From: Stigmatella aurantiaca DW4/3-1
GTDB lineage: Bacteria > Myxococcota > Myxococcia > Myxococcales > Myxococcaceae
Assembly (NCBI RefSeq): GCF_000165485.1
Contig: NC_014623.1
Coordinates: 6,466,893 to 6,530,892, forward strand
Reading direction: 5' to 3'
DNA length: 64,000 nt
Below the pieces are notes generated by a model. That model saw nothing but the letters and a program-made list of their open reading frames with translations. It did no database searches and was not told the origin of the DNA. Shown piece after piece: positions 1 through 64,000 of the stretch. A program made the position numbers and the translations under genes. Within the stretch, counting starts at the first letter, position 1, and each line of letters starts with the position of its first letter.

Positions 1-1
1 G

Positions 2-7426
<7,425 letters not shown>

Positions 7427-7448
7427 TCAGATGAGCGAGGGCAATGAC

Positions 7449-8951
7449 ATGGAAAAGAAGACTCCCGTCGTGATCGTGGGCGCTGGCCCTTGCGGCCTCG
7501 CGGCGGCCTGCGGACTCCGGCGCCGGGGCATCGAGGCGACCGTGCTGGACTCCTCGACGGAGCCAGGCAGCGGCTCACGGGCAATCCTGCTGTGGCCGCC
7601 CGTGCTCGACGTTCTGGACGAGCTGGGCGTGCTGCCCGAGGCCGAAAAGCATGGCTACCGCCCGCGCGCGCTGTGCTACCACACCAGCCGCAAGCGGACG
7701 ATCCGCCTGCCGCTCGACATGGTGAACGGCCCCTTGGTGCTCCGCCAGGACCGCACCAGCCGGTTGCTCGAGGCGGCACTGGAGAAGCTGGGCGGCCGCG
7801 TCGAGCGGCCAGTCCGCGTCACCGAGGTCATCCCCGGAAAGGAATCGGTCCGGGTGAACGCCGAAGGCCCTGGCGGGGCCCAGCTGTCGTACGAGGCCGA
7901 CTGGCTGATCGGCTCCGATGGGGCTCACAGCACGGTCCGCAAGCTGCTGGGGATCGATTTCGTTGGCACGGAATTCTCGCGGTCGTTCGCGCTCGCCGAG
8001 GGCCAGGTGGAGGGCGAATTCGATCGCGAAGATGCTCACTATTACGTGACGCCCGCTGGAGTTCTCGTGGTGATCGCCCTGCCTGGCGGAGAGGTCCGGC
8101 TCAGCGGGGCGCTCGCCGAGGGTGAGCAACTCAGCCTCGAAGCGGTACAGCGCCTGCTCGACCAGCGAGGCCCGGGGCATCTGCGCGTTTCCAATCCGAG
8201 CGTACTCACCACCTTCAGCGCCCCGCATCGAGTCGCCGCGTCGATGCGCAGCGGCCGGTGCTTTCTGGCCGGTGATTCCGCCCACGTTCACTCCCCAGCC
8301 GGTGGCCAAGGGCTTTCCCTCGGGATGCAGGACGTTCGCAACCTGGTGTGGAAGCTCGCTGGCGTGATCGATGGCCGACTGGCCCCTGAGATCCTCGACA
8401 GCTACGATCTCGAGCGAAGGGCAGCGGCACAGCAAGTGGTGAAGTCCATCCACCAGCTGACCCGCCAGACTCTGTTTCCGCCGATGGCGCTGCGCGTCCG
8501 CAATGCCGTGCTGCACCTCCTCCACCGGGCGGGACGCTTGCAGAACATCTTGCTGCCGTCCCTGGCCGGCCGGCAGATTCACTATCCAGATGTGCTCTTT
8601 GGGGGGCCGCTGTCCCCGGGGCCTGGCAAGCAGGGACGGCGCAATGACGCCCTGCCTGCTGCGGGAATGCAGGCCCCCGCCTGGGCTCCGAAAGCCGTTG
8701 GCAAAAACCTGGACGGCTTCCGCTTGATCACCTCAGGCCCCCAAGACAGCGCGCTGGCTCAACGAGCCGGCAAGCTCGTGGACGGTCGGCCCTCGCTCGC
8801 CGAGCACCGTCACCTTGCCGAGAACAAAGAAGGCTTTCTGCTGCTCCGCCCTGACGGCTACGTGGCCGCCAGTGGTCAGGCCACGCCTCAGCTCGATCAG
8901 GCATGGCAACGGCTGGAGCGCCTCGTGCAGCAACCCAAAGCGCTGGGCTGA
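7449..8951 (+). CDS. FAD-dependent aromatic-type monooxygenase (class A)
   Basis: Single-component flavoprotein hydroxylase of the PheA/TfdB-like family, using FAD and NAD(P)H to oxygenate an aromatic or polyketide substrate. Visible motifs are the N-terminal Rossmann [10 protein letters not shown], the middle DG motif in [12 protein letters not shown], and the GD motif in [20 protein letters not shown]. The C-terminal ~120 residues form the thioredoxin-like tail usual for this family. An in-frame ATG at 7431 also exists, but the ATG at 7449 has GAGCGAGGG just upstream, so I prefer it. The gene begins about 20 bases after the PKS stop and is almost certainly cotranscribed, acting as a tailoring enzyme. 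Substrate cannot be read from sequence. Confidence 0.93.
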
Positions 8952-8979
8952 TCAAAAGCCTGCCGCCTTCACCGCCCGA

Positions 8980-9006
8980 GGGCATGTGCGCAGTCGGCAC
9001 ATGCCC
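8980..9006 (+). terminator. Strong stem-loop after the PKS operon
   Basis: A perfect 10-bp inverted repeat (GGGCATGTGC / GCACATGCCC) with a 7-base loop lies 29 bases after the monooxygenase stop. No T-run follows, so it may be a transcript-stabilising hairpin or a non-canonical terminator. Confidence 0.55.
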
Positions 9007-9456
9007 CCCAGGGGGCGTCTGGACGACATTTTCAGGAGAGAACCACCGGTAGCCCAGGAACGAAAAGGCCCCCGAGTCTTTCGACTTCTGCGAATCGACG
9101 CATCGAGTCAATCGCCTGCTTTCGTTTGTCCTCTTGCGTTAAAACCTCTCTCGCCCTCTGCGGACGCAACTGTGCATGCCCAGCGCCTATGGCTGAAGGG
9201 CGTGACAGTATTTGAGCAGAAATACCTATCCCCCAATGCCACAACTGCGACCGTGCAAGCGCTGGCTCGCTTTGCGCTCATGCTGACAAAGGGCATACCT
9301 GCGAGTCACACCCCAGGTGAACTTCTCTTGGAAGCAGGCATCGACAGACGCGAGAAGGATCGGCTTTGAGCTGTGTTTCAGGATTTACTCTGAATACATA
9401 TCTTCTCTTCATCCCTCTGTGGTCGTGACTCATTCACCTTGTCTGGTAAAACCGTA
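9007..9456. other. Intergenic stretch, lower GC, no convincing gene
   Basis: About 450 bases with lower GC than the flanks. A plus-strand reading frame ending at 9369 gives a plausible 50-residue peptide tail (from roughly 9200), but it has no start, no Shine-Dalgarno site and no recognisable family, so it could be the end of a decayed gene. Nothing else seen. Confidence 0.3.
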
Positions 9457-9486
9457 TTGACGTGGCGCGAGCGATTTTGGTATCCA
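9457..9486 (+). promoter_or_regulatory. Possible sigma70-type promoter of the GH87-like gene
   Basis: TTGACG at 9457-9462, 18-base spacer, TATCCA at 9481-9486, in an AT-richer leader 117 bases before the chosen start at 9603. The -10 match is weak. Confidence 0.25.
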
Positions 9487-9602
9487 AGCGGATCGCTTTC
9501 CCGAAATGTTTTATCACCAGGCTGTATCACACCGGTGAGGTTGGCACCTCCGGGGCGGTCCGGACGCGTGAAACCTCACGTCTCGAAGAGGAGCCAGCAA
9601 CG

Positions 9603-11654
9603 ATGATTCGTCAGATCCTCGTGTCGACCTGCGCGTGCCTTTTGCTCGCTGCTTGCAGCGACGACCCTAGCGACCCCCCCAACGACCCCCCTGGCAACAA
9701 CGACCCCATCCCCCGCGGAGCCACCGTTCCCTGGGACGAGTACGAGGCCGAGGCAGGCGTTTCCTCCGGTGGCGCCACGCTCGAGCAGACCACCAGTGGC
9801 CCGTGGCTGGAGGGCACGCTCTCCGGCGAGGCATCGGGCCGCAAGGCGGTGACTCTGCATGGCCCCACCGCCGCAGTCGAGTGGACGAGCCGCGTCAAAG
9901 CCAACTCTGTCTTGGTGCGTTATAGCGTTCCGGACGAGAAAGAGGCCCATTTGGATGTATACGTGAATAACGCGAAGGTTGCTACGCTTACAGTGAACTC
10001 GGATTTCGCCTGGCTCTACACCGGCCCGAACAACACCGAGACGCACAACGCTTTTCCGCGCCAACAAGTGGACGAACTCCCTCAGAACCCGAGTTCCAGC
10101 GATGAGGGTTTTGGCCTGAAGTTGCCCTGGAGTTCCGCGCACCACATCTACGATGAGGCGCACGTGTTGCTGGCGACCGATGGCAGGGCGACCATCAACG
10201 AGGGCGATGTGGTGAAGATCATCTCGCCGGATGCCTCCACAGCACTCCCCGTCACCATCGACTTCATGGATCTCGAACTCGTGCCGGAGCCCCTCTCCGC
10301 CCCAGCGAACTACGTCGTCGTGAGCGAGTTCACCGAGGCAGCAGTGGTGCAGGCCCTTCAGGACGCCGTGAACGGCGGCAAACCTGGCATCTTTCTTCCG
10401 CCCGGCGATTACGTGATGGCGCACGTGAACCCGGCGCTCCCCAAGGTCTACGTTCCCGCCGGCCTGACCGTCCAAGGCGCCGGCATGTGGTACACGCGGT
10501 TCGTGCCCCCTCCTCCGCAACAGGTTGGCTACAATTACGAGTTCGGGTTCCGTCTGAGCGGTGACAACATCACCTTCCAGGATTTCGCGATCTTTGGAAC
10601 CTGGCGCAACCGGGCGGCGCGCTACAACAAGGCAGCGGCCGATCTCGGCAACTGGCCGTGGGACAGCTATGACGGGATCGGGCGTGCCTTCGATCGCTAC
10701 ATGCACAACAACGCTGTCTTCAAGCGGCTCTGGATTGAGCGGATGATCGTGGGTGGCTGGGTCGAGGGCGGCAACAACATGCTGTGGCAGGACAGCCGGT
10801 TCCGCAACACCCTGGCGGACGGCATCAACTTCTGCAACGGAACCACCAACTCGCGGATCGTGAACTGCACGGCGCGAAACAACGGCGACGATGCCTTCGC
10901 CATGTGGTCTGCCATTACCTGGGACAAGGCGCCCATTGGAAGCACCCCCTGGGTGAAGCAGCCCGAGGGTCCCAACCAGGGCAACGTCATTGAGCGTTGC
11001 ACCGCGGGCCTGATCTGGCGAGCGGCCGGTTTCGCGATTTACGGCGGCCACGACAACGTGGTCAAGGACTCGGTTGTCTATGACACCCTGCGATACCCGG
11101 GCATTACCGTGGACAACGAGTTTGCGCCCCAGCACGAGTTCTCCGGGCTCACCACCTTTCAAAACATGACGGTCGAGCGCTGCGGAGGCCGCATGTGGTG
11201 GGACGACGACGGAGTGTCTGGAGACGAAACCAAACGGCTGAAGTGGGGCGCGGTGTGGTTGTTTGCTGCCAACCCGTACTCTCCGGCCGAGCCGTACTCT
11301 CCTATCCGCTTTCAGGGCATCCGTTTGAACGACATCGATATCATCGACCCCGTTTATTACGGAGTACTGGTTCAGACCACGCAGGGGCAGCGGGTCGAGG
11401 ACACCGAGCTCGACGATGTCCACATTGCCATGGACCAATCGGGCGAGTTTGGCATGGTGGCCAATGACTCGCACAAGGCACCGCCCAGCCCGTTCACCGG
11501 GAAAATTGGCACCGCAGGCTCACTCACCCTCAAGAACTCGAGCATCACCGGCGCCCGGGCAAACTCCGGAAACATGTTCATGAAAGACGAAGTCTCCACC
11601 GGAACGTTCTCGTTCAAGGACGGCGGCGGGAACCTCTGGACGGGGGATCGGTAG
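9603..11654 (+). CDS. Secreted GH87-like alpha-1,3-glucanase/mycodextranase lipoprotein
   Basis: Predicted surface glycoside hydrolase. The ATG at 9603 has AGGAG ten bases upstream and opens a lipoprotein signal ending LLLAAC; the longer frame from 9462 lacks a signal. An Asp/Pro-rich linker precedes a CBM6/35-like beta-sandwich (about residues 35-210, with EYEAEAG). A right-handed beta-helix follows with ADGINFCNGT and NNGDDAFAMWS, which match the catalytic Asp region of GH87 enzymes (known acids are one Asp in ADGIN and the DD pair). Expected role is hydrolysis of fungal or bacterial alpha-1,3-glucan, fitting a predatory myxobacterium. It stands alone, separated from the PKS by a hairpin and 650 bases. 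Family call by motif; exact linkage specificity uncertain. Confidence 0.8.
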   Translation: MIRQILVSTCACLLLAACSDDPSDPPNDPPGNNDPIPRGATVPWDEYEAEAGVSSGGATLEQTTSGPWLEGTLSGEASGRKAVTLHGPTAAVEWTSRVKANSVLVRYSVPDEKEAHLDVYVNNAKVATLTVNSDFAWLYTGPNNTETHNAFPRQQVDELPQNPSSSDEGFGLKLPWSSAHHIYDEAHVLLATDGRATINEGDVVKIISPDASTALPVTIDFMDLELVPEPLSAPANYVVVSEFTEAAVVQALQDAVNGGKPGIFLPPGDYVMAHVNPALPKVYVPAGLTVQGAGMWYTRFVPPPPQQVGYNYEFGFRLSGDNITFQDFAIFGTWRNRAARYNKAAADLGNWPWDSYDGIGRAFDRYMHNNAVFKRLWIERMIVGGWVEGGNNMLWQDSRFRNTLADGINFCNGTTNSRIVNCTARNNGDDAFAMWSAITWDKAPIGSTPWVKQPEGPNQGNVIERCTAGLIWRAAGFAIYGGHDNVVKDSVVYDTLRYPGITVDNEFAPQHEFSGLTTFQNMTVERCGGRMWWDDDGVSGDETKRLKWGAVWLFAANPYSPAEPYSPIRFQGIRLNDIDIIDPVYYGVLVQTTQGQRVEDTELDDVHIAMDQSGEFGMVANDSHKAPPSPFTGKIGTAGSLTLKNSSITGARANSGNMFMKDEVSTGTFSFKDGGGNLWTGDR

Positions 11655-11676
11655 CGCTTCGAAGCATCGTTCCCGT

Positions 11677-11699
11677 GCCTCCCCCTTCATGGGGGAGGC
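11677..11699 (+). terminator. Stem-loop terminator of the GH87-like gene
   Basis: Perfect 9-bp stem GCCTCCCCC/GGGGGAGGC with loop TTCAT, 22 bases after the stop. A second G-run and TTTT follow at about 11700-11712. Confidence 0.55.
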
Positions 11700-11712
11700 C
11701 GGGGAGGTTTTG

Positions 11713-11876
11713 CGAGGAGGAAGCCATTGAAGCCGATGGGCGCGCCTGACATCGGCGCGCCCAAGAGCGCGGCCCCGATGGCTCCGGCGCCTGCCACGAT
11801 GGCCTCGGTTCTCCGAGCACAGGACCACCGTTGTCCTGAGCCCAATCCAACAAGGCGGAACTCCAAAGATCTTCGC
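11713..11876. other. Short intergenic DNA, nothing recognised
   Basis: About 160 bases between the terminator hairpin and the truncated cREC-like gene. A GGCGCGCC-centred inverted repeat (GGGCGCGCC / GGCGCGCCC, 11738-11763) is visible; no gene seen. Confidence 0.4.
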
Positions 11877-12089
11877 TCAAGGCTTGAGCGAGCCGCTCTC
11901 TCTCGATTTTAGATACGAGTTTAGAAGCGCGGAGATGTTCGCCGTTCCCACGGGGTTAGCGCTATGAACGTTGAAAGCAAAATCCCGCAGCATCCGGATC
12001 GCTCCATCGTGATCCTGATCCACCAGCCAGTGAGCGAGATCATAGCCAGTTCCTTGGTTTTCCCCCAAGTCATGATCGAAGCTGATCAT
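11877..12089 (-). pseudogene. 5'-truncated cREC (cyclic-phosphate-processing receiver-like) gene
   Basis: The minus strand encodes about 70 residues starting ISFDHDLGENQGTGYDLAHW and continuing to FNVHSANPVGTANI. The DHDLG, TGYDLA and HSxNPVG motifs match the cREC domain, a phosphate-receiver-like fold predicted to process cyclic phosphates in RNA-repair and conflict systems. The N-terminal part is missing: upstream of the DHDLG strand the frame runs antisense into the IS3-type transposase, so the gene was cut by that element near 12088. The apparent ATG at the junction is probably fortuitous. Lower GC than the neighbouring core genes suggests foreign origin. Confidence 0.6.
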
Positions 12090-12705
12090 GGAGCAGCAGA
12101 ACCTGGCCGCCCGCCGCCGGGGCCGCCGGGTGTGCACCACGGACTCCAAGCATGGCTTGCCCGTGGCGCCCAATGTGCTCAACAGGAACTTCTGCCCCGA
12201 GGCCCCCAACCGCACCTGGGCCACGGACATCACCTACGTCTGGACGGCCGAAGGCTGGCTGTACCTGGCGGTGGTACTGGACCTGTTCAGTCGCAAGGTG
12301 GTGGGCTGGGCCATGGGTGAGCACATCGACCGGCACCTGGTGCTCTCGGGCTTGGAGATGGCCCTGCAAGGGCGAACGCCTCCCAAGGGACTGCTGCACC
12401 ACTCGGACCAGGGCAGCCAGTACGCCAACGCCGATTACCAGCAGGCTTTGGCCTCTCGGGGCATTGAGTGCAGCATGTCCAGGAAGGGCAATTGTTGGGA
12501 CAACGCCGTGGTGGAGAGCTTCTTCAGCAGCCTCAAGCAGGAGCTGGTCTACCGGCCCCCCTTCACCACCCGTCAGCAGGCCCGCTCGGCGCTCTTCGAG
12601 TACATCGAGGTCTTCTACAATCGGCAGCGGCGGCACTCGACGCTGGGCTACCTGAGCCCGGTGGACTTTGAGAACGCCGCCCTACCTGTCACGTTGGCAG
12701 CTTAA
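12088..12705 (+). pseudogene. IS3-family transposase OrfB, 5'-truncated
   Basis: DDE integrase-core (rve) protein of IS3-family elements. Catalytic Asp in TDITYV, Asp in HSDQGSQY and Glu in VVESFF are all present, and the C-terminus with YNRQRRHSTLGYLSP is complete. The helix-turn-helix N-terminal part of OrfB and the whole of OrfA are missing: the frame opens only five codons upstream of this ATG, at a stop in the truncated cREC-like gene. The right end of the element (GTGTCCACCAAATC) is interrupted by a MITE. The remnant cannot move by itself. Confidence 0.85.
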
Positions 12706-12724
12706 GTTCTGTGTCCACCAAATC

Positions 12725-12893
12725 GGCTCTCCCGCACTTTGTGTGGCTGCCCGTCAGAAGCCTCCGCTTCGCCCCTACCGATGGGGGAAGGCATGAACCT
12801 GTCCGACAAGGAGACAGGTTCCGCGAGGCTGCGACCTGCACGGCGCCCTTGTGAATTCCTCAGAACACGCTCCACACGAAGTGCGGGAGAGCC
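12725..12893. mobile_element. 169-bp MITE-like element with 22-bp terminal inverted repeats
   Basis: The ends 12725-12746 and 12872-12893 are inverted repeats of 22 bp with one mismatch, starting GGCTCTCCCGCACTT. The element is flanked by an exact 8-base direct repeat ACCAAATC (12717-12724 and 12894-12901), the expected target duplication. It carries no transposase; inside is a hairpin AACCTGTC/GACAGGTT around 12796-12821. GGCTCT ends and 8-bp duplications recall ISL3-family elements, an inference only. It lies in the right end of the IS3 remnant or at its junction with the IS66 fragment. Confidence 0.8.
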
Positions 12894-13083
12894 ACCAAAT
12901 CGGGGCAAGCCCAAGTACCGCGACGCCGACGCGGCGGACACTGCCGAGCCGACGATCGTGACCGCACCGCTGCCGCCGCAGACCCTGCCGCGCGCGCTCG
13001 CGTCACCTTCGCTCCTGGCGCACATCCCCAGCGACACGTTCTGCGACGGCCTGCCGTTCCATCGCCAGGAGTGTATGGCTTAG
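12894..13083 (+). pseudogene. IS66-type transposase (TnpC) internal fragment
   Basis: In the frame of 12895 the translation runs KPKYRDADAAD, then VTAPLPPQTLPRALASPSLL, AHI and DGLPFHRQE. This is the segment of IS66 TnpC that follows the zinc-finger region, where family members read like APxPxxxLPxxLAxPxLLAHxxxxKFxDxLPLYRQE. It stops at 13081-13083 just after HRQE, and everything before and after is missing. The first bases coincide with the MITE target duplication. Confidence 0.65.
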
Positions 13084-13092
13084 ACTCGCCGC

Positions 13093-13650
13093 ATGGGACT
13101 CTTGACCTTCAGCATCAACATCACCCTGGACGGCTGCGTCGACCACCAGGAGGGAATCGCCGACGACGAGACACACGCCTTCTTCACCCGCCTCATGGAC
13201 GAGGGCGGGGCGATGCTGTGGGGCCGCGTCACCTACGAGATGATGGAGAGCTACTGGCCGGCGGTCGCCCGCGGCGACGAGGAGGCGCCGCCGGCGATGC
13301 GCGAGTGGGCGGTTAAGCTGGAGGCCAAGCCGAAGTACGTGGTGTCGTCGACGCGAAAGGACTTCCCGTGGACCAACAGCCACCACATCGTCGGCGACCT
13401 GCGCACGGGCGTGCAGAAGATCAAGGACGCGACCCCGGCCGACGTGCTCCTCGGTAGCGGCAAGCTCGCGACCGAGCTGGACCGGCTGGATCTGATCGAC
13501 GAGTACAAGTTCCTCGTCCACCCCAGGATCGCCGGCCACGGCCCGACCCTGTACCAGAGCGGGCTGCCCAGCACGCGACGGCTCGAGCTGGTCTCGGCGA
13601 AGCCGCTCCGCAGCGGCGCGGTCGCCATGCACTACCGGCGCGCGCGCTGA
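13093..13650 (+). CDS. Dihydrofolate reductase family protein (RibD C-terminal domain-like)
   Basis: A 185-residue single-domain protein of the RibD-C/DHFR-like family common in myxobacteria and actinobacteria. Visible features are the N-terminal strand TFSINITLDGCVDH, the NADPH-site motif GRVTYEMMESYWP, LGSGKLATEL, and the C-terminal EYKFLVHPRIAGHGPTLY. These are probably NADPH-dependent reductases, but few have known substrates and this should not be taken as a folate or riboflavin enzyme. Length is normal and the frame is intact, so it is the only clearly intact gene between the GH87-like gene and tRNA-Leu. The start has no clear Shine-Dalgarno site. Confidence 0.85.
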   Translation: MGLLTFSINITLDGCVDHQEGIADDETHAFFTRLMDEGGAMLWGRVTYEMMESYWPAVARGDEEAPPAMREWAVKLEAKPKYVVSSTRKDFPWTNSHHIVGDLRTGVQKIKDATPADVLLGSGKLATELDRLDLIDEYKFLVHPRIAGHGPTLYQSGLPSTRRLELVSAKPLRSGAVAMHYRRAR

Positions 13651-13651
13651 C

Positions 13652-13730
13652 TCAGAGCAGCCCCATCGCGCCCAGCTCGCGGGCCAGCGCGTCGTCGGGA
13701 GCCTTCTCGCCGCGCAACACGGCGGTCGCG
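13652..13730 (-). pseudogene. C-terminal exon fragment of an unidentified gene, downstream of a group II intron
   Basis: About 25 residues (AVLRGEKAPDDALARELGAM then GLL and stop) directly follow the predicted 3' boundary of the group II intron remnant on the minus strand. It looks like the end of a protein-coding host gene whose 5' exon was lost. Family not recognised. Confidence 0.4.
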
Positions 13731-14335
13731 GTAGGGACGGGCCTCACGGCCCGCCCCCCGCGCAGATCCGGACAAGCGGCACTACCGCATCCGGCTCTTG
13801 CCTTGGGTTCTGACGTCGAAGCGCTGCTCAGGCCATGGATGCTGCTTCTTCGCGAGTGGGAGCCACCGTCGAACGAGTTGCCCCATTCGCACCCAGTGGG
13901 TCCGGTCTCGCTGTCCGCGTCGGTGTAGCGCGCGGTGCCAGTGCCAGATGATCTGGGAGCGAAAGTGCGACATCGCTCGCGTGTTGGTGGGAACTGCATG
14001 GTACGCGAAGTATCCGCGCACCACCCCTTCCAGCCATGCTCCCTGTTCCGGGATGGGCTGATGCCGACGTCGCTGGAGTTCGGCTTTCACCTCGCTCAGC
14101 TTCGCCTGCATCCGCCTGCGCATCGTCTGCCTCCGGAGCAGAAACTTCCCTGCCTGGGGTTGGCGCAGATGTGCGTCAGCCCCAGGTAGTTGAAGGTCTC
14201 CGGCTTCCCGAGCCCCCGCGCCCCACGCCGTTCGGCAGCCATCCTGCCGAACTCGATGAGGCGCGTCTTCTCCGGATGCAGTTCCAGGGAGAACTTTCGG
14301 AGTAAGCCACCGGTCCTGCCCAGGTCGCACGAGTG
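13731..14335 (-). mobile_element. Group II intron 3' remnant (maturase end plus domains V and VI)
   Basis: Read on the minus strand, a degraded maturase C-terminus is followed by a 34-base domain V (13797-13764, starting GAGCCGGATGCGG and ending CCGGATCT) and a GC-rich domain VI hairpin ending CCCTAC at 13731. The maturase stop lies inside domain V, as is usual in compact introns of this type. The ribozyme 5' half, domains I-IV and the RT catalytic core are absent, so it cannot splice or move. Confidence 0.75.
13782..14335 (-). pseudogene. Group II intron reverse transcriptase/maturase, C-terminal remnant with frameshift
   Basis: The fragment opens after the YADD site with LRKFSLELHPEKTRLIEFGR and NYLGLTHICANPRQG. 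It then shifts frame near 14145 and continues FLLRRQTMRRRM, PIPEQGAWLEGVVRGYFAYH and HPWPEQRFDVRTQGKSRMR. One missing base accounts for the shift. The remaining part covers the end of the RT thumb and the maturase/DNA-binding region of LtrA-type proteins. The RT palm is gone; upstream lies an IS66 remnant on the same strand. Confidence 0.75.
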
Positions 14336-14383
14336 CCTTGGGGGTGGTACCCCTGAGCGGTGATGGAAGAGGGACCGACAAGC

Positions 14384-14840
14384 CTACATCTGCTGGCGCT
14401 GCTGCTGGAGCCAAACCTCCGGCAAGAGCTCGGCGAGTCGGGAGGCCGGGAAGCGGGTATCCCCCAGCTTTGGCAACACGTCTCTGAGGTAGGCCCACGG
14501 CTCCATGCCGAGCCGGTAGCAGCTGAGCACCAGGGTGTAGGCGACAGCAGCGCGGTGGCCTGCGGCGTCGCTGCCAGCAAACAGGTAGTTGTTGCGGCCG
14601 ATGGCGATCAGCCGGATGAGACGCTCCACCTCCCCATTGTCCAGCGGCAGGCGCCCATCTTCGAGGAAGCGCCCGAGGGGGAGGTAATGGTTCTGGGCGT
14701 AGGTGATGGCCTTGCCCAGCGGAGTTTGTAGAGGGAGGCACTCTTCTTCAGGCGCAGGTGTCCCCGCTGCTGGGGCGACAGCCCCTGTTCGGTGGCGTGG
14801 CGCTCGACGGCGTACAACTGCTGGATGTGAGAGAGCACCA
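14384..14840 (-). pseudogene. IS66-family transposase C-terminal remnant, frameshifted
   Basis: From about 14838 the minus strand reads LSHIQQLYAVERHATEQGLS and PQQRGHLRL. After a shift or small deletion near 14720-14745 it continues in another frame as PLGKAITYAQNHYLPLGRFL, then EDGRLPLDNGEVERLIR, GRNNYLFAGSDAAGHRAAV and EPWAYLRDVLPKL. These are the DDE end and the C-terminal domain of IS66 TnpC. The stop at 14384 is the natural C-terminus. It points opposite to the other IS66 piece at 12894-13083, and the two pieces do not overlap in the protein. Confidence 0.75.
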
Positions 14841-14856
14841 GAGCGGAGGGAGAAGG

Positions 14857-15296
14857 GCGTGAAGACGGAGCGCTCTCGCGAGGTGCCGGTCCACCCCGTA
14901 CTCGCCCGCGTCCTTGAAGAGTGGCGCCAGAAGGGATGGGAGCGTAAGCAGGGGCGCGCGCCCACGGCTGACGACCTCGTCGTTCCCTCCCGGCGTGGAG
15001 AGCACCGGCGTGACCCCGTCGTCCACGGGCAGCTCCGGGAAGACCTCGAGCTGCTCGGCCTGCGAGGCCGGCGGGTCCACGACACCCGCCGCACCTTCAT
15101 CAGCTTGGCGCTGGCGGACGGGGCGGACCGGGACAAGCTCGCCTGGGTCACACACGGGCCGAAGGGGGATATCGTGAGCCTCGACACGACGCTCCCCTGG
15201 GAGTCGCTCTGCGCGGAGGTGGCGAAGCTGAAGGTGGAGCTTCGGCCGCCGTCGACGCCGACAGGAGGCGCGCTGCCCTCGGACGATGCCCGGTAG
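14857..15296 (+). pseudogene. Tyrosine recombinase (integrase) C-terminal remnant, catalytic Tyr replaced
   Basis: Phage-type integrase catalytic half. TERSREVPVHPVLARVLEEW, RVHDTRRTFISLALADG (box II H-x-x-R) and VTHGPKGDIV are clear. The family continues with a Tyr in a context like LYTTLPW; here the codon is GAC and the protein reads SLDTTLPWESL, so the nucleophile seems to be Asp. The N-terminal core-binding domain and the box I Arg region are missing, truncated by the IS66 remnant. The gene ends 76 bases from the 3' end of tRNA-Leu, the usual place for an island integrase. Inactive by two criteria. Confidence 0.75.
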
Positions 15297-15334
15297 CTAC
15301 AGTCGAGCTACAGTCCAGAGCAGCAAACAAAAAA

Positions 15335-15368
15335 GCCCCCAAGTCTCAAGGACTTGGAGGCTTTTTTT
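15335..15368. terminator. Bidirectional rho-independent terminator beside tRNA-Leu
   Basis: Stem GCCCCCAAGTC / GACTTGGAGGC (one mismatch), loop TCAAG, followed by seven T on the plus strand and preceded by an A-run that serves as T-tract on the minus strand. It ends the tRNA-Leu transcript on the minus strand. Confidence 0.85.
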
Positions 15369-15372
15369 GGAG

Positions 15373-15454
15373 TGCCCAGGGCGGGATTCGAACCCGCACA
15401 CCTTTCGGCGCCACCCCCTCAAGATGGTGTGTCTACCAGTTCCACCACCTGGGC
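15373..15454 (-). tRNA. tRNA-Leu (anticodon GAG)
   Basis: The 82-base minus-strand sequence folds as a class II tRNA. It has a 7-bp acceptor stem GCCCAGG/CCTGGGC, anticodon stem CCATC/GGTGG with loop TTGAGGG (anticodon GAG), a short variable arm, a T arm GCGGG-TTCGAAT-CCCGC and discriminator A. CCA is not encoded. It resembles bacterial tRNA-Leu(GAG) closely. It follows secG and is a likely integration site for the element carrying the neighbouring integrase. Confidence 0.95.
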
Positions 15455-15492
15455 GAATCAACGCGGCCCATGTACCGAACCGCCGTGCTTCG

Positions 15493-15515
15493 CGCAACGG
15501 TTTTCAACCGCTGCG
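15493..15515 (-). terminator. Hairpin between secG and tRNA-Leu
   Basis: Inverted repeat CGCAACGGTT / AACCGCTGCG (one G-T type mismatch) with a three-base loop, 21 bases beyond the secG stop. There is no T-run, so it may be a processing or partial termination signal. Confidence 0.35.
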
Positions 15516-15536
15516 CTTCCAACGTTCTTCTTCTTG

Positions 15537-15968
15537 CTACGGCGCAGGCTGCGCCGGAGCTGCCTCGGACGGAGCCGGAGCAGGCGCCTCGCGCGGCTGC
15601 TCCATGCTGGGCGGGGTTCCTTCCGTGCCCCCTGCCGCAGGCGGCGTTGCTGCCGCCGGGGCCGGGGCCGCAGTGCCTCCCGCCGCCGCGGGCGCCGCTG
15701 CCGCCGGAGGCGTGGCCACTGGGCCCGCCGCCACCGAGGAACGCAGGCCGACGAACGACAGCCCCAGCGAGGTCAGGAAGAACAGCGCCGCGCAGACGCC
15801 CGTCAGCTTGCTGAGGAACGTCACCGCGCCTCGGCCACCGAAAGCGCTGGTGGCCGCACCACCGCCGAGCGCAGAGCCCATGCCCGCGTCCTTCCCGGGC
15901 TGCAGCAGGATGACGAAGATCATGAACACGCACAGCAGGACGTGCACGATCGTGAAGAAGGTCAGCAT
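15537..15968 (-). CDS. secG: Preprotein translocase subunit SecG
   Basis: Inner-membrane accessory subunit of the SecYEG channel. Two transmembrane segments flank the conserved loop: MLTFFTIVHVLLCVFMIFVI, then LLQPGKDAGMGSALGGG and GGRGAVTFLSKLTGVCAALF. At 143 residues it is longer than enteric SecG because of an Ala/Pro-rich tail from about residue 80, as in other myxobacteria. It is the last protein gene of the gap-pgk-tpiA-secG run, 95 bases after tpiA, and is followed by tRNA-Leu. The same tpiA-secG neighbourhood is common in diverse bacteria. Confidence 0.95.
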   Translation of the reverse strand: MLTFFTIVHVLLCVFMIFVILLQPGKDAGMGSALGGGAATSAFGGRGAVTFLSKLTGVCAALFFLTSLGLSFVGLRSSVAAGPVATPPAAAAPAAAGGTAAPAPAAATPPAAGGTEGTPPSMEQPREAPAPAPSEAAPAQPAP

Positions 15969-16063
15969 GGCTTCTCTTTCAAACGCTCAGTGGAAAAGGA
16001 CGCGCACCCTACACAACCGGCCAGTGGGGTGACAACTCCTTAACGTCACCCCGCCCCCTCCCC

Positions 16064-16834
16064 TCATGCCCCCGCCTTGACGATGGCCGCGAAGTCGCCC
16101 GCCTTCAGGCTCGCGCCCCCCACCAAAGCCCCATCCACATCCGGTTGTCCCAACAATTCCGCGGCGTTATCCGGCTTCACGCTGCCGCCGTACTGAATCC
16201 GCACCTGCCCCGCCGCCGCCCCATCGTACAGCCGGGCAAGCTGCGAGCGGATGGCCGCATGGACTTCCTGAGCCTGGGCGCTCGTGGCCGTACGGCCTGT
16301 ACCGATGGCCCAAACGGGCTCATACGCCAGAACGAACCGGGCCACGTCCGCCGCGCTGAAGCCGGCCAGCGCCCCCTTCACCTGGCGCTCCACCACCTCC
16401 AGCGTCCGGTTCGCCTCACGCTCCGCCAGCGTCTCGCCCACGCAAATGATGGGCACCATGCCCGCCTTGAGCACGGCCTGGGAGCGCTTGTTCACCGTCT
16501 CATCCGTCTCCCCGAAGAACTGGCGGCGCTCGGAGTGGCCGACGATGACGTAGGCACAGCCCACCTCCTTCAGCATCGGCGCGGCCACCTCGCCGGTGAA
16601 CGCCCCGGAGGCTTCCCAGTGGCAGTTCTGTGCCGCCAGCTTCAGGTTCGAGTCCTCGATGGCCTTGGCCACCGGGTGCAGTGCCACGAAGGGGGGCGCG
16701 ATGACGAGTTCCACCTTGTCACCCAGCGCCGAGACCAGCCCCCGCAGCTCTCGCACCAGGGCGAGCGCCTCGGGGACGGTCTTGTTCATCTTCCAGTTGC
16801 CAGCGACGATCTTCCGGCGCGCTTCGGCGGCCAT
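16064..16834 (-). CDS. tpiA: Triosephosphate isomerase
   Basis: Cytoplasmic glycolytic enzyme interconverting dihydroxyacetone phosphate and glyceraldehyde 3-phosphate. The 256-residue protein carries the catalytic Lys in GNWKMNK, His in VGHSERR, and Glu in [11 protein letters not shown], plus the phosphate-binding [10 protein letters not shown] and GALVGGASL. The ATG at 16834 has GGGAGG six bases upstream and gives the family N-terminus; the longer frame to 16942 has no support. It lies 37 bases after pgk in the same operon. Confidence 0.97.
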
Positions 16835-16871
16835 GGTCCCTCCCGGGAGATGATGGGACTGCGAGGATGGG

Positions 16872-18062
16872 CTACTTCGTCTCCAACGCCTTGATGCCCG
16901 GCAACTCGCGGCCCTCAAGGAACTCCAGCGACGCACCGCCACCGGTGGACACGTGGCTCATCTTGTCCCCGTAGCCCATCTGCTGCACGGCCGCGGCGCT
17001 GTCGCCTCCGCCGATCACCGTCACCGCGCCCCGGTTGTTGGCCATCGAGTCGGCCACCGTGCGCGTCCCCTCCGCGAACTGCTCCACCTCGAACAGGCCC
17101 ATGGGGCCGTTCCAGATCACGGTCTTCGCGTTGCGGATGTGCTGGTTGAACTGCGCGCGCGTCTTCGGCCCGATGTCCAGGCCCATCAAGTCCGCGGGGA
17201 TGGCCCGGTCCGGCGTCTCGCTCTTCACGCCCTTCTCGGTGGGCTCGTTGGCCACCACGTGGTCCACCGGCAGCACGATGGCCGTCTTCAGCCGCTGCGC
17301 CGCATCCAGGATCTTCGTGGCCAGGGACAGCTTGTCCTCCTCCACGCGGCTCTTGCCCACCTCGATGCCCTGCGCCTTGAGGAAGGTGTAGGCCATGGCA
17401 CCACCGATGAGCAGCGCGTCCACCTTGGGAAGCAGGCTCTCGATGACCTTGATCTTGTCGCTCACCTTGGAGCCACCCAGGATGGCCACGAAGGGCTTCT
17501 CCGGGTTCTTCAGCACGCCGCCCAGGTATTCGATCTCCTTGCGCATCAGGAGGCCAGCGCCCTTCTCCTTCACGAAGGGGACCATGCCCGCGGTGGACGC
17601 ATGGGCGCGGTGCGCGGTGCCGAACGCATCGTTGATGTACACGTCCGCCAGCGCCGCCAGCTCGCGCGCGAAGGCCTCGTCATTGGCCTCCTCTTCCTTG
17701 TGGAAGCGCAGGTTCTCGAGCACCAGCACCTGCCCGTCCTTCAGCTCCCGCACCTGCTTCTTCACCCCATCGCCCACGCAGTCATCGGCGAGGATGACCT
17801 CGTGCTTGGCCCCGAGCAGATCGGCCAGCTTCGAGGCGGCGGGCTCCAGCGACAGCTTCGGATCCGGTCCCGCCTTGGGACGTCCGAGGTGGGAGGCCAG
17901 GATGACCTTGCCACCCATCTCCAGCGCGCGGCGGATGGTGGGCAGCGCCTCACGGATGCGGGTGTCGTCCGTCACGCGCCTGCCCTCCAGCGGGACGTTG
18001 AAGTCCACGCGGATGAAGACGCGCTTGCCCGTGAGCTGCATGTCATCGATGTAGCGGATCAT
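16872..18062 (-). CDS. pgk: Phosphoglycerate kinase
   Basis: Transfers phosphate from 1,3-bisphosphoglycerate to ADP in glycolysis. The 396-residue length is normal. Seen are the N-domain substrate motif [37 protein letters not shown], and the nucleotide-site sequence GGGDSAAAV near the C-terminus. The start at 18062 has GGGGAG upstream and gives [15 protein letters not shown], so the longer frame to 18173, which reads into gap, was rejected. Gap to the upstream gap gene is 35 bases. Confidence 0.97.
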
Positions 18063-18097
18063 CTTGGTTCTCCCCTCTCGGTCGCCCGCGGTGCTGA

Positions 18098-19126
<1,029 letters not shown>

Positions 19127-19181
19127 TCAGGGCGGTGGGCCCGGTGCCCACTCGGGGTTGGGTCGAGTTGAAGAGCGGCCG

Positions 19182-19210
19182 ACCGTAGGCATCTGCCGCA
19201 TCCGAGTCAA
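19182..19210 (-). promoter_or_regulatory. Likely sigma70-type promoter of the gap operon
   Basis: On the minus strand TTGACT (19210-19205), a 17-base spacer, then TACGGT (19187-19182), about 70 bases before the gap start. The -35 box overlaps the end of the amidase gene. Confidence 0.4.
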
Positions 19211-22029
19211 CGACTGGAATGCGCACCGCGTCGGCGGGCTCGTTGGAGCTGCACAGTTACGAGCAGGCTCAACCACGCCATGAACACGGGACCGCCGCCC
19301 GTTCCGCAACCACAACCGGTGTCCGCCGCATCGTAGAAGTCTGGCACCCCGTCCACCACATAAGGAGGCGGGGTCGGGTCTGGCGGCCGAGGGTCATTGC
19401 CGGTGGCGGCGGTCCACTGGTTGGCAGGTCCAGGGTCAGGAGGCGAAGGCTCGTCTCCTGGCGGGGCAGGCGCCACGGCGAGCAACCCCGTGCGCGCAAG
19501 GAAGGTTCCCAGCACGTATTCCCGGCGCCACGGGCTCACGATGCCTTCCAGGGGCACGCCCAAGAAGAGCACCTGTCCTCCCGGTGCCGAGGCCACCCCG
19601 GCGGACAGCTCCGTCCCGGCGTAGCGAAGCACGGAGGTGCCCCCTCCAGCGGGGGCCAGCACATCGGGACTCCCCACGGCCAGCCCGCCCAGGGTGCCAT
19701 CATCGAGCATGAGGTGGGTGGCCGAGGCGAGCCACTGGGTGGGCTGCCCTTCCACAAGCAACGAGGAGGTGCCGCTCTCCACCGAGGCCCGGAGGATGTC
19801 CGCCAGGAAGGCTTGATCCTCCACGCCCCCAGCGAGGAGCTGAGAGGCGGCATGGCTGCCCGAGAAGAGCAGATGTCCCCCTCCGGACACGAAGGCGCGG
19901 AGCGCGTCCTGCTCCATCCGGGTGGGGGGCGCACCCTTCACGCCCCCGCGTCCCGTGAACCAATCCACAAGTGAATAACCTGTGAACTCCGCGAGCCCAG
20001 AGGCGAAGGCCTCGTTTGTCGCGCTGTCGAAGGCCACCGCGTGCCGCGCCACCGCAGCGCCATGGCGCCGGACCGAGGAGCCATCGTTCATGGCCTCCAG
20101 CAGCACGCGCACCGGCGAGCCCAGATCATACGGGGTGAGGTCCTCGGTCAGGTTCATGGAGGCATCCAGCCGGTCGAAGGCGTTGACGATGAGCACTGGC
20201 GGGGCCGCGCCGGTTCGCACGCCCACCGCGTCCGAGGGGAAGGACTCGCCGCCCGCGTTGAGGGCCGCCACCCGGAAGTAGCGCGTGGTCCCCACGGGCA
20301 ACTCCAGGGTGAAGGTGGTCCCGGCCGTCTCCTGGCCCTCGTCCCACCCCAGGCCATCTTCGCTCTGGTAGACGCGGTAGGCAGTGGCCGCGTGCCCGCC
20401 GACATCGTCGCTGTCCGTGCTGGGAGGCTCCCAGCGAACCTCCACCCCTCCGGCCTTGTTGCGCGCGACCACCGCGGTGGGGGGCTCGGGCGGCAGGTGG
20501 ACCGGCGTGCCATCCCGCTGGGCGAAGTACTTGATGAGGCCCTGCAGGAGGGCGCGCGCCGCCACCCTCCGGAAATCCGCCTCCCGCAGGTGCACCGCAT
20601 CCTGGACCGAGTCGTGGTAGGCGACCTCGAGCAACACCGAGGGCATCTCGGGGTTGTGGGCCGGATTCACCTCACCGAAATAGGCCGAGCGCAGCTTCCG
20701 CGTCCGCCAGTTGGGATCCACCCTGGCCTTGAGATCGTGATCCAGCTCATCCAGCAGCGCCTGGGCCATCACGTCACTGCCGGGAACCCCCGTGAAGTTC
20801 AGCGTGCCGTCCACCGGGTTGGGCCCGTAGACGTAGCCCTCCGTTCCATAGGCGGTTCCAGTCCCCGAGGCATTGGTGTGCCAGGCCACGTAGACGGCGT
20901 CCTCGCCCTCCTCGTGGTCCCAGGCCGCGAAGCGCGACCGCGCGGTGACGTCGTCGTTGCGCTCGTTGCTCAGCCTGTTCGCACCCGAGGGGGCGAACAC
21001 CGCGGCCGGCGCGCCACTGAACTGCGTGTGGTAGCGCGCGCACTCCTCATAACGCGGCCGGGGCAGCGGCCCCATCTCCGTGTCTCCGATGAAACCTGTT
21101 CCCCCTCCGAAGCGCACCGCATCCAGGGACACGCTGCCCTGCGATGTGGAGTCATTGAGCGCCACCACCGCCCCCTTCGCCGGATCCTGCCCCTTCTTGA
21201 AGTAGAAGCGTCCGAGCATCACCCACGTTCCGCCGTGGCGGCGCTGGTTGATCCGGAAGTGACTCTCGCCCCCCGCGTGCCGCACCACGAAGTGGGCATC
21301 CGGCACTCGCGACGGATCCGCCGTGTACGCAACGTAAACGTACCGGGCGCCCTCCTCCGGAAGATCCGGCACCCAGGAGGCCGAGGCCGTCGCCTGGGAA
21401 GCGGCGGTCATCCACCGGCTTCCCCCGAGCTTGAACGGCTCCACGTTGTTCGCCATGGGCGAGGAGGGAGGACCCCACCCTGGCACCGGGGACGTGCCGA
21501 AGAGGCTCGCGTCCCCCACCTCCGCGTAACCCGGATCCCCGTTGTTGACGATGGCCATCCGCCGGTTGAGATCGGGCTCCCGCAACGGCACCACCACGGC
21601 CCCCGCCCCCATCAACATGGGCAGCAGGTACTGGTTGAGCGTCTCCGCGGAGACCAGGTCCTCGACCACGTCGTTCGTGTTGGGACGCTGTGTCGCCCAG
21701 CGCGCCAAGGGAGCGCTTCGATAGAAGCCGTGCCCAGGGCTCAGGTAGACCGTTTTTCCGGACAGCGCCCCGCTGTGCACCCTCGTCTGGGGGACTCCCG
21801 AGAGGGCTTCCCGCGTCGTGTCCCGGAGCTCACGGCGAACCCGGGCCGGCTCGGCGGCACTCCCTGCAGACACCTCGTGCGCCCGCGGTCCCGGCCGGGG
21901 AACGTAAACCCGCCCGGGGGGATCCAGACCACAGTCGAGAGGGTCCTCCCAGGGAACCTGGGCTCCCGCCAGCGTGGGGAGCAGCGTGAAGACAAGGACT
22001 TGACCGTGCCGGAGCCTGAGGCGTGCCAT
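19207..22029 (-). CDS. Secreted N-acetylmuramoyl-L-alanine amidase with golvesin-like and FnIII domains and MYXO-CTERM-like tag
   Basis: A 940-residue exported peptidoglycan hydrolase. After an N-terminal signal (VLVFTLLPTLAGA) comes an Amidase_3 domain: zinc ligands His in YLSPGHGFY, His in AWHTNASGTG, and catalytic Glu in PSVLLEVAYHD. Inserted within it is a golvesin-like beta domain (about residues 210-290, with ARYVYVAYTADP). A fibronectin type III segment follows near 515-610, then a ThuA-like/glutamine-amidotransferase-like region with SGGGHLLFSGSHAA. The extreme C-terminus has a GCGCGTGGG motif, a hydrophobic helix and RARRR, the layout of MYXO-CTERM sorting tags. Substrate is probably the stem-peptide amide of murein. 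Signal and tag imply outer-surface localisation. Confidence 0.88.
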   Translation of the reverse strand: MARLRLRHGQVLVFTLLPTLAGAQVPWEDPLDCGLDPPGRVYVPRPGPRAHEVSAGSAAEPARVRRELRDTTREALSGVPQTRVHSGALSGKTVYLSPGHGFYRSAPLARWATQRPNTNDVVEDLVSAETLNQYLLPMLMGAGAVVVPLREPDLNRRMAIVNNGDPGYAEVGDASLFGTSPVPGWGPPSSPMANNVEPFKLGGSRWMTAASQATASASWVPDLPEEGARYVYVAYTADPSRVPDAHFVVRHAGGESHFRINQRRHGGTWVMLGRFYFKKGQDPAKGAVVALNDSTSQGSVSLDAVRFGGGTGFIGDTEMGPLPRPRYEECARYHTQFSGAPAAVFAPSGANRLSNERNDDVTARSRFAAWDHEEGEDAVYVAWHTNASGTGTAYGTEGYVYGPNPVDGTLNFTGVPGSDVMAQALLDELDHDLKARVDPNWRTRKLRSAYFGEVNPAHNPEMPSVLLEVAYHDSVQDAVHLREADFRRVAARALLQGLIKYFAQRDGTPVHLPPEPPTAVVARNKAGGVEVRWEPPSTDSDDVGGHAATAYRVYQSEDGLGWDEGQETAGTTFTLELPVGTTRYFRVAALNAGGESFPSDAVGVRTGAAPPVLIVNAFDRLDASMNLTEDLTPYDLGSPVRVLLEAMNDGSSVRRHGAAVARHAVAFDSATNEAFASGLAEFTGYSLVDWFTGRGGVKGAPPTRMEQDALRAFVSGGGHLLFSGSHAASQLLAGGVEDQAFLADILRASVESGTSSLLVEGQPTQWLASATHLMLDDGTLGGLAVGSPDVLAPAGGGTSVLRYAGTELSAGVASAPGGQVLFLGVPLEGIVSPWRREYVLGTFLARTGLLAVAPAPPGDEPSPPDPGPANQWTAATGNDPRPPDPTPPPYVVDGVPDFYDAADTGCGCGTGGGPVFMAWLSLLVTVQLQRARRRGAHSSR

Positions 22030-22120
22030 GATGGGGTCGGACCATAAGCGCCCGTCCCTCTGGACGCGAGCACGGCCATGTGCCCGTTTGCAGTGCTAGT
22101 CTGACCGCCTCCCAAGCTCG

Positions 22121-22801
22121 ATGACGACCCCCACCCCTCTTCGCCCCCAGTTTCCACACCGTGGGAGCACCGGCCTGCTGGCCTCGTTCCACCATGCGTG
22201 GAAGGGCCTCATCCACACCGTCGTCTACCAACGCAACATGCGCGTCCACCTCGTCTCCGGTGTGCTCGTGGGACTGGTGGGCAGTGGCATCCCCCTCGGG
22301 CTCGCCGAGAAGGTGACGCTCATCTTCTGCGTCCTCCTCATCTTCTTCGCGGAGATCCTCAACAGCGCGCTCGAGCACCTGGTGGATCTCGCCGTCCAGC
22401 AGTTCGATGAGAAGGCGCGCTTGGCCAAGGACGCCGCCGCCGCCGGCGTGATGGTGCTCGCCCTGGGCACGGTGGTCATCTTCGCCGCCCTGCTCGTCCA
22501 CAACTGGGGCACGGTGCTGACGAGTGGCCCGCAGATCGCCCGCCAGGTGAAGCTGGGACTGCCCTTCACCGCGTGCGTCACGCTGCTCGTGCTGCCTCAG
22601 GGCCGCCCAGCCTGGCTGGACTGGCTCGCCTTCCTGGCCGCGGGCCTGCTCATTGCCCTGCAAGCCTCGGAGACCGCCAGTTCGGTGTTCTCGACGCTGA
22701 CCGCCGGGTTGCTCGTGGTGGCGGGAGCGGCCGCCCGCGAGCGCAGGCGCGCCGGAGCGCATAAAAAAACCGGCACCGCGCCGGTTCCTCATCCCTCTTG
22801 A
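22121..22801 (+). CDS. Diacylglycerol/undecaprenol kinase family membrane protein
   Basis: DgkA-fold integral membrane kinase. The first ~125 residues carry the family signature FFAEILNSALEHLVDLA and three predicted membrane helices; the conserved Glu-x-x-Asn-Ser-Ala-x-Glu cluster and Asp are intact. Gram-negative enzymes phosphorylate diacylglycerol, while other members act on undecaprenol; which applies here cannot be told. At 226 residues it is much longer than the usual ~120, with about 80 extra residues forming three or four more hydrophobic helices of unknown role. It is divergent from the amidase gene. A minus-strand terminator overlaps its last codons. Confidence 0.85.
   Translation: MTTPTPLRPQFPHRGSTGLLASFHHAWKGLIHTVVYQRNMRVHLVSGVLVGLVGSGIPLGLAEKVTLIFCVLLIFFAEILNSALEHLVDLAVQQFDEKARLAKDAAAAGVMVLALGTVVIFAALLVHNWGTVLTSGPQIARQVKLGLPFTACVTLLVLPQGRPAWLDWLAFLAAGLLIALQASETASSVFSTLTAGLLVVAGAAARERRRAGAHKKTGTAPVPHPS
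22763..22786 (-). terminator. Rho-independent terminator, minus strand
   Basis: Stem AACCGGC/GCCGGTT with five-base loop; an A-run at 22763-22769 becomes a T-tract on the minus strand. It lies inside the 3' end of the dgkA-like gene and would end the transcript of the small gene at 22901-23104. Confidence 0.7.
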
Positions 22802-22900
22802 GCTCGCTGTCTCGCGGAGCTCACCGCACCTAGGGGGTGTGGAACCCCGAAACCAGTCCGGAGCCCACTCGCCCGCTAGGGTGGAATGCAGTCTACCGGA

Positions 22901-23104
22901 TTAGACCCGCGGCTGGAAGGCCGAGCCCGCCTCGGAGGCCACGGGAGGTACCTCCGGCTTGGCACCGCCCTTGATGTCCTCGGTGACCATGTCCAGCAGT
23001 TCCGTGGCGATGCCGATGACTTGCTGCGGCGTATAACCGCTTGCGCGCAGCTGAGCGTAGAACGTGCGCGCCAGGATGCGGGGGCCCTTCTGATCGGTGC
23101 TCAA
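22901..23104 (-). CDS. Small protein of unknown function, TTG start
   Basis: A 67-residue protein starting (M)STDQKGPRILARTFYAQL. The TTG at 23104 is supported by GGAGG seven bases upstream, and no ATG fits. The first 45 residues look like a compact helical domain (RILARTFYAQLRASGYTPQQ, then IGIATELLDMVTEDIK) followed by a Pro/Ala/Val-rich tail. No known motif, signal or membrane segment. It is followed by a rho-independent terminator, supporting expression as a single gene. The pattern suggests a small regulatory or scaffold protein, but that is only a guess. Confidence 0.7.
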   Translation of the reverse strand: MSTDQKGPRILARTFYAQLRASGYTPQQVIGIATELLDMVTEDIKGGAKPEVPPVASEAGSAFQPRV

Positions 23105-23214
23105 GGAACTGCCTCCAAAAGAGAGGGTGGGGGCTGGGAAGTCGTCGCTCCCTCACTTCAACCCTCATGCCAACAGTTGGGTGCAAGACGGATTCCCAGG
23201 GGATTCCCCATTGG

Positions 23215-23325
23215 ATGCGGTGGGTTAAGCCGAGCCGGGCCTCCCACGGGGGGTCCAAGGGGTGCGAAACCCGCTTCGCATCCCCACCAGGGGTCCAGGG
23301 GATGCGGCCTCCGGGTGCATAAAGA
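23215..23325. repeat. GC-rich intergenic repeat/stem-loop region
   Basis: Within the 326-base gap 23105-23430, GGGGTCCAAGGGGTGCG (from about 23250) and GGGGTCCAGGGGATGCG (from about 23290) form a near-exact direct repeat. Between them GGGGTGCGAA/TTCGCATCCCC makes a hairpin. No gene seen. The rest of the gap holds only the promoter-side leader of the gene at 23431. Confidence 0.45.
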
Positions 23326-23430
23326 GGTACACACTTGGCACTTGAGGCGGGGAGCTCTTGTCTTTCCAAGGGCTTGCATTCCTCCCGGTGGCCGAGACAG
23401 ATACGCCCCCCGCGCAGGAGACGAACACAT

Positions 23431-25026
23431 ATGGCGTACCGGGTGAACAACATCGGGCTGTGGCTGGACGAGCCAGAGGAGCTGCTCGGACAGCGCGCGG
23501 CGGAGAAGCTGGGGGTGACCCGGTCCGATCTCGCGTCGGTTCGTGTGGTGCGCTCGGTGCTGGATGCACGCAAGAAGGGCAGCCCTCGCTACATTTATAC
23601 CCTGGAGGTCACCCTGGCTCCGGGCCGCCCACCGCCCCGCCTGCCGCCGGATGTCAGCGAGGCGCCCGCCCTGCCCGAGCCGTTGCCCCAGGTGAAGGAG
23701 CCGGAGCGCTGGCCGCTCATCATCGGCACCGGGCCCGCGGGTCTCTTCTGCGCCCTGGGGCTGCTGGAGCGGGGGGTGCGCAGCATCCTCCTGGAGCGGG
23801 GCCGGGAGGTGGTGACTCGCCGCAAGGACGTGGCCAAGCTGATGCGGGACGGCACGCTTCATCCCGAGAGCAACATGAACTTCGGAGAGGGCGGCGCCGG
23901 GGCCTACACCGACGGCAAGCTCTCCACGCGCATCAACCACCCCATGGTGCGCAAGGTCATCGAGACGTTCGCCCAGTACGGCGCGCCGGATCACATCCTC
24001 ATCGAGGGCAAGCCGCACATCGGCTCGGACCTGCTGCCGGGCGCGGTGGCCCGCATCCGCGACATGCTCATCGCCGGGGGCTGCCAAGTGCTCTTCGAGC
24101 ACAAGGTGGAGGACCTGCTCTACCGCGACGGCCGGGTGGCGGGCTTGAAGCTGGTGGATGGACGCACGCTGGAGAGCGACCGGGTGGTGCTGGCCCCGGG
24201 CAACTCGGCGCGCGAGCTGTACGAGCGCTTCGCCGCGGACAAGCACGTGAGCGTGGAGGCCAAGCCCTTCGCCCTCGGCTTCCGCGCCGAGCACCCCCAG
24301 GGCCTCATCAACAGCATCCAGTACGGCAGCGCGGCGAAGAACCCCCGGCTCCCCCCGGCCGATTACAAGCTGGCGGAGAACCTCGACGTGGATGGCGAGG
24401 TGCGGGGCATCTACTCGTTCTGCATGTGTCCGGGCGGCATCGTGGTGCCCACGCCCACCGAAGAGGGCCAGCAGTGCACCAACGGCATGAGCAACTCGCG
24501 CCGCAACGCGAAGTTCGCCAACTCCGGCATCGTCGTCACCGTGTCCGTGCAGGACTTCGAGCGCGAGGGCTTCCATGGACCGCTCGCGGGGCTCGAATTC
24601 CAGCGCCACTGGGAGAAAAAGGCCTATGAGCTGGGCGGCGGAAAGTTCTTCGCCCCAGCGCAGACCATTCCGGATTACCTCGCGGGCCGCGCGAAAAAAG
24701 ACCCCGGCGACACCAGCTACCGGCCCGGCATTGTCCGCACGGACCTCAACGTCTTGTTCCCCGCCCGCCTCACCCAGTCCATCAAGCAGGCCCTGCGGGC
24801 CTTCGACCGGAAGATGCGCGGCTTCAACAGCGACGAGGGCAAGCTCATCGGCATCGAGAGCCGCACCAGCTCGCCGCTGCGCATCACCCGCGGCGAGGAT
24901 CTCCAGTCCGTGTCGCTGCGGGGCCTGTACCCCGTGGGCGAGGGGTGCGGCTACGCGGGCGGTATCGTCTCTTCGGCCATTGATGGGTTGCGGGCCGCTG
25001 AGCAAATTGCCACGGAGCTGACCTAG
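23431..25026 (+). CDS. FAD-dependent dehydrogenase, COG2509 type
   Basis: Cytoplasmic flavoprotein of 531 residues. After an N-terminal ~90-residue domain (WLDEPEELL to TLEVTLAPG) comes the FAD-binding Rossmann motif IIGTGPAGLFCALGLLERG. Then come the family blocks NMNFGEGGAGAYTDGKLSTR, CMCPGGIVVPTPTEEG and the C-terminal GCGYAGGIVSSAIDGLRAA. This family is widespread and annotated as FAD-dependent oxidoreductase; its substrate is not known to me. The ATG at 23431 has GGAG upstream; the longer frame starts in poor context. It precedes a small GYF-like membrane protein by 15 bases. Confidence 0.88.
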   Translation: MAYRVNNIGLWLDEPEELLGQRAAEKLGVTRSDLASVRVVRSVLDARKKGSPRYIYTLEVTLAPGRPPPRLPPDVSEAPALPEPLPQVKEPERWPLIIGTGPAGLFCALGLLERGVRSILLERGREVVTRRKDVAKLMRDGTLHPESNMNFGEGGAGAYTDGKLSTRINHPMVRKVIETFAQYGAPDHILIEGKPHIGSDLLPGAVARIRDMLIAGGCQVLFEHKVEDLLYRDGRVAGLKLVDGRTLESDRVVLAPGNSARELYERFAADKHVSVEAKPFALGFRAEHPQGLINSIQYGSAAKNPRLPPADYKLAENLDVDGEVRGIYSFCMCPGGIVVPTPTEEGQQCTNGMSNSRRNAKFANSGIVVTVSVQDFEREGFHGPLAGLEFQRHWEKKAYELGGGKFFAPAQTIPDYLAGRAKKDPGDTSYRPGIVRTDLNVLFPARLTQSIKQALRAFDRKMRGFNSDEGKLIGIESRTSSPLRITRGEDLQSVSLRGLYPVGEGCGYAGGIVSSAIDGLRAAEQIATELT

Positions 25027-25041
25027 CGAGGGAAGAAGCCC

Positions 25042-25401
25042 ATGCGTTACCGCGTCCGCACCCCGGAAGGGGAATTGGATTACGCCAGCCTCGGCGATCT
25101 GGAGCAGGCCTACGTGCAGGGGCTCGTGGAGCCGCACGATGAAGTGCTCGAGGAGGGCGGTTCCCTGTGGCGCAAGGCCGAGAGCCTTCCAGTCCTGGTG
25201 CGCGCCCGGAGCTCCGCCCCCAAGCCTTGGGCCCGCTCCCAGGCCTTGACGGTGAGCCTCGGGGTGCTGCTCTCGGCCGTGGCCCTCGTGCTGCTGTGGC
25301 GGGGGGCGGGCTTGCTCCCCGTGCTCGCGATTGCCCTGATCGTCGGCGCGGTGCTCATGCGGGTGACCCTCAAGGCCTTCCGCCGACCGCCCCCCCTCTG
25401 A
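25042..25401 (+). CDS. Small membrane protein with GYF_2-like N-terminal domain
   Basis: A 119-residue protein. Residues 1-50 (MRYRVRTPEGELDYASLGDL onward, with EVLEEGGSLWRKAESLP) resemble the GYF_2/DUF4339-type domain that binds peptide segments near membranes. Two hydrophobic helices follow at about 68-85 and 88-107, then a basic tail. GAGGGAAG lies upstream of the ATG. It starts 15 bases after the FAD dehydrogenase stop, so it is probably cotranscribed. Function unknown. Confidence 0.75.
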   Translation: MRYRVRTPEGELDYASLGDLEQAYVQGLVEPHDEVLEEGGSLWRKAESLPVLVRARSSAPKPWARSQALTVSLGVLLSAVALVLLWRGAGLLPVLAIALIVGAVLMRVTLKAFRRPPPL

Positions 25402-25529
25402 CGCTCTCTCCCCTGCCCTCCAGCGTGGCGGCGCGGCGCTTGCCGCCAGCAGCCACGGGCGCCCCCATGTTCTCCCAGGCGGGCGCACAAGCCCGTGGAC
25501 CGCAATGGCGCGGCGAACGGAGGACGGCT

Positions 25530-26669
25530 TTGCTCAACACCTATCTGTCCCGGGAAGCAGCGCAGAAGTTGCGTCACGGCGCCTTCTGGCTCCGTCGAGA
25601 GGACATCCTGTCCATGGATGGCACGCCCACGGCCGGCGAGCCCACCCAGCTCCGGGACGAGGATGGAACCGTGCTGGGCCTGGGAGACGTGGACCTGGAG
25701 TCCTCCTACGCCGTGCGCCGCCTGGGGTTGCCCGAGGAGAGCGCGGAGGGGCTCATCCCCCGCCATGTCCGCCACGCCCTGGAGCGCCGGGCCCGCCTGC
25801 TGGATGACCCGCGTTTCTGCCGGTTGGTGAATGACGATGGGGACGGATTGCCCGGCCTCATCGTGGACCGCTACGACACACACTTCATCGTCCAGACGCT
25901 GACCCGGGCCATGGACGCGCGCCTGGAGGAAATCACGCGCGCCATCGTGGAGGTGGCCGGAGCCAGCTCGGTGCTGCTGCGCAACGACTCGCCCCGGCGA
26001 CAGCAACTGGGGCTCGCCCCCCAGCGGCCCCACGTCCTCTATGGCACCCCGCCCCGCTGGTGCCGCCTGCTGGAGCTGGGCGCGCGGTTCACCGTGGACC
26101 TCACCTACGGCCAGAACACCGGTTACCACTATGACCAGCGGGAGCTGCGCCGCTTTCTGGCCCGGCTGTCCCAGGGGACCCGGGTGCTGGATCCGTGCTG
26201 CAACGTGGGCGGCCTCTTCGTGCACGCCGGGCTTCATGGGGCCCGGCACATCCTCGCCTACGACGGCAATCCGGACTCGGCCGACCTGGCCCGCGAGAAC
26301 GCCGAGGCCAATGGGCTGCTCGGACGGGTCCGGGTGGAGCGGGCGTCCACCCTGGCCGTGCTCCGCGGCGCGAAGGACACGTTCGATCTCGTGCTGCTCG
26401 ACACCCAGGAGGCGAGCTCCCACGAGGCCTTCATCGAGTATGTCCGCCTGGCCCTCAAACGGACGAGGCATGGGGGTCGGGTGCTCCTCGCGGGCTACCA
26501 CCCGCCGCTGGCCCGAGGCGCCTTCGAGGAACTCGTGGCGGAGTCTTGTGAACGTGAACAACGCATCGCGTTCAGGCTGGCCCGGTTCGGCCTGCCCCCC
26601 GACCACCCCTTGCCCGTGAACAGCCCGGGGGCGGAGTACCTCAGCGCGATGGCCCTCGAAGTGAACTGA
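25530..26669 (+). CDS. RlmI-like class I SAM methyltransferase with atypical active site
   Basis: PUA-like N-terminal region (LNTYLSREAAQKLRHGAFWL) and a Rossmann methyltransferase domain with VLDPCCNVGGLFVHA as SAM motif I and YGQNTGYHYDQR just before it, as in RlmI/RlmL-type rRNA cytosine methyltransferases. However, the motif IV position reads DLVLLDTQEASS instead of an LDPP, and the motif VI Cys block is absent, so the usual m5C chemistry is doubtful. TTG at 25530 is preceded by GGAGG with six-base spacing and gives a family-like N-terminus; an upstream in-frame ATG at 25467 has no Shine-Dalgarno site. 379 residues from TTG. Substrate unclear. Confidence 0.8.
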   Translation: MLNTYLSREAAQKLRHGAFWLRREDILSMDGTPTAGEPTQLRDEDGTVLGLGDVDLESSYAVRRLGLPEESAEGLIPRHVRHALERRARLLDDPRFCRLVNDDGDGLPGLIVDRYDTHFIVQTLTRAMDARLEEITRAIVEVAGASSVLLRNDSPRRQQLGLAPQRPHVLYGTPPRWCRLLELGARFTVDLTYGQNTGYHYDQRELRRFLARLSQGTRVLDPCCNVGGLFVHAGLHGARHILAYDGNPDSADLARENAEANGLLGRVRVERASTLAVLRGAKDTFDLVLLDTQEASSHEAFIEYVRLALKRTRHGGRVLLAGYHPPLARGAFEELVAESCEREQRIAFRLARFGLPPDHPLPVNSPGAEYLSAMALEVN

Positions 26670-26703
26670 CCCTCATCATGGAACGCGCTCACGGCAGCAG
26701 GGA

Positions 26704-28254
26704 ATGGTAGTGTCCGCGCCCACGATGACGACCGACAATTCCGCTGGTACCCCCGCCCCCGCCTCCGAGGGCGGCTCCGTCGAGACCGTTCGCAAGGTGT
26801 ACGCGAAGGATCTGCGCGAGAAGGACCGCGTCCATACCGTTTTCCGCGTCACGCAGAAGAGCAAGGTGACGGCGCGCAGTGGCAAGGTGTTCCTCTCCTT
26901 GGTGCTGGGCGACAAGAGTGGCGAGGTGGACGCCCGCATCTTCGACAAGGTGGACACTTTCGAGCCCGCCTTCGCCATCGGAGACCACATCCTGGTCCAG
27001 GGCCACATCATCAGCTTCCACGGGAAGACCCAGCTGGTGGTGGAGGCGCTGGAGCGCTTGGACCCGGGACCGCTGGACCTCACGGAGTTCGAGCCCCCTC
27101 CGGCCCCGCCCGCGCCCGTCGCGGCCGAGGCAGCTCCCCAGGACACGGCCCCGGAGAAGCCCGCTCCGGCCGCGGACAAGCACGAGGAGAGCGCTCCTGA
27201 CAAGCGGCCCGCCCGGGAAGAGGGCGCCCATGGCGGCTCCAACGCCGGCGCCCGCGCCGTGGGGCAGATCCGCGAGATCGTCACCGAGCGGATCCATGAT
27301 TCGTACGTGAAGCAACTGCTGCTGGCGTTCCTGGACGATCCCCAGCTCGCCGCCCAGCTGCCCATCGCCCCCGCCGGCAAGGGCGTTCACCACGCCTACC
27401 GGGGCGGCCTGGCCGAGCACCTGCTGTCGGTGATGCGTTTGACGCTGCGCGTCGCGGACCACTACCCCATGGCGGACCGGGACCTGCTCTTGGCCGGTGC
27501 CCTGCTGCACGACGTGATGAAGGTGGCGGAGATCTCCGCCGAGAAGGGCTTCGACTACACCGACGAGGGCAAGCTGGTCGGCCACCTGGTGATGTCGGCG
27601 CAGAAGATCCGGGAGAAGACCCTGACCATCCCCGGCTTCCCGCCCCTGCTCGAGCACCACCTCACCCACCTGGTGCTCGCCCACCACGGCAAGCTGGAGT
27701 ACGGCTCGCCCAAGCTGCCCATGACGATCGAGGCATACATCGTCCACGCCCTCGACACGCTGGACTCGCGGATCGCCTCCTGGCTGGAGGCCATGGCGCG
27801 AGACCCGAACGAGAAGTGGACGGAGCCGCTCAAGATCTACGAGCAGCGCCAGCTCTGGAAGGCGCCTGCCCCCACCTCGCGGGGCAAGCCGCCGGTGGAA
27901 GGCCGCCGCAAGACGCGCGAGGAGCGCCGCAAGCCCAAGGGCCAGGGAGGCGCCGCCGCCCAGGGCCAGGCTCCAGCCACCGAGGCCCCCTCCCATCCGC
28001 CCCGAAAGGAGCGTCCTCCCCGGCCGCCCCGCGAGGAGCGCGGCCCCCGGGAAGAGCGTGGCCCTCGGGAGGAGCGTCCTCCCCGCGAAGGCCGGCCGCC
28101 CCGCGAGGAGCGTCCTCCCCGGCCGCCCCGCGACCCGAACAGCCTGCCCCAAGAGCTCACCTTCAAGCCGTTCAGCGCCCTGACCACGCTGGCCCCCGCC
28201 CCCGCTGAGTCCTCCCACGGCAAGCCCGAGGACAACAGCTCCACGGAAGGATGA
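26704..28254 (+). CDS. YhaM-like OB-fold/HD-domain nuclease with charged C-terminal tail
   Basis: Residues ~25-120 form an OB-fold (VYAKDLREKDRVHTVFRVTQ) and residues ~180-375 an HD phosphohydrolase domain. His pairs are visible in GGLAEHLLSVM, ALLHDVMKV, EGKLVGHLV and VLAHHG, matching 3'-5' exoribonuclease YhaM/CBF1 organisation. Between them is a Pro/Ala-rich linker. The C-terminal 120 residues are unusual: Lys/Arg, then repeating PPREER/GPREER units rich in Pro, Arg and Glu, probably disordered and RNA-binding-like. Start at 26704 or the ATG at 26725; neither has a well-spaced Shine-Dalgarno site. One base separates its stop from the next gene, implying coupling. Confidence 0.85.
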   Translation: MVVSAPTMTTDNSAGTPAPASEGGSVETVRKVYAKDLREKDRVHTVFRVTQKSKVTARSGKVFLSLVLGDKSGEVDARIFDKVDTFEPAFAIGDHILVQGHIISFHGKTQLVVEALERLDPGPLDLTEFEPPPAPPAPVAAEAAPQDTAPEKPAPAADKHEESAPDKRPAREEGAHGGSNAGARAVGQIREIVTERIHDSYVKQLLLAFLDDPQLAAQLPIAPAGKGVHHAYRGGLAEHLLSVMRLTLRVADHYPMADRDLLLAGALLHDVMKVAEISAEKGFDYTDEGKLVGHLVMSAQKIREKTLTIPGFPPLLEHHLTHLVLAHHGKLEYGSPKLPMTIEAYIVHALDTLDSRIASWLEAMARDPNEKWTEPLKIYEQRQLWKAPAPTSRGKPPVEGRRKTREERRKPKGQGGAAAQGQAPATEAPSHPPRKERPPRPPREERGPREERGPREERPPREGRPPREERPPRPPRDPNSLPQELTFKPFSALTTLAPAPAESSHGKPEDNSSTEG

Positions 28255-28255
28255 C

Positions 28256-30217
28256 ATGGCGAAGCGGCTCGGAGAACGCCTGATCGAGGCCGGCCTCGTC
28301 ACTGCCGAGGCCGTGGACAAAGCCCTCGATCACCAGAAGATCACCGGCCACAAGCTCGGCGATTGTCTGGTGGAACTGGGCCTGCTTCCGGAAGCCGCCT
28401 TGCTGCGCTTCCTGGCCACCGAGTTCCAGACGCGCTTTGTCTCCGCGGACAAGCTGGCCAAGGCGAAGATCGCCACGGCGGTGCTGGACCGGATCCCCGT
28501 GAGGATGGCCGAGTCGAACAACGTGCTGCCGCTGGCGTACGACGTGGAGCGCAAGCTGCTCTCCATCGTCGCGGCGGAGCCGCAGAACAAGTCGGTGCTG
28601 GAGGAGATCGCCCTGGTCACCGGCGTCTCGGAGGTCTACGCGTTCGTAGGCCTGCGCAGCGCCATCGCCGCGGCCATCCGGAAGTACTACTACGGCGACC
28701 CGACCGCCTTCACCGCGCTGGAGGCGGGCAATCCCCAGGTGCAACGGGCGGACGTCTCCGCCATGGCCGGGGCCTACGAGGCCACGGGCAGTGGCAGCCG
28801 GAGCGCCCCCATCTCGCAGCTCCGCTTCGAGACGGACCCAGGCTCGCGCTCGCCGCGGGCCGCCGCGGGCTCCCAGCTCCTGCGGATGACCACGCAGATG
28901 CGCGAAGCCATGGGGGCCACGCGCTCGTCCATCGCCGAGAGCGACTTCGTCGAGACGCTGAGCGTCCTGGTCGGGTTGCTGGAGCAGGAGCGGCCCCACC
29001 ACCGCGGCCATTCGACCCAGCTGGCGCGGCAGGCCTCCATCGTGGGGCGGCGCATGGGCATCTCGCCCAAGGAGCTGACCGCGCTGGCCATCGCCGCCTA
29101 CTTGCATGATCTCGGCAAGTCGTCCGAGCGGCACCACACCCTGGCCAGCAACGCCGTCAATGCCAGTTGGAAGGAAGAAGCCAAGCGTCTGTGCCGGGCG
29201 CCCTCCCGCCTCTTCGAGACCGTGCACCTGCCGCCCACGGTGAACACCCTGCTCGCCCAGCTCTACGAGGCCTATGACGGCTCGGGCGTTCCGCAGGGCA
29301 CCCAGGGCGAGAGCATCGCGCTCGGCGCGCGCATCCTCTCCACGGTGGACAGCTTCCTGGATCTGACGAAGAACCCGGCCAACGCCTTCGGCAAGGTGCT
29401 CACCAAGACGCAGGCGCTGGACCACCTGCGCAAGAACGCGGGCATCCTCTACGATCCCATCGTGGCCGACATCGTCGGGCAGGTGCAGAGCGGAGAGCTG
29501 CTGCGCCACCGCATCGTCCAGGACGGACGGCAGGTGCTCATCGCCGAGTCCGACGAGGCCATCCGGACGGACATGCTGGAGTCGGTCCTGCGACAGGGGC
29601 TGGTCGTGTACGCCTTCTCCACGCTGGATGGCGCACTCGATGGGCTCGCCAACCGGGAGTGCGATGTGCTCGTGGTGAGCCTGCGCTTCGGGCTTCCCGA
29701 TATCCTCGGCCTGCTCCAGTACGCCCGAGGCTCCGCGGAGAGCGCGGGCTTGCCCATCCTCGTGCTCGGGGAGCCGGACAACACCTCGCGCGAGCGGCTC
29801 CTCATGGCCGGCGCGACGGCGGTGCAGTCTCCCGCGGACACGGACGAGGCGGCCAAGCTCGTCCGCCAGTTCCAAGAGGACCGGATCCTTCACAACGGCC
29901 CGGCGCGCGTGGTGCGTGGCAGCTACGACGAGCTGCCCTTGTTGGAGTTGCTCAAGACGCTCGCCAGCGGACGCAAGTCCGGCCGGCTCCACCTGCGCCA
30001 CCACTCGCTGGAGGGCTACCTCCACCTGGAGCGGGGGCGCATCGTCTATGCCTCCTACGCGGGCCAGTCCGGCGAGTCCGCCATGCAGGCGCTCCTGCAA
30101 ATCAAGCAGGCGGAGTTCCAGTACGATCCGGACTCATTGCTGCTGGACATCCCCCACCTCGACAAGGAACTCGAAGGGGTGGCCAAGGAGCTGAGCACGC
30201 GCCGCGCGTCGGCGTAG
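28256..30217 (+). CDS. MshEN / HD-GYP-like / receiver-like / PATAN (DUF4388) signalling protein
   Basis: A 653-residue cytoplasmic multidomain protein. Residues 1-145 match the GspE/MshEN N-terminal domain (RLGERLIEAGLVTAEAVDKA), a known c-di-GMP-binding fold. Residues ~220-420 are an HD-GYP-like domain with His-Asp at 284-285 (AYLHDLGKS), but the GYP motif is YDGSGVP and the HHE triad is not evident, so phosphodiesterase activity is uncertain. Residues ~425-540 look receiver-like (VLIAESDEAIRTDMLES). The last ~90 residues are DUF4388/PATAN (LLELLKTLASGRKSGRLHL). Likely integrates c-di-GMP or phosphorelay signals. Its start is one base from the YhaM-like stop. Confidence 0.85.
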   Translation: MAKRLGERLIEAGLVTAEAVDKALDHQKITGHKLGDCLVELGLLPEAALLRFLATEFQTRFVSADKLAKAKIATAVLDRIPVRMAESNNVLPLAYDVERKLLSIVAAEPQNKSVLEEIALVTGVSEVYAFVGLRSAIAAAIRKYYYGDPTAFTALEAGNPQVQRADVSAMAGAYEATGSGSRSAPISQLRFETDPGSRSPRAAAGSQLLRMTTQMREAMGATRSSIAESDFVETLSVLVGLLEQERPHHRGHSTQLARQASIVGRRMGISPKELTALAIAAYLHDLGKSSERHHTLASNAVNASWKEEAKRLCRAPSRLFETVHLPPTVNTLLAQLYEAYDGSGVPQGTQGESIALGARILSTVDSFLDLTKNPANAFGKVLTKTQALDHLRKNAGILYDPIVADIVGQVQSGELLRHRIVQDGRQVLIAESDEAIRTDMLESVLRQGLVVYAFSTLDGALDGLANRECDVLVVSLRFGLPDILGLLQYARGSAESAGLPILVLGEPDNTSRERLLMAGATAVQSPADTDEAAKLVRQFQEDRILHNGPARVVRGSYDELPLLELLKTLASGRKSGRLHLRHHSLEGYLHLERGRIVYASYAGQSGESAMQALLQIKQAEFQYDPDSLLLDIPHLDKELEGVAKELSTRRASA

Positions 30218-30994
30218 CTACGGCACCCGGAGCCCGAACAACCCCACCGTGGCCGCCGTGGTGGCGGCGGCGAGTTCTTCCACGGGGATGGCCTTCAGCT
30301 CCGCCACCTTGCGCGCCGTCTCCACGACGTGGGCGGGCTCGTTCTTGCGGCCCCGGTAGGGGACTGGCGCCAGGAAGGGGCTGTCCGTCTCCACCATCAG
30401 CCGATCCAGGGGCGTGAAGCGGACGGCGTCCTGGAGGGCCTCCGTCTTCTTGTAGGTCACCACGCCGGACAGAGAGATGTGGAAGCCCAGATCCAGGTAG
30501 CGCCGCGCCGCGGCGGTGTCTCCGGTGAAGCAGTGGATGACCCCTCGCTGGAGCCCGGCCTCCCGAAGAATGGCCTCGCAGTCCTCGTGAGCATCCCTCA
30601 CGTGCACCACCAGCGGCTTCCCCAACGAGCGCGCGAGCGCGCACTGGCGGCGGAACACCTCGGCCTGAACGTCCCGGGGCGACCGATCATAGTAGTAGTC
30701 CAGCCCGGCCTCTCCCACCGCCCGGACCTCGGACCGGGCGCAGGTGCGCTCCAGCGTGACGAAGTCCTCCTCCGTGGCCCGGGCGGCTTCATGGGGGTGA
30801 ATGCCCAGGGTCGGCGACAGGAAGTCCGGATACGCCGCGGCTATCTCCAGCGCATTGCCCCAGTCCCCGGGCCCCTGGAACTGTCCCACCACCATGGCGT
30901 GCACCACCCCGGCGGCCCGAGCGCGCGCCAGCACGGGCGCGACCTCCGCATAGTCCGCGCTCTCGAGGTGGCAATGGGCGTCGATCAATCTCAT
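30218..30994 (-). CDS. TatD family metal-dependent hydrolase
   Basis: Amidohydrolase-superfamily TIM barrel of 258 residues, acting as a 3'-5' DNase or D-aminoacyl-tRNA/DNA-repair type enzyme in characterised members. Metal ligands are visible: His-x-His in IDAHCHLE, Glu in VGEAGLDYYY, His in VVHVRDAH, His in GVIHCFTG, and Asp in VETDSPFLAP. GIHPHE near residue 65 is the TatD signature. It overlaps the HEAT-repeat gene by four bases at its start, and its stop codon abuts the stop of the convergent PATAN gene, leaving no space for a terminator. Third gene of metG-HEAT-tatD, an arrangement common in bacteria for metG and tatD. Confidence 0.95.
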   Translation of the reverse strand: MRLIDAHCHLESADYAEVAPVLARARAAGVVHAMVVGQFQGPGDWGNALEIAAAYPDFLSPTLGIHPHEAARATEEDFVTLERTCARSEVRAVGEAGLDYYYDRSPRDVQAEVFRRQCALARSLGKPLVVHVRDAHEDCEAILREAGLQRGVIHCFTGDTAAARRYLDLGFHISLSGVVTYKKTEALQDAVRFTPLDRLMVETDSPFLAPVPYRGRKNEPAHVVETARKVAELKAIPVEELAAATTAATVGLFGLRVP

Positions 30995-31971
30995 GGCGTC
31001 TCCTGCAACAATTCAGCGATTTCCTCGCGCGCCTCCGGCGAGGTGAACGAGGCGGCGGCCGCACGCACACGCGCCTGCGCCTCGGGCAGTCCCAGCCGCC
31101 AGAGCCCCTCTGCCGCGTCCAGCCGGAAGTCCTCTGGAGCGCTCACATCGTCCAGCAAGGCCAGCAACCACGGCAGGGCCGCGGGCTCTCCCAGACGCCC
31201 CAGTCCCCGCGCCGCGGCCCCCCGGCAAGGGTCCTTCGGCGCATCCAGAATGGCCTTCAGCCGCTCCAAGGCCCCAGGCACCTTCACCTCCCCGCACAGC
31301 TCCACCGCGAGGGCCCGGTCCGTGCTCCAGCGCTTCTGGAGGCGCTTCACCAGCCACTCCACGCCCTCCGCATCTCCCAGCTTGGCGAGGACCCCCGCGG
31401 CCTGGGTGCGCTCGAAGGGAGACAGGAGCCAGCGGCGGAACAGCCGCTTGACGGCGGGGAGCGCCCGAGGGTCCTCCAGCTCCGCCAGCGCCCCCAGGGC
31501 CCGGAAGCGCAGGCTCTCGTTGTCCAGCGCGTCCACGAGGACCTCCAACCCCGCGCTGTGCTTCAAGGAGGCCATGCCCCGCGCGGCCTCGAAGCGAACC
31601 TCGGGAACGGCATCCTGCAGCACGGGCGCCAGGGCCCCTCGAATCTCGGGAAGCGAGAGATCCGCCAGCCGCCCCACCGCCTCCAGGCGAGCCCCCACGT
31701 CTGGATCCGTCAGCCTCGCGGCCAGGGTATCCACCAACTCCTCCCGTGGGAGCACCAGCGTGGCCAAGCCCAGGCCCGCCCGGCGCACCTCCCCTTGGGC
31801 ATCGGCCAGCAGCCGCGTGAGCACCCCAGCGAACTCGGGCGCCCGCGCGGGCTCCTCGGCGGCCAGCTGAAACAGCAGGTCCGCCGCATCGGCGCGAGCC
31901 GGAGGGCTCTTCTCCCGCTCCAGGAGCAGGAGCGCGCGATCCCGCTCGGCCCGCCAGTCCATGAGGCTCAC
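30991..31971 (-). CDS. HEAT-repeat protein
   Basis: A 326-residue all-helical protein built of about eight HEAT-like repeats of ~35 residues with recurring A-x-x-L-x-x-L patterns (LEAVGRLADLSLPEIRGALA, FEAARGMASLKHSAGLEVLV, AARGLGRLGEPAALPWLLAL). Such scaffolds bind proteins; no catalytic residues seen. Start is GTG at 31971, whose GTGA overlaps the TGA stop of metG, indicating translational coupling; an ATG at 31962 is an alternative. Role next to metG and tatD unknown. Confidence 0.88.
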   Translation of the reverse strand: MSLMDWRAERDRALLLLEREKSPPARADAADLLFQLAAEEPARAPEFAGVLTRLLADAQGEVRRAGLGLATLVLPREELVDTLAARLTDPDVGARLEAVGRLADLSLPEIRGALAPVLQDAVPEVRFEAARGMASLKHSAGLEVLVDALDNESLRFRALGALAELEDPRALPAVKRLFRRWLLSPFERTQAAGVLAKLGDAEGVEWLVKRLQKRWSTDRALAVELCGEVKVPGALERLKAILDAPKDPCRGAAARGLGRLGEPAALPWLLALLDDVSAPEDFRLDAAEGLWRLGLPEAQARVRAAAASFTSPEAREEIAELLQETP

Positions 31972-34094
31972 TTCACCTCGGAACCGGGCGGCAGATCCCC
32001 CGGATCCAACAGCGACAGGTTCTTGCCCCCGGGCCCCGCGGTCAGCAGCATCCCGCGCGATTCGATCCCCTTGAGCTTGCGCGGCTTGAGGTTGGTCACC
32101 ACCACCACCTTGCGTCCCGTCACCTGCTCCGGCGTGTAAGCCTCGGCGATGCCCGACACGATGGTGCGGGGCGTTCCCTCGCCCACATCCACGGAGAGCT
32201 TCAGGAGCCGGTCCGCGTCGGGCACCCGCTCACAGGCCAGGATGTGGCCCACCTTGAGAAGAACCTTGGCGAAGTCCGTGTAATCGATCTCCCCGGTCCC
32301 CGAGCCCGCACCGGCCCCGGGAGAAGCCTGCGTGACGGGGGCCTCGGCGGGCTTCTTCGCGGCTTTGTCCGCCTTCTTCTCCCCCTTCTTGGCAGCGCCG
32401 GGGGACGCCTCGGGGGACGCCTCCTTCGCGGGCTCCACGGCGGGGGCGGTGATGATGGAATTGACCCGATCCTCCTCCAACCGGGGCAGCAACGGCTCGG
32501 GGGTGCCGATGGGACGGCTCCGATCCAGCAGGGGGTAGCGGGCCGTCTCCAGCGCGGCAAAGGTGAGCGGCGGCGCCCCGAGCTGCGCAAAGAGCTTGTC
32601 CGTCACCCGGGGGATGACCGGCGCGAGCAGCGCGCCCAGGAGGTAGACGACATCGGCGGCGTCCGAGAGGTCCGCGCGGGCCCCTTCGGCATCCGTCTTC
32701 ACCTTGGCCCACGGGGCTTGCGCCTGAAGGAAGGCGTTGGCGGTCTGGGAGATCTCCACGATGGCCTTGATGGCGTTGCGGTACTCCAGCTTCTCGAAGG
32801 CCTCGCGCACTTCCGGCACCCGGGCCAGCGCGGCCTCCACGAGCGCCTTGCCTGCCCCCGTCGAGCCTGGCGCCAGCCGCTTCTCCAGCGGGCCCGCCAG
32901 CATCGTGAGGGCGCGGTTGGCGAGGTTGCCCACGTTGTTGACCAGCTCGCCGTTGACGCGCAGGCGGAAGTCCTTGAGGGACAGATCGAAGTCCTCCGGC
33001 CCGGAGCCCAGACACGCCGCGTAGAAGAAGCGCAGGTAGCTCGGATCCAGCTTGTCGAGATAGTCCCGGGCGGGGATCAACGTGCCCCGCGTCTTGGACA
33101 TCTTCTCACCGTTGACGGTGAGGTGGCCGTGGGCCTTCACCTCGTCCGGACCGTGCAGATCGGCGACCTTCAGCACCGCGGGCCAGAACAGGGCGTGGAA
33201 GTAGACGATGTCCTTGCCGATGAAGTGGACGATGCGGGTGTTGCTGTCCGGCCCCCAGTAGTCGAGCGCGCTCTTCGCCTTGCCTGTCTCCTGGGCCCAC
33301 TTCTCCGTGGTGGCGATGTACCCGATGGGCGCATCCAGCCAGACGTAGAAGTACTTGTCCGTCTCGCCCGGAATGGCGAAGCCAAAGTACGGCCCATCCC
33401 GGCTGATGTCCCAGTCCGCGAGCCCCTTCTCGAAGAAGCCCTGGAGCTGGGTGGCCAGCCCCTGGTTGAGGAAGCCAGGCCTGCGCAGCAACTCCCTCAG
33501 GAATGCCTCGTGGCGTGACAGCTTGAAGAACAGGTGCGTCGAGCGCTTGCGCACCGGCGGCGTGCCGCACAGCGAGCAGTGTGGATCGATGAGGTCCGTG
33601 GGGCTGTAGGCCTTGCCGCACTTCTCGCAGGAATCCCCGTACTGATCCTTCGCCTTGCAGTTGGGACAGGTGCCCTTGATGAACCGGTCCGGCAGAAAGC
33701 GCTTGTCCTTCTCGCAGTAGGTCTGCTCGATGTCGCGCCGCTCGATGTCCCCCTTCTCCTTGAGCCGTCCGTAGATGAGCTCGGAGTAGGCGCGGTTCTC
33801 GGGAGAGTGGGTGGAGTGGAAGTAGTCGACGCTGATGTCGAAGTCCGCGAAGTCCTTGCGGTGCAGCTCGTAGCAGCGGGCCACGAACTCCTCGGGCTTG
33901 AGGCCCTGCTTCGCCGCGTTCAACTCGATGGGGGTACCGTGGGTGTCGTCCGCACAGAAATAGACGACGTTCTTGCCGCACGAGCGGAGGAAACGCACAT
34001 AGATGTCGGTCTGGACGTACTCGACGACGTGCCCGATGTGGATGGGGCCGTTCGCGTAGGGCAGCGCGCTGGTGACGAGGATCTTCTCCGCCAT
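31968..34094 (-). CDS. metG: Methionyl-tRNA synthetase
   Basis: Class I aminoacyl-tRNA synthetase charging tRNA-Met, 708 residues. HIGH-type motif is PYANGPIHIGHVVEY at the N-terminus, the zinc knuckle has CPNCK...CEKC and HCSLC pairs, and KMSKS is GEKMSKTRGT. A C-terminal tRNA-binding OB domain of EMAP/Trbp111 type (FAKVLLKVGHILACERVPDA) follows a Lys/Ala/Pro-rich linker at about residues 560-605. The ATG at 34094 has AGGAG before it and gives MAEKILVTSALPYANGP, so the longer frame to 34166 is rejected. Confidence 0.97.
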   Translation of the reverse strand: MAEKILVTSALPYANGPIHIGHVVEYVQTDIYVRFLRSCGKNVVYFCADDTHGTPIELNAAKQGLKPEEFVARCYELHRKDFADFDISVDYFHSTHSPENRAYSELIYGRLKEKGDIERRDIEQTYCEKDKRFLPDRFIKGTCPNCKAKDQYGDSCEKCGKAYSPTDLIDPHCSLCGTPPVRKRSTHLFFKLSRHEAFLRELLRRPGFLNQGLATQLQGFFEKGLADWDISRDGPYFGFAIPGETDKYFYVWLDAPIGYIATTEKWAQETGKAKSALDYWGPDSNTRIVHFIGKDIVYFHALFWPAVLKVADLHGPDEVKAHGHLTVNGEKMSKTRGTLIPARDYLDKLDPSYLRFFYAACLGSGPEDFDLSLKDFRLRVNGELVNNVGNLANRALTMLAGPLEKRLAPGSTGAGKALVEAALARVPEVREAFEKLEYRNAIKAIVEISQTANAFLQAQAPWAKVKTDAEGARADLSDAADVVYLLGALLAPVIPRVTDKLFAQLGAPPLTFAALETARYPLLDRSRPIGTPEPLLPRLEEDRVNSIITAPAVEPAKEASPEASPGAAKKGEKKADKAAKKPAEAPVTQASPGAGAGSGTGEIDYTDFAKVLLKVGHILACERVPDADRLLKLSVDVGEGTPRTIVSGIAEAYTPEQVTGRKVVVVTNLKPRKLKGIESRGMLLTAGPGGKNLSLLDPGDLPPGSEVK

Positions 34095-34204
34095 GAACTC
34101 TCCTGGAGGGCGGCGGACTGTAGCCGCTGAACTGTCCGAGGTCATCGGTGCAGGTGAGGGCTCCACTGCAATGACCGGAGCCTGGATGTTATGGACCCGA
34201 TACG

Positions 34205-34999
34205 ATGTGCACCCTCCTCATCCTGCGCCACGTCCACCCTGAATGGCCCCTGATCCTGGCCGCCAACCGGGACGAGCTGTATGCGCGCGCCACCGCGCCT
34301 GCCCAGCACCTCGCCTCGCCCTCCGCCCTCGTGGCGGGGCTCGACGAAGTCCGGGGGGGCACGTGGATGGGCGTCACCCCCCAGGGCTTCTTTGCCGGGC
34401 TCACCAACCAGCGCGGCGGCTTCACCCCACGCCGGGCCCCCGCCTCCCGGGGAGAAGTCGTGAAGGAAGCCCTGAGGCAGGGAAGCGTGGAGGCCGTCGA
34501 GCGGTACCTGGAGGGGCTGGACCCCACCGCCTTCAACCCCTTCAACCTCCTCTATGGGGACGCGCAGCGCCTCCGGGTGGCCTATGCGCGGCCTTCTCCC
34601 GGGCAGCTCACCTGGGACGATGTTCCCCCCGGCCTCCACGTGCTGCCCAACGACGTGCTCGATGCGCCCGAGCTGCCCAAGGTGGCCCGGGCCCGCATGC
34701 TCGCGGAGGCCTCCGTGCGCCGCCCCTGGCCCGAACTCGTGACCGTGCTCCAGCACCTGCTGGCCGACCACACCCTGCCCTCCGCCGAGAGCATTCCCGA
34801 GCCCCCCGCCGACTCCCACCTCTCCCGGGAACAGGCCCGGCCTTACCAGGCGCTGTGCATTCACACCCCCACCTATGGAACGCGCTCCTCGGCCATCGTC
34901 GCCTTGGCCCCGGGACGGGTGGCCCACTTTCTCGCGGCCGACGGCCCCCCTTGCCAGCAGGCATTTCACGACCTTCTCGGCCTGCCTTCTCGGGAATGA
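34205..34999 (+). CDS. NRDE (TANGO2-like) family protein
   Basis: A 264-residue NRDE-domain protein with Cys2 as likely N-terminal nucleophile (MCTLLILR), the namesake AANRDE motif at residues ~19-24, GGTWMGV and FAGLTNQR. Eukaryotic TANGO2 relatives are linked to lipid or haem homeostasis; bacterial function is unresolved. It is divergent from metG across 110 bases and monocistronic by spacing. Confidence 0.9.
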   Translation: MCTLLILRHVHPEWPLILAANRDELYARATAPAQHLASPSALVAGLDEVRGGTWMGVTPQGFFAGLTNQRGGFTPRRAPASRGEVVKEALRQGSVEAVERYLEGLDPTAFNPFNLLYGDAQRLRVAYARPSPGQLTWDDVPPGLHVLPNDVLDAPELPKVARARMLAEASVRRPWPELVTVLQHLLADHTLPSAESIPEPPADSHLSREQARPYQALCIHTPTYGTRSSAIVALAPGRVAHFLAADGPPCQQAFHDLLGLPSRE

Positions 35000-35065
35000 G
35001 GGGAAAAGCCCACCTCACTTGGGGGCCTGCTCCCCACACAGGGAGGCAAGAGTCACACATCCATC

Positions 35066-35084
35066 CAATTGGTGCTCCCAATTG
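35066..35084. repeat. Small AT-type inverted repeat
   Basis: CAATTGG/CCAATTG with five-base loop in the gap 35000-35252, 67 bases after the NRDE gene; possibly a weak terminator or binding site. Confidence 0.35.
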
Positions 35085-35143
35085 AAGCGATCTGGGTTTA
35101 CCTTGTCGGCCGCACGCAGGCCTGTGCCCGCGTTGAGACCATC

Positions 35144-35159
35144 AAGACTCATGAGTCTT
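35144..35159. promoter_or_regulatory. 16-bp perfect palindrome upstream of a response regulator
   Basis: AAGACTCATGAGTCTT is a perfect dyad, 94 bases before the start of the receiver gene at 35253, in a 253-base AT-richer gap. The position suits an operator for a dimeric regulator; the protein is unknown. Confidence 0.4.
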
Positions 35160-35252
35160 CAATGACCCCAGGCTCTTGCTGGTTTTCCTAGGGAGACATG
35201 GTGGCACAGAGTTTGCTGTAAAGATTTCCAGCAGTGGTGGGTCCCTCTACCA

Positions 35253-35642
35253 ATGGCCAAAATCCTCATCGTCGATGATGAAGTCCAAGTCGCCAGCGCG
35301 CTCCGGCGACTGTTCCGGCGTGAAGGCTTTGCCGTCGAAGTCGCCCTCAACGGCGAGGAAGCTCTCGAGAAGCTCAACACCTTCCAAGCGGATCTCGTCA
35401 TCTCCGACTTCCGGATGAAGGGCATGAACGGCGCCGAGCTGCTCGAACGGGTGCTGCGCGTCTCTCCCCGGGCCGTGCGCATTCTCCTGTCAGGCCACGC
35501 GGACCTGTGGAGCAGCTCCCCCTCTTCGGCCGCTCAGGCGGTGTCCCACTTCATCAGCAAGCCATGGGACGATGACCACCTGGTCGCGCGGGTGCGGACC
35601 CTCTTGGGGGGGCAGCAGTCACCCACCACCTCCAGCGCTTGA
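35253..35642 (+). CDS. Stand-alone response-regulator receiver protein
   Basis: CheY-like receiver with no output domain, 129 residues. Acidic pair in LIVDDEV, phosphoacceptor Asp in VISDFRMKGMNG, switch Thr/Ser in ILLSGHAD and Lys in FISKPWDDD. The SKPW end is typical of RpfG/NtrC-like receivers that pair with HD-GYP or kinase partners. No kinase is adjacent. A palindrome lies upstream and a strong terminator downstream, so it is transcribed alone. Confidence 0.92.
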   Translation: MAKILIVDDEVQVASALRRLFRREGFAVEVALNGEEALEKLNTFQADLVISDFRMKGMNGAELLERVLRVSPRAVRILLSGHADLWSSSPSSAAQAVSHFISKPWDDDHLVARVRTLLGGQQSPTTSSA

Positions 35643-35695
35643 CCCACCCTTGCTGGGGTCATGAATCTCCCACGAGAGTAATGAATGACCCCTTC

Positions 35696-35720
35696 CCTCC
35701 CCACAGGGGGAGGTTTTTTT
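35696..35720 (+). terminator. Rho-independent terminator of the response regulator
   Basis: Stem CCTCCCC/GGGGAGG, four-base loop, then seven T (35714-35720), 54 bases after the stop. Confidence 0.85.
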
Positions 35721-35750
35721 CGACCCAGCGAATCCGAACGGTGGCGCGGC

Positions 35751-37070
35751 TCAGTGGGGCCGGGTGCAAATGCTCCAGAGAAGGCGCTCGAGGACCAGCT
35801 TTCCGTTCGCGGAAGACTTCAGCTCCAGGTCCGCCTCCGCGCAGGCCATCAGGGCCCGGAACAGCTCCCGGCGCTCGTAGCGCGCCGCCGCCTGCATGCT
35901 GAGAAACGCGGCCCACGGGTGCGGGGCGCGCCCCTTGGCCGCCTTCGCTTCCTGTTCGATCTTCGGGAAGAGCCGGGCCTTGAAGTCATCGAAGGAACGC
36001 GGGACAGCGCCTTGGGCGTAGAGGCCCAGCCGCTCGCGGTTCTCCAGCAGCCCCCGAATGATGGAGGCCACCGCCCCGAGGAGCTGCAACGCGTGCGTGC
36101 CCTGCCCCATGGCGTCCTCGGCGTAGTCCAGCGCCCCGCGGAGATCCCGCTTCTGGATCGACTCGGACAGCTCGAAGAACTCCTCCTCCCGCGCATGGTG
36201 GACCAGCAGCGCCACGTCCGCGGCCTCGATGGTGGCGCCGTTGGCGTAGATGGCCAGCTTCTCCAGCTCTGACTGAAGCAGCCGGATGTTGCCGCCCACA
36301 CGCTCCTTGAGCTGCTCCAGCGCCCCAGCCCCCAGCTTCTTCTTGAACGGGGCCAGGAACTCCCGGGCGATCTCCGAGAGGTCCAGATCCTTGTGGCGCG
36401 CGGCCACCTTGCGCTCGATGAACCAGCCCTCGTCCTTGGCGAACTTGAGCAGCGCGCTCTTGGCGTCGACGTCCGAGGCGGCCAGCACCAGCGCATGCCC
36501 CTTGGGCAGCCCCTTCTGAAGCAGCTCCAGCAGCGCCGAGGCATCCCCCTCGGGCGCGGAGACACGCTCCTCGCGGCAGAACGCGGCGGCCTCCTTGAGG
36601 AAGGCCAGATCCACCTCCGCCAGGTCCACGTCCAGCTCCGACTTCCAGTCCTCCACGGAGGGCGCTCCCGACACGCTGGGATCCAGCTGATCCACGCCCC
36701 AGCCCGCCCGCGCCGCCAGCGCCAGGAGCCGCCGCGCCCCCTCCTTGCGCTTGCCCGCCTTCCACGCCTCGCGCGCCTTGCCCAGCGCATCCCCCCGCCC
36801 CTTCTTGGGCGCCAGGAACTCGGGGTCCCGGACCAGCACCACCTTGCGCCCTGGAAACAGCGGCAGCGTGGCCAGCTCCTGGGCCACCTCCCGCGGCGAG
36901 GCCGCATCCAGCACCGCGTGGTTGAGCCCCATGGCGGCATCGGGCACGAGCGCCTTCACCAGCTCGTCGGCGCCCTTGCGCACCAGGAACTCCTCGCCCC
37001 ACAGCAGGTACAGCGGGGCCACCTTGCCCGCCTTCACCTCCGCCAGCACCTCATCCAGCTCGCTGCTCAC
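35751..37070 (-). CDS. holA: DNA polymerase III delta subunit
   Basis: Clamp-loader subunit that opens the sliding clamp, 439 residues. Family features: PLYLLWGEEFLVRKGADELV at the start, FPGRKVVLVRDPEFL, GHALVLAASDVDAKS, VGGNIRLLQSELEKLAIYAN, and DLRGALDYAEDAM in the C-terminal collar. An insertion of about 60 residues around 110-170 (Lys-rich KAREAWKAGKRKEGARR) is longer than in E. coli. GTG at 37070 with GGGAGG upstream is the start; its GTGA overlaps the holB stop. Confidence 0.93.
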   Translation of the reverse strand: MSSELDEVLAEVKAGKVAPLYLLWGEEFLVRKGADELVKALVPDAAMGLNHAVLDAASPREVAQELATLPLFPGRKVVLVRDPEFLAPKKGRGDALGKAREAWKAGKRKEGARRLLALAARAGWGVDQLDPSVSGAPSVEDWKSELDVDLAEVDLAFLKEAAAFCREERVSAPEGDASALLELLQKGLPKGHALVLAASDVDAKSALLKFAKDEGWFIERKVAARHKDLDLSEIAREFLAPFKKKLGAGALEQLKERVGGNIRLLQSELEKLAIYANGATIEAADVALLVHHAREEEFFELSESIQKRDLRGALDYAEDAMGQGTHALQLLGAVASIIRGLLENRERLGLYAQGAVPRSFDDFKARLFPKIEQEAKAAKGRAPHPWAAFLSMQAAARYERRELFRALMACAEADLELKSSANGKLVLERLLWSICTRPH

Positions 37071-38098
37071 CGGACCTCCCGCATCAACATGTCGAGCAGC
37101 ATCCGCTCCAAGTGCAGCCGGGGAGAGCCGTTGCGCTGAAGCGCCCCCTGCGCGCGCTCCAGGAGCGCATGGCGGCGGTGCAACTCCGTCTCGTGGGTCC
37201 GCGCCGCCACCTCCTGCGCCAGCTCCCCGAGATCCATGTTCGCCATGCCTCCCGCCCCGGCCCTCACCCGGGCCACGTCCCGCGTCCAGAGCGTCAGCAG
37301 CGTCAACGCCTGCTCGGCCTCCTCTCGGCTGGCCCCGTACTCCTCCGCGAAGCGCAGCAGCGGCAGGGCGTTGTCCGGCCGGAGGGCCTCGAAGCGGGTG
37401 ATGATGTCCTTGCGCTGGGCCAGCACCTCCAGATCCAGCCCCAGCGCGCGGCCCAGGCTGCCACCCGCCATCACCGCGGCGAGCGCGGCGGTGGGAGGAT
37501 CCAACCGGCGCTCCTGTTGCACACGTTGGGCCACCAGCTCCACCGGCAGCGGGCCAAAGTGCACCTTGCCGCAACGGCTGCGGATGGTGGGCAACAACCG
37601 GTCCACCGCGGAGGCGACGAGGATCAGCGTGGTGTCCGAGGGAGGCTCCTCCAGCGTCTTGAGGAAGGCATTCTGCGCCTGCACGTTCATCGTCTGCGCC
37701 GAGACGATGAGCGCCACCTTGCGGCGGGACTCCAGCCCGCGCAGCGCCAGGCGCTCCTGCAGCCCGCGGATCTGCTCCACGCGAATCTCCCGGCTGGGCG
37801 TGCCGGTGAAATCCGAGCGCCCCGCGAGCCCCCGGGCCACCCGCTCCTCATCCGGCATGACCCACGTCACATCCGGGTGGAGCCCCTTGCCGATGCGCAG
37901 GCAGCTCGGGCAGGCCCCACACCCCACCCCGGGCTGCTCCGGACAGGTGAGCGCCTGAGCCAGCCCCACCGCCGCCAGCTCCTTGCCCACGCCCTCTGGC
38001 CCAGCGAACAAGTAGGCGTGGTGCACCGATCCGCTGCGCAAGGCCGCCTGGAGAGCATCCATCGCCCGAGGCTGTCCCACCACCGAAGCCAACGTCAT
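37067..38098 (-). CDS. holB: DNA polymerase III delta' subunit
   Basis: AAA+ clamp-loader subunit of 343 residues. Degenerate Walker A GPEGVGKE (Thr replaced by Glu), a four-Cys zinc module (Cys in ALTC, VGCGAC and PSC), sensor 1 region TTLILVASAVDRLLPTIRSR and the SRC motif are visible, typical of delta' rather than tau/gamma. The ATG at 38098 follows a short divergent gap to the MscS gene. Overlaps holA by four bases. The longer frame to 38806 runs antisense through the channel gene and is not real. Confidence 0.92.
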   Translation of the reverse strand: MTLASVVGQPRAMDALQAALRSGSVHHAYLFAGPEGVGKELAAVGLAQALTCPEQPGVGCGACPSCLRIGKGLHPDVTWVMPDEERVARGLAGRSDFTGTPSREIRVEQIRGLQERLALRGLESRRKVALIVSAQTMNVQAQNAFLKTLEEPPSDTTLILVASAVDRLLPTIRSRCGKVHFGPLPVELVAQRVQQERRLDPPTAALAAVMAGGSLGRALGLDLEVLAQRKDIITRFEALRPDNALPLLRFAEEYGASREEAEQALTLLTLWTRDVARVRAGAGGMANMDLGELAQEVAARTHETELHRRHALLERAQGALQRNGSPRLHLERMLLDMLMREVR

Positions 38099-38150
38099 GG
38101 GGCGTGTATCCCCGCTCGTGCTCCAGGCGTCAACCGCCACCTTGACCACC

Positions 38151-39659
38151 ATGGAGCGGCTCGGCCAGAGTTTCCGGGCCTTGCTTCCCTTTCTGCAGAG
38201 TAATGTCTCCTTGGTCGTCGGCGTGGTGTTGGCCCTGCTGCTGGCGGGGGCCCGGGCGCTCAGCGCCGACAAGGACTTCCGGAGGGATCTGCTCGGCGCC
38301 TTCCGCTTCCTCCTGGCGTTCTTCGTCTTCCGCATCGCCGCGTGGGCCCTGCCCAGCACGACCCCGGAGTCCGCGCAGAAGCTCGTCCAGGTGGCCTGGA
38401 TGCTCGCCTTCACCTTCGGCTTCATCCGGGCCGGGGTCTCGGTCACGCTGAAGATCATCCGGCTGCGCTCCCCGGCGGGAACCCCGAAGATCCTCCGGGA
38501 CGTCATCGACTTCACGCTGTACGGGCTGGCGGCGCTGCCCATCCTCCAATCCCAGCTCGACCTGAACCTGGGCGGCCTGCTGGCCACCTCCGCGGTGCTG
38601 TCGGTGGTCATCGGCCTGGCGCTCCAGGAGACGCTGGGCAACCTCTTCGCGGGCCTGTCCCTGCAACTGGAGCGGCCGTACCAAGTGGGCGACTTCATCC
38701 GCATCGGGGAGCACTCGGGGCGGGTGGTGCAGATTGGCTGGCGCGCCACGCGCATCTCCACCTTCCGGTGCGAGAGCGTCACCCTGCCCAACAGCATGGT
38801 GGCCAAGGAGGTGGTGCGGAACTTCTCCTATGGCTACGTGCCCATTGGCGTCGACATCTTCATCGGACTGTCCCGGGACACCCCGCCCAACACGGTGAAG
38901 GCCGCGGTGCTGGACGTCCTGGACGAGATTCCCCTCATCCTCAAGACCCCCGTGCCCCAGTGCCGCACATGGGCGTATGACGGCTCGTCCATCCGCTACC
39001 AGATCCGCTACTGGGTGTCGGACTTCAGCCAGGCGGACAACGCCATGGAGCAGATCTACACGCAGCTGTGGTACCGGCTGCGGCGCGAGCGCATCGAGAT
39101 CCCCTACCCCCAGCAGACCGTGCACCTGCGCCAGGGGATGGACCACGCCGAGGTGTCTCAGGAGACGGTGCGGGATCTGCTCAAGGCGGTGGACCTCTTC
39201 TCGGTGCTGGACGACAGCGAGCTCCACCAGGTGCACCAGGATCTGGTGGCGCGCCGCTTCGGCAAGGGCGAGACCATCATCCAGGAGGGCGATGCGGGGC
39301 ACACCTTCTACCTGGTGGCCTCGGGCGAGGTGTCCGTGCGCACGGGCAAGGCCCAGCTGGAGGTGACGCGGCTGCAGCGCGGCAGCTCCCTCGGAGAGAT
39401 GTCCCTGCTCACCGGCGAGCCGCGCGCCGCCACGGTGGTGGCGGTGGAGGACTCCCTGCTGCTGGAGCTGGACCGGCCCGCGTTCGCGCGCATGTTCGCC
39501 TCCAACCCCGGGCTGGCCCACCGGCTCTCGGCGCTCCTGGCCCAGCGGCGCACCCAACTGCGCGCGGTGGCGGCGAACAGCAGCGGGAGCGTCGACCCCA
39601 CCCCCGAGGCGGGCCGCATCCTCGACCGGCTCCGGCACATCTTCGGCATCACGGGGTAG
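38151..39659 (+). CDS. MscS-type channel with C-terminal cyclic-nucleotide-binding domain
   Basis: A 502-residue inner-membrane protein. Three or four hydrophobic helices in the first ~130 residues lead into the pore helix LLATSAVLSVVIGLALQETLG with NLFAGLSLQLE, the MscS signature, then the beta domain (RVVQIGWRATRISTF). Residues ~345-470 form a CNBD with ETIIQEGDAGHTFYLVASGE and the phosphate-binding cassette GEMSLLTGEPRAATV, where Glu and Arg contact the nucleotide. This is the bCNG architecture, gated by cyclic nucleotide rather than tension in studied members. ATG at 38151 is preferred over 38097, which overlaps the holB start. Confidence 0.92.
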   Translation: MERLGQSFRALLPFLQSNVSLVVGVVLALLLAGARALSADKDFRRDLLGAFRFLLAFFVFRIAAWALPSTTPESAQKLVQVAWMLAFTFGFIRAGVSVTLKIIRLRSPAGTPKILRDVIDFTLYGLAALPILQSQLDLNLGGLLATSAVLSVVIGLALQETLGNLFAGLSLQLERPYQVGDFIRIGEHSGRVVQIGWRATRISTFRCESVTLPNSMVAKEVVRNFSYGYVPIGVDIFIGLSRDTPPNTVKAAVLDVLDEIPLILKTPVPQCRTWAYDGSSIRYQIRYWVSDFSQADNAMEQIYTQLWYRLRRERIEIPYPQQTVHLRQGMDHAEVSQETVRDLLKAVDLFSVLDDSELHQVHQDLVARRFGKGETIIQEGDAGHTFYLVASGEVSVRTGKAQLEVTRLQRGSSLGEMSLLTGEPRAATVVAVEDSLLLELDRPAFARMFASNPGLAHRLSALLAQRRTQLRAVAANSSGSVDPTPEAGRILDRLRHIFGITG

Positions 39660-39680
39660 CGGTGCCCGGAGGGGCCTGGT

Positions 39681-40691
39681 TCAGCGCCCCGAGGCCGCCT
39701 TGCCCGCCGCGGGCTTGCCCGCGCCCTGCTTCACCCCTGGGGTCAGCAGGCTCACCCGCCCGTCGGGATAGAGGGCGGTGAGCCGGTCCCCGCGGATCTC
39801 CAGCGCCGCGAGGTGCCGCCCGTAGTAGGTGCTCAAGCCCGTGTCGATGAGCACCGCCCGTCCTCCGAAGCGCACCCCGATGCGCCCATCCTTCGTGGGG
39901 GTGTGTCCCATCACCATCCGCCGCGCACCGAAGCGCTCCAGCACCGCGTCCAACCCCTGGCTCCACAGCGCCTCCTCCTCCTGCGCATAGCCCCGGAACC
40001 ACAGCGGGCCCTTCGCGTCCGTCCCCCCTCCCGGCGCCGCGTCCGGGAAGAGATCCTGGCGCGTCCAGCGGTTGAGGGCCCCGAGCGTCTTGGCCGGCAC
40101 TTCTGGGTGAAGCCCGCCGTGCAGGAAGAGGGTGCCATCGATGCGCACCACCGCGGGATGGCTCCGCAGCCACCGGCCATAGCGCCCTTCAAGGCCATAG
40201 GCCGCCCGGTGCCCCTCGAGCCCCTTGGGTGCGCCCGGAGCGTCGGGCGTGGCCTCCAGGCCAGCGAAGGACGCCAGTTCCTCCGGGGTGACGTAGCGCA
40301 AGTCCCCGCGCATGTTCATCACCTCATGGTTGCCCAGCAGCAAGTGGACGCGCCCCCCGGCGGCGAGCGCCTCGCGCTCCAACCGCATCATCAGCTCGAA
40401 GGCCTCCCGCGTCCGGGCGCCCCGATCGGCGATGTCTCCTGTCTGGACCAGGTGCGTCTTCCCCCCCGTCCACTGGTCCTTCGCATCGATGAGCCCCGCC
40501 AGGCGGAGCACCTCCTTCAACGCCTCGACGTCGCCGTGGACATCTCCCACCGCCACCACCCGCTCCACCCCGGAGAAGGTGTCTTCCACCACCTCTTCCA
40601 GGCGGGGGGGCGCTCCCGGTGCCGCTGCCCCCAGCACGGGGGCCACGAGCAAGACACACAGGGTACGTGTCATCGAGAGAAAGGCAGACAT
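39681..40691 (-). CDS. Exported PPP-family (Shewanella-like) metallophosphatase
   Basis: A 336-residue calcineurin-like phosphoesterase with signal peptide (TRTLCVLLVAPVLGAAA). PPP motifs: GDVHG (VVAVGDVHGDVEAL), GDIADRG in place of GDxVDRG, GNHE (LLLGNHEVMN), HGG (LFLHGGLHP), and GHTPT. This matches Shewanella-like phosphatases, which hydrolyse phosphoserine/threonine or phosphotyrosine. ATG at 40691 has AGGA five bases upstream. The stop lies 21 bases from that of the convergent channel gene. Likely periplasmic. Confidence 0.9.
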   Translation of the reverse strand: MSAFLSMTRTLCVLLVAPVLGAAAPGAPPRLEEVVEDTFSGVERVVAVGDVHGDVEALKEVLRLAGLIDAKDQWTGGKTHLVQTGDIADRGARTREAFELMMRLEREALAAGGRVHLLLGNHEVMNMRGDLRYVTPEELASFAGLEATPDAPGAPKGLEGHRAAYGLEGRYGRWLRSHPAVVRIDGTLFLHGGLHPEVPAKTLGALNRWTRQDLFPDAAPGGGTDAKGPLWFRGYAQEEEALWSQGLDAVLERFGARRMVMGHTPTKDGRIGVRFGGRAVLIDTGLSTYYGRHLAALEIRGDRLTALYPDGRVSLLTPGVKQGAGKPAAGKAASGR

Positions 40692-40913
40692 GTCATTCCT
40701 GTCCCCAAGTCGCAGGGAAAATTTTTCAATGAGAGCGCAATAACTTACATTCAACGGCGCTCAAGGCTGATGTTCACCCGCCAGCACTTCCATCATTCAC
40801 CAGTCATCAATCGGAGGGGCAAGCAACCGGCGGGTCCTTTCGGAAATTACAGGAAAGACAGCACTTTGCCCTCGACACGGACGCCACTTCTGGCGCCGTC
40901 GAGGGGACGACAT

Positions 40914-41891
40914 ATGGATACGAGCTCGGCCGATGCGGTCCAGGCGTTCTGCTCCACGGGGAGGAAACCTCGACGGCCCAGGATGCTCCTCTCCACCCTC
41001 TGGCTGATGGGCGCGGTGGCCTGTAGCACCGAGGAGCTGGCCACCGAGCCCGAGCCCCTGGAGACCCCCCTGGAGACCCAGCAGCAAGCGATCGAGCTCG
41101 ACAACGGCCTGTCCGCCAACGGCCTGTCCGCCAACGGCCTGTCCGCCAACGGCCTGTCCGCCAACGGCCTGTCCGCCAACGGCCTGTCGCTCGAGAGCTT
41201 CCGGCTCTGGTTCACCCAGGCTCCGGCCCATGCCGACATGGTGATGCAGTACGTCGTCCGCTGCGCGCTCCCCGCTGGGGAGACCCTGACCTATACCCAT
41301 CTCTTGCCGCACCAGACCTTCACCTGGCACGGGGGCCTGGGGCTCGCCCCGGTCTGGGCCAGTGGCCAGCCCATCCCCCTGGCCGAACAGCAGCTCATCA
41401 CCGGCTGCATGGCCGCCCACGTCAACAAGTACGGGGCGTCCGTCCTCATCTCCGTGCTCGGCAAGACCTCGGCCGGACAGACCATCCCCTACACGGATGC
41501 GGAGCTGCGCGACCACTCCGTCAAGGAAGCCTGCTTCTTCGGCAACCTCTTCACGAACGAGGGCGTCTTCTACGGCAATGACTCCCGCTTGCTCAGCGAC
41601 AAGGAGTCCTCGACCCGCGCGTGCGTGCTCTCCTCCGAGCACCCCAATGCGGTGAACGAGTGCCCCCCCATGGTCTACGCCATGGCCTGCGACCGGATCT
41701 GCGTCCGCCAGCCCAACGCGCCCTTCTACACAACGTGCACCTGGCGAGGCATCACCTACCGGCCCATCACCACGCGCATCCGCCCGAGCGAGATCTACAA
41801 GTGTGGGGACGGCGTGTGCCAGTTCACCGAATCCTGTGGCCGGGGAGACACCACCCACAGCTGCCAGAAGGATTGCGGCCGCTGTCCGTGA
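40914..41891 (+). CDS. Lipoprotein with NGLSA tandem repeats and Cys-rich C-terminus
   Basis: A 325-residue secreted protein. The lipobox is GAVAC after MLLSTLWLM; ATG at 40914 has GAGGGG upstream, while an internal ATG at 40984 would give a shorter signal. Residues ~64-92 are a run of pentapeptides NGLSA, a low-complexity feature I recognise from other myxobacterial surface proteins. The middle ~180 residues have no known motif. The C-terminus CGDGVCQFTESCGRGDTTHS followed by CQKDCGRCP resembles small disulfide modules with CGDGxC...E...CxxDCG pattern. Function unknown; outer-surface localisation likely. Confidence 0.82.
   Translation: MDTSSADAVQAFCSTGRKPRRPRMLLSTLWLMGAVACSTEELATEPEPLETPLETQQQAIELDNGLSANGLSANGLSANGLSANGLSANGLSLESFRLWFTQAPAHADMVMQYVVRCALPAGETLTYTHLLPHQTFTWHGGLGLAPVWASGQPIPLAEQQLITGCMAAHVNKYGASVLISVLGKTSAGQTIPYTDAELRDHSVKEACFFGNLFTNEGVFYGNDSRLLSDKESSTRACVLSSEHPNAVNECPPMVYAMACDRICVRQPNAPFYTTCTWRGITYRPITTRIRPSEIYKCGDGVCQFTESCGRGDTTHSCQKDCGRCP
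41103..41189 (+). repeat. 15-bp coding tandem repeat (NGLSA units)
   Basis: Five exact copies of AACGGCCTGTCCGCC plus a partial sixth, in frame, coding NGLSA. Perfect DNA identity suggests slippage-prone copy-number change. Confidence 0.95.
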
Positions 41892-41913
41892 GTTCACTGG
41901 TGCCCATCTGCGG

Positions 41914-41967
41914 GTGAGAATTCTCACACAGGGCAACACACACCAGGATTTCTCCGTATCCTGGGTG
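41914..41967. promoter_or_regulatory. Two dyad elements after the NGLSA lipoprotein gene
   Basis: GTGAGAATTCTCAC (41914-41927) is a perfect 14-bp palindrome; 41941-41967 has CACCAGGAT/ATCCTGGGTG as a stem with eight-base loop. They lie in the 259-base gap before the kinase gene. No T-run; either transcript-end hairpins or operators. The remaining gap shows nothing else but a GAGGGGG ribosome site before 42151. Confidence 0.4.
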
Positions 41968-42150
41968 AAATAATCAAATTAGGCAGACACTTCTCTCTTC
42001 GGATTCGTCACAATACGTCTGCTTCGCCATGATCCTGGGTGATGGGGGCATCCAGGGGGCTGCCCGCTTCGGCGGTCGCCGCGGTCTATCCCCCTTGGGG
42101 GGGTCGTCCATGAGCTGCGTTCCATCCTGTGCTGGTGAGGGGGCTCGTCC

Positions 42151-43479
42151 ATGAACCTTTCCTCTACCCTGCCGTCGCGTCGCATCTTGGTCATCGACGA
42201 CAACCCCTCCATCCACCAGGATTTCCAGAAAATCCTCACCCCTCCGGCCGAGAGCGCCTCGCTGGATGCGTTGGAATCCGCCCTCTTCGGCGCCGTCCCG
42301 ATGCGCAGCGCGGCGCCCTCCTACCCTTTCGAGGTGGACTCGGCCTCCCAGGGCGAAGAGGGCCTGCAGCGGGTCCGGGAGTCGGTCCGCGAGGGCCAGC
42401 GCTACGCGGTGGCGTTCGTGGACGTCCGCATGCCGCCGGGCATGGACGGCGTGGAGACCACGGCGCGGCTGTGGGAAGAGGATGAAGACGTGCAGGTGGT
42501 GCTCTGCACGGCCTACTCGGACTACTCCTGGGAGGAGACGCGGCAACGGCTGGGGGCCACCCAGCGCCTGCTCATCCTGCGCAAGCCTTTCGACAACATC
42601 GAGGTGCGCCAGATGGCGCACGCGCTCACCGAGAAGTGGGAATTGGCGCAGCAGAACCGGTGCCGGCTGAAGGACTTGAACCAGGCCGTCTTAGCGCGGA
42701 CACGCGAGTTGGAGGCCGCCCACGCACGGCTGCGCCAGGAAATGGAAGACCGGGCGCGGCTGGAGGCCCGGCTTGCCCACGTCCAGCGCCTGGAAGCCCT
42801 GGGGCGGCTGGCCGCGGGCCTGGCACACGAGGTCAGCGGCCCCTTGGGCTTCGTGGGCGTCAACCTGAGCTACATCCGGGAGGCGCTGGAGGCGCTGGCC
42901 TCCGGCAAGCCGCTGGAGGACACGGCGGACCTGCTGGAAGCCTGCCGGGACGCGCTGCTGGGCACCGATCGCATCAAGCACATCGTCCAGGACGTGAAGC
43001 TCTTCGCGCGCGCGGACCGGAAGCCGGGAACGCCGGTGGACGTGCGCCGGGTGCTGGAGCAGTCCATCTCCATGGCCGGGGAGATGCTGGGCTCCCGGGT
43101 CCGGCTGGTGCGGGACTTCCACGAGGTCTCCCCCGTCTGGGCCAGCGAGCACGGCCTGGGCCAGGTCTTCCACAACCTGCTCGTGAACGCCGCGCACGCC
43201 TTGCCCGACACCCACCCCGAGCCTTGGGTCCGCGTCGCCACGCGCCAGCAGGGCCTCCACGTGGTGGTGGAGATCCAGGACAACGGCAGCGGCATCGCCC
43301 CCGAGAACCTCAGCCGCATCTTCGAGCCCTTCTTCACCACCAAGCCGGTGGGCTTGGGCACGGGACTGGGCCTGTCCATCTGCCACGGCATCATCACGGG
43401 CTTTGGGGGCAACATCACCGTGGACAGCAGCCCCGGCAAAGGCACCACCTTCCGCATTCAACTGCCCCTGCCGCCCTGA
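42151..43479 (+). CDS. Receiver-histidine kinase hybrid (REC-HisKA-HATPase)
   Basis: A 442-residue soluble two-component protein with the receiver at the N-terminus. The phosphoacceptor Asp is in VAFVDVRMPPGMDG and Lys in ILRKPFDN. A coiled coil (~175-220) precedes the H-box GLAHEVSGPLGFV, where Ser-Gly replaces the common Asn-Asn. N box QVFHNLLVNAAHAL, G1 EIQDNGSGI, F FEPFFTTK and G2 GLGTGLGLSI follow. It lacks membrane segments, so it probably takes phosphate from, or responds to, another kinase. No regulator gene is adjacent. Confidence 0.93.
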   Translation: MNLSSTLPSRRILVIDDNPSIHQDFQKILTPPAESASLDALESALFGAVPMRSAAPSYPFEVDSASQGEEGLQRVRESVREGQRYAVAFVDVRMPPGMDGVETTARLWEEDEDVQVVLCTAYSDYSWEETRQRLGATQRLLILRKPFDNIEVRQMAHALTEKWELAQQNRCRLKDLNQAVLARTRELEAAHARLRQEMEDRARLEARLAHVQRLEALGRLAAGLAHEVSGPLGFVGVNLSYIREALEALASGKPLEDTADLLEACRDALLGTDRIKHIVQDVKLFARADRKPGTPVDVRRVLEQSISMAGEMLGSRVRLVRDFHEVSPVWASEHGLGQVFHNLLVNAAHALPDTHPEPWVRVATRQQGLHVVVEIQDNGSGIAPENLSRIFEPFFTTKPVGLGTGLGLSICHGIITGFGGNITVDSSPGKGTTFRIQLPLPP

Positions 43480-43644
43480 ACCCCGTGGGCGCGGCCGGTG
43501 GCCACCCGACGCCGCAAGGCCCTGAAAAGGGCCTTCCCACGCCTGCCCGCCTGCTGTGAGCGTCCAATTCATACTGCTGGTGCGGCAGATCTTTCCGACG
43601 CGAACTTCAGCTCAGGCCCATTTCCAGGTAATCCTTGGGGCTGC

Positions 43645-45015
43645 GTGCGTCTTCCATTCTTTCTTGTCCTGATCTGCGCCGGCTGTGCCGTGCGTCCCGT
43701 CCACACCGTTCCCGCGGCGACGCTCCCGGGACTTGCTGGCGCGGACACCACCGCCGCGGTGCCCATGCCCCCGCCTCCGGGAGAGCCCCTTCCCGCGCAG
43801 GAAGAGGACGCGGCCCCCGCCAGCCCTGGCGCCACCGCCTCGGTGGATTCCGCCTCACCGCCCGCCCAGGAGCCCCTGGCCTCGGAGCAAACCTCCGCGG
43901 CCGCGGAGGACGATGAGGACGACGAAGACGAGGCCGGCGGGGAAGAGGGCGACGAGGGAGAGGCCAGCGAGGCCGCCGCGAACCCCGGCGTCCCAGGGCT
44001 GCTGTACACCGCGGACCTGAGCGATGAAGAGCTGAAGCGGCGGTGGAAGGACGAGCCCCAGTCCCTCGGATCGGTGTCCGTCGGCTTCGTCGAGAGTGGC
44101 CGGTTGGTGAACGGCGTGCGCTTTCCGGACGGCGGGCAGGACTGGATCGTCGTCTCCCCGGAGAAGACCTACGCCACCGAAGAGACCATCACCTACCTCA
44201 GCCAGGTCATCCGCGCGGTCCGCGCCGCCCTTCCGGACGCGCCCCCGCTGCGCGTGAATCAGATCAGCGCGAAGGAGGGTGGCTACATGCGTCCCCACAA
44301 GAGCCACCAGAGCGGCCGGGACGTGGACCTGGGCTTCTACTACCCCACCGCGGAGCCGATCCGGGCCCGGGATCGCGAGAACCACATCCACCTGGCGCGG
44401 AACTGGGCCCTCGTGAAGGCGCTCCTGGCCCACGCCGACGTGCAGCTCATCCTGGTCGACCGCCGCGTCCAGAAGGTGCTCTACGAGTACGCGCTGAAGA
44501 GCGGTGAGGACAAGGCGTGGCTCGACTCGTTGTTCCACGCGGGATTCCAGTCGCTCATCCGCCACGCGCGCGGGCACCGGGACCACTTCCACGTGCGGTT
44601 CTTCAGCCCGCGGGCCCAGGAACTGGGACGCCGCCTCGCCCCGCTCCTCGCGCTGCAACCGGAGCAGAACATCGCCATGCACCGGGTCCGCTCGGGGGAC
44701 ACGCTCGGCGCCATCGCCTTGCGCTACAACTCCACCGTGAACGGGCTGCGCAAGTCCAACCACCTCCGGGGCAACCTGCTGCGCATCGGCCAGGTGCTCT
44801 CGGTTCCCCTGCGCGGGCCCTGCACGCGCTGCCCCGTGCCCCCCCCCTTCGTGGTGCCCCCCCGGCGCCTGGCCGCGGTCACCGCGCCGGAGAACACCCT
44901 CACGGCCGGGAAGCAGGAGCACGCAGCCCCCTCCGCCGAAGAGCCGGAGGAGACCCCCGCCCGCGAGGAGCCGAAGCCGCAGAGCCCCACCGTCGTGGGG
45001 ACTCCGACGTCCTGA
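43645..45015 (+). CDS. MepA-type murein endopeptidase lipoprotein with LysM domain
   Basis: Secreted peptidase M74-like enzyme, about 456 residues. Signal FFLVLICAGC is a lipobox; I choose the in-frame GTG at 43645, since the frame from 43498 has a long tail before the signal. An acidic Pro/Ala/Glu-rich linker (~30-115) precedes the catalytic domain with zinc ligands in HKSHQSGRDVDLGFYY and GHRDHFHVRF, typical of penicillin-insensitive D,D-endopeptidases. A LysM module (HRVRSGDTLGAIALRYNSTV) follows, then a Pro-rich tail. Acts on peptidoglycan cross-links in periplasm or prey wall. Confidence 0.9.
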   Translation: MRLPFFLVLICAGCAVRPVHTVPAATLPGLAGADTTAAVPMPPPPGEPLPAQEEDAAPASPGATASVDSASPPAQEPLASEQTSAAAEDDEDDEDEAGGEEGDEGEASEAAANPGVPGLLYTADLSDEELKRRWKDEPQSLGSVSVGFVESGRLVNGVRFPDGGQDWIVVSPEKTYATEETITYLSQVIRAVRAALPDAPPLRVNQISAKEGGYMRPHKSHQSGRDVDLGFYYPTAEPIRARDRENHIHLARNWALVKALLAHADVQLILVDRRVQKVLYEYALKSGEDKAWLDSLFHAGFQSLIRHARGHRDHFHVRFFSPRAQELGRRLAPLLALQPEQNIAMHRVRSGDTLGAIALRYNSTVNGLRKSNHLRGNLLRIGQVLSVPLRGPCTRCPVPPPFVVPPRRLAAVTAPENTLTAGKQEHAAPSAEEPEETPAREEPKPQSPTVVGTPTS

Positions 45016-45018
45016 CGC

Positions 45019-46140
45019 TCAGGCCTGGCGGACCAGCGACCAGCGCGACACATCCCACGGTACGCGTTGGTCGGTGGCCATCCACGCCGCGATGCGGCCC
45101 AGCAGCACGGTGAACTTGAACCCGTGCCCGCTCAGCCCTCCCAGCACCGTCACCCGCGGCTCGCCGGGCAGGGAGGTCACCACGAAGTCGTGGTCCGGCG
45201 TCATCGTGTAGAGGCAGACCTTCTCGAGCACCACGCGCGGTGACAGCCCCGGAAGGTGCGCCGCGCAAGCCCGGCGCAGCGGCTCCCGGTCCTCCTCGTG
45301 GATGCTCCGATCGACCCGCTCGGGTTCGGTGGGCGCCCCCGGCTCGTGCCAGGCCACCTTCACGCCCGGCGCCTCCCCGTCATGAGGAAAGCCATAGAAG
45401 TTCGTGGCGAAGTCGATCCACACCGGGAACCGGCCCACGCCAAACCCGGCGAGCGGCGCCACGGACTCGAAGTGGCAATACACCTGCCGGGTCACCGTGA
45501 ACGGAAGCGAGACGAACCGCGACAGCAGCCGCGCCGTCCAGGGGCCCGCCGAGACGATCAGCCGGTCGAACCCGAGCACCTCGCCCCCTTCCAGCACGAG
45601 GGCCACGGAATCCGCACGCGGCTCGATGGACACCACCCGGGCCCCCGCGCGTACCTGCGCACCGTGTGCCTCGGCCAGGCGAAGGTTGGCGCGCACGCAG
45701 GCGGAGGCCCGGAGAAAGCCCGCCTCCGGCTCGAACACCGCCGACTCCCCCGGCAGCAGCCGGAACTCGGGAAACCGCCTCGCACACGCGGCCGGGTCCA
45801 ATTCCTCGAACGGAACGCGGTGGTCCCCCAAGGCCTTGCGGATGGCCGCCATCTCCGGGTGCTCCGAGGGGCCAAAGAACAGCCCTCCCGTCCGGAGAAA
45901 CAATGGCTCTCCCGCCTCCCGCTCCAGCTCATCCCAGAGCGGGTACGCCGCACCCATCAGCGCCGTATAGAGCCCATCCGCATAGGTCTTCCGGATGATG
46001 CGCGACGTCCCATACGAGCTGCCGCGATCATGATCGGGGACGAACTGCTCCACCACCGTGACGGCGTGCCCCTCGCGCGCGAGGAACCGCGCCGCCGCAC
46101 TGCCCACGCCTCCAGCACCAAGCACCGCGATGCGCGCCAT
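45019..46140 (-). CDS. SolA/monomeric sarcosine oxidase-like flavoenzyme
   Basis: A 373-residue FAD oxidase acting on N-methyl amino acids in known relatives (N-methyltryptophan or sarcosine oxidase). Rossmann VLGAGGVGSAAARFLAREG opens the protein; GSSYGTSRIIRK is a family motif; the Cys in VCLYTMTPDHDF aligns with the residue that bonds FAD covalently; GGLSGHGFKF is the C-terminal flavin block. The stop is only four bases from that of the convergent endopeptidase, and it is followed upstream by a GST gene at 7 bases, suggesting an operon GST-SolA. Substrate not assigned. Confidence 0.92.
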   Translation of the reverse strand: MARIAVLGAGGVGSAAARFLAREGHAVTVVEQFVPDHDRGSSYGTSRIIRKTYADGLYTALMGAAYPLWDELEREAGEPLFLRTGGLFFGPSEHPEMAAIRKALGDHRVPFEELDPAACARRFPEFRLLPGESAVFEPEAGFLRASACVRANLRLAEAHGAQVRAGARVVSIEPRADSVALVLEGGEVLGFDRLIVSAGPWTARLLSRFVSLPFTVTRQVYCHFESVAPLAGFGVGRFPVWIDFATNFYGFPHDGEAPGVKVAWHEPGAPTEPERVDRSIHEEDREPLRRACAAHLPGLSPRVVLEKVCLYTMTPDHDFVVTSLPGEPRVTVLGGLSGHGFKFTVLLGRIAAWMATDQRVPWDVSRWSLVRQA

Positions 46141-46147
46141 GACCCCC

Positions 46148-46819
46148 TCACTTCATCAGTTCGTAAGGCCCACCCTTTTGCAGGGCACGCTGATAGGCCG
46201 GACGGGCATGAATGCGCTCCGCGAAAGCCCAGAGCTTGGGCCGGCTGGCATCCAACCCAGCCCGCGACACCGCCGCCTCCACCGGAAAACTCATCTGGAT
46301 GTCCGCGGCGGTGAATTCTTCGCCCGCGAACCACGTGCTCTTGCTCAGCTCGCCCTCCATGAAGTCCAGGTGGAGCTTGATTTGGGGACCGACGAACGAG
46401 TCCTGTAGCTTGGCGGCCACCCCCTGGACGATGGGACGCACGAAGAAGGGCACGGGAGCGCTCCGGATGCGCGAGACAATCAGCCCCATTAACAAGGGAG
46501 GCATGGCCGAGCCCTCGGCATAATGCATCCAGTAGCTGTGCCGCAGGCTCTCGGGGCTGCCGGGCGCAGGCTTCAAACGGCCTTGCCCATACCGCTCGAC
46601 GAGGTACTCGATGATCGCGCCGGACTCGGCGAGGGTCTGCCCGCCATCGGTGATGACCGGTGACTTTCCGAGGGGATGGACGGCCTTCAAGGAAGGCGGC
46701 GCCAACATCGTCTGGGGGTCACGCTCGTAACGCTTCACCTCGTACTCGACGCCCAGCTCCTCCAGGAGCCAGAGCACGCGCTGGGAGCGGGAGTTGTTGA
46801 GGTGGTGAACGAGGATCAT
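46148..46819 (-). CDS. Glutathione S-transferase family protein
   Basis: A 223-residue GST. The N-terminal thioredoxin-like domain has NNSRSQRVLWLLEELG with candidate catalytic Ser, cis-Pro in GKSPVI, and the glutathione-binding LAESGAIIEYL; the all-helical C-domain ends with FAERIHARPAYQRAL. Likely conjugates or reduces small electrophiles in the cytoplasm. ATG at 46819 is chosen by family N-terminus; the frame extends to 46852. It is divergent from the lactonase gene across 113 bases and seven bases ahead of the SolA-like gene. Confidence 0.92.
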   Translation of the reverse strand: MILVHHLNNSRSQRVLWLLEELGVEYEVKRYERDPQTMLAPPSLKAVHPLGKSPVITDGGQTLAESGAIIEYLVERYGQGRLKPAPGSPESLRHSYWMHYAEGSAMPPLLMGLIVSRIRSAPVPFFVRPIVQGVAAKLQDSFVGPQIKLHLDFMEGELSKSTWFAGEEFTAADIQMSFPVEAAVSRAGLDASRPKLWAFAERIHARPAYQRALQKGGPYELMK

Positions 46820-46932
46820 AAAACCGTGGCCTTTCCGGTGGACTTCGCGCAAGGGTCCGGCCCCCTAACACACCGCTGCCAAGAGCTGATACCAGAACGG
46901 CTCCACCCATCTTCCCAGGCTCTCATTCGTCC

Positions 46933-48126
46933 ATGACCCAACTGAAACTGACGCGCCGCCACTTCCTCTACCTCGCCGGGCTGGGCACCGCGGGAACGCT
47001 GCTGGCCTGCGATGACAAGGAGTCGCCTGGCAATGAGAACCCTGATCCGCCCAAGGAACTCTGGGTCTACGTGGGCACATACACCACGGGCCAGGAGAGC
47101 CAGGGCATCTACCTGTGCCGGCTGGACCTGGAGACCGGAGTCCTCCAACAGGTGGGCGTCACCCCGGGGGTGGCCGATCCCTCGTTCCTGGCCGTGGACA
47201 GCCAGCAGCGCTACCTCTACGCCGTCAACGAGCTGACGTCGTTCGAAGGCAAGCCCAGTGGCGCCGTGAGCGCCTTCGCCATCCATCCCGAGACCCACGC
47301 GCTGACCTTCATCAACCAGCAAGCCACCCAGGGCGGAGCCCCCTGCCACCTGGAGGTGGACGCGAAGGATGGGTTCGTGCTGGTGGCCAACTACGTCGGA
47401 GGGAACGTCGCCGTCCTGCCCCTTCAGGAAGGCGGCGGCCTCGGGCCCACTGTCGACGTGAAACAGCACGAAGGCTCAGGCCCCAACACGGACCGCCAGG
47501 AAGCGCCCCACGCCCATCAGGTCCGGCTGGATGCCACCCAGAAGTATGCCTTTGTCTCGGACCTGGGGACCGACAAGATCATGGTCTACCAGTTCGACGC
47601 CGGGCAGGGAAAGCTCACCCCCCATCAGCCCGCGTGGGTGGAGACCCAGCCCGGGGCAGGGCCTCGCCACCTGACCTTCCACCCCAACGGACGCTTCGCC
47701 TTCAACATCAACGAGCTGAACTCCACCCTCACCGCCTTTGCCTATGACAGCGCGCGGGGAACATTGACGCCGCTGCAAACCGTTTCGGCACTGCCCGAGG
47801 GATTCACCGGCGAGAGCTATTGCGCGGACATCCACGTCAGCCCCGATGGCCGGTTCCTCTACGGCTCGAACCGCGGCCACAACAGCATCGTCGTGTATGC
47901 CATTGGGCCTTCTGGACAGCTGACCTATGTGGAGCACGTGTCCACGCTCGGGCGTTGGCCGCGCAATTTCACCATCGATTCCACGGGCACCTTCCTGCTG
48001 GTGGCCAACCAACACACCCACTCCATCGTGACCTTCCGGAGAAATGCCGATACCGGAAAGCTGTCGCCGGTGGGACAACCCCTGGAGATCCCTGCTCCCG
48101 TTTGCCTGCTCTTGGTACCGGCATAG
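46933..48126 (+). CDS. Tat-exported lactonase family (seven-bladed propeller) lipoprotein
   Basis: Lactonase/Pgl-type beta-propeller of 397 residues. A twin-arginine signal TRRHFLYLAGLGTAG ends in a lipobox TLLAC, so it is folded before export and lipidated, unlike cytosolic 6-phosphogluconolactonase. Propeller motifs include WVYVGTYT, LAVDSQQRYLYAVNE, DLGTDKIMVYQFD, GPRHLTFHPNGRFAFNINEL and ADIHVSPDGRFLYGSNRGHN. Substrate outside the cell is unknown; the name lactonase should be read as a fold. Followed 39 bases later by an exported hydrolase. Confidence 0.92.
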   Translation: MTQLKLTRRHFLYLAGLGTAGTLLACDDKESPGNENPDPPKELWVYVGTYTTGQESQGIYLCRLDLETGVLQQVGVTPGVADPSFLAVDSQQRYLYAVNELTSFEGKPSGAVSAFAIHPETHALTFINQQATQGGAPCHLEVDAKDGFVLVANYVGGNVAVLPLQEGGGLGPTVDVKQHEGSGPNTDRQEAPHAHQVRLDATQKYAFVSDLGTDKIMVYQFDAGQGKLTPHQPAWVETQPGAGPRHLTFHPNGRFAFNINELNSTLTAFAYDSARGTLTPLQTVSALPEGFTGESYCADIHVSPDGRFLYGSNRGHNSIVVYAIGPSGQLTYVEHVSTLGRWPRNFTIDSTGTFLLVANQHTHSIVTFRRNADTGKLSPVGQPLEIPAPVCLLLVPA

Positions 48127-48165
48127 AATCGCACTCTAAACAATGTTCTCTCAAAAGGAGTCTCC

Positions 48166-49431
48166 ATGTCTCGTCTGGGTCTCGCGCTCATGGGATTCAT
48201 CGTGTGCGCACCTGCCTTCGCATTGCCCCCCCCACTGACCGAAGCGGAACAGCTCCGCTCCGTCACTTCGCCAGTCACGGTGACGCGTGAGCATGTCAGT
48301 GCTGATATTTATCACTATCAGTTCGAATTCCGTGCCGGTTCCACACCCAACGCACGCATCCGTGTCCATCGCATCGTCCGCGAGATCTCGCCATGGCGGC
48401 CCCGACCAACCTCGCGCGCGGTGATGCTGCTTCACGGCGACTTCGCCAACTTCGTGACCAACTTCGTGCCGGCGCTTGGCCATCCCGCCTCGCCGTCCCC
48501 AGGACTCGCCCCCTATCTGGTGTCCCGCGGCATCGACACCTGGGGCGTCGACCGGCGATGGACGCTTCCCACAGCGGACGGGGATGTCTCGGATCTGGGC
48601 GGAATGGGCATCGACCAGGCGCTCGGGGACACCGCCGCCGCGCTCGCCTTCGCGCGGGCGACCCGGGCCGTCACCGACCTGGATCCTGGCCGGATCGTGC
48701 TGGGCGGATTCTCGCATGGCGCCCAGCTCACCTACGCGTACGCCGCGGCGGACGGCCGCCATATCTCGGCGATCGCCGCGCTCGACATCTACTACGACAT
48801 CGCGCCCGAGGACGCTGACCTGCGGGCCCTGGCATGCGCCAATGCCGCGGCGGAACGCGACGCACTCGCCCAAGACGTGACCGACTCCGACAACAGCTTC
48901 TTCATCGCGGCGGGCGAGCTGGCCCGGAGCGCGCCCGATGAGACGTCGCCCCTGTTCCCCCCCTACACGAACCGCGGTGTCCTGCTCACGCTGTCAGGGA
49001 TGACCTACCTCTTTGCGCCATACACACCGCTGTACCACTTGAGCGCCCCCGTCCTCGACACAGAGGGCAACGTCACGGCGCTGCGCGAATCGTCCGAAGA
49101 CAGCGTGAGCGCATGGTTCGCCAGCGCGACGCCGCACCAGTCGATGCGGGAGGCCGCGGAGTTCGACGAGATCTGGTGCGGCACCGCTCAGAGACCCGGA
49201 CTCGCGAACATCCGTGTCCCGTTGTTCTACCTGGGCGCCGCGGGGGCGTTCGGTGAACACGGCCTGTACTCGACGACACGGGTGTCGTCAGCCGATGTCA
49301 CGGCACACGTCGTCCGTCGGTTCGGACCAGAGCGGGCCGCCGAGGACTTTGGCCACGGCGACCTCTTGTACGCAGCCGACGCGCCGACGCTCGCTTGGAA
49401 GCCTCTCGCTGCGTGGTTGCTACGCCACTGA
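48166..49431 (+). CDS. Exported alpha/beta hydrolase
   Basis: A 421-residue secreted hydrolase. Signal peptide MSRLGLALMGFIVCAPAFA; AAAGGAG before the ATG. Oxyanion region LLHGDFANF, nucleophile Ser183 in GGFSHGAQL, and a late His in DFGHGDLLY fit an alpha/beta hydrolase triad; acid candidate lies near LDIYYDIAPED. No lid type recognised. Probably an esterase or peptidase-like enzyme acting outside the inner membrane. 39 bases after the lactonase, so likely cotranscribed. Confidence 0.82.
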   Translation: MSRLGLALMGFIVCAPAFALPPPLTEAEQLRSVTSPVTVTREHVSADIYHYQFEFRAGSTPNARIRVHRIVREISPWRPRPTSRAVMLLHGDFANFVTNFVPALGHPASPSPGLAPYLVSRGIDTWGVDRRWTLPTADGDVSDLGGMGIDQALGDTAAALAFARATRAVTDLDPGRIVLGGFSHGAQLTYAYAAADGRHISAIAALDIYYDIAPEDADLRALACANAAAERDALAQDVTDSDNSFFIAAGELARSAPDETSPLFPPYTNRGVLLTLSGMTYLFAPYTPLYHLSAPVLDTEGNVTALRESSEDSVSAWFASATPHQSMREAAEFDEIWCGTAQRPGLANIRVPLFYLGAAGAFGEHGLYSTTRVSSADVTAHVVRRFGPERAAEDFGHGDLLYAADAPTLAWKPLAAWLLRH

Positions 49432-49483
49432 CGCTGCACGCAAGAACGCTGTGCGGGGCATGCAGTCCACTTGGGCGAAATGC

Positions 49484-49738
49484 TCAGTGAAGACACGTCT
49501 TCGTCGAGGGATCACACTCCAGACCGCTGTAACAGACGTTGTCCGCACAGCACCGCTGCTTGAAATACCCACAGCCCGGAGGAATCGGGGCGGCAGAGGC
49601 GCTTTCAGAGGCATTTGCCGCCACGGGAGTGGCTTCTGCCTCACCCGGGCTGGCGTCCTCTGGAGCCATGCCACCACAAGCGATGGCGGCAGTCATTCCC
49701 ATCCAAACACAGACACTTCTCAGAAGGCGCAGCGTCAT
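49484..49738 (-). CDS. Small Cys-rich lipoprotein
   Basis: An 84-residue secreted protein: lipobox TAAIAC, acidic Ala/Ser-rich spacer, then a C-terminal knot with six Cys (CGYFKQRCCADNVCYSGLEC and a final TKTC). AGGAGG before the ATG supports expression. The cysteine pattern resembles small disulfide knots. Function unknown. It is convergent with the hydrolase and precedes nothing in its own direction. Confidence 0.75.
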   Translation of the reverse strand: MTLRLLRSVCVWMGMTAAIACGGMAPEDASPGEAEATPVAANASESASAAPIPPGCGYFKQRCCADNVCYSGLECDPSTKTCLH

Positions 49739-49750
49739 CGAGAACTCCTC

Positions 49751-50413
49751 CTAACGAGGGTCCGAGGTGTTCGGCCTCGGAGGCATGAGCGCGGGAAGGT
49801 AACAGGCACCGTTCCAATCGTAAAAGCTCTCTCCGCAGGGAGGCGAGGCTTGAACAAATTCAACCCAGCACCCTCCGCGGATGTTGACATGGTTGCGAGG
49901 GCACGGCGGACGGCGCTGGCCCGGCAAAGGCCCCTTGGGCATGTCGAGGCTCAGTTCGCTGGGTTCAGCCGCTCGCACCTCGCTGCCCACCGGCAACTCG
50001 GCCGCGTCCGCCACACCCCCGGTTCCACCGTCCCGCATGCCAGAGGAAGGCGCCAAGAGCCCCTCCAAGCTCAAGCTCCCCGAGAGCAGAAAAAGAAGCC
50101 CGGCGGCCAAGGGAAGAAGAACCAGGGACCCAGGGTCTCCCTGGAGTGAAACAGCGGCCGAGGCCCCCCGGATGTCCGCGGGCTGGGTGGAACGGCCCGG
50201 GCCGAGCGGTTGGTCGGCTTCAGCCCCGGCACTGTCCGCCAAGGCCTCCATGGCGGCCGCCAGCTCGCCTGCACTGCCTCGGTCGTGGGGTCTGTCGGAA
50301 AGCATGCGGAGGATGAGGGCCTCCAAGGCGGGCAGCAGCGGTTTCAACTGGCTCGGAGGGACCAGCGCCTCCTGCGTGTCGCGCGCATCATCGCCTACGA
50401 TCGTCCATGGCAC
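49751..50413 (-). pseudogene. C-terminal remnant of a Ser/Thr protein kinase
   Basis: Residues ~20-60 (LLPALEALILRMLSDRPHDR and GSAGELAAAME) are the C-terminal helices of a Hanks-type kinase C-lobe. A linker, one membrane helix (GSLVLLPLAAGLLFLLSG) and a Cys-containing tail with IRGGCWVEF and GACYLPA follow, as in myxobacterial kinases. The ATP-binding lobe, HRD and DFG are absent. The open frame reaches only a TGA near 50457, and the first usable codon is GTG at 50413 with GGGAGG almost touching it, so this is probably a decayed kinase, though a translated tail protein is possible. Confidence 0.6.
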
Positions 50414-50591
50414 ACCTCCCAGTCCCCATCCCTCCCCTTCAGGTCTCTCAGTGCGTCAGCCCTTCTCCACAGGTTGGCTCACGCGACGAGAAGGACAATC
50501 CAAGGGAGCTTTTACAGTATATTCTTGAGTTTCACTTATTTCTCGCCTATTGATCCTCTCCGTCAAACGCAAAGCATGGAGGGAGCTGCTC

Positions 50592-52937
50592 ATGAAAGGC
50601 ATTGCATTCCAGGTGGGCCGGATCGCCCGGGGCTTTGCCCTGGGCCTCTGCCTCGCCTCCACGGTGTCAGCGGCCCAGAACTACGGATCAATCCCCAGGG
50701 ACCGCATTCCCCCCGCGGGATGGGAGGACACGCAGTGGGTGGACCCTCAGGGGTGGCAGACCCTCGACGTCTCGCAGTACGGACTGCGCCCGAACGACAG
50801 CACCCAGGATGCCGCAGCCAAGCTCAAAGCCCTCGTGGAGGGCGGGACGACCTCGGGCAGCCGGGTTTTCTATTTCCCGCCCGGCATCTACTACTTCAAG
50901 ACCTCCCTGCGGCTGGGCGTGGGGAACCTGATCCTCCGCGGCGCGGGAAAGGGCATGACGATCTTCCGCATCACCTCACCGGGAGATCAGCTCGCGCAGA
51001 TCGAAATCGGCATCGACCGCAAGGCGCAGATTGGCTCGCCCCTTCCCGTCACCGCCGACGTCGCCGCCGGGGCTCAGACGGTCACCCTGGCGGACGCAAC
51101 CTCCATCGCCAAGGATGACTTCATCCTGCTGGGCAAACCGCCCCGGGTCTGGGAAGCCCCCACCTACTCCCAGATCTTCAAGGTGCTCTCCAAGAGCGGC
51201 AACACGCTGACGCTCGACATGAAGGTGGGCCTGAGCTACCCGGCCTCCGCCAACCCCACCGTGCAGAAGATCCAGATGCTTCAGAACGTGGGCATCGAGC
51301 GGCTGAAGGTCCATCGGACCAACGGCTGGGTCACCGACCCGGTCACCACCCAGAACGCGGGCAATCTGGTGCTCAGCGGCGTCTACAATGGCTATGTCCG
51401 CGACGTCGAGTCCGAGACGAGCATCCGCTCCCATATCTCGGTGGACCTGAGCCGCAATGTCGTCGTGGAACGCAATGATTTGTACGACACGCTCGAAAAC
51501 CGGGGGGGCTGGGGCTACGGCGTGAACGTGAACTGGTCCACGCGGGTCCGGGTCACCGACAACAAGACGTGGGATCTGCGCCACCACATCATCCTGCAGA
51601 CGGGGACCAACCACAGCGTGGTGGCCTACAACTCCGTCGAAGCGCCCCACATGGATTACAACGACATCGCGCTTCACTCCACGCATGCCTACATGAACCT
51701 GTTCGAAGGCAACCGGTTCAAGGAAGGCTACGCGGACAATTCCAAGGCGGGTCAGGCCGACAAGCACGCCACGGGGCCGGGCAACACCTGGTTCCGCAAC
51801 TTCGCCAGCGGCAAGGTCGGCAGCGAGAACGATGCCACCTACCGGCAGCACGTCATCGGCAGCGCGGTGGGCTCGCTGTTGGCCGCGGGCAACTACGCCA
51901 AGTACCAGCACTACTTTGGCGCGAACCGGGTCAACGGCACGGACACGTGGGGAGAACTCTCCTCGACGTCCTCCCTGCCCAGTTCGCTGTACCTGACGGG
52001 CAAACCGGGCTTCTTCGGCAACAAGGCCTGGCCCCTGTACGGACCGGGCGTGAGCGACTGGGGCGCGAACAACACGCCCCCCGCGGCAGCCCGGGAGCGG
52101 CCGGCCATCTTCACGGTCGACACGCTGAACGACTGGAGCCTGACCCACAGCCACTCGGCGACCCTGACGTTCGACACGGCCAATGGGGACTCCTTCGGGG
52201 GCGACACGTCCCGGGCCACGAGGACCGAGCCGCAGGAGGCGGAGATCGTCTGGAACAAGCCCCACATCACCTCTTTCCGGGCCATTGGCTATCACTGGCC
52301 CAGCCAGGCGACGTCGCACTTCAGCTTCTTCACCTCCTCCAACGGGACCACCTGGAATCCGGTGACGGCCGCCGTGGAGAACGTGGACGGCAACTGGAAG
52401 CGGGCCGTGTACACGGCCAAGCACCTGGGCGACGTGCACTACGTCAAGGTCCGCTTCAACAACGTGGCAGGCAAGGAATGGGCGCAGCAGCTGGCCCAGA
52501 TGGAACTCTCGCACGGCCAAGCCCATGTCGACCGCGCGGACAGTTGGGCCTTCACCCACCTGCACTCCCCCGAGATGACCATCGATACGGCCAACGGCGA
52601 GAAGTTCGCGGGGGATGAAGCCCGGTACATGCGCACCACCGCGGGCAACCAGTCCATCCAGTGGCGCAAGTACGGCATGTCCCTGTTCAACATCTCCACC
52701 TACTACTGGCCGGACGAGCCCATCTCGCACTTCATCTTCGAAGCCTCCGCGGACGGCTCCACCTGGACGCATGTCACCCCGAGGATCTTCCCCGGAAGCC
52801 CCACCACCGATGGGAGTTGGCAGCGGTACTGGTACACCCTGTCGGGCCTGGAAGGCATGAACTACGTCAAGGTGACGTGGAACAACCGCACGGGAAAAGC
52901 CTTCTCGCCTCAGATTGGCCAGGCCGTCCTCCGGTAA
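50592..52937 (+). CDS. Secreted pectate-lyase-like beta-helix protein with duplicated C-terminal domain
   Basis: A 781-residue exported protein. ATG at 50592 has GGAGGGAG upstream and a clear signal (ARGFALGLCLASTVSA). Residues ~35-480 resemble Pectate_lyase_3-type right-handed beta-helix proteins (VSQYGLRPNDSTQDAAAKLK, FPPGIYYFKTSL, LILRGAGKGMTIFRI). Two tandem ~125-residue discoidin-like domains follow, each with WxxTHxHS, DTANGxxFxGD, YHWPxxxxSHF/YYWPDEPISHF and YVKVxxNNxxGK. No catalytic residues can be assigned; likely a polysaccharide-active or adhesin protein. An AT-rich leader at about 50500-50550 probably holds its promoter. Confidence 0.82.
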   Translation: MKGIAFQVGRIARGFALGLCLASTVSAAQNYGSIPRDRIPPAGWEDTQWVDPQGWQTLDVSQYGLRPNDSTQDAAAKLKALVEGGTTSGSRVFYFPPGIYYFKTSLRLGVGNLILRGAGKGMTIFRITSPGDQLAQIEIGIDRKAQIGSPLPVTADVAAGAQTVTLADATSIAKDDFILLGKPPRVWEAPTYSQIFKVLSKSGNTLTLDMKVGLSYPASANPTVQKIQMLQNVGIERLKVHRTNGWVTDPVTTQNAGNLVLSGVYNGYVRDVESETSIRSHISVDLSRNVVVERNDLYDTLENRGGWGYGVNVNWSTRVRVTDNKTWDLRHHIILQTGTNHSVVAYNSVEAPHMDYNDIALHSTHAYMNLFEGNRFKEGYADNSKAGQADKHATGPGNTWFRNFASGKVGSENDATYRQHVIGSAVGSLLAAGNYAKYQHYFGANRVNGTDTWGELSSTSSLPSSLYLTGKPGFFGNKAWPLYGPGVSDWGANNTPPAAARERPAIFTVDTLNDWSLTHSHSATLTFDTANGDSFGGDTSRATRTEPQEAEIVWNKPHITSFRAIGYHWPSQATSHFSFFTSSNGTTWNPVTAAVENVDGNWKRAVYTAKHLGDVHYVKVRFNNVAGKEWAQQLAQMELSHGQAHVDRADSWAFTHLHSPEMTIDTANGEKFAGDEARYMRTTAGNQSIQWRKYGMSLFNISTYYWPDEPISHFIFEASADGSTWTHVTPRIFPGSPTTDGSWQRYWYTLSGLEGMNYVKVTWNNRTGKAFSPQIGQAVLR

Positions 52938-52950
52938 CCGCGGCGCCTGC

Positions 52951-52978
52951 CCTGCCTCCAAGCCTTCTTGGAGGCAGG
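52951..52978. terminator. Bidirectional hairpin terminator between convergent genes
   Basis: Perfect 12-bp stem CCTGCCTCCAAG/CTTGGAGGCAGG with loop CCTT, midway between the beta-helix gene and the convergent small lipoprotein gene. No T-run, but the stem is strong. Confidence 0.75.
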
Positions 52979-52993
52979 ACGGACCTGGGCAGT

Positions 52994-53338
52994 TCAGCGA
53001 CAGTCTGGATCGTTCAGGCAGCGCGGGTTGCAACAACCATCCATCGCGCAAGTGCACGTCGGGAGGGTGAGGCCACACGCCTTCGAGACCCCGTTGCACG
53101 TCACACTGCCGGCACCGGCCGCACTCGCGGAGCACGCCCCAGACGAGCCGCTGCACGCCACGGTCGACCCACCCGTACAGCTGATGCTCACCGTGCAGTC
53201 CCCCACCAGTGCGGACTCCTGCGTTTGGAGGTGTTGCTCGGGGAGCATGGCTTCCTCTCCTGGCGCCTGATCCGAAATGGAACCACAGGCAGTCACCACC
53301 GCCACCATCACCACGAGAATCCCAGTCAGTGTCTTCAT
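52994..53338 (-). CDS. Small Cys-rich lipoprotein, second of its kind
   Basis: A 114-residue secreted protein: signal with lipobox VVTAC, short acidic spacer, then a Ser/Gly-rich disulfide-rich body with ten or more Cys (CTVSISCTGG, CSGSSGACSA, CTCAMDGCCNPRCLNDPDC). AAGGAG before the ATG at 53338 fixes the start. The cysteine-dense tail resembles secreted knots. It faces the beta-helix gene and shares a hairpin with it. Function unknown. Confidence 0.75.
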   Translation of the reverse strand: MKTLTGILVVMVAVVTACGSISDQAPGEEAMLPEQHLQTQESALVGDCTVSISCTGGSTVACSGSSGACSASAAGAGSVTCNGVSKACGLTLPTCTCAMDGCCNPRCLNDPDCR

Positions 53339-53519
53339 GAACGTCTCTCCTTCATCGAGGTATTGGATGAACATCCCCTGCGGATGCAGCGAAAGTGCCA
53401 ATCCCAGGTCAATGCCTCCTTCCTTCAATACAAGACATGCCCGCTATTATTGTTTAAGCCTACAAGAACAGCTGTGACCCGATCGGCTACAGGAGAGCGC
53501 CAGGTTGTGACTTTGGGCG

Positions 53520-54710
53520 CTACTCCCGGGGCAGGCCGAGCAGGTGGCTGGCGTAAGCGAGCATGGCCTGATCCCAGTTGACATCGATGTGAGACGTCAT
53601 GCTCTGGAGATCACGCCAGTGCCGTTGGACCGGATGGCCCTCGAACCCCGATGACGCCCCCATGTGAAGGACCAGGCGCTGGACAGCGTTGACACACAGC
53701 CGCGCGAGGTAGGCGCGATCACGCTTGAGCGCGAGCCACTCCTCAGAGGAGAGTGGCCGCCGGTCACCCCCTGCGCGGTGCAGCGTCTGGACAATCGAAT
53801 CGTAGAGGAGCCGCGCGCACGAGAGCTCGGCCGCGCTCTCCGCGAGGCGCTCCTGCGCTGTGCCCAGGGGGAGGCTGGGCGCTGAGGCGCTGCTGTCGAT
53901 CCGCTTGCGCAGGGCGGCCACATGCTCATGGTAAGCACCTTCCGCGCAGCCAAGGATCGGCCCGATGATCGCGCTGGTGGCATACGGGATGAACGGCACC
54001 TCGAAGAGATAGGAGCCGGGATTGACCTGGGCTCCCTCGGGCCGCGCGCCGAAGCAGTCCGGCAACGCCACCCCCCAGCCATCCGGTACGAACAGATTGT
54101 CAAACACGACATCCTTCGAGCCAGTTCCCCTCATGCCGGTGACGTGCCAGGTGTCTTCAACGCGAACCTGCCCGGGCCGCACGGCCAGCAGGAAGAGATT
54201 GGGCACCGGCGGTGCCGGGTGGTCCTCACAGCGGCCAGAGACAATGAGCCAGGTGGCGTGATCGATGCCCGAACTGAAGCGCCAGGTCCCATGGACACGG
54301 AACCCGCCCTCCTCTTTCCGAATGGTGCCGGTCGCCGTCACCGACGCGGTGGAGAAGAGCTGCCGGGGGCCATCGGCGAACATGACCTCCTGACAGTCCC
54401 GCGAAAACCGGCCCGCGATACCAGCATGACCGCCCACGATGCTCATCACCCAGGCCGTGGAAGCACAGGTCCGAGCGGCGACGCGGGCGGCTTCGACCAT
54501 CGTGGGCCAGTCGAGCTCCAGCCCGCCGTAGCGCCTTGGCACGATGATCTGCAAGAGACCGGCGTCGAAGAGCTCGACGATGGTCTCCCGGGGAAGGCTG
54601 CGCGCCCGCTCGGTGGCACCGGCGCGAGCCCGCCATCCTTCACTCAGTGCCTCGACGCGAGCGCACATCTCACCGTGCTCGGCACGAACCGGGGCGGCCC
54701 TATCGGACAT
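53520..54710 (-). CDS. Acyl-CoA-dehydrogenase-fold flavin monooxygenase (group D type)
   Basis: A 396-residue enzyme related to HsaA/HpaB-like two-component monooxygenases and acyl-CoA dehydrogenases. Seen: PRRYGGLELDWPTMVEAARV, ASTAWVMSIVGGHAG, the FMN/FAD-region GFRVHGTWRFSSGIDHATW, and MRGTGSKDVVFDNLFVPDGW, then a helical C-domain with MGASSGFEGHPVQRHWRDL. These enzymes hydroxylate small aromatic or amine substrates using reduced flavin from a partner reductase; none is encoded here. AGAGGAG precedes the ATG. It starts 14 bases after the ligase stop, as last gene of the operon. Confidence 0.85.
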   Translation of the reverse strand: MSDRAAPVRAEHGEMCARVEALSEGWRARAGATERARSLPRETIVELFDAGLLQIIVPRRYGGLELDWPTMVEAARVAARTCASTAWVMSIVGGHAGIAGRFSRDCQEVMFADGPRQLFSTASVTATGTIRKEEGGFRVHGTWRFSSGIDHATWLIVSGRCEDHPAPPVPNLFLLAVRPGQVRVEDTWHVTGMRGTGSKDVVFDNLFVPDGWGVALPDCFGARPEGAQVNPGSYLFEVPFIPYATSAIIGPILGCAEGAYHEHVAALRKRIDSSASAPSLPLGTAQERLAESAAELSCARLLYDSIVQTLHRAGGDRRPLSSEEWLALKRDRAYLARLCVNAVQRLVLHMGASSGFEGHPVQRHWRDLQSMTSHIDVNWDQAMLAYASHLLGLPRE

Positions 54711-54724
54711 GACAGCACTCCTCT

Positions 54725-57262
54725 TCACACGCTGACGCCCGCGACCCTGCGCACCACGGGCTTGTCGAAACAAAACTCCTCGGGAATGAACGGCTGACCG
54801 AGCAGGGCAACGAACCGTTCGATCACATCCCTGTCGTTCGACGCCACGAACTCATAAAAGTTCGTGCTGTTCCAGAGAAGATACACGTGCTGGAAGTGCC
54901 TCCCGAGAGAAGCCACCAGCGTCTCGAAGTCCACCTGCCCGTTCTCCATCTGCGCGAGCATCTGTTGCTTCTTCCACGCGATCTCCTCGGGCGTGAAGTA
55001 GAAGCTCTTGTGCTTCTCGTCCTTGGCACGCTCGCGGCGTTCATACTCCTCGGCGTCCGGATGATTGAGTTTCTCCAGGAAGAAGCCCAGACCATCGGGC
55101 TTCAGCAACTTCGCGACATGGCCGATTTGGCGATCTCGATCCGTTCCGTAGAACTGGAACGCCGCGGTTTCATAGAGATAGTCAACACCCTGAGCGAATA
55201 CCCCGTAGTCCGGATGGCCGACGAGGGAGTTCGCGTCCACCTGGAGACAAGACGCCGAGATGAACTTGGACAGGTGGGGGTTCGCGAATTTGTGGAAGTG
55301 CTCCTCGTTGGCTTTGTTGGGAGAACTGGTGAGCGTCTGGATTCTTCCTCCAGCAAAGCCCGCGAGCGTCCGCCCGTTCGAACCGTCGAACGCATCGGCC
55401 TCGTAGAAGGTGAAGGTGCGATCGCTTCCCTGGGCACGTTCCTCCGAAAGCCGCGTCAGCGCGACCCCCACGTGCGACATTTCCTCGAGAATACAGGGAA
55501 CGCTCGCAAGGAAATGAGAGAACAACGGCCCTGTCTTCCCAACGAGCAGGTCATGGTAGGCAAGCACGCGGGGGTCCGGGATGCGGTCCCGTATCCTCGT
55601 CACCACGGGCTGACGCGGGACCTGCGACCGTCCTGTCGCCAGCGCATGGAAATGATCCGCCAACCGGATCATCGCGGAGTTGGCAAGGTATTCGTTGACG
55701 TTGGCGGGCTGCGGACTCTCGGCCGGATCATCATTGTCCATCTGAAACCTCTTGGAAGTTTTTCCTGACAGGGTCCTCGGGAGCGCATCAAGGAACGCCA
55801 CACGGGTGGGAACCATGTGCCAATCGAGGGAGGCGGCGCAATATTGCATCACCTCCTCGGCACTGAGCGCGGCGCCTGCCCGAAGCACGACGCAAGCCTT
55901 GGGAACATGGCCCGCCGCTTCATCCGCCACGGGCACCACGGCCACTTCCGCGACGGCCTCGTGCGTCAAGAGGTGCGCTTCGATCTCGCGGGGGTTGACC
56001 TTGAACCCACCCCGGGAGAACACGTCGTCCTTCCGGCACACATAATAGAGATACCCGTCCTGATCGGTCCGGAACAGATCGCCGGTGAAGAGAACCCGCT
56101 CCTCGCCGAACAGATTGTCCTTGAGCACCTTCGACGTCTGCTCTGGCAGGTTCCAGTACCGCAACATCACAAGATCCCCAGCGACCGCGAGCTGCCCAGC
56201 CCGGCCTGGCTCGGTGACCAACTGGCCATCGTCATCGACCAGAAAGGCACGGACGCCCGGGATGGCCTTGCCCACGGAGCCTGGCCGCTTGTCAATCTCC
56301 GAGGGGGGGAGATAGGCAACACGCTTGCACTCGGTCAGTCCGTAGTTCGAGAAGATCTTGACTTGCGGAAACGCGCCCCTCAGACGGCGGATGTGCTTGA
56401 GCGGCAAGGCTTGCCCACTGCTGGAGATATACCGGAGGGGTTCGATGCGCTGCGACTCAAGATCTTCGATCTGGCAAACATGGAATATCACCGGAGGAAA
56501 CACTTGCATGCCGGTCACTTCTTCGCGGCGGATCACCTCGAGGATCTGCTCTGGCTTCTCGGGGATTTGCTTTTCCACAACCGCCCTGCCCCCGAAAAGC
56601 AGTGGCATCAGGATGTTGTAAAAGCCGTAGTCCGAGGCCAAGGTCGAATAGCTCAAGATGGCATCATCGGGTGTATTTTCCAGATACCCTGTCACGGACT
56701 GGAAGGCGGCGACCATGTTCTTGTGGCTGACCAGCACCCCTTTGGGCCTCGCACTTGAGCCTGAGGTGTAAAAGAGGGTGCCCAACCGGGCGTCGTCGTC
56801 GTCACCGCCCGCCTCGAACACCTCTGGCCCGTCCAGAGCCCTGATGTCCGCCACCCGTCCGCCCACACTCGACAGACCAGGGTCCGTGTGAAGGATGACC
56901 TTCAACGCCGCCTCCTCGGCGATGGGCTCCAGATCTCCGGAGATTCCAGTGACGAGCCCGCGGGCACCGGAGTCCTTGAGTTGAAAGAGCAGCTTGCGTT
57001 GACTGAAGGTGTGATGAACCGTGACCAGGACACAGCCTGCTTTCAGGATGCCGAGCACGGCGGCCAACGCTTCGATTGAAACCTCGGAGTAGATGGCAAC
57101 GCGATCCCCCCGGACAATTCCACGATCAACCAGCGCATGGGCGACACGAGAGGCCATGCGATCCAGCTGAGCATACGTGGCGGATTGCGCTCCGAGCACG
57201 ATCGCTTTTTTGTCCGGAAACCGTTCGACGTTGCGCTCGAAGAAGTGGTGGAAGAGTTTCAT
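54725..57262 (-). CDS. Acyl-AMP ligase fused to a methyltransferase-like domain
   Basis: An 845-residue fusion. Residues ~1-510 are an ANL adenylating domain: P-loop FYTSGSSARPKGVLVSHKN, NYGLTECKRVAYLPP, TGDLFRTDQDGYLYY, RKDDVFSRGGFKVNP and catalytic Lys in LSGKTSKRF. It resembles ligases of acyl-CoA/exosortase-associated type more than NRPS domains; there is no carrier domain. Residues ~540-845 resemble class I SAM methyltransferases (FYEADAFDGSNGRTLAG, VAKLLKPDGLGFFLEK, YLLWNSTNFYEFVAS), but motif I is atypical. ATG at 57262 sits in ATGA overlap with the MFS stop and has GGGAG upstream. Probably activates and methylates an acid in a dedicated pathway. Confidence 0.85.
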   Translation of the reverse strand: MKLFHHFFERNVERFPDKKAIVLGAQSATYAQLDRMASRVAHALVDRGIVRGDRVAIYSEVSIEALAAVLGILKAGCVLVTVHHTFSQRKLLFQLKDSGARGLVTGISGDLEPIAEEAALKVILHTDPGLSSVGGRVADIRALDGPEVFEAGGDDDDARLGTLFYTSGSSARPKGVLVSHKNMVAAFQSVTGYLENTPDDAILSYSTLASDYGFYNILMPLLFGGRAVVEKQIPEKPEQILEVIRREEVTGMQVFPPVIFHVCQIEDLESQRIEPLRYISSSGQALPLKHIRRLRGAFPQVKIFSNYGLTECKRVAYLPPSEIDKRPGSVGKAIPGVRAFLVDDDGQLVTEPGRAGQLAVAGDLVMLRYWNLPEQTSKVLKDNLFGEERVLFTGDLFRTDQDGYLYYVCRKDDVFSRGGFKVNPREIEAHLLTHEAVAEVAVVPVADEAAGHVPKACVVLRAGAALSAEEVMQYCAASLDWHMVPTRVAFLDALPRTLSGKTSKRFQMDNDDPAESPQPANVNEYLANSAMIRLADHFHALATGRSQVPRQPVVTRIRDRIPDPRVLAYHDLLVGKTGPLFSHFLASVPCILEEMSHVGVALTRLSEERAQGSDRTFTFYEADAFDGSNGRTLAGFAGGRIQTLTSSPNKANEEHFHKFANPHLSKFISASCLQVDANSLVGHPDYGVFAQGVDYLYETAAFQFYGTDRDRQIGHVAKLLKPDGLGFFLEKLNHPDAEEYERRERAKDEKHKSFYFTPEEIAWKKQQMLAQMENGQVDFETLVASLGRHFQHVYLLWNSTNFYEFVASNDRDVIERFVALLGQPFIPEEFCFDKPVVRRVAGVSV

Positions 57263-58518
57263 GGGCATCTCCCTGTCGTCTGCTCTCTGGACAAGTGACC
57301 TCTGGCCCTCACACGCCGCGCCATCATCCGCATCACGAGCGAGACCGCCACGCAATAAGCGCCCATCACCATGATCTGAGCCGGATAACTCACGCGGCGA
57401 TCAATCAGAACCCCCGCCAGCCCCGGACCCGCCGCCGAGGCGAAGATCAGGACCGCCACGACCACCGCTCGGATGGAGCCCAGATGCTTCACCCCATAGA
57501 GCTCGGGCCAGAGCGCTCCAAACATGGACAAGGAAAACCCATTGGAGACGCCATAGAGGGCCATGAAGGCGAACGCGCTCCATACCGCCTCGATGCTCCC
57601 CAGAAGAAACAAAGCGAGCCCCAGGGGCAGCAGGTAAACGGGCAGGAGCGCCACGGCCGAGAAGCGATCCACGAGTTGCCCGGACACGAGCGTGAAGACA
57701 ATGGTCATCGCGGCATAGAGCGTGAACGACGAGGCGAACGTTCCCGGCGGCCAGCCGCGCAGTTCCGCCAGATACACCTGATGAAAGAAGAGGGTGTTGC
57801 CGATGAAGGCGGGCGGCAACGTGGCCAGAAGCACGAAGTAGAAGAGCGGGTCGCGAAGCACCTCTCCCCTCGTCCAGCTCCGGGACCCGGCGGCGCGCCC
57901 CACCCACCCCCCAGGACCTGCCTCGGCCGCTTGCGGCGCGCGCTCCGCCGCGACCAGCGAGGCAATCACCGGCAAGGCCACCAAGACCAAGGCGCCGGCG
58001 ACGAGCTGCCATGCACCGCGCCACCCGAGGGAGGCCGCCAGCGCCACGAAGACGAGCGGAAGCAGCGCTTCGCCCATATTGAGGCCCAGCGTCGAGAAAG
58101 AGATGGCCTGCCCCCGGCGAGCCGAAAACCACCGCCCCATGACGGTGAAGGCCACATGGCTCATCATCCCCTGCCCGGACAGGCGCAGCAGGTAGAGGGT
58201 GACGCACAGAAGCGCCACGTGACGCGACAGGGCCATGGACGCGGCCGCCAGCGCCAGCACGGGCACCGTGAGCATCACCACGCTCCGCGCGCTGTACTGG
58301 TCGGCGATCTGACCGGCCCGCGCCAGCGTGAGTGCGCTCGCCAGCGTGGCCGCCATGTAGAGCGAGCTGAACTCGCCATGCGAGAGCGCATACTCCCGGC
58401 GGAGCTCTCCCGCCGAGAGCGCGATGAAGAAGGTCTGCCCGAACGACGAAAAAAAGAACAGCAGGAAGCCACCGGCCACCCACCGGGCATTCTCGCGAAG
58501 GAAGGTGAATCCTTGCAT
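57259..58518 (-). CDS. MFS transporter
   Basis: A 419-residue 12-helix transporter with LLFFFSSFGQTFFIALS, ARAGQIADQYSARSV (motif-A-like loop between helices 2 and 3), MGRWFSARRGQAISFSTLGL and VSGQLVDRFSAVALLPVY. It is of the monocarboxylate/nitrate-porter-like type, so export of a small acid is plausible but not proven. ATG at 58518 lies 25 bases after the cupin stop; an upstream ATG at 58578 would overlap the cupin gene. The stop overlaps the ligase start in ATGA. Confidence 0.85.
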   Translation of the reverse strand: MQGFTFLRENARWVAGGFLLFFFSSFGQTFFIALSAGELRREYALSHGEFSSLYMAATLASALTLARAGQIADQYSARSVVMLTVPVLALAAASMALSRHVALLCVTLYLLRLSGQGMMSHVAFTVMGRWFSARRGQAISFSTLGLNMGEALLPLVFVALAASLGWRGAWQLVAGALVLVALPVIASLVAAERAPQAAEAGPGGWVGRAAGSRSWTRGEVLRDPLFYFVLLATLPPAFIGNTLFFHQVYLAELRGWPPGTFASSFTLYAAMTIVFTLVSGQLVDRFSAVALLPVYLLPLGLALFLLGSIEAVWSAFAFMALYGVSNGFSLSMFGALWPELYGVKHLGSIRAVVVAVLIFASAAGPGLAGVLIDRRVSYPAQIMVMGAYCVAVSLVMRMMARRVRARGHLSREQTTGRCP

Positions 58519-58543
58519 GGTCCCAGGCGCTGCGGGGCTGGAC

Positions 58544-58930
58544 TCAGTAACCGGAACCGTTCTGTTTCGTGAGATCATGCCGCTCGACGCCCTGGAGCGG
58601 CGGGTTGAAGATGCTGACCAGGATCAGATCCGTGTCCTTGCCGCCACGCAGGTAGTGGCGGTCGTGCTGATCCAGCACATAGATATCACCGGGTCGAATG
58701 GGATAGACGTTGCCGTTCATGTCCTCGACCTCGCCTTCGCCCGCGATGCAATAGCAGGCTTCGAGGTGGTTGCGGTAATGCAACAGGGACTCCGTGCCCG
58801 CGCGGACGACCGTGTGGCAAACGGTAAACCCCATCCCGTCTTTTGCGGTGAGCAACCGGTGACTCGTCCCGGCACCCCATTCGACGAAGAACGCTGTTTT
58901 TTCGACGTCAGACAGACTGCGAACGAACAT
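58544..58930 (-). CDS. Ectoine-synthase-like cupin (EctC homologue)
   Basis: A 128-residue cupin very close to EctC: DDGMGF-like [12 protein letters not shown], Tyr52, Glu57 in NHLEACYC, Tyr84 and His92 in [11 protein letters not shown], and the end [15 protein letters not shown]. The Glu, Tyr and His correspond to the known iron ligands of EctC, so the active site is kept. EctC closes N-acetyl-diaminobutyrate to ectoine, but no ectA or ectB is near; instead the neighbours are an exporter, acyl ligase-methyltransferase and flavin monooxygenase. It may cyclise a different amino-acid-derived substrate. AGGAGG precedes the ATG. 18 bases separate it from the SGNH stop. Confidence 0.9.
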
Positions 58931-58948
58931 GACGATGCCTCCTACGGA

Positions 58949-60574
58949 TCACGGCAGGGTATAGAGGCCAACGACGTTCGGATCCAGCGTGGCGCTGGAG
59001 AGCCGCAGGCCGGTGGCGCCGCTGATGCTCGTGAGGTCGGTCACTCCCAGGTCCGCCAGGGAGAACGAGACGGCCCCCAGCTTCGACTGCACCGTGCCCG
59101 GGGGGGTGCCCGTGATGCTCGCCACGCCGCTCGTATAGGAGACCGTCGCCAGCGCAGTGGACGTAGTGCCCGCGGCCGAGGTGGTGAAGTCGCTTGCGAG
59201 CAATGACAGCGAGTAGCTGCCCACCGGCTGGTTGGACGCGTTGACCAACGTGACGGTGGTGGCGTCTCCAAGCGTTGTGGACGTGGTCGTGCTGTCGACG
59301 ATGAAGAAGCGCGTCTTCGCGGTGAAGGGCGTGCCAAACTGGAAGTTGCCCGTGCCCACGTTGTTCGCGCCGTCCTGGACGCCGAGGCCCGAGGCGGCCA
59401 CGCTGGCGTTGGCGGGCGTCGAGCCCCGGGAACTGGGCGCGTTGGTGCCCGTGATGCCGCTGGCCGTCGCGCCCGTGAGCTGGGTGAAGGTGCCCTCCGC
59501 CGTCGTGAGCGAGGCCAGTTGGGCGATGCCGGTGAGGTTGACCGGGGTCCCCGCCGTCACTGCGCCCGAGAAGGTCGCGCCGGTGACCGGCTGGCGCGTG
59601 CTCTCCCCAGGTGGAGGAAGAGGGTCGGCCAGCGCGGTGATTTCGTAGGCGATGCGGTGGAGGTTGCTGGCCTCGGTCGCGCTGATGCCCAGCTCCGCCG
59701 CCGCGCTGCCCGCGCCCGTGGCCAAGCCCCGGGGATCGACCTGCGTGATCTTCGCGAACAGCACCGCCGCGGACAGGTAGCTGCCGTACTTGCTCGAGTG
59801 GCGGCTGTCCTGGTTGCTCCACAGATTGACCATACCCGGAGAAAGGCCGTCGGCGGGATTCGGGTCGGCCACGCCCTGCTCGACCGCGCGCATGAAACCG
59901 TCACCCACGCGGGCGACCCCCTTGAATCCCAGGTCCCGGGAAGCCTTGAAGTAGGCGTCGCGCAAGTCGGCCTGCATCGCCTGTAGCCCCGCAGTGCCGC
60001 TCGGGTAGCCCTGCGCGCCGACGGAGGCAGGTGAGGACCAGGTCTCGTACAGGAACAGGTTCGCAGCGGGGTTCTTGGAGAGCACCAGTGAGCGCAGGTT
60101 GCGCGCGCTCTCCGTGAAAGCCGTGGGCGAGCCTCCCCGGGCTGTGGGCAGCGGCGTCGTGCTCTGCTCCTGGAACACGACGGTGTTCCAGGTGGCCTGA
60201 CCAATGGTCGCCGCCTTGTTGGCGAAGTGCCACCCGAGCGTCTGACCGCTGGCAGTCTCGAGGCTCACGTTGAACGCGAGGCCAGCCTGCACGGTCAGCT
60301 TCTTGAAGACGCCTGGGATGCCCCCCACGCTGGAGCCGTTCGTGTCGGTGACCGCGGCCTTGTTGTACGAATAGACCGGCTCCTCGTTGCCGTGGGTGAA
60401 GCTGTTGCCCACGAAGAGGATGTTGCCGCCGGTGACCGCGGAGGTTGAATCGCCCCAATCATCTTCCGGTTCGGACTCGGGACGGCCCGTGCAGCTTGCG
60501 CTGACCGCGAGGACGCCCCAAGCCAGCAGGGCCAGTACTCGAGGATGGGTGGCAGGCGACGGAAATGTTCGCAT
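58949..60574 (-). CDS. SGNH-hydrolase-like lipoprotein with beta-rich C-terminal domain
   Basis: A 541-residue exported protein. Signal VLALLAWGVLAVSASC has a lipobox-like end. The GDSL-like block is NILFVGNSFTHGNEEP (block I Ser in NSF), with ATWNTVVFQEQS and a late DxxH candidate in NQDSRHSSKYG. Residues ~320-541 are a Thr/Ser/Gly-rich beta domain with two similar halves. Acts probably as an esterase or polysaccharide O-deacetylase at the surface; substrate unknown. It ends 18 bases before the cupin start and so may head the same transcript, though a functional link is unproven. Confidence 0.8.
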   Translation of the reverse strand: MRTFPSPATHPRVLALLAWGVLAVSASCTGRPESEPEDDWGDSTSAVTGGNILFVGNSFTHGNEEPVYSYNKAAVTDTNGSSVGGIPGVFKKLTVQAGLAFNVSLETASGQTLGWHFANKAATIGQATWNTVVFQEQSTTPLPTARGGSPTAFTESARNLRSLVLSKNPAANLFLYETWSSPASVGAQGYPSGTAGLQAMQADLRDAYFKASRDLGFKGVARVGDGFMRAVEQGVADPNPADGLSPGMVNLWSNQDSRHSSKYGSYLSAAVLFAKITQVDPRGLATGAGSAAAELGISATEASNLHRIAYEITALADPLPPPGESTRQPVTGATFSGAVTAGTPVNLTGIAQLASLTTAEGTFTQLTGATASGITGTNAPSSRGSTPANASVAASGLGVQDGANNVGTGNFQFGTPFTAKTRFFIVDSTTTSTTLGDATTVTLVNASNQPVGSYSLSLLASDFTTSAAGTTSTALATVSYTSGVASITGTPPGTVQSKLGAVSFSLADLGVTDLTSISGATGLRLSSATLDPNVVGLYTLP

Positions 60575-60719
60575 GGTGTCTCACTGGCGAGGGTTCGGGT
60601 GACGACACCCGAGGCTGAAACGAGAACTCCCAAATATAGCAGAATAGACTGGCTGGTTCTTCCTCCGCGTCGCCAGCACGGTCCCCCACTCTCTCCAGGC
60701 CTCTCCCTCTTTGACCTGC

Positions 60720-61679
60720 TCACGGGCTTCGGACCGGCTCACTTCGGGCACGACCATTGTGGACAGCACGGGCTGGGTCGGTCGCCGGTAGCTCCGCGAG
60801 AAAGTGATCGATGCAGGTACGGACCGCTGCCGTCAGCGAGCGATGGGCGCGATAGAGGAGAGAGACACCGCCCGACTCGCCCTCGTAGCCGTCGAGGACA
60901 CGGACGAGCCGCTTCTCGGCCACGTCCTCGGCGCAGTGCACCTCTGGGAGCATCGCGATGCCGACTCCGGCGAGTACTGCCCGGTGGGCGGCGGAGAACT
61001 CGCTCACATAGAAGCGCGGCTCGAAAGCGAAGCGCTGTTTGCGGCGCCCCTGGGCGAGCGTCCACGTCGCGATCCCGTCGGCCGCGCGCGTCGCGATGCA
61101 GTCGTGGCGTGCGAGGTCCTCTACCCGGCGCGGCGCGCCGCGTGCCTCGAGGTAACGCGGGCTCGCGTAGAGCAACTTCCGCGTCGCCCGCCACAGCTCG
61201 CGCGCGACGAAGTCGGTGCTGTCCACCTTCCCCGTGAGAATGGCGATGTCGAACCCCTCGGCGAGGAGGTCAACCCGCCGCTCGTTGAGCTCGAGGTCGA
61301 CCGACACCCCAGGATGCCTCGCAAGATAGGTGTAGATCACATTCGATACGGCGGCTCCGAGGACGATCGGCGCCATGATCCGCACGCGCCCGCGTGGCTC
61401 TTTCTGGAGTTCGCGGACTCGGTCGGTCCCTTGCGCAAGGTCATCCACCGCCCGTTCAGCGTGGCCGAAGTACTCGCGCCCCGCGTCGGTGAGGCGGAGG
61501 CGGCGCGTCGTCCGCTCGAGGAGCCGGATGCCGAGCACTGACTCGAGCCGCGCGATGCGTCGGCTCACCGTCGAGACCGGAACACCGCGCTCGCGGGCAG
61601 CGGCAGAGAAACTCTGCGTTCGAACGACGCGCACGAGGAGTGCAACGTCGTTAAGGTCCAAATGGATTCGTGCGTCCAC
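60720..61679 (-). CDS. LysR family transcriptional regulator
   Basis: A 319-residue LTTR: HTH DLNDVALLVRVVRTQSFSAA through VSTVSRRIARLESVLGIRLL, helical linker, then the effector domain with GRVRIMAPIVLGAA and a periplasmic-protein-like fold. It is divergently transcribed from an NmrA-like gene across 64 bases, the classic LysR arrangement, so that gene is its probable target; it could also affect the downstream cupin operon. Confidence 0.93.
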   Translation of the reverse strand: MDARIHLDLNDVALLVRVVRTQSFSAAARERGVPVSTVSRRIARLESVLGIRLLERTTRRLRLTDAGREYFGHAERAVDDLAQGTDRVRELQKEPRGRVRIMAPIVLGAAVSNVIYTYLARHPGVSVDLELNERRVDLLAEGFDIAILTGKVDSTDFVARELWRATRKLLYASPRYLEARGAPRRVEDLARHDCIATRAADGIATWTLAQGRRKQRFAFEPRFYVSEFSAAHRAVLAGVGIAMLPEVHCAEDVAEKRLVRVLDGYEGESGGVSLLYRAHRSLTAAVRTCIDHFLAELPATDPARAVHNGRARSEPVRSP

Positions 61680-61743
61680 GGCAATAATCGCTTTCCGGTG
61701 CGCATACTAGTGCGGTGGCATCGCGAGGGATACCTATCGACGC
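61680..61743. promoter_or_regulatory. Divergent LysR/NmrA intergenic region
   Basis: 64 bases between the two starts, containing CGCATACTAGTGCG, an imperfect dyad of the T-N11-A class that LysR proteins bind. Exact promoter boxes are not clear. Confidence 0.35.
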
Positions 61744-62613
61744 ATGAAAAACATCGTCGTGACTGGGGCTACGGGAAACATTGGCAGCCGGGTCGTGCTC
61801 GAACTCACCGCGCGCAAACGCGAAGGCGTGATGGCGTTCGTGCGTGACCCGGTCAAGGCGGCGCGCCTGGCCGCATCAGGTGCGACGATCCGGCGCGGAG
61901 CGTTTGAGGACACCGCGTCGCTCCGAGCCGGCTTTGCGGGCGCCGATACCGTCGTTCTCATTACCGCCGGGAGCGCGCTTGCCGAGCAGGCGGCAGCCGC
62001 GATCGACGTGGCGCGCGCCGCGGGCGTCCGCAAGATCGTGCGCATCTCTTCGCTGAAGGCGGACATCGAGGGCCCGACGGACGCCACGCGTCAGGATGGC
62101 CGGACCGAGGCCAAGCTCCGCGCGAGCGGCCTCACCCACGTCATCCTCCGCGGGCACTGTTTCATGCAGAATCTTCTCGCGAGCGTCGGGAGCCTCCGCA
62201 GCGAGGGGAAGCTCTACTTCGGCACCGGCAGCGGGAAGATGGGCCTCATCGACACGCGCGACATCGCCGACGCTGCGGTCGCTGCCGCGACGAGCGACGC
62301 ATGGGACGGCCAGACGCTGGAGCTCACCGGACCGGCGGCGATCGACTACGACGCTGTCGCGGCTGCGCTCGGAAGGGAGCTCGGCCGCGATGTCACGTAT
62401 GTCCCGGTTCCGCCGACCGCCGTCGGCGAAGCGGCCCGCAGGTTCGGCACGGACGAGTGGACGGCGAAGGTCTTGACCGACTACTGCACGGCATACGCCA
62501 AGGGCTGGGGTGACTTCACGACCCAAGAGGTCGCGAAGCTCACGGGCCACGAGCCGCGTTCGATCGCTGAATTCGCGCGCGAGGTACTCGCCCCAGCGGT
62601 GCGGGCCGGGTGA
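61744..62613 (+). CDS. NmrA-like NAD(P)-binding protein
   Basis: A 289-residue atypical short-chain dehydrogenase of the NmrA/quinone oxidoreductase 2 type. Dinucleotide motif VVTGATGNIGSRVVLELTAR; RISSLKADIEGPTDATRQDG in place of the SDR Tyr-Lys pair; DTRDIADAAVAA and LTGPAAIDYDAVAAALGREL as family end motifs. Such proteins reduce quinones or act as redox-sensing regulators. Divergent from the LysR gene. Confidence 0.9.
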   Translation: MKNIVVTGATGNIGSRVVLELTARKREGVMAFVRDPVKAARLAASGATIRRGAFEDTASLRAGFAGADTVVLITAGSALAEQAAAAIDVARAAGVRKIVRISSLKADIEGPTDATRQDGRTEAKLRASGLTHVILRGHCFMQNLLASVGSLRSEGKLYFGTGSGKMGLIDTRDIADAAVAAATSDAWDGQTLELTGPAAIDYDAVAAALGRELGRDVTYVPVPPTAVGEAARRFGTDEWTAKVLTDYCTAYAKGWGDFTTQEVAKLTGHEPRSIAEFAREVLAPAVRAG

Positions 62614-62822
62614 TAGGAGGACTCGGGGATCTCTCAATATCGAGATGAGTTTCGAACCCTTCCTTGGAAAGGACCATTTGGCCTGCCCTCTGGAACGTCA
62701 AGCCTTGAAGGACGGGATACCAAACGGAACAAGGCCTTGCTGCGAGCGGCCCACTTGCGTAGGTGGGCACGCAAGGCACCTGCTCAGTACTCTGGGGTTC
62801 ATCCCGTAACCTGACCGATCTG
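62614..62822. other. Intergenic, nothing recognised
   Basis: 209 bases between the NmrA-like and Imm11 stops with falling GC; no gene, hairpin or promoter supported. Confidence 0.4.
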
Positions 62823-63386
62823 CTACACTTCCTCGAACTTCGCGCCCGTGGTCCCCATGCGCTCTAAGGCGGCTTTAATCTCCTCGGATACGATCAGTTT
62901 CCCAGGCCACCCTTCAGGACGGAATATCTTGGCATTTCCAAGCTTCGCCTTGTCGACGCGCATGTGATCCACGGCGTAGTACTGGCCCACCTTCTCTGGA
63001 AAGCCATCTTCGGGCCGCCAAAACTGTACCTGCGAGGCTTTTTCGTCGATACAGCGGATCAAGCGTGTGGCCACCAGAACCGAGTACTGATCCGGTTGAC
63101 CTTCGATATCCACGGGAATGAGCTGTACATCACCAGGGGCCAATTCCAAAAAGAGAGTCGCGGCCTTCACATGAACGACAGGAATTCTCGAATTCGTCTC
63201 GGAGAAGTCCAGTGCCCTCCCTTTTTGATCGATGAGGATCCTCAAGCGTCCCTCAATGCTCATGGGCATTCCGAGCCTGAACGCCCAGTCATCTAGCTTG
63301 CGTTTTTGCTCATCGATGGGGTTCTTCAGATGCCAACGGCCTCGAGCATACAGATCGTCGTACAGTTCGAAGAAGCGCCTAGGCAT
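62823..63386 (-). CDS. Imm11 (DUF1629) immunity protein
   Basis: A 187-residue protein opening MPRRFFELYDDLYARGRWHL, the start of myxobacterial Imm11-family proteins, with a central Ile/Leu-rich beta region and C-terminal ELIVSEEIKAALE-like helix (KLIVSEEIKAALERMGTTGA). Lies eight bases downstream of the AHH toxin gene, the usual order for toxin then immunity. Lower GC than core genes. Confidence 0.8.
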   Translation of the reverse strand: MPRRFFELYDDLYARGRWHLKNPIDEQKRKLDDWAFRLGMPMSIEGRLRILIDQKGRALDFSETNSRIPVVHVKAATLFLELAPGDVQLIPVDIEGQPDQYSVLVATRLIRCIDEKASQVQFWRPEDGFPEKVGQYYAVDHMRVDKAKLGNAKIFRPEGWPGKLIVSEEIKAALERMGTTGAKFEEV

Positions 63387-63394
63387 GTTATCTC

Positions 63395-64000
63395 TTATCG
63401 TGGTCTACCTTGGGTGACGAGCCGATTCAACTCGGTACCTGGTGTAGCGATCTCCTGAGCCAGCCTGTCCATCACTCGCGTCAGCCTCGCGCGGCACTCG
63501 GTGATGCTACGGCAGCCTCTTGTTGCGTCGTCCAGCCGCTCGTAGACCAAGCGGTGGTAGCGTTCAGGGTGTGGCCCTTTGTGCCCTTTGACGGGCACTA
63601 CATTTTCTGGATCCTTCAGCCGCATCCCGGCCTTGGCGAAAAGCTCACGAAGCCTAGGAGTCCACGGTCCACCACGCACGGCGGAGATTTCATTGGCGAT
63701 GGTGCCAATGTGATGATTTTCGGTTCGTCCGCCACGCCCTCGATGCGCTGTCATCAACATCGCGCCCGGTGGCAGCACCACGCTGAAGCCCTCGGCCGTC
63801 ACAGACACGGACTCCACCGCGACAATTTCCGACAACAAGATTCCTTCCCGGCTTGCCGCGTGCATCGACACTTGCGCAGAGCCGGGAAGCGCCGCTACTT
63901 GAGTCCCAAATCCCTTCGCTGTATGCGTCAGAAGCACCATCGCCATCATGACGAATGCTTGAGCTGCTTCACGCGAAAACAGCTTGCCGAACCTCTCGCC
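63395..64000 (-). CDS. AHH-domain nuclease toxin, 5' partial
   Basis: The C-terminal end of a polymorphic toxin that continues beyond 64000; the frame is open through the edge (GERFGKLFSREAAQAFV upstream of the first ATG at 63949). The catalytic motif HHIGTIANEISAVRGGPWTP and GHKGPHPERYHRLVYERL are the AHH HNH/EndoVII-type nuclease domain, with NHHI as the AHH equivalent. A hydrophobic segment VMMAMVLLTHTAKGFG precedes it. It is followed by Imm11, so it is a toxin-immunity pair, probably delivered by a secretion or surface system encoded further right. Confidence 0.85.
   Translation of the reverse strand, partial: GERFGKLFSREAAQAFVMMAMVLLTHTAKGFGTQVAALPGSAQVSMHAASREGILLSEIVAVESVSVTAEGFSVVLPPGAMLMTAHRGRGGRTENHHIGTIANEISAVRGGPWTPRLRELFAKAGMRLKDPENVVPVKGHKGPHPERYHRLVYERLDDATRGCRSITECRARLTRVMDRLAQEIATPGTELNRLVTQGRPR

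Follow-up and report, generated by a model that had tools for sequence, protein, structure and literature searches.

Four genes lie closely packed on the minus strand between positions 53520 and 58930 of the window, the 64,000-nucleotide stretch of DNA from Stigmatella aurantiaca DW4/3-1 that was analysed here. They are separated by a gap of 25 bases, a 4-base ATGA overlap and a gap of 14 bases, and this layout, already recorded in a preliminary description of the sequence, was borne out in its coordinates and in proper starts and stops. In the direction of transcription the genes encode an EctC-like cupin of 128 amino acids (58544..58930), a probable cyclic-amidine-forming cyclase; an MFS transporter of 419 amino acids, here called type 1 (57259..58518); a fusion protein in which an ANL ligase is joined to a C-terminal domain of 338 residues (54725..57262); and an HsaA-like flavoprotein of 396 amino acids with the acyl-CoA dehydrogenase fold of group D monooxygenases (53520..54710). 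Within the fusion gene the ligase domain occupies approximately 55742..57262 and the domain with a class I methyltransferase fold approximately 54725..55741.

A strong GTAGGAGG ribosome binding site precedes the cupin gene and lies within an 18-base spacer on the same strand (58931..58948) that joins the cupin to its upstream neighbour. This neighbour, an additional minus-strand gene at 58949-60574 that the preliminary description had overlooked, matched only DUF4886 in Pfam, below the cut-off. As it ends 18 bases before the cupin, transcription may run on from it into the four-gene set in the Stigmatella genome.

Distribution and mobility of the gene set

Each of the 13 loci identified with this type of methyltransferase-like domain combines that domain with an EctC-like cupin, a ligase, an HsaA-like flavoprotein and an MFS transporter, and this conservation makes a chance grouping very unlikely. 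The number is a lower bound (at least 13, of which at least nine are genome loci from a scan with the methyltransferase-domain alignment). The window's genus contributes three genomes, the alphaproteobacteria three, Variovorax one and the actinomycetes six. Both other members of the genus carry the same four genes in the same order, so the co-occurrence in related genomes on which the preliminary description had staked its reading was found. Searched with the cupin at E 1e-5, four of 147 genomes of the class gave a match, namely three of the seven genus genomes searched and one genome of another genus, whose match was weak (32% over 75 residues) and was not counted as EctC-like. The methyltransferase-like domain was found in the same three genus genomes and in no other of the 195 searched in the phylum. 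A plasmid search with this domain led to Agrobacterium vitis VAR03-1 (60% identity), where cupin, MFS, ligase and methyltransferase-like genes stand together with an HsaA-like gene that lies in a reading frame absent from the distributed gene table. The alignment scan of named genomes added the loci of Variovorax, Bradyrhizobium aeschynomenes, A. larrymoorei, three Streptomyces, Actinorugispora and two Nocardiopsis, with all five functions side by side in each of the nine genome loci listed. Four proteins of the A. vitis cassette share 90-95% identity with their A. larrymoorei counterparts, and the two loci therefore do not count as independent. Ligase and methyltransferase-like domain are fused in the three genus members and in Streptomyces CB02400, and are encoded by separate genes in the other nine of the 13 loci.

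The cassette is rare. It was present in three of 392 genomes of the genus of S. smyrnaeus and in two of 200 genomes of the family of a Nocardiopsis, all of them already known from the scan. In the family of A. larrymoorei, relatives of the methyltransferase-like domain were found in 17 of 247 genomes, and only the known one reached a cassette-level score (592.7 bits vs 189-242). Matches to the cupin, the ligase and HsaA were absent from all six control loci inspected with a distant methyltransferase relative. Likewise, the cassette methyltransferase and HsaA matches were absent from all eight plasmid loci inspected with related cupins, three of which had a weak ligase match of 24-28%. Neighbour clustering brought out no family shared by all 13 loci beyond the five functions; a RidA neighbour was confined to the two Agrobacterium loci, and none of the nine genome loci matched the SDR-carrier fusion or the RPE of the A. 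vitis locus.

The borders of the unit are sharp at the DNA level. The other two cassette-bearing genomes of the genus align with the window in a single block at 82% identity (53522..58941, minus strand), taken here as the whole mobile unit, and outside it the matches are weak and scattered (66-70%). In a genome without the cassette (G077) the upstream gene is 89% similar, and the similarity ends exactly at its stop codon; no alignable sequence was found on the other side of the cassette site in the 18 kb taken, so that half of an empty site was recovered. The similarity of a further genome (G082) to the upstream gene (75%) likewise ends at the stop codon. The GC content is 59-60% in the cupin and ligase-methyltransferase genes and 65-68% in three neighbouring genes, from which the MFS and HsaA-like genes do not differ (66-67%). 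Between genus members, dN/dS was 0.05-0.07 for the cupin, 0.17-0.22 for the ligase-methyltransferase and flavoprotein genes and 0.41-0.49 for the MFS gene, values that indicate purifying selection on all four genes and most of all on the cupin. At the level of sequence comparison the set, its conservation and the signs of its mobility are well established.

The cupin and its relation to ectoine synthase

The cupin scored 131.7 bits against PF06339 (cut-off 27) and 163.3 bits against PRK13290 (cut-off 128), and can be aligned with solved EctC structures over most of its length. It retains the iron ligands Glu57, Tyr84 and His92 (P. lautus EctC numbering), as the preliminary description had claimed for an EctC homologue, and shares Ser23, Arg25, Thr40, Tyr52, Phe106, Glu114 and His116 with P. 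lautus EctC (5ONN). It differs from that enzyme in having the Trp at position 18, within a WGxG motif, and not at 21, Cys38 in place of His or Asn, Cys59 in place of Val and Ser104 in place of Cys.

These differences were followed through 85 cupins. Of these, 13 come from cassettes and 30 from loci whose neighbours are showdomycin-like, 18 are rhizobial or similar, 22 are canonical (21 linked to ectB in this analysis, and P. lautus EctC) and two belong to no group. The motif Trp18-Gly19-x-Gly21 was present in all 61 cassette, showdomycin-type and rhizobial cupins (13/13 and 30/30 in the first two groups) and absent from all 22 canonical ones, which have Trp21; the two ungrouped cupins (L025 and L111), which are not part of the 61, both read WGNG by eye. 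Gly21 is combined with Cys38 in 13/13 cassette cupins. Position 38 is His in 21 and Asn in one of the canonical enzymes and Cys in the other groups, except for 11 showdomycin-type cupins with Thr or Ala, and position 59 is Cys in WGxG cupins vs Val in canonical ones. The iron ligands and the seven shared residues named above are common to all 83 grouped cupins. In a tree from 128 columns, a number flagged as small by the program, the canonical group is split off by a branch with support 100/99, with a long-branch warning within that group. The WGxG cupins, with the cassette cupin among them, form by these residue patterns a subfamily distinct from the EctC of ectoine clusters. In the same tree the cassette cupins do not form one clade and the rhizobial cupins nest with proteobacterial and genus ones, which makes the cupin look like an interchangeable module.

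The 30 showdomycin-type cupins owe their label to neighbouring genes (ligase, carrier, dehydrogenase or YeiN-like) and not to products; for L054, L087, L088 and L093-L096 the label goes back to a dehydrogenase and/or transglutaminase-like neighbour only, within short flanks. The 18 rhizobial cupins were labelled by similarity and place. These relatives adjoin ATP-grasp enzymes (4/18) or amino-acid-type enzymes or transporters, and one lies beside an NRPS; among 13 genome loci of the group, five had a partial ligase match of 28-32% over 103-137 residues and eight were matched by none of the queries.

A displaced Trp has precedent. Passages of PMC6344544 (Czech et al.) describe Trp21 as conserved across 437 EctCs of ect clusters and shifted by two positions in some of 145 orphans, give 9.7% activity for a Trp21Ala enzyme and note that Ser104 is frequent among orphans; the shift amounts to three positions in the present alignment and fits that orphan pattern. 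In passages of PMC5924519, 145 of 582 EctCs are classed as orphans, with a function said there to be unresolved. The cassette cupin resembles these solitary proteins in lacking ectAB and differs from the orphans described in those passages in having fixed partners and a subfamily signature.

The genome, a single contig of 10.26 Mb with a completeness of 100, contains one PF06339 gene, the cassette cupin. Unlike canonical EctC, it stands in a genome where neither ectA (best 24.3 bits, cut-off 120.6) nor ectB (best 234.9 bits, cut-off 552.2) had a match over the cut-off, so that the earlier claim of an EctC homologue without ectA and ectB now extends to the whole genome. There were 15 ectB matches below the cut-off, and such matches were present in 14/14 control genomes. 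All six actinomycete cassette hosts possess a second, canonical EctC, which scored 176-187 bits vs 109-125 for the cassette cupin. EctB adjoins this canonical EctC in 6/6 by tblastn with a query from one of the six, and exceeds the NCBIfam cut-off in the four of the six sequences that were read in frame. In Variovorax, Bradyrhizobium and A. larrymoorei the search found the cassette cupin and no second EctC. The lack of ectAB over the cut-off, the canonical EctC separate from the cassette in six of nine other hosts and the subfamily of its own support the view that nothing points toward ectoine synthesis by the cassette.

The partner proteins

The preliminary description had read the largest gene as an acyl-AMP ligase fused to a methyltransferase-like domain next to an MFS gene, and this reading stands. 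The ligase matches PF00501 and PF13193 and is thus a full AMP-binding enzyme; NCBIfam models for A-domains and for CoA ligases both match it below their own cut-offs. With numbering placed by hand on the motifs, its pocket has equivalents of Asp235 and Lys517, usual for amino-acid activation, and Lys329-Arg330, which recur in 13/13 cassette ligases. The two showdomycin-type ligases examined are 24% identical to it and have Asn329 and Asp330, so that the charge of the pocket is opposite. This reversal suggests that the cassette ligase probably does not activate 2-amino-1-pyrroline-5-carboxylate (ADPC) itself, and that its substrate is probably an acidic partner, not the amidine.

The 338 C-terminal residues of the fusion protein had no Pfam match of their own, and a PDB search with the single sequence of the domain found nothing. 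At most three of ten family members weakly match a methyltransferase model, and a profile of ten sequences matched CmoA at no better than E 0.028; the identity of the domain was therefore drawn from its fold. An AlphaFold2 model from the ten sequences (pLDDT 88.9) predicts a class I methyltransferase fold, with Foldseek E-values of 3.4e-10 to CmoA and 4.9e-10 to CysG(N-16). CmoA is a SAM-remodelling enzyme and CysG an ordinary methyl transferase, and the two are tied in structural likeness (Z 19.2 over 220 residues and Z 19.0 over 209 residues, respectively). The domain differs from them in sequence (17% and 16% identity), in extra N-terminal helices and in an altered motif I, which reads DAFDG[ST]NG in 13/13 domains. 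No aminocarboxypropyl transferase was recognised among the 50 structural matches listed for the model. An azetidine-2-carboxylate synthase of the AzeJ/VioH type was considered and rejected, since the motifs PFNxxGN and RxxYYxxC given for such enzymes in passages of PMC11794875 each occur in 0/13 domains.

Two distant relatives of the domain stand in other surroundings. One is carried by a 5.7-kb E. coli plasmid that otherwise encodes only a LysE exporter, replication and mobilisation functions and a single hypothetical protein; the other, in A. tumefaciens, adjoins an acyl-homoserine-lactone synthase. These two settings hint that the wider family might by itself produce a small molecule for export, perhaps with SAM as its source.

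For the flavoprotein, the earlier assignment to group D flavin monooxygenases holds as far as the relationship goes: HsaA and C2-HPAH are nearest, the best PDB matches are hydroxylases of the HsaA type, and the best NCBIfam model is HsaA. The score of 238.5 bits is below the 450-bit equivalog cut-off, and the protein is a relative of HsaA, not HsaA itself. A His aligned with a C-terminal His of HsaA, presumably the catalytic residue, is invariant in ten flavoproteins. RedW and PigA models were not among the NCBIfam matches.

Among NCBIfam models the type 1 transporter comes closest to a lactate and a phosphoglycerate transporter, with scores far under the cut-offs; on this similarity, import is possible. 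Two MFS families, not joined by BLAST, serve the 13 loci, one in the genus and the actinomycetes (nine loci) and the other in four proteobacterial loci. A transporter appears to belong to the set, and the dissimilarity of the two families suggests that its kind is exchangeable.

Possible chemistry and its alternatives

EctC-like cupins occur in small-molecule pathways. One is used in the anthelvencin pathway, and SdmE of the showdomycin pathway is presumably EctC-like as well, an assumption supported by the gene content of a Burkholderia stagnalis locus with an adenylating enzyme, a carrier, an EctC-like cupin, a flavoprotein, a transglutaminase-like protein and a pseudouridine-phosphate glycosidase. 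The flavoprotein of that locus has a prolyl-carrier dehydrogenase as its best NCBIfam model (299 bits, below the cut-off of 650) and best PDB matches of the same type. In passages of PMC8724604, showdomycin synthesis is proposed to start with the cyclisation of L-glutamine to 2-amino-1-pyrroline-5-carboxylate by SdmE, followed by adenylation (SdmC), loading on a carrier (SdmD) and oxidation. Conversion of glutamine to this same amidine is also described as a side reaction of canonical EctC (passages of PMC6344544 and PMC4795551), and because of these two reactions glutamine is the first candidate substrate of the cassette cupin.

The evidence leans, if modestly, toward a compact and horizontally mobile cassette for a specialised metabolite, in which the cupin would make a cyclic amidine, most likely from glutamine. 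In such a pathway the cupin would cyclise glutamine; the ligase would adenylate an amino acid or an acid partner and pass the product to the methyltransferase-like domain, its fusion partner in two lineages; hydroxylation of the ring or a nitrogen would fall to the HsaA-like flavoprotein; and the MFS protein would move the product across the membrane. In outline this keeps plausible the chemistry of the preliminary description, in which the cupin closes an amino-acid-derived precursor that is activated, oxygenated and exported. Its reading as a small-molecule pathway is favoured by a set inherited together, by related cupins in such pathways and by the lack of any pointer to ectoine. The claim of a product not described before holds only in part, since orphan EctCs and the glutamine cyclisation of showdomycin are in print; the cassette itself was not found in titles and abstracts of the open-licence literature, a scope that leaves out most subscription papers and does not establish absence from print. 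A bolder version, distinctly unlikely at present, would see a new class of cyclic amidine from an undescribed cassette that horizontal transfer has carried into at least four lineages. In it the methyltransferase-like domains would form a subfamily apart, using SAM to build an amino-acid unit and not to methylate, and ligase, SAM enzyme and cupin would between them yield a ring of the ectoine or pyrroline type with no need for EctA and EctB.

Enzymes of these kinds could also serve breakdown, as HsaA, a CoA ligase and MFS uptake form a usual catabolic kit. In a catabolic operon the MFS protein would import a cyclic or aromatic compound, the ligase would form its CoA thioester, the HsaA-like protein would hydroxylate it and the cupin would open an amidine ring. 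The weak resemblance of the type 1 transporter to lactate and phosphoglycerate transporters agrees with this, as does a minor hydrolytic activity of EctC reported in passages of PMC4795551. However, neighbour clustering of the 13 loci brought out no ring-cleavage enzyme, flavin reductase or regulator that they have in common, and the cupin subfamily elsewhere adjoins ligases, carrier proteins, prolyl-PCP-dehydrogenase-like proteins, ATP-grasp enzymes and an NRPS, so that a catabolic role is unlikely. A SAM-derived ectoine analogue appears decidedly improbable. Here the methyltransferase-like domain would transfer a 3-amino-3-carboxypropyl group to an amide or amine, and the cupin would close the resulting N-gamma-substituted diaminobutyrate without EctA and EctB. 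The likeness of the fold to CmoA, the unusual motif I in 13/13 domains, the amino-acid-type Asp235 of the ligase and the distant relatives beside a LysE-type exporter or an acyl-homoserine-lactone synthase speak for it. Against it stand the tie with CysG, the ordinary methyl transferase, and the change of the canonical Trp21 and His/Asn38 in the cassette cupin; that the 50 listed structural matches held no recognised aminocarboxypropyl transferase excludes nothing.

Showdomycin synthesis offers a further comparison. The cassette shares with that pathway, as outlined in passages of PMC8724604, and with the similar Burkholderia and Streptomyces loci (L026 and L024) a WGxG-related cupin, an adenylating enzyme and a flavoprotein that adopts the acyl-CoA dehydrogenase fold, from which one might picture an aminopyrrole module that converts glutamine to ADPC and then activates and aromatises it. 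However, the cassette is without the carrier protein and C-glycosidase of the pathway and has a methyltransferase-like domain; no carrier was recognised as a Pfam domain in the four genes, as a motif in the six frames of 53001-59000 or among the families shared by the loci. Its flavoprotein and ligase are of other subfamilies than those of L026 and L024, the flavoprotein being HsaA-like with no significant BLAST match to their dehydrogenases and the ligase having low identity and a reversed pocket charge. Such a module is therefore very improbable, and showdomycin-like chemistry was rejected as far as the later steps are concerned. The least probable of these readings is an orphan or remnant ectoine synthase that depends on an outside supply of N-gamma-acetyl-DAB. 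The iron ligands and most substrate residues of the cupin are kept, and a solitary EctC of P. syringae gave ectoine in an H. elongata ectC mutant (passages of PMC5924519), but the fixed association with ligase, methyltransferase-like domain and HsaA-like protein, the canonical EctC in the same genome of six hosts and the strong purifying selection all argue against it.

Genome mining usually takes a member of the ectoine-synthase family as the sign of an ectoine cluster, and for this reason such cassettes may be misread as ectoine genes; the WGxG motif together with an absent ectB would tell them apart. Solitary EctC proteins have been on record for years (PMC5924519, PMC6344544), and with fixed partners, a subfamily signature and a compact unit of some 5.4 kb to work from, their role can be tested directly by expressing the cassette in a laboratory host. 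If the favoured reading of a cyclic-amidine cassette is true, a portable amidine pathway in a presumed myxobacterium, rhizobia, Variovorax and actinomycetes would amount to a new family of natural products.

Genomic surroundings of the cassette

Elsewhere in the Stigmatella aurantiaca window, positions 29-8948 hold a reading frame for a modular polyketide synthase, which is cut off by the window edge and carries KS, AT, DH, ER-like, KR and carrier domains, and after it a gene for an FAD-dependent oxidoreductase. An alpha-1,3-glucanase-like protein (9462-11651) and a GAPDH-phosphoglycerate kinase pair (16875-19111) are also encoded. On the Agrobacterium vitis VAR03-1 plasmid (locus L013), the region of the cupin cassette is flanked by an IS21-type element with an annotated IstB (L013:2972-5217) on one side and by a transposase-like frame, Tn3-type as judged by eye (L013:14369-17349), on the other, an arrangement in line with transfer.

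Plasmid-borne relatives of the methyltransferase-like domain

A gene for a distant relative of the methyltransferase-like (MT) domain of the cassette ligase (L137:4214-5164) is found beside a LysE-type exporter gene (L137:3635-4207) on the mobilisable 5.7 kb Escherichia coli plasmid NZ_AP022820.1, which beyond replication and mobilisation genes harbours only these two and one hypothetical gene. Plasmid records matching this MT comprised 25 from Escherichia and 2 from Salmonella, the size of 5.7 kb applying among the matches listed. Plasmids of the NZ_AP022820.1 type may be a possible source of an amino-acid-like inhibitor of the kind of microcin 15m, which methionine antagonises (PMC12162799, PMC6795089). 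Further distant MT relatives are located on Agrobacterium plasmids (L014:11052-13023, L015:11244-13023 and L018:9052-11050), where the adjoining gene encodes either an acyl-homoserine-lactone synthase or a regulator of the LuxR type.

EctC-family cupins in other hosts

The Nocardiopsis alkaliphila genome harboured three EctC-family cupins, one canonical, one in the cassette and a third (L054) alongside an acyl-CoA-dehydrogenase-like gene. In Gloeothece PCC 7822 (L025:8799-15110), an EctC-like cupin is adjoined by a desaturase, a GNAT, a tryptophan halogenase and an HpaB-type monooxygenase. Among 27 Streptomyces cupin loci (L070-L096), chosen as best-scoring and with cassette loci left out, all 27 had a showdomycin-like neighbour near the WGxG cupin, namely a prolyl-dehydrogenase-like flavoprotein in 26 and a pseudouridine-phosphate-glycosidase-like gene in one; showdomycin-like modules seem to be frequent in this genus. 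Plasmid cupins of nodule bacteria (L019-L023), with 74-83% identity to the window cupin, are accompanied by ATP-grasp enzymes, amino-acid-type enzymes, MFS proteins or an NRPS; Sinorhizobium meliloti pCpl carries two copies of such a cupin. These loci would represent further pathways employing the same cupin module as the cassette.
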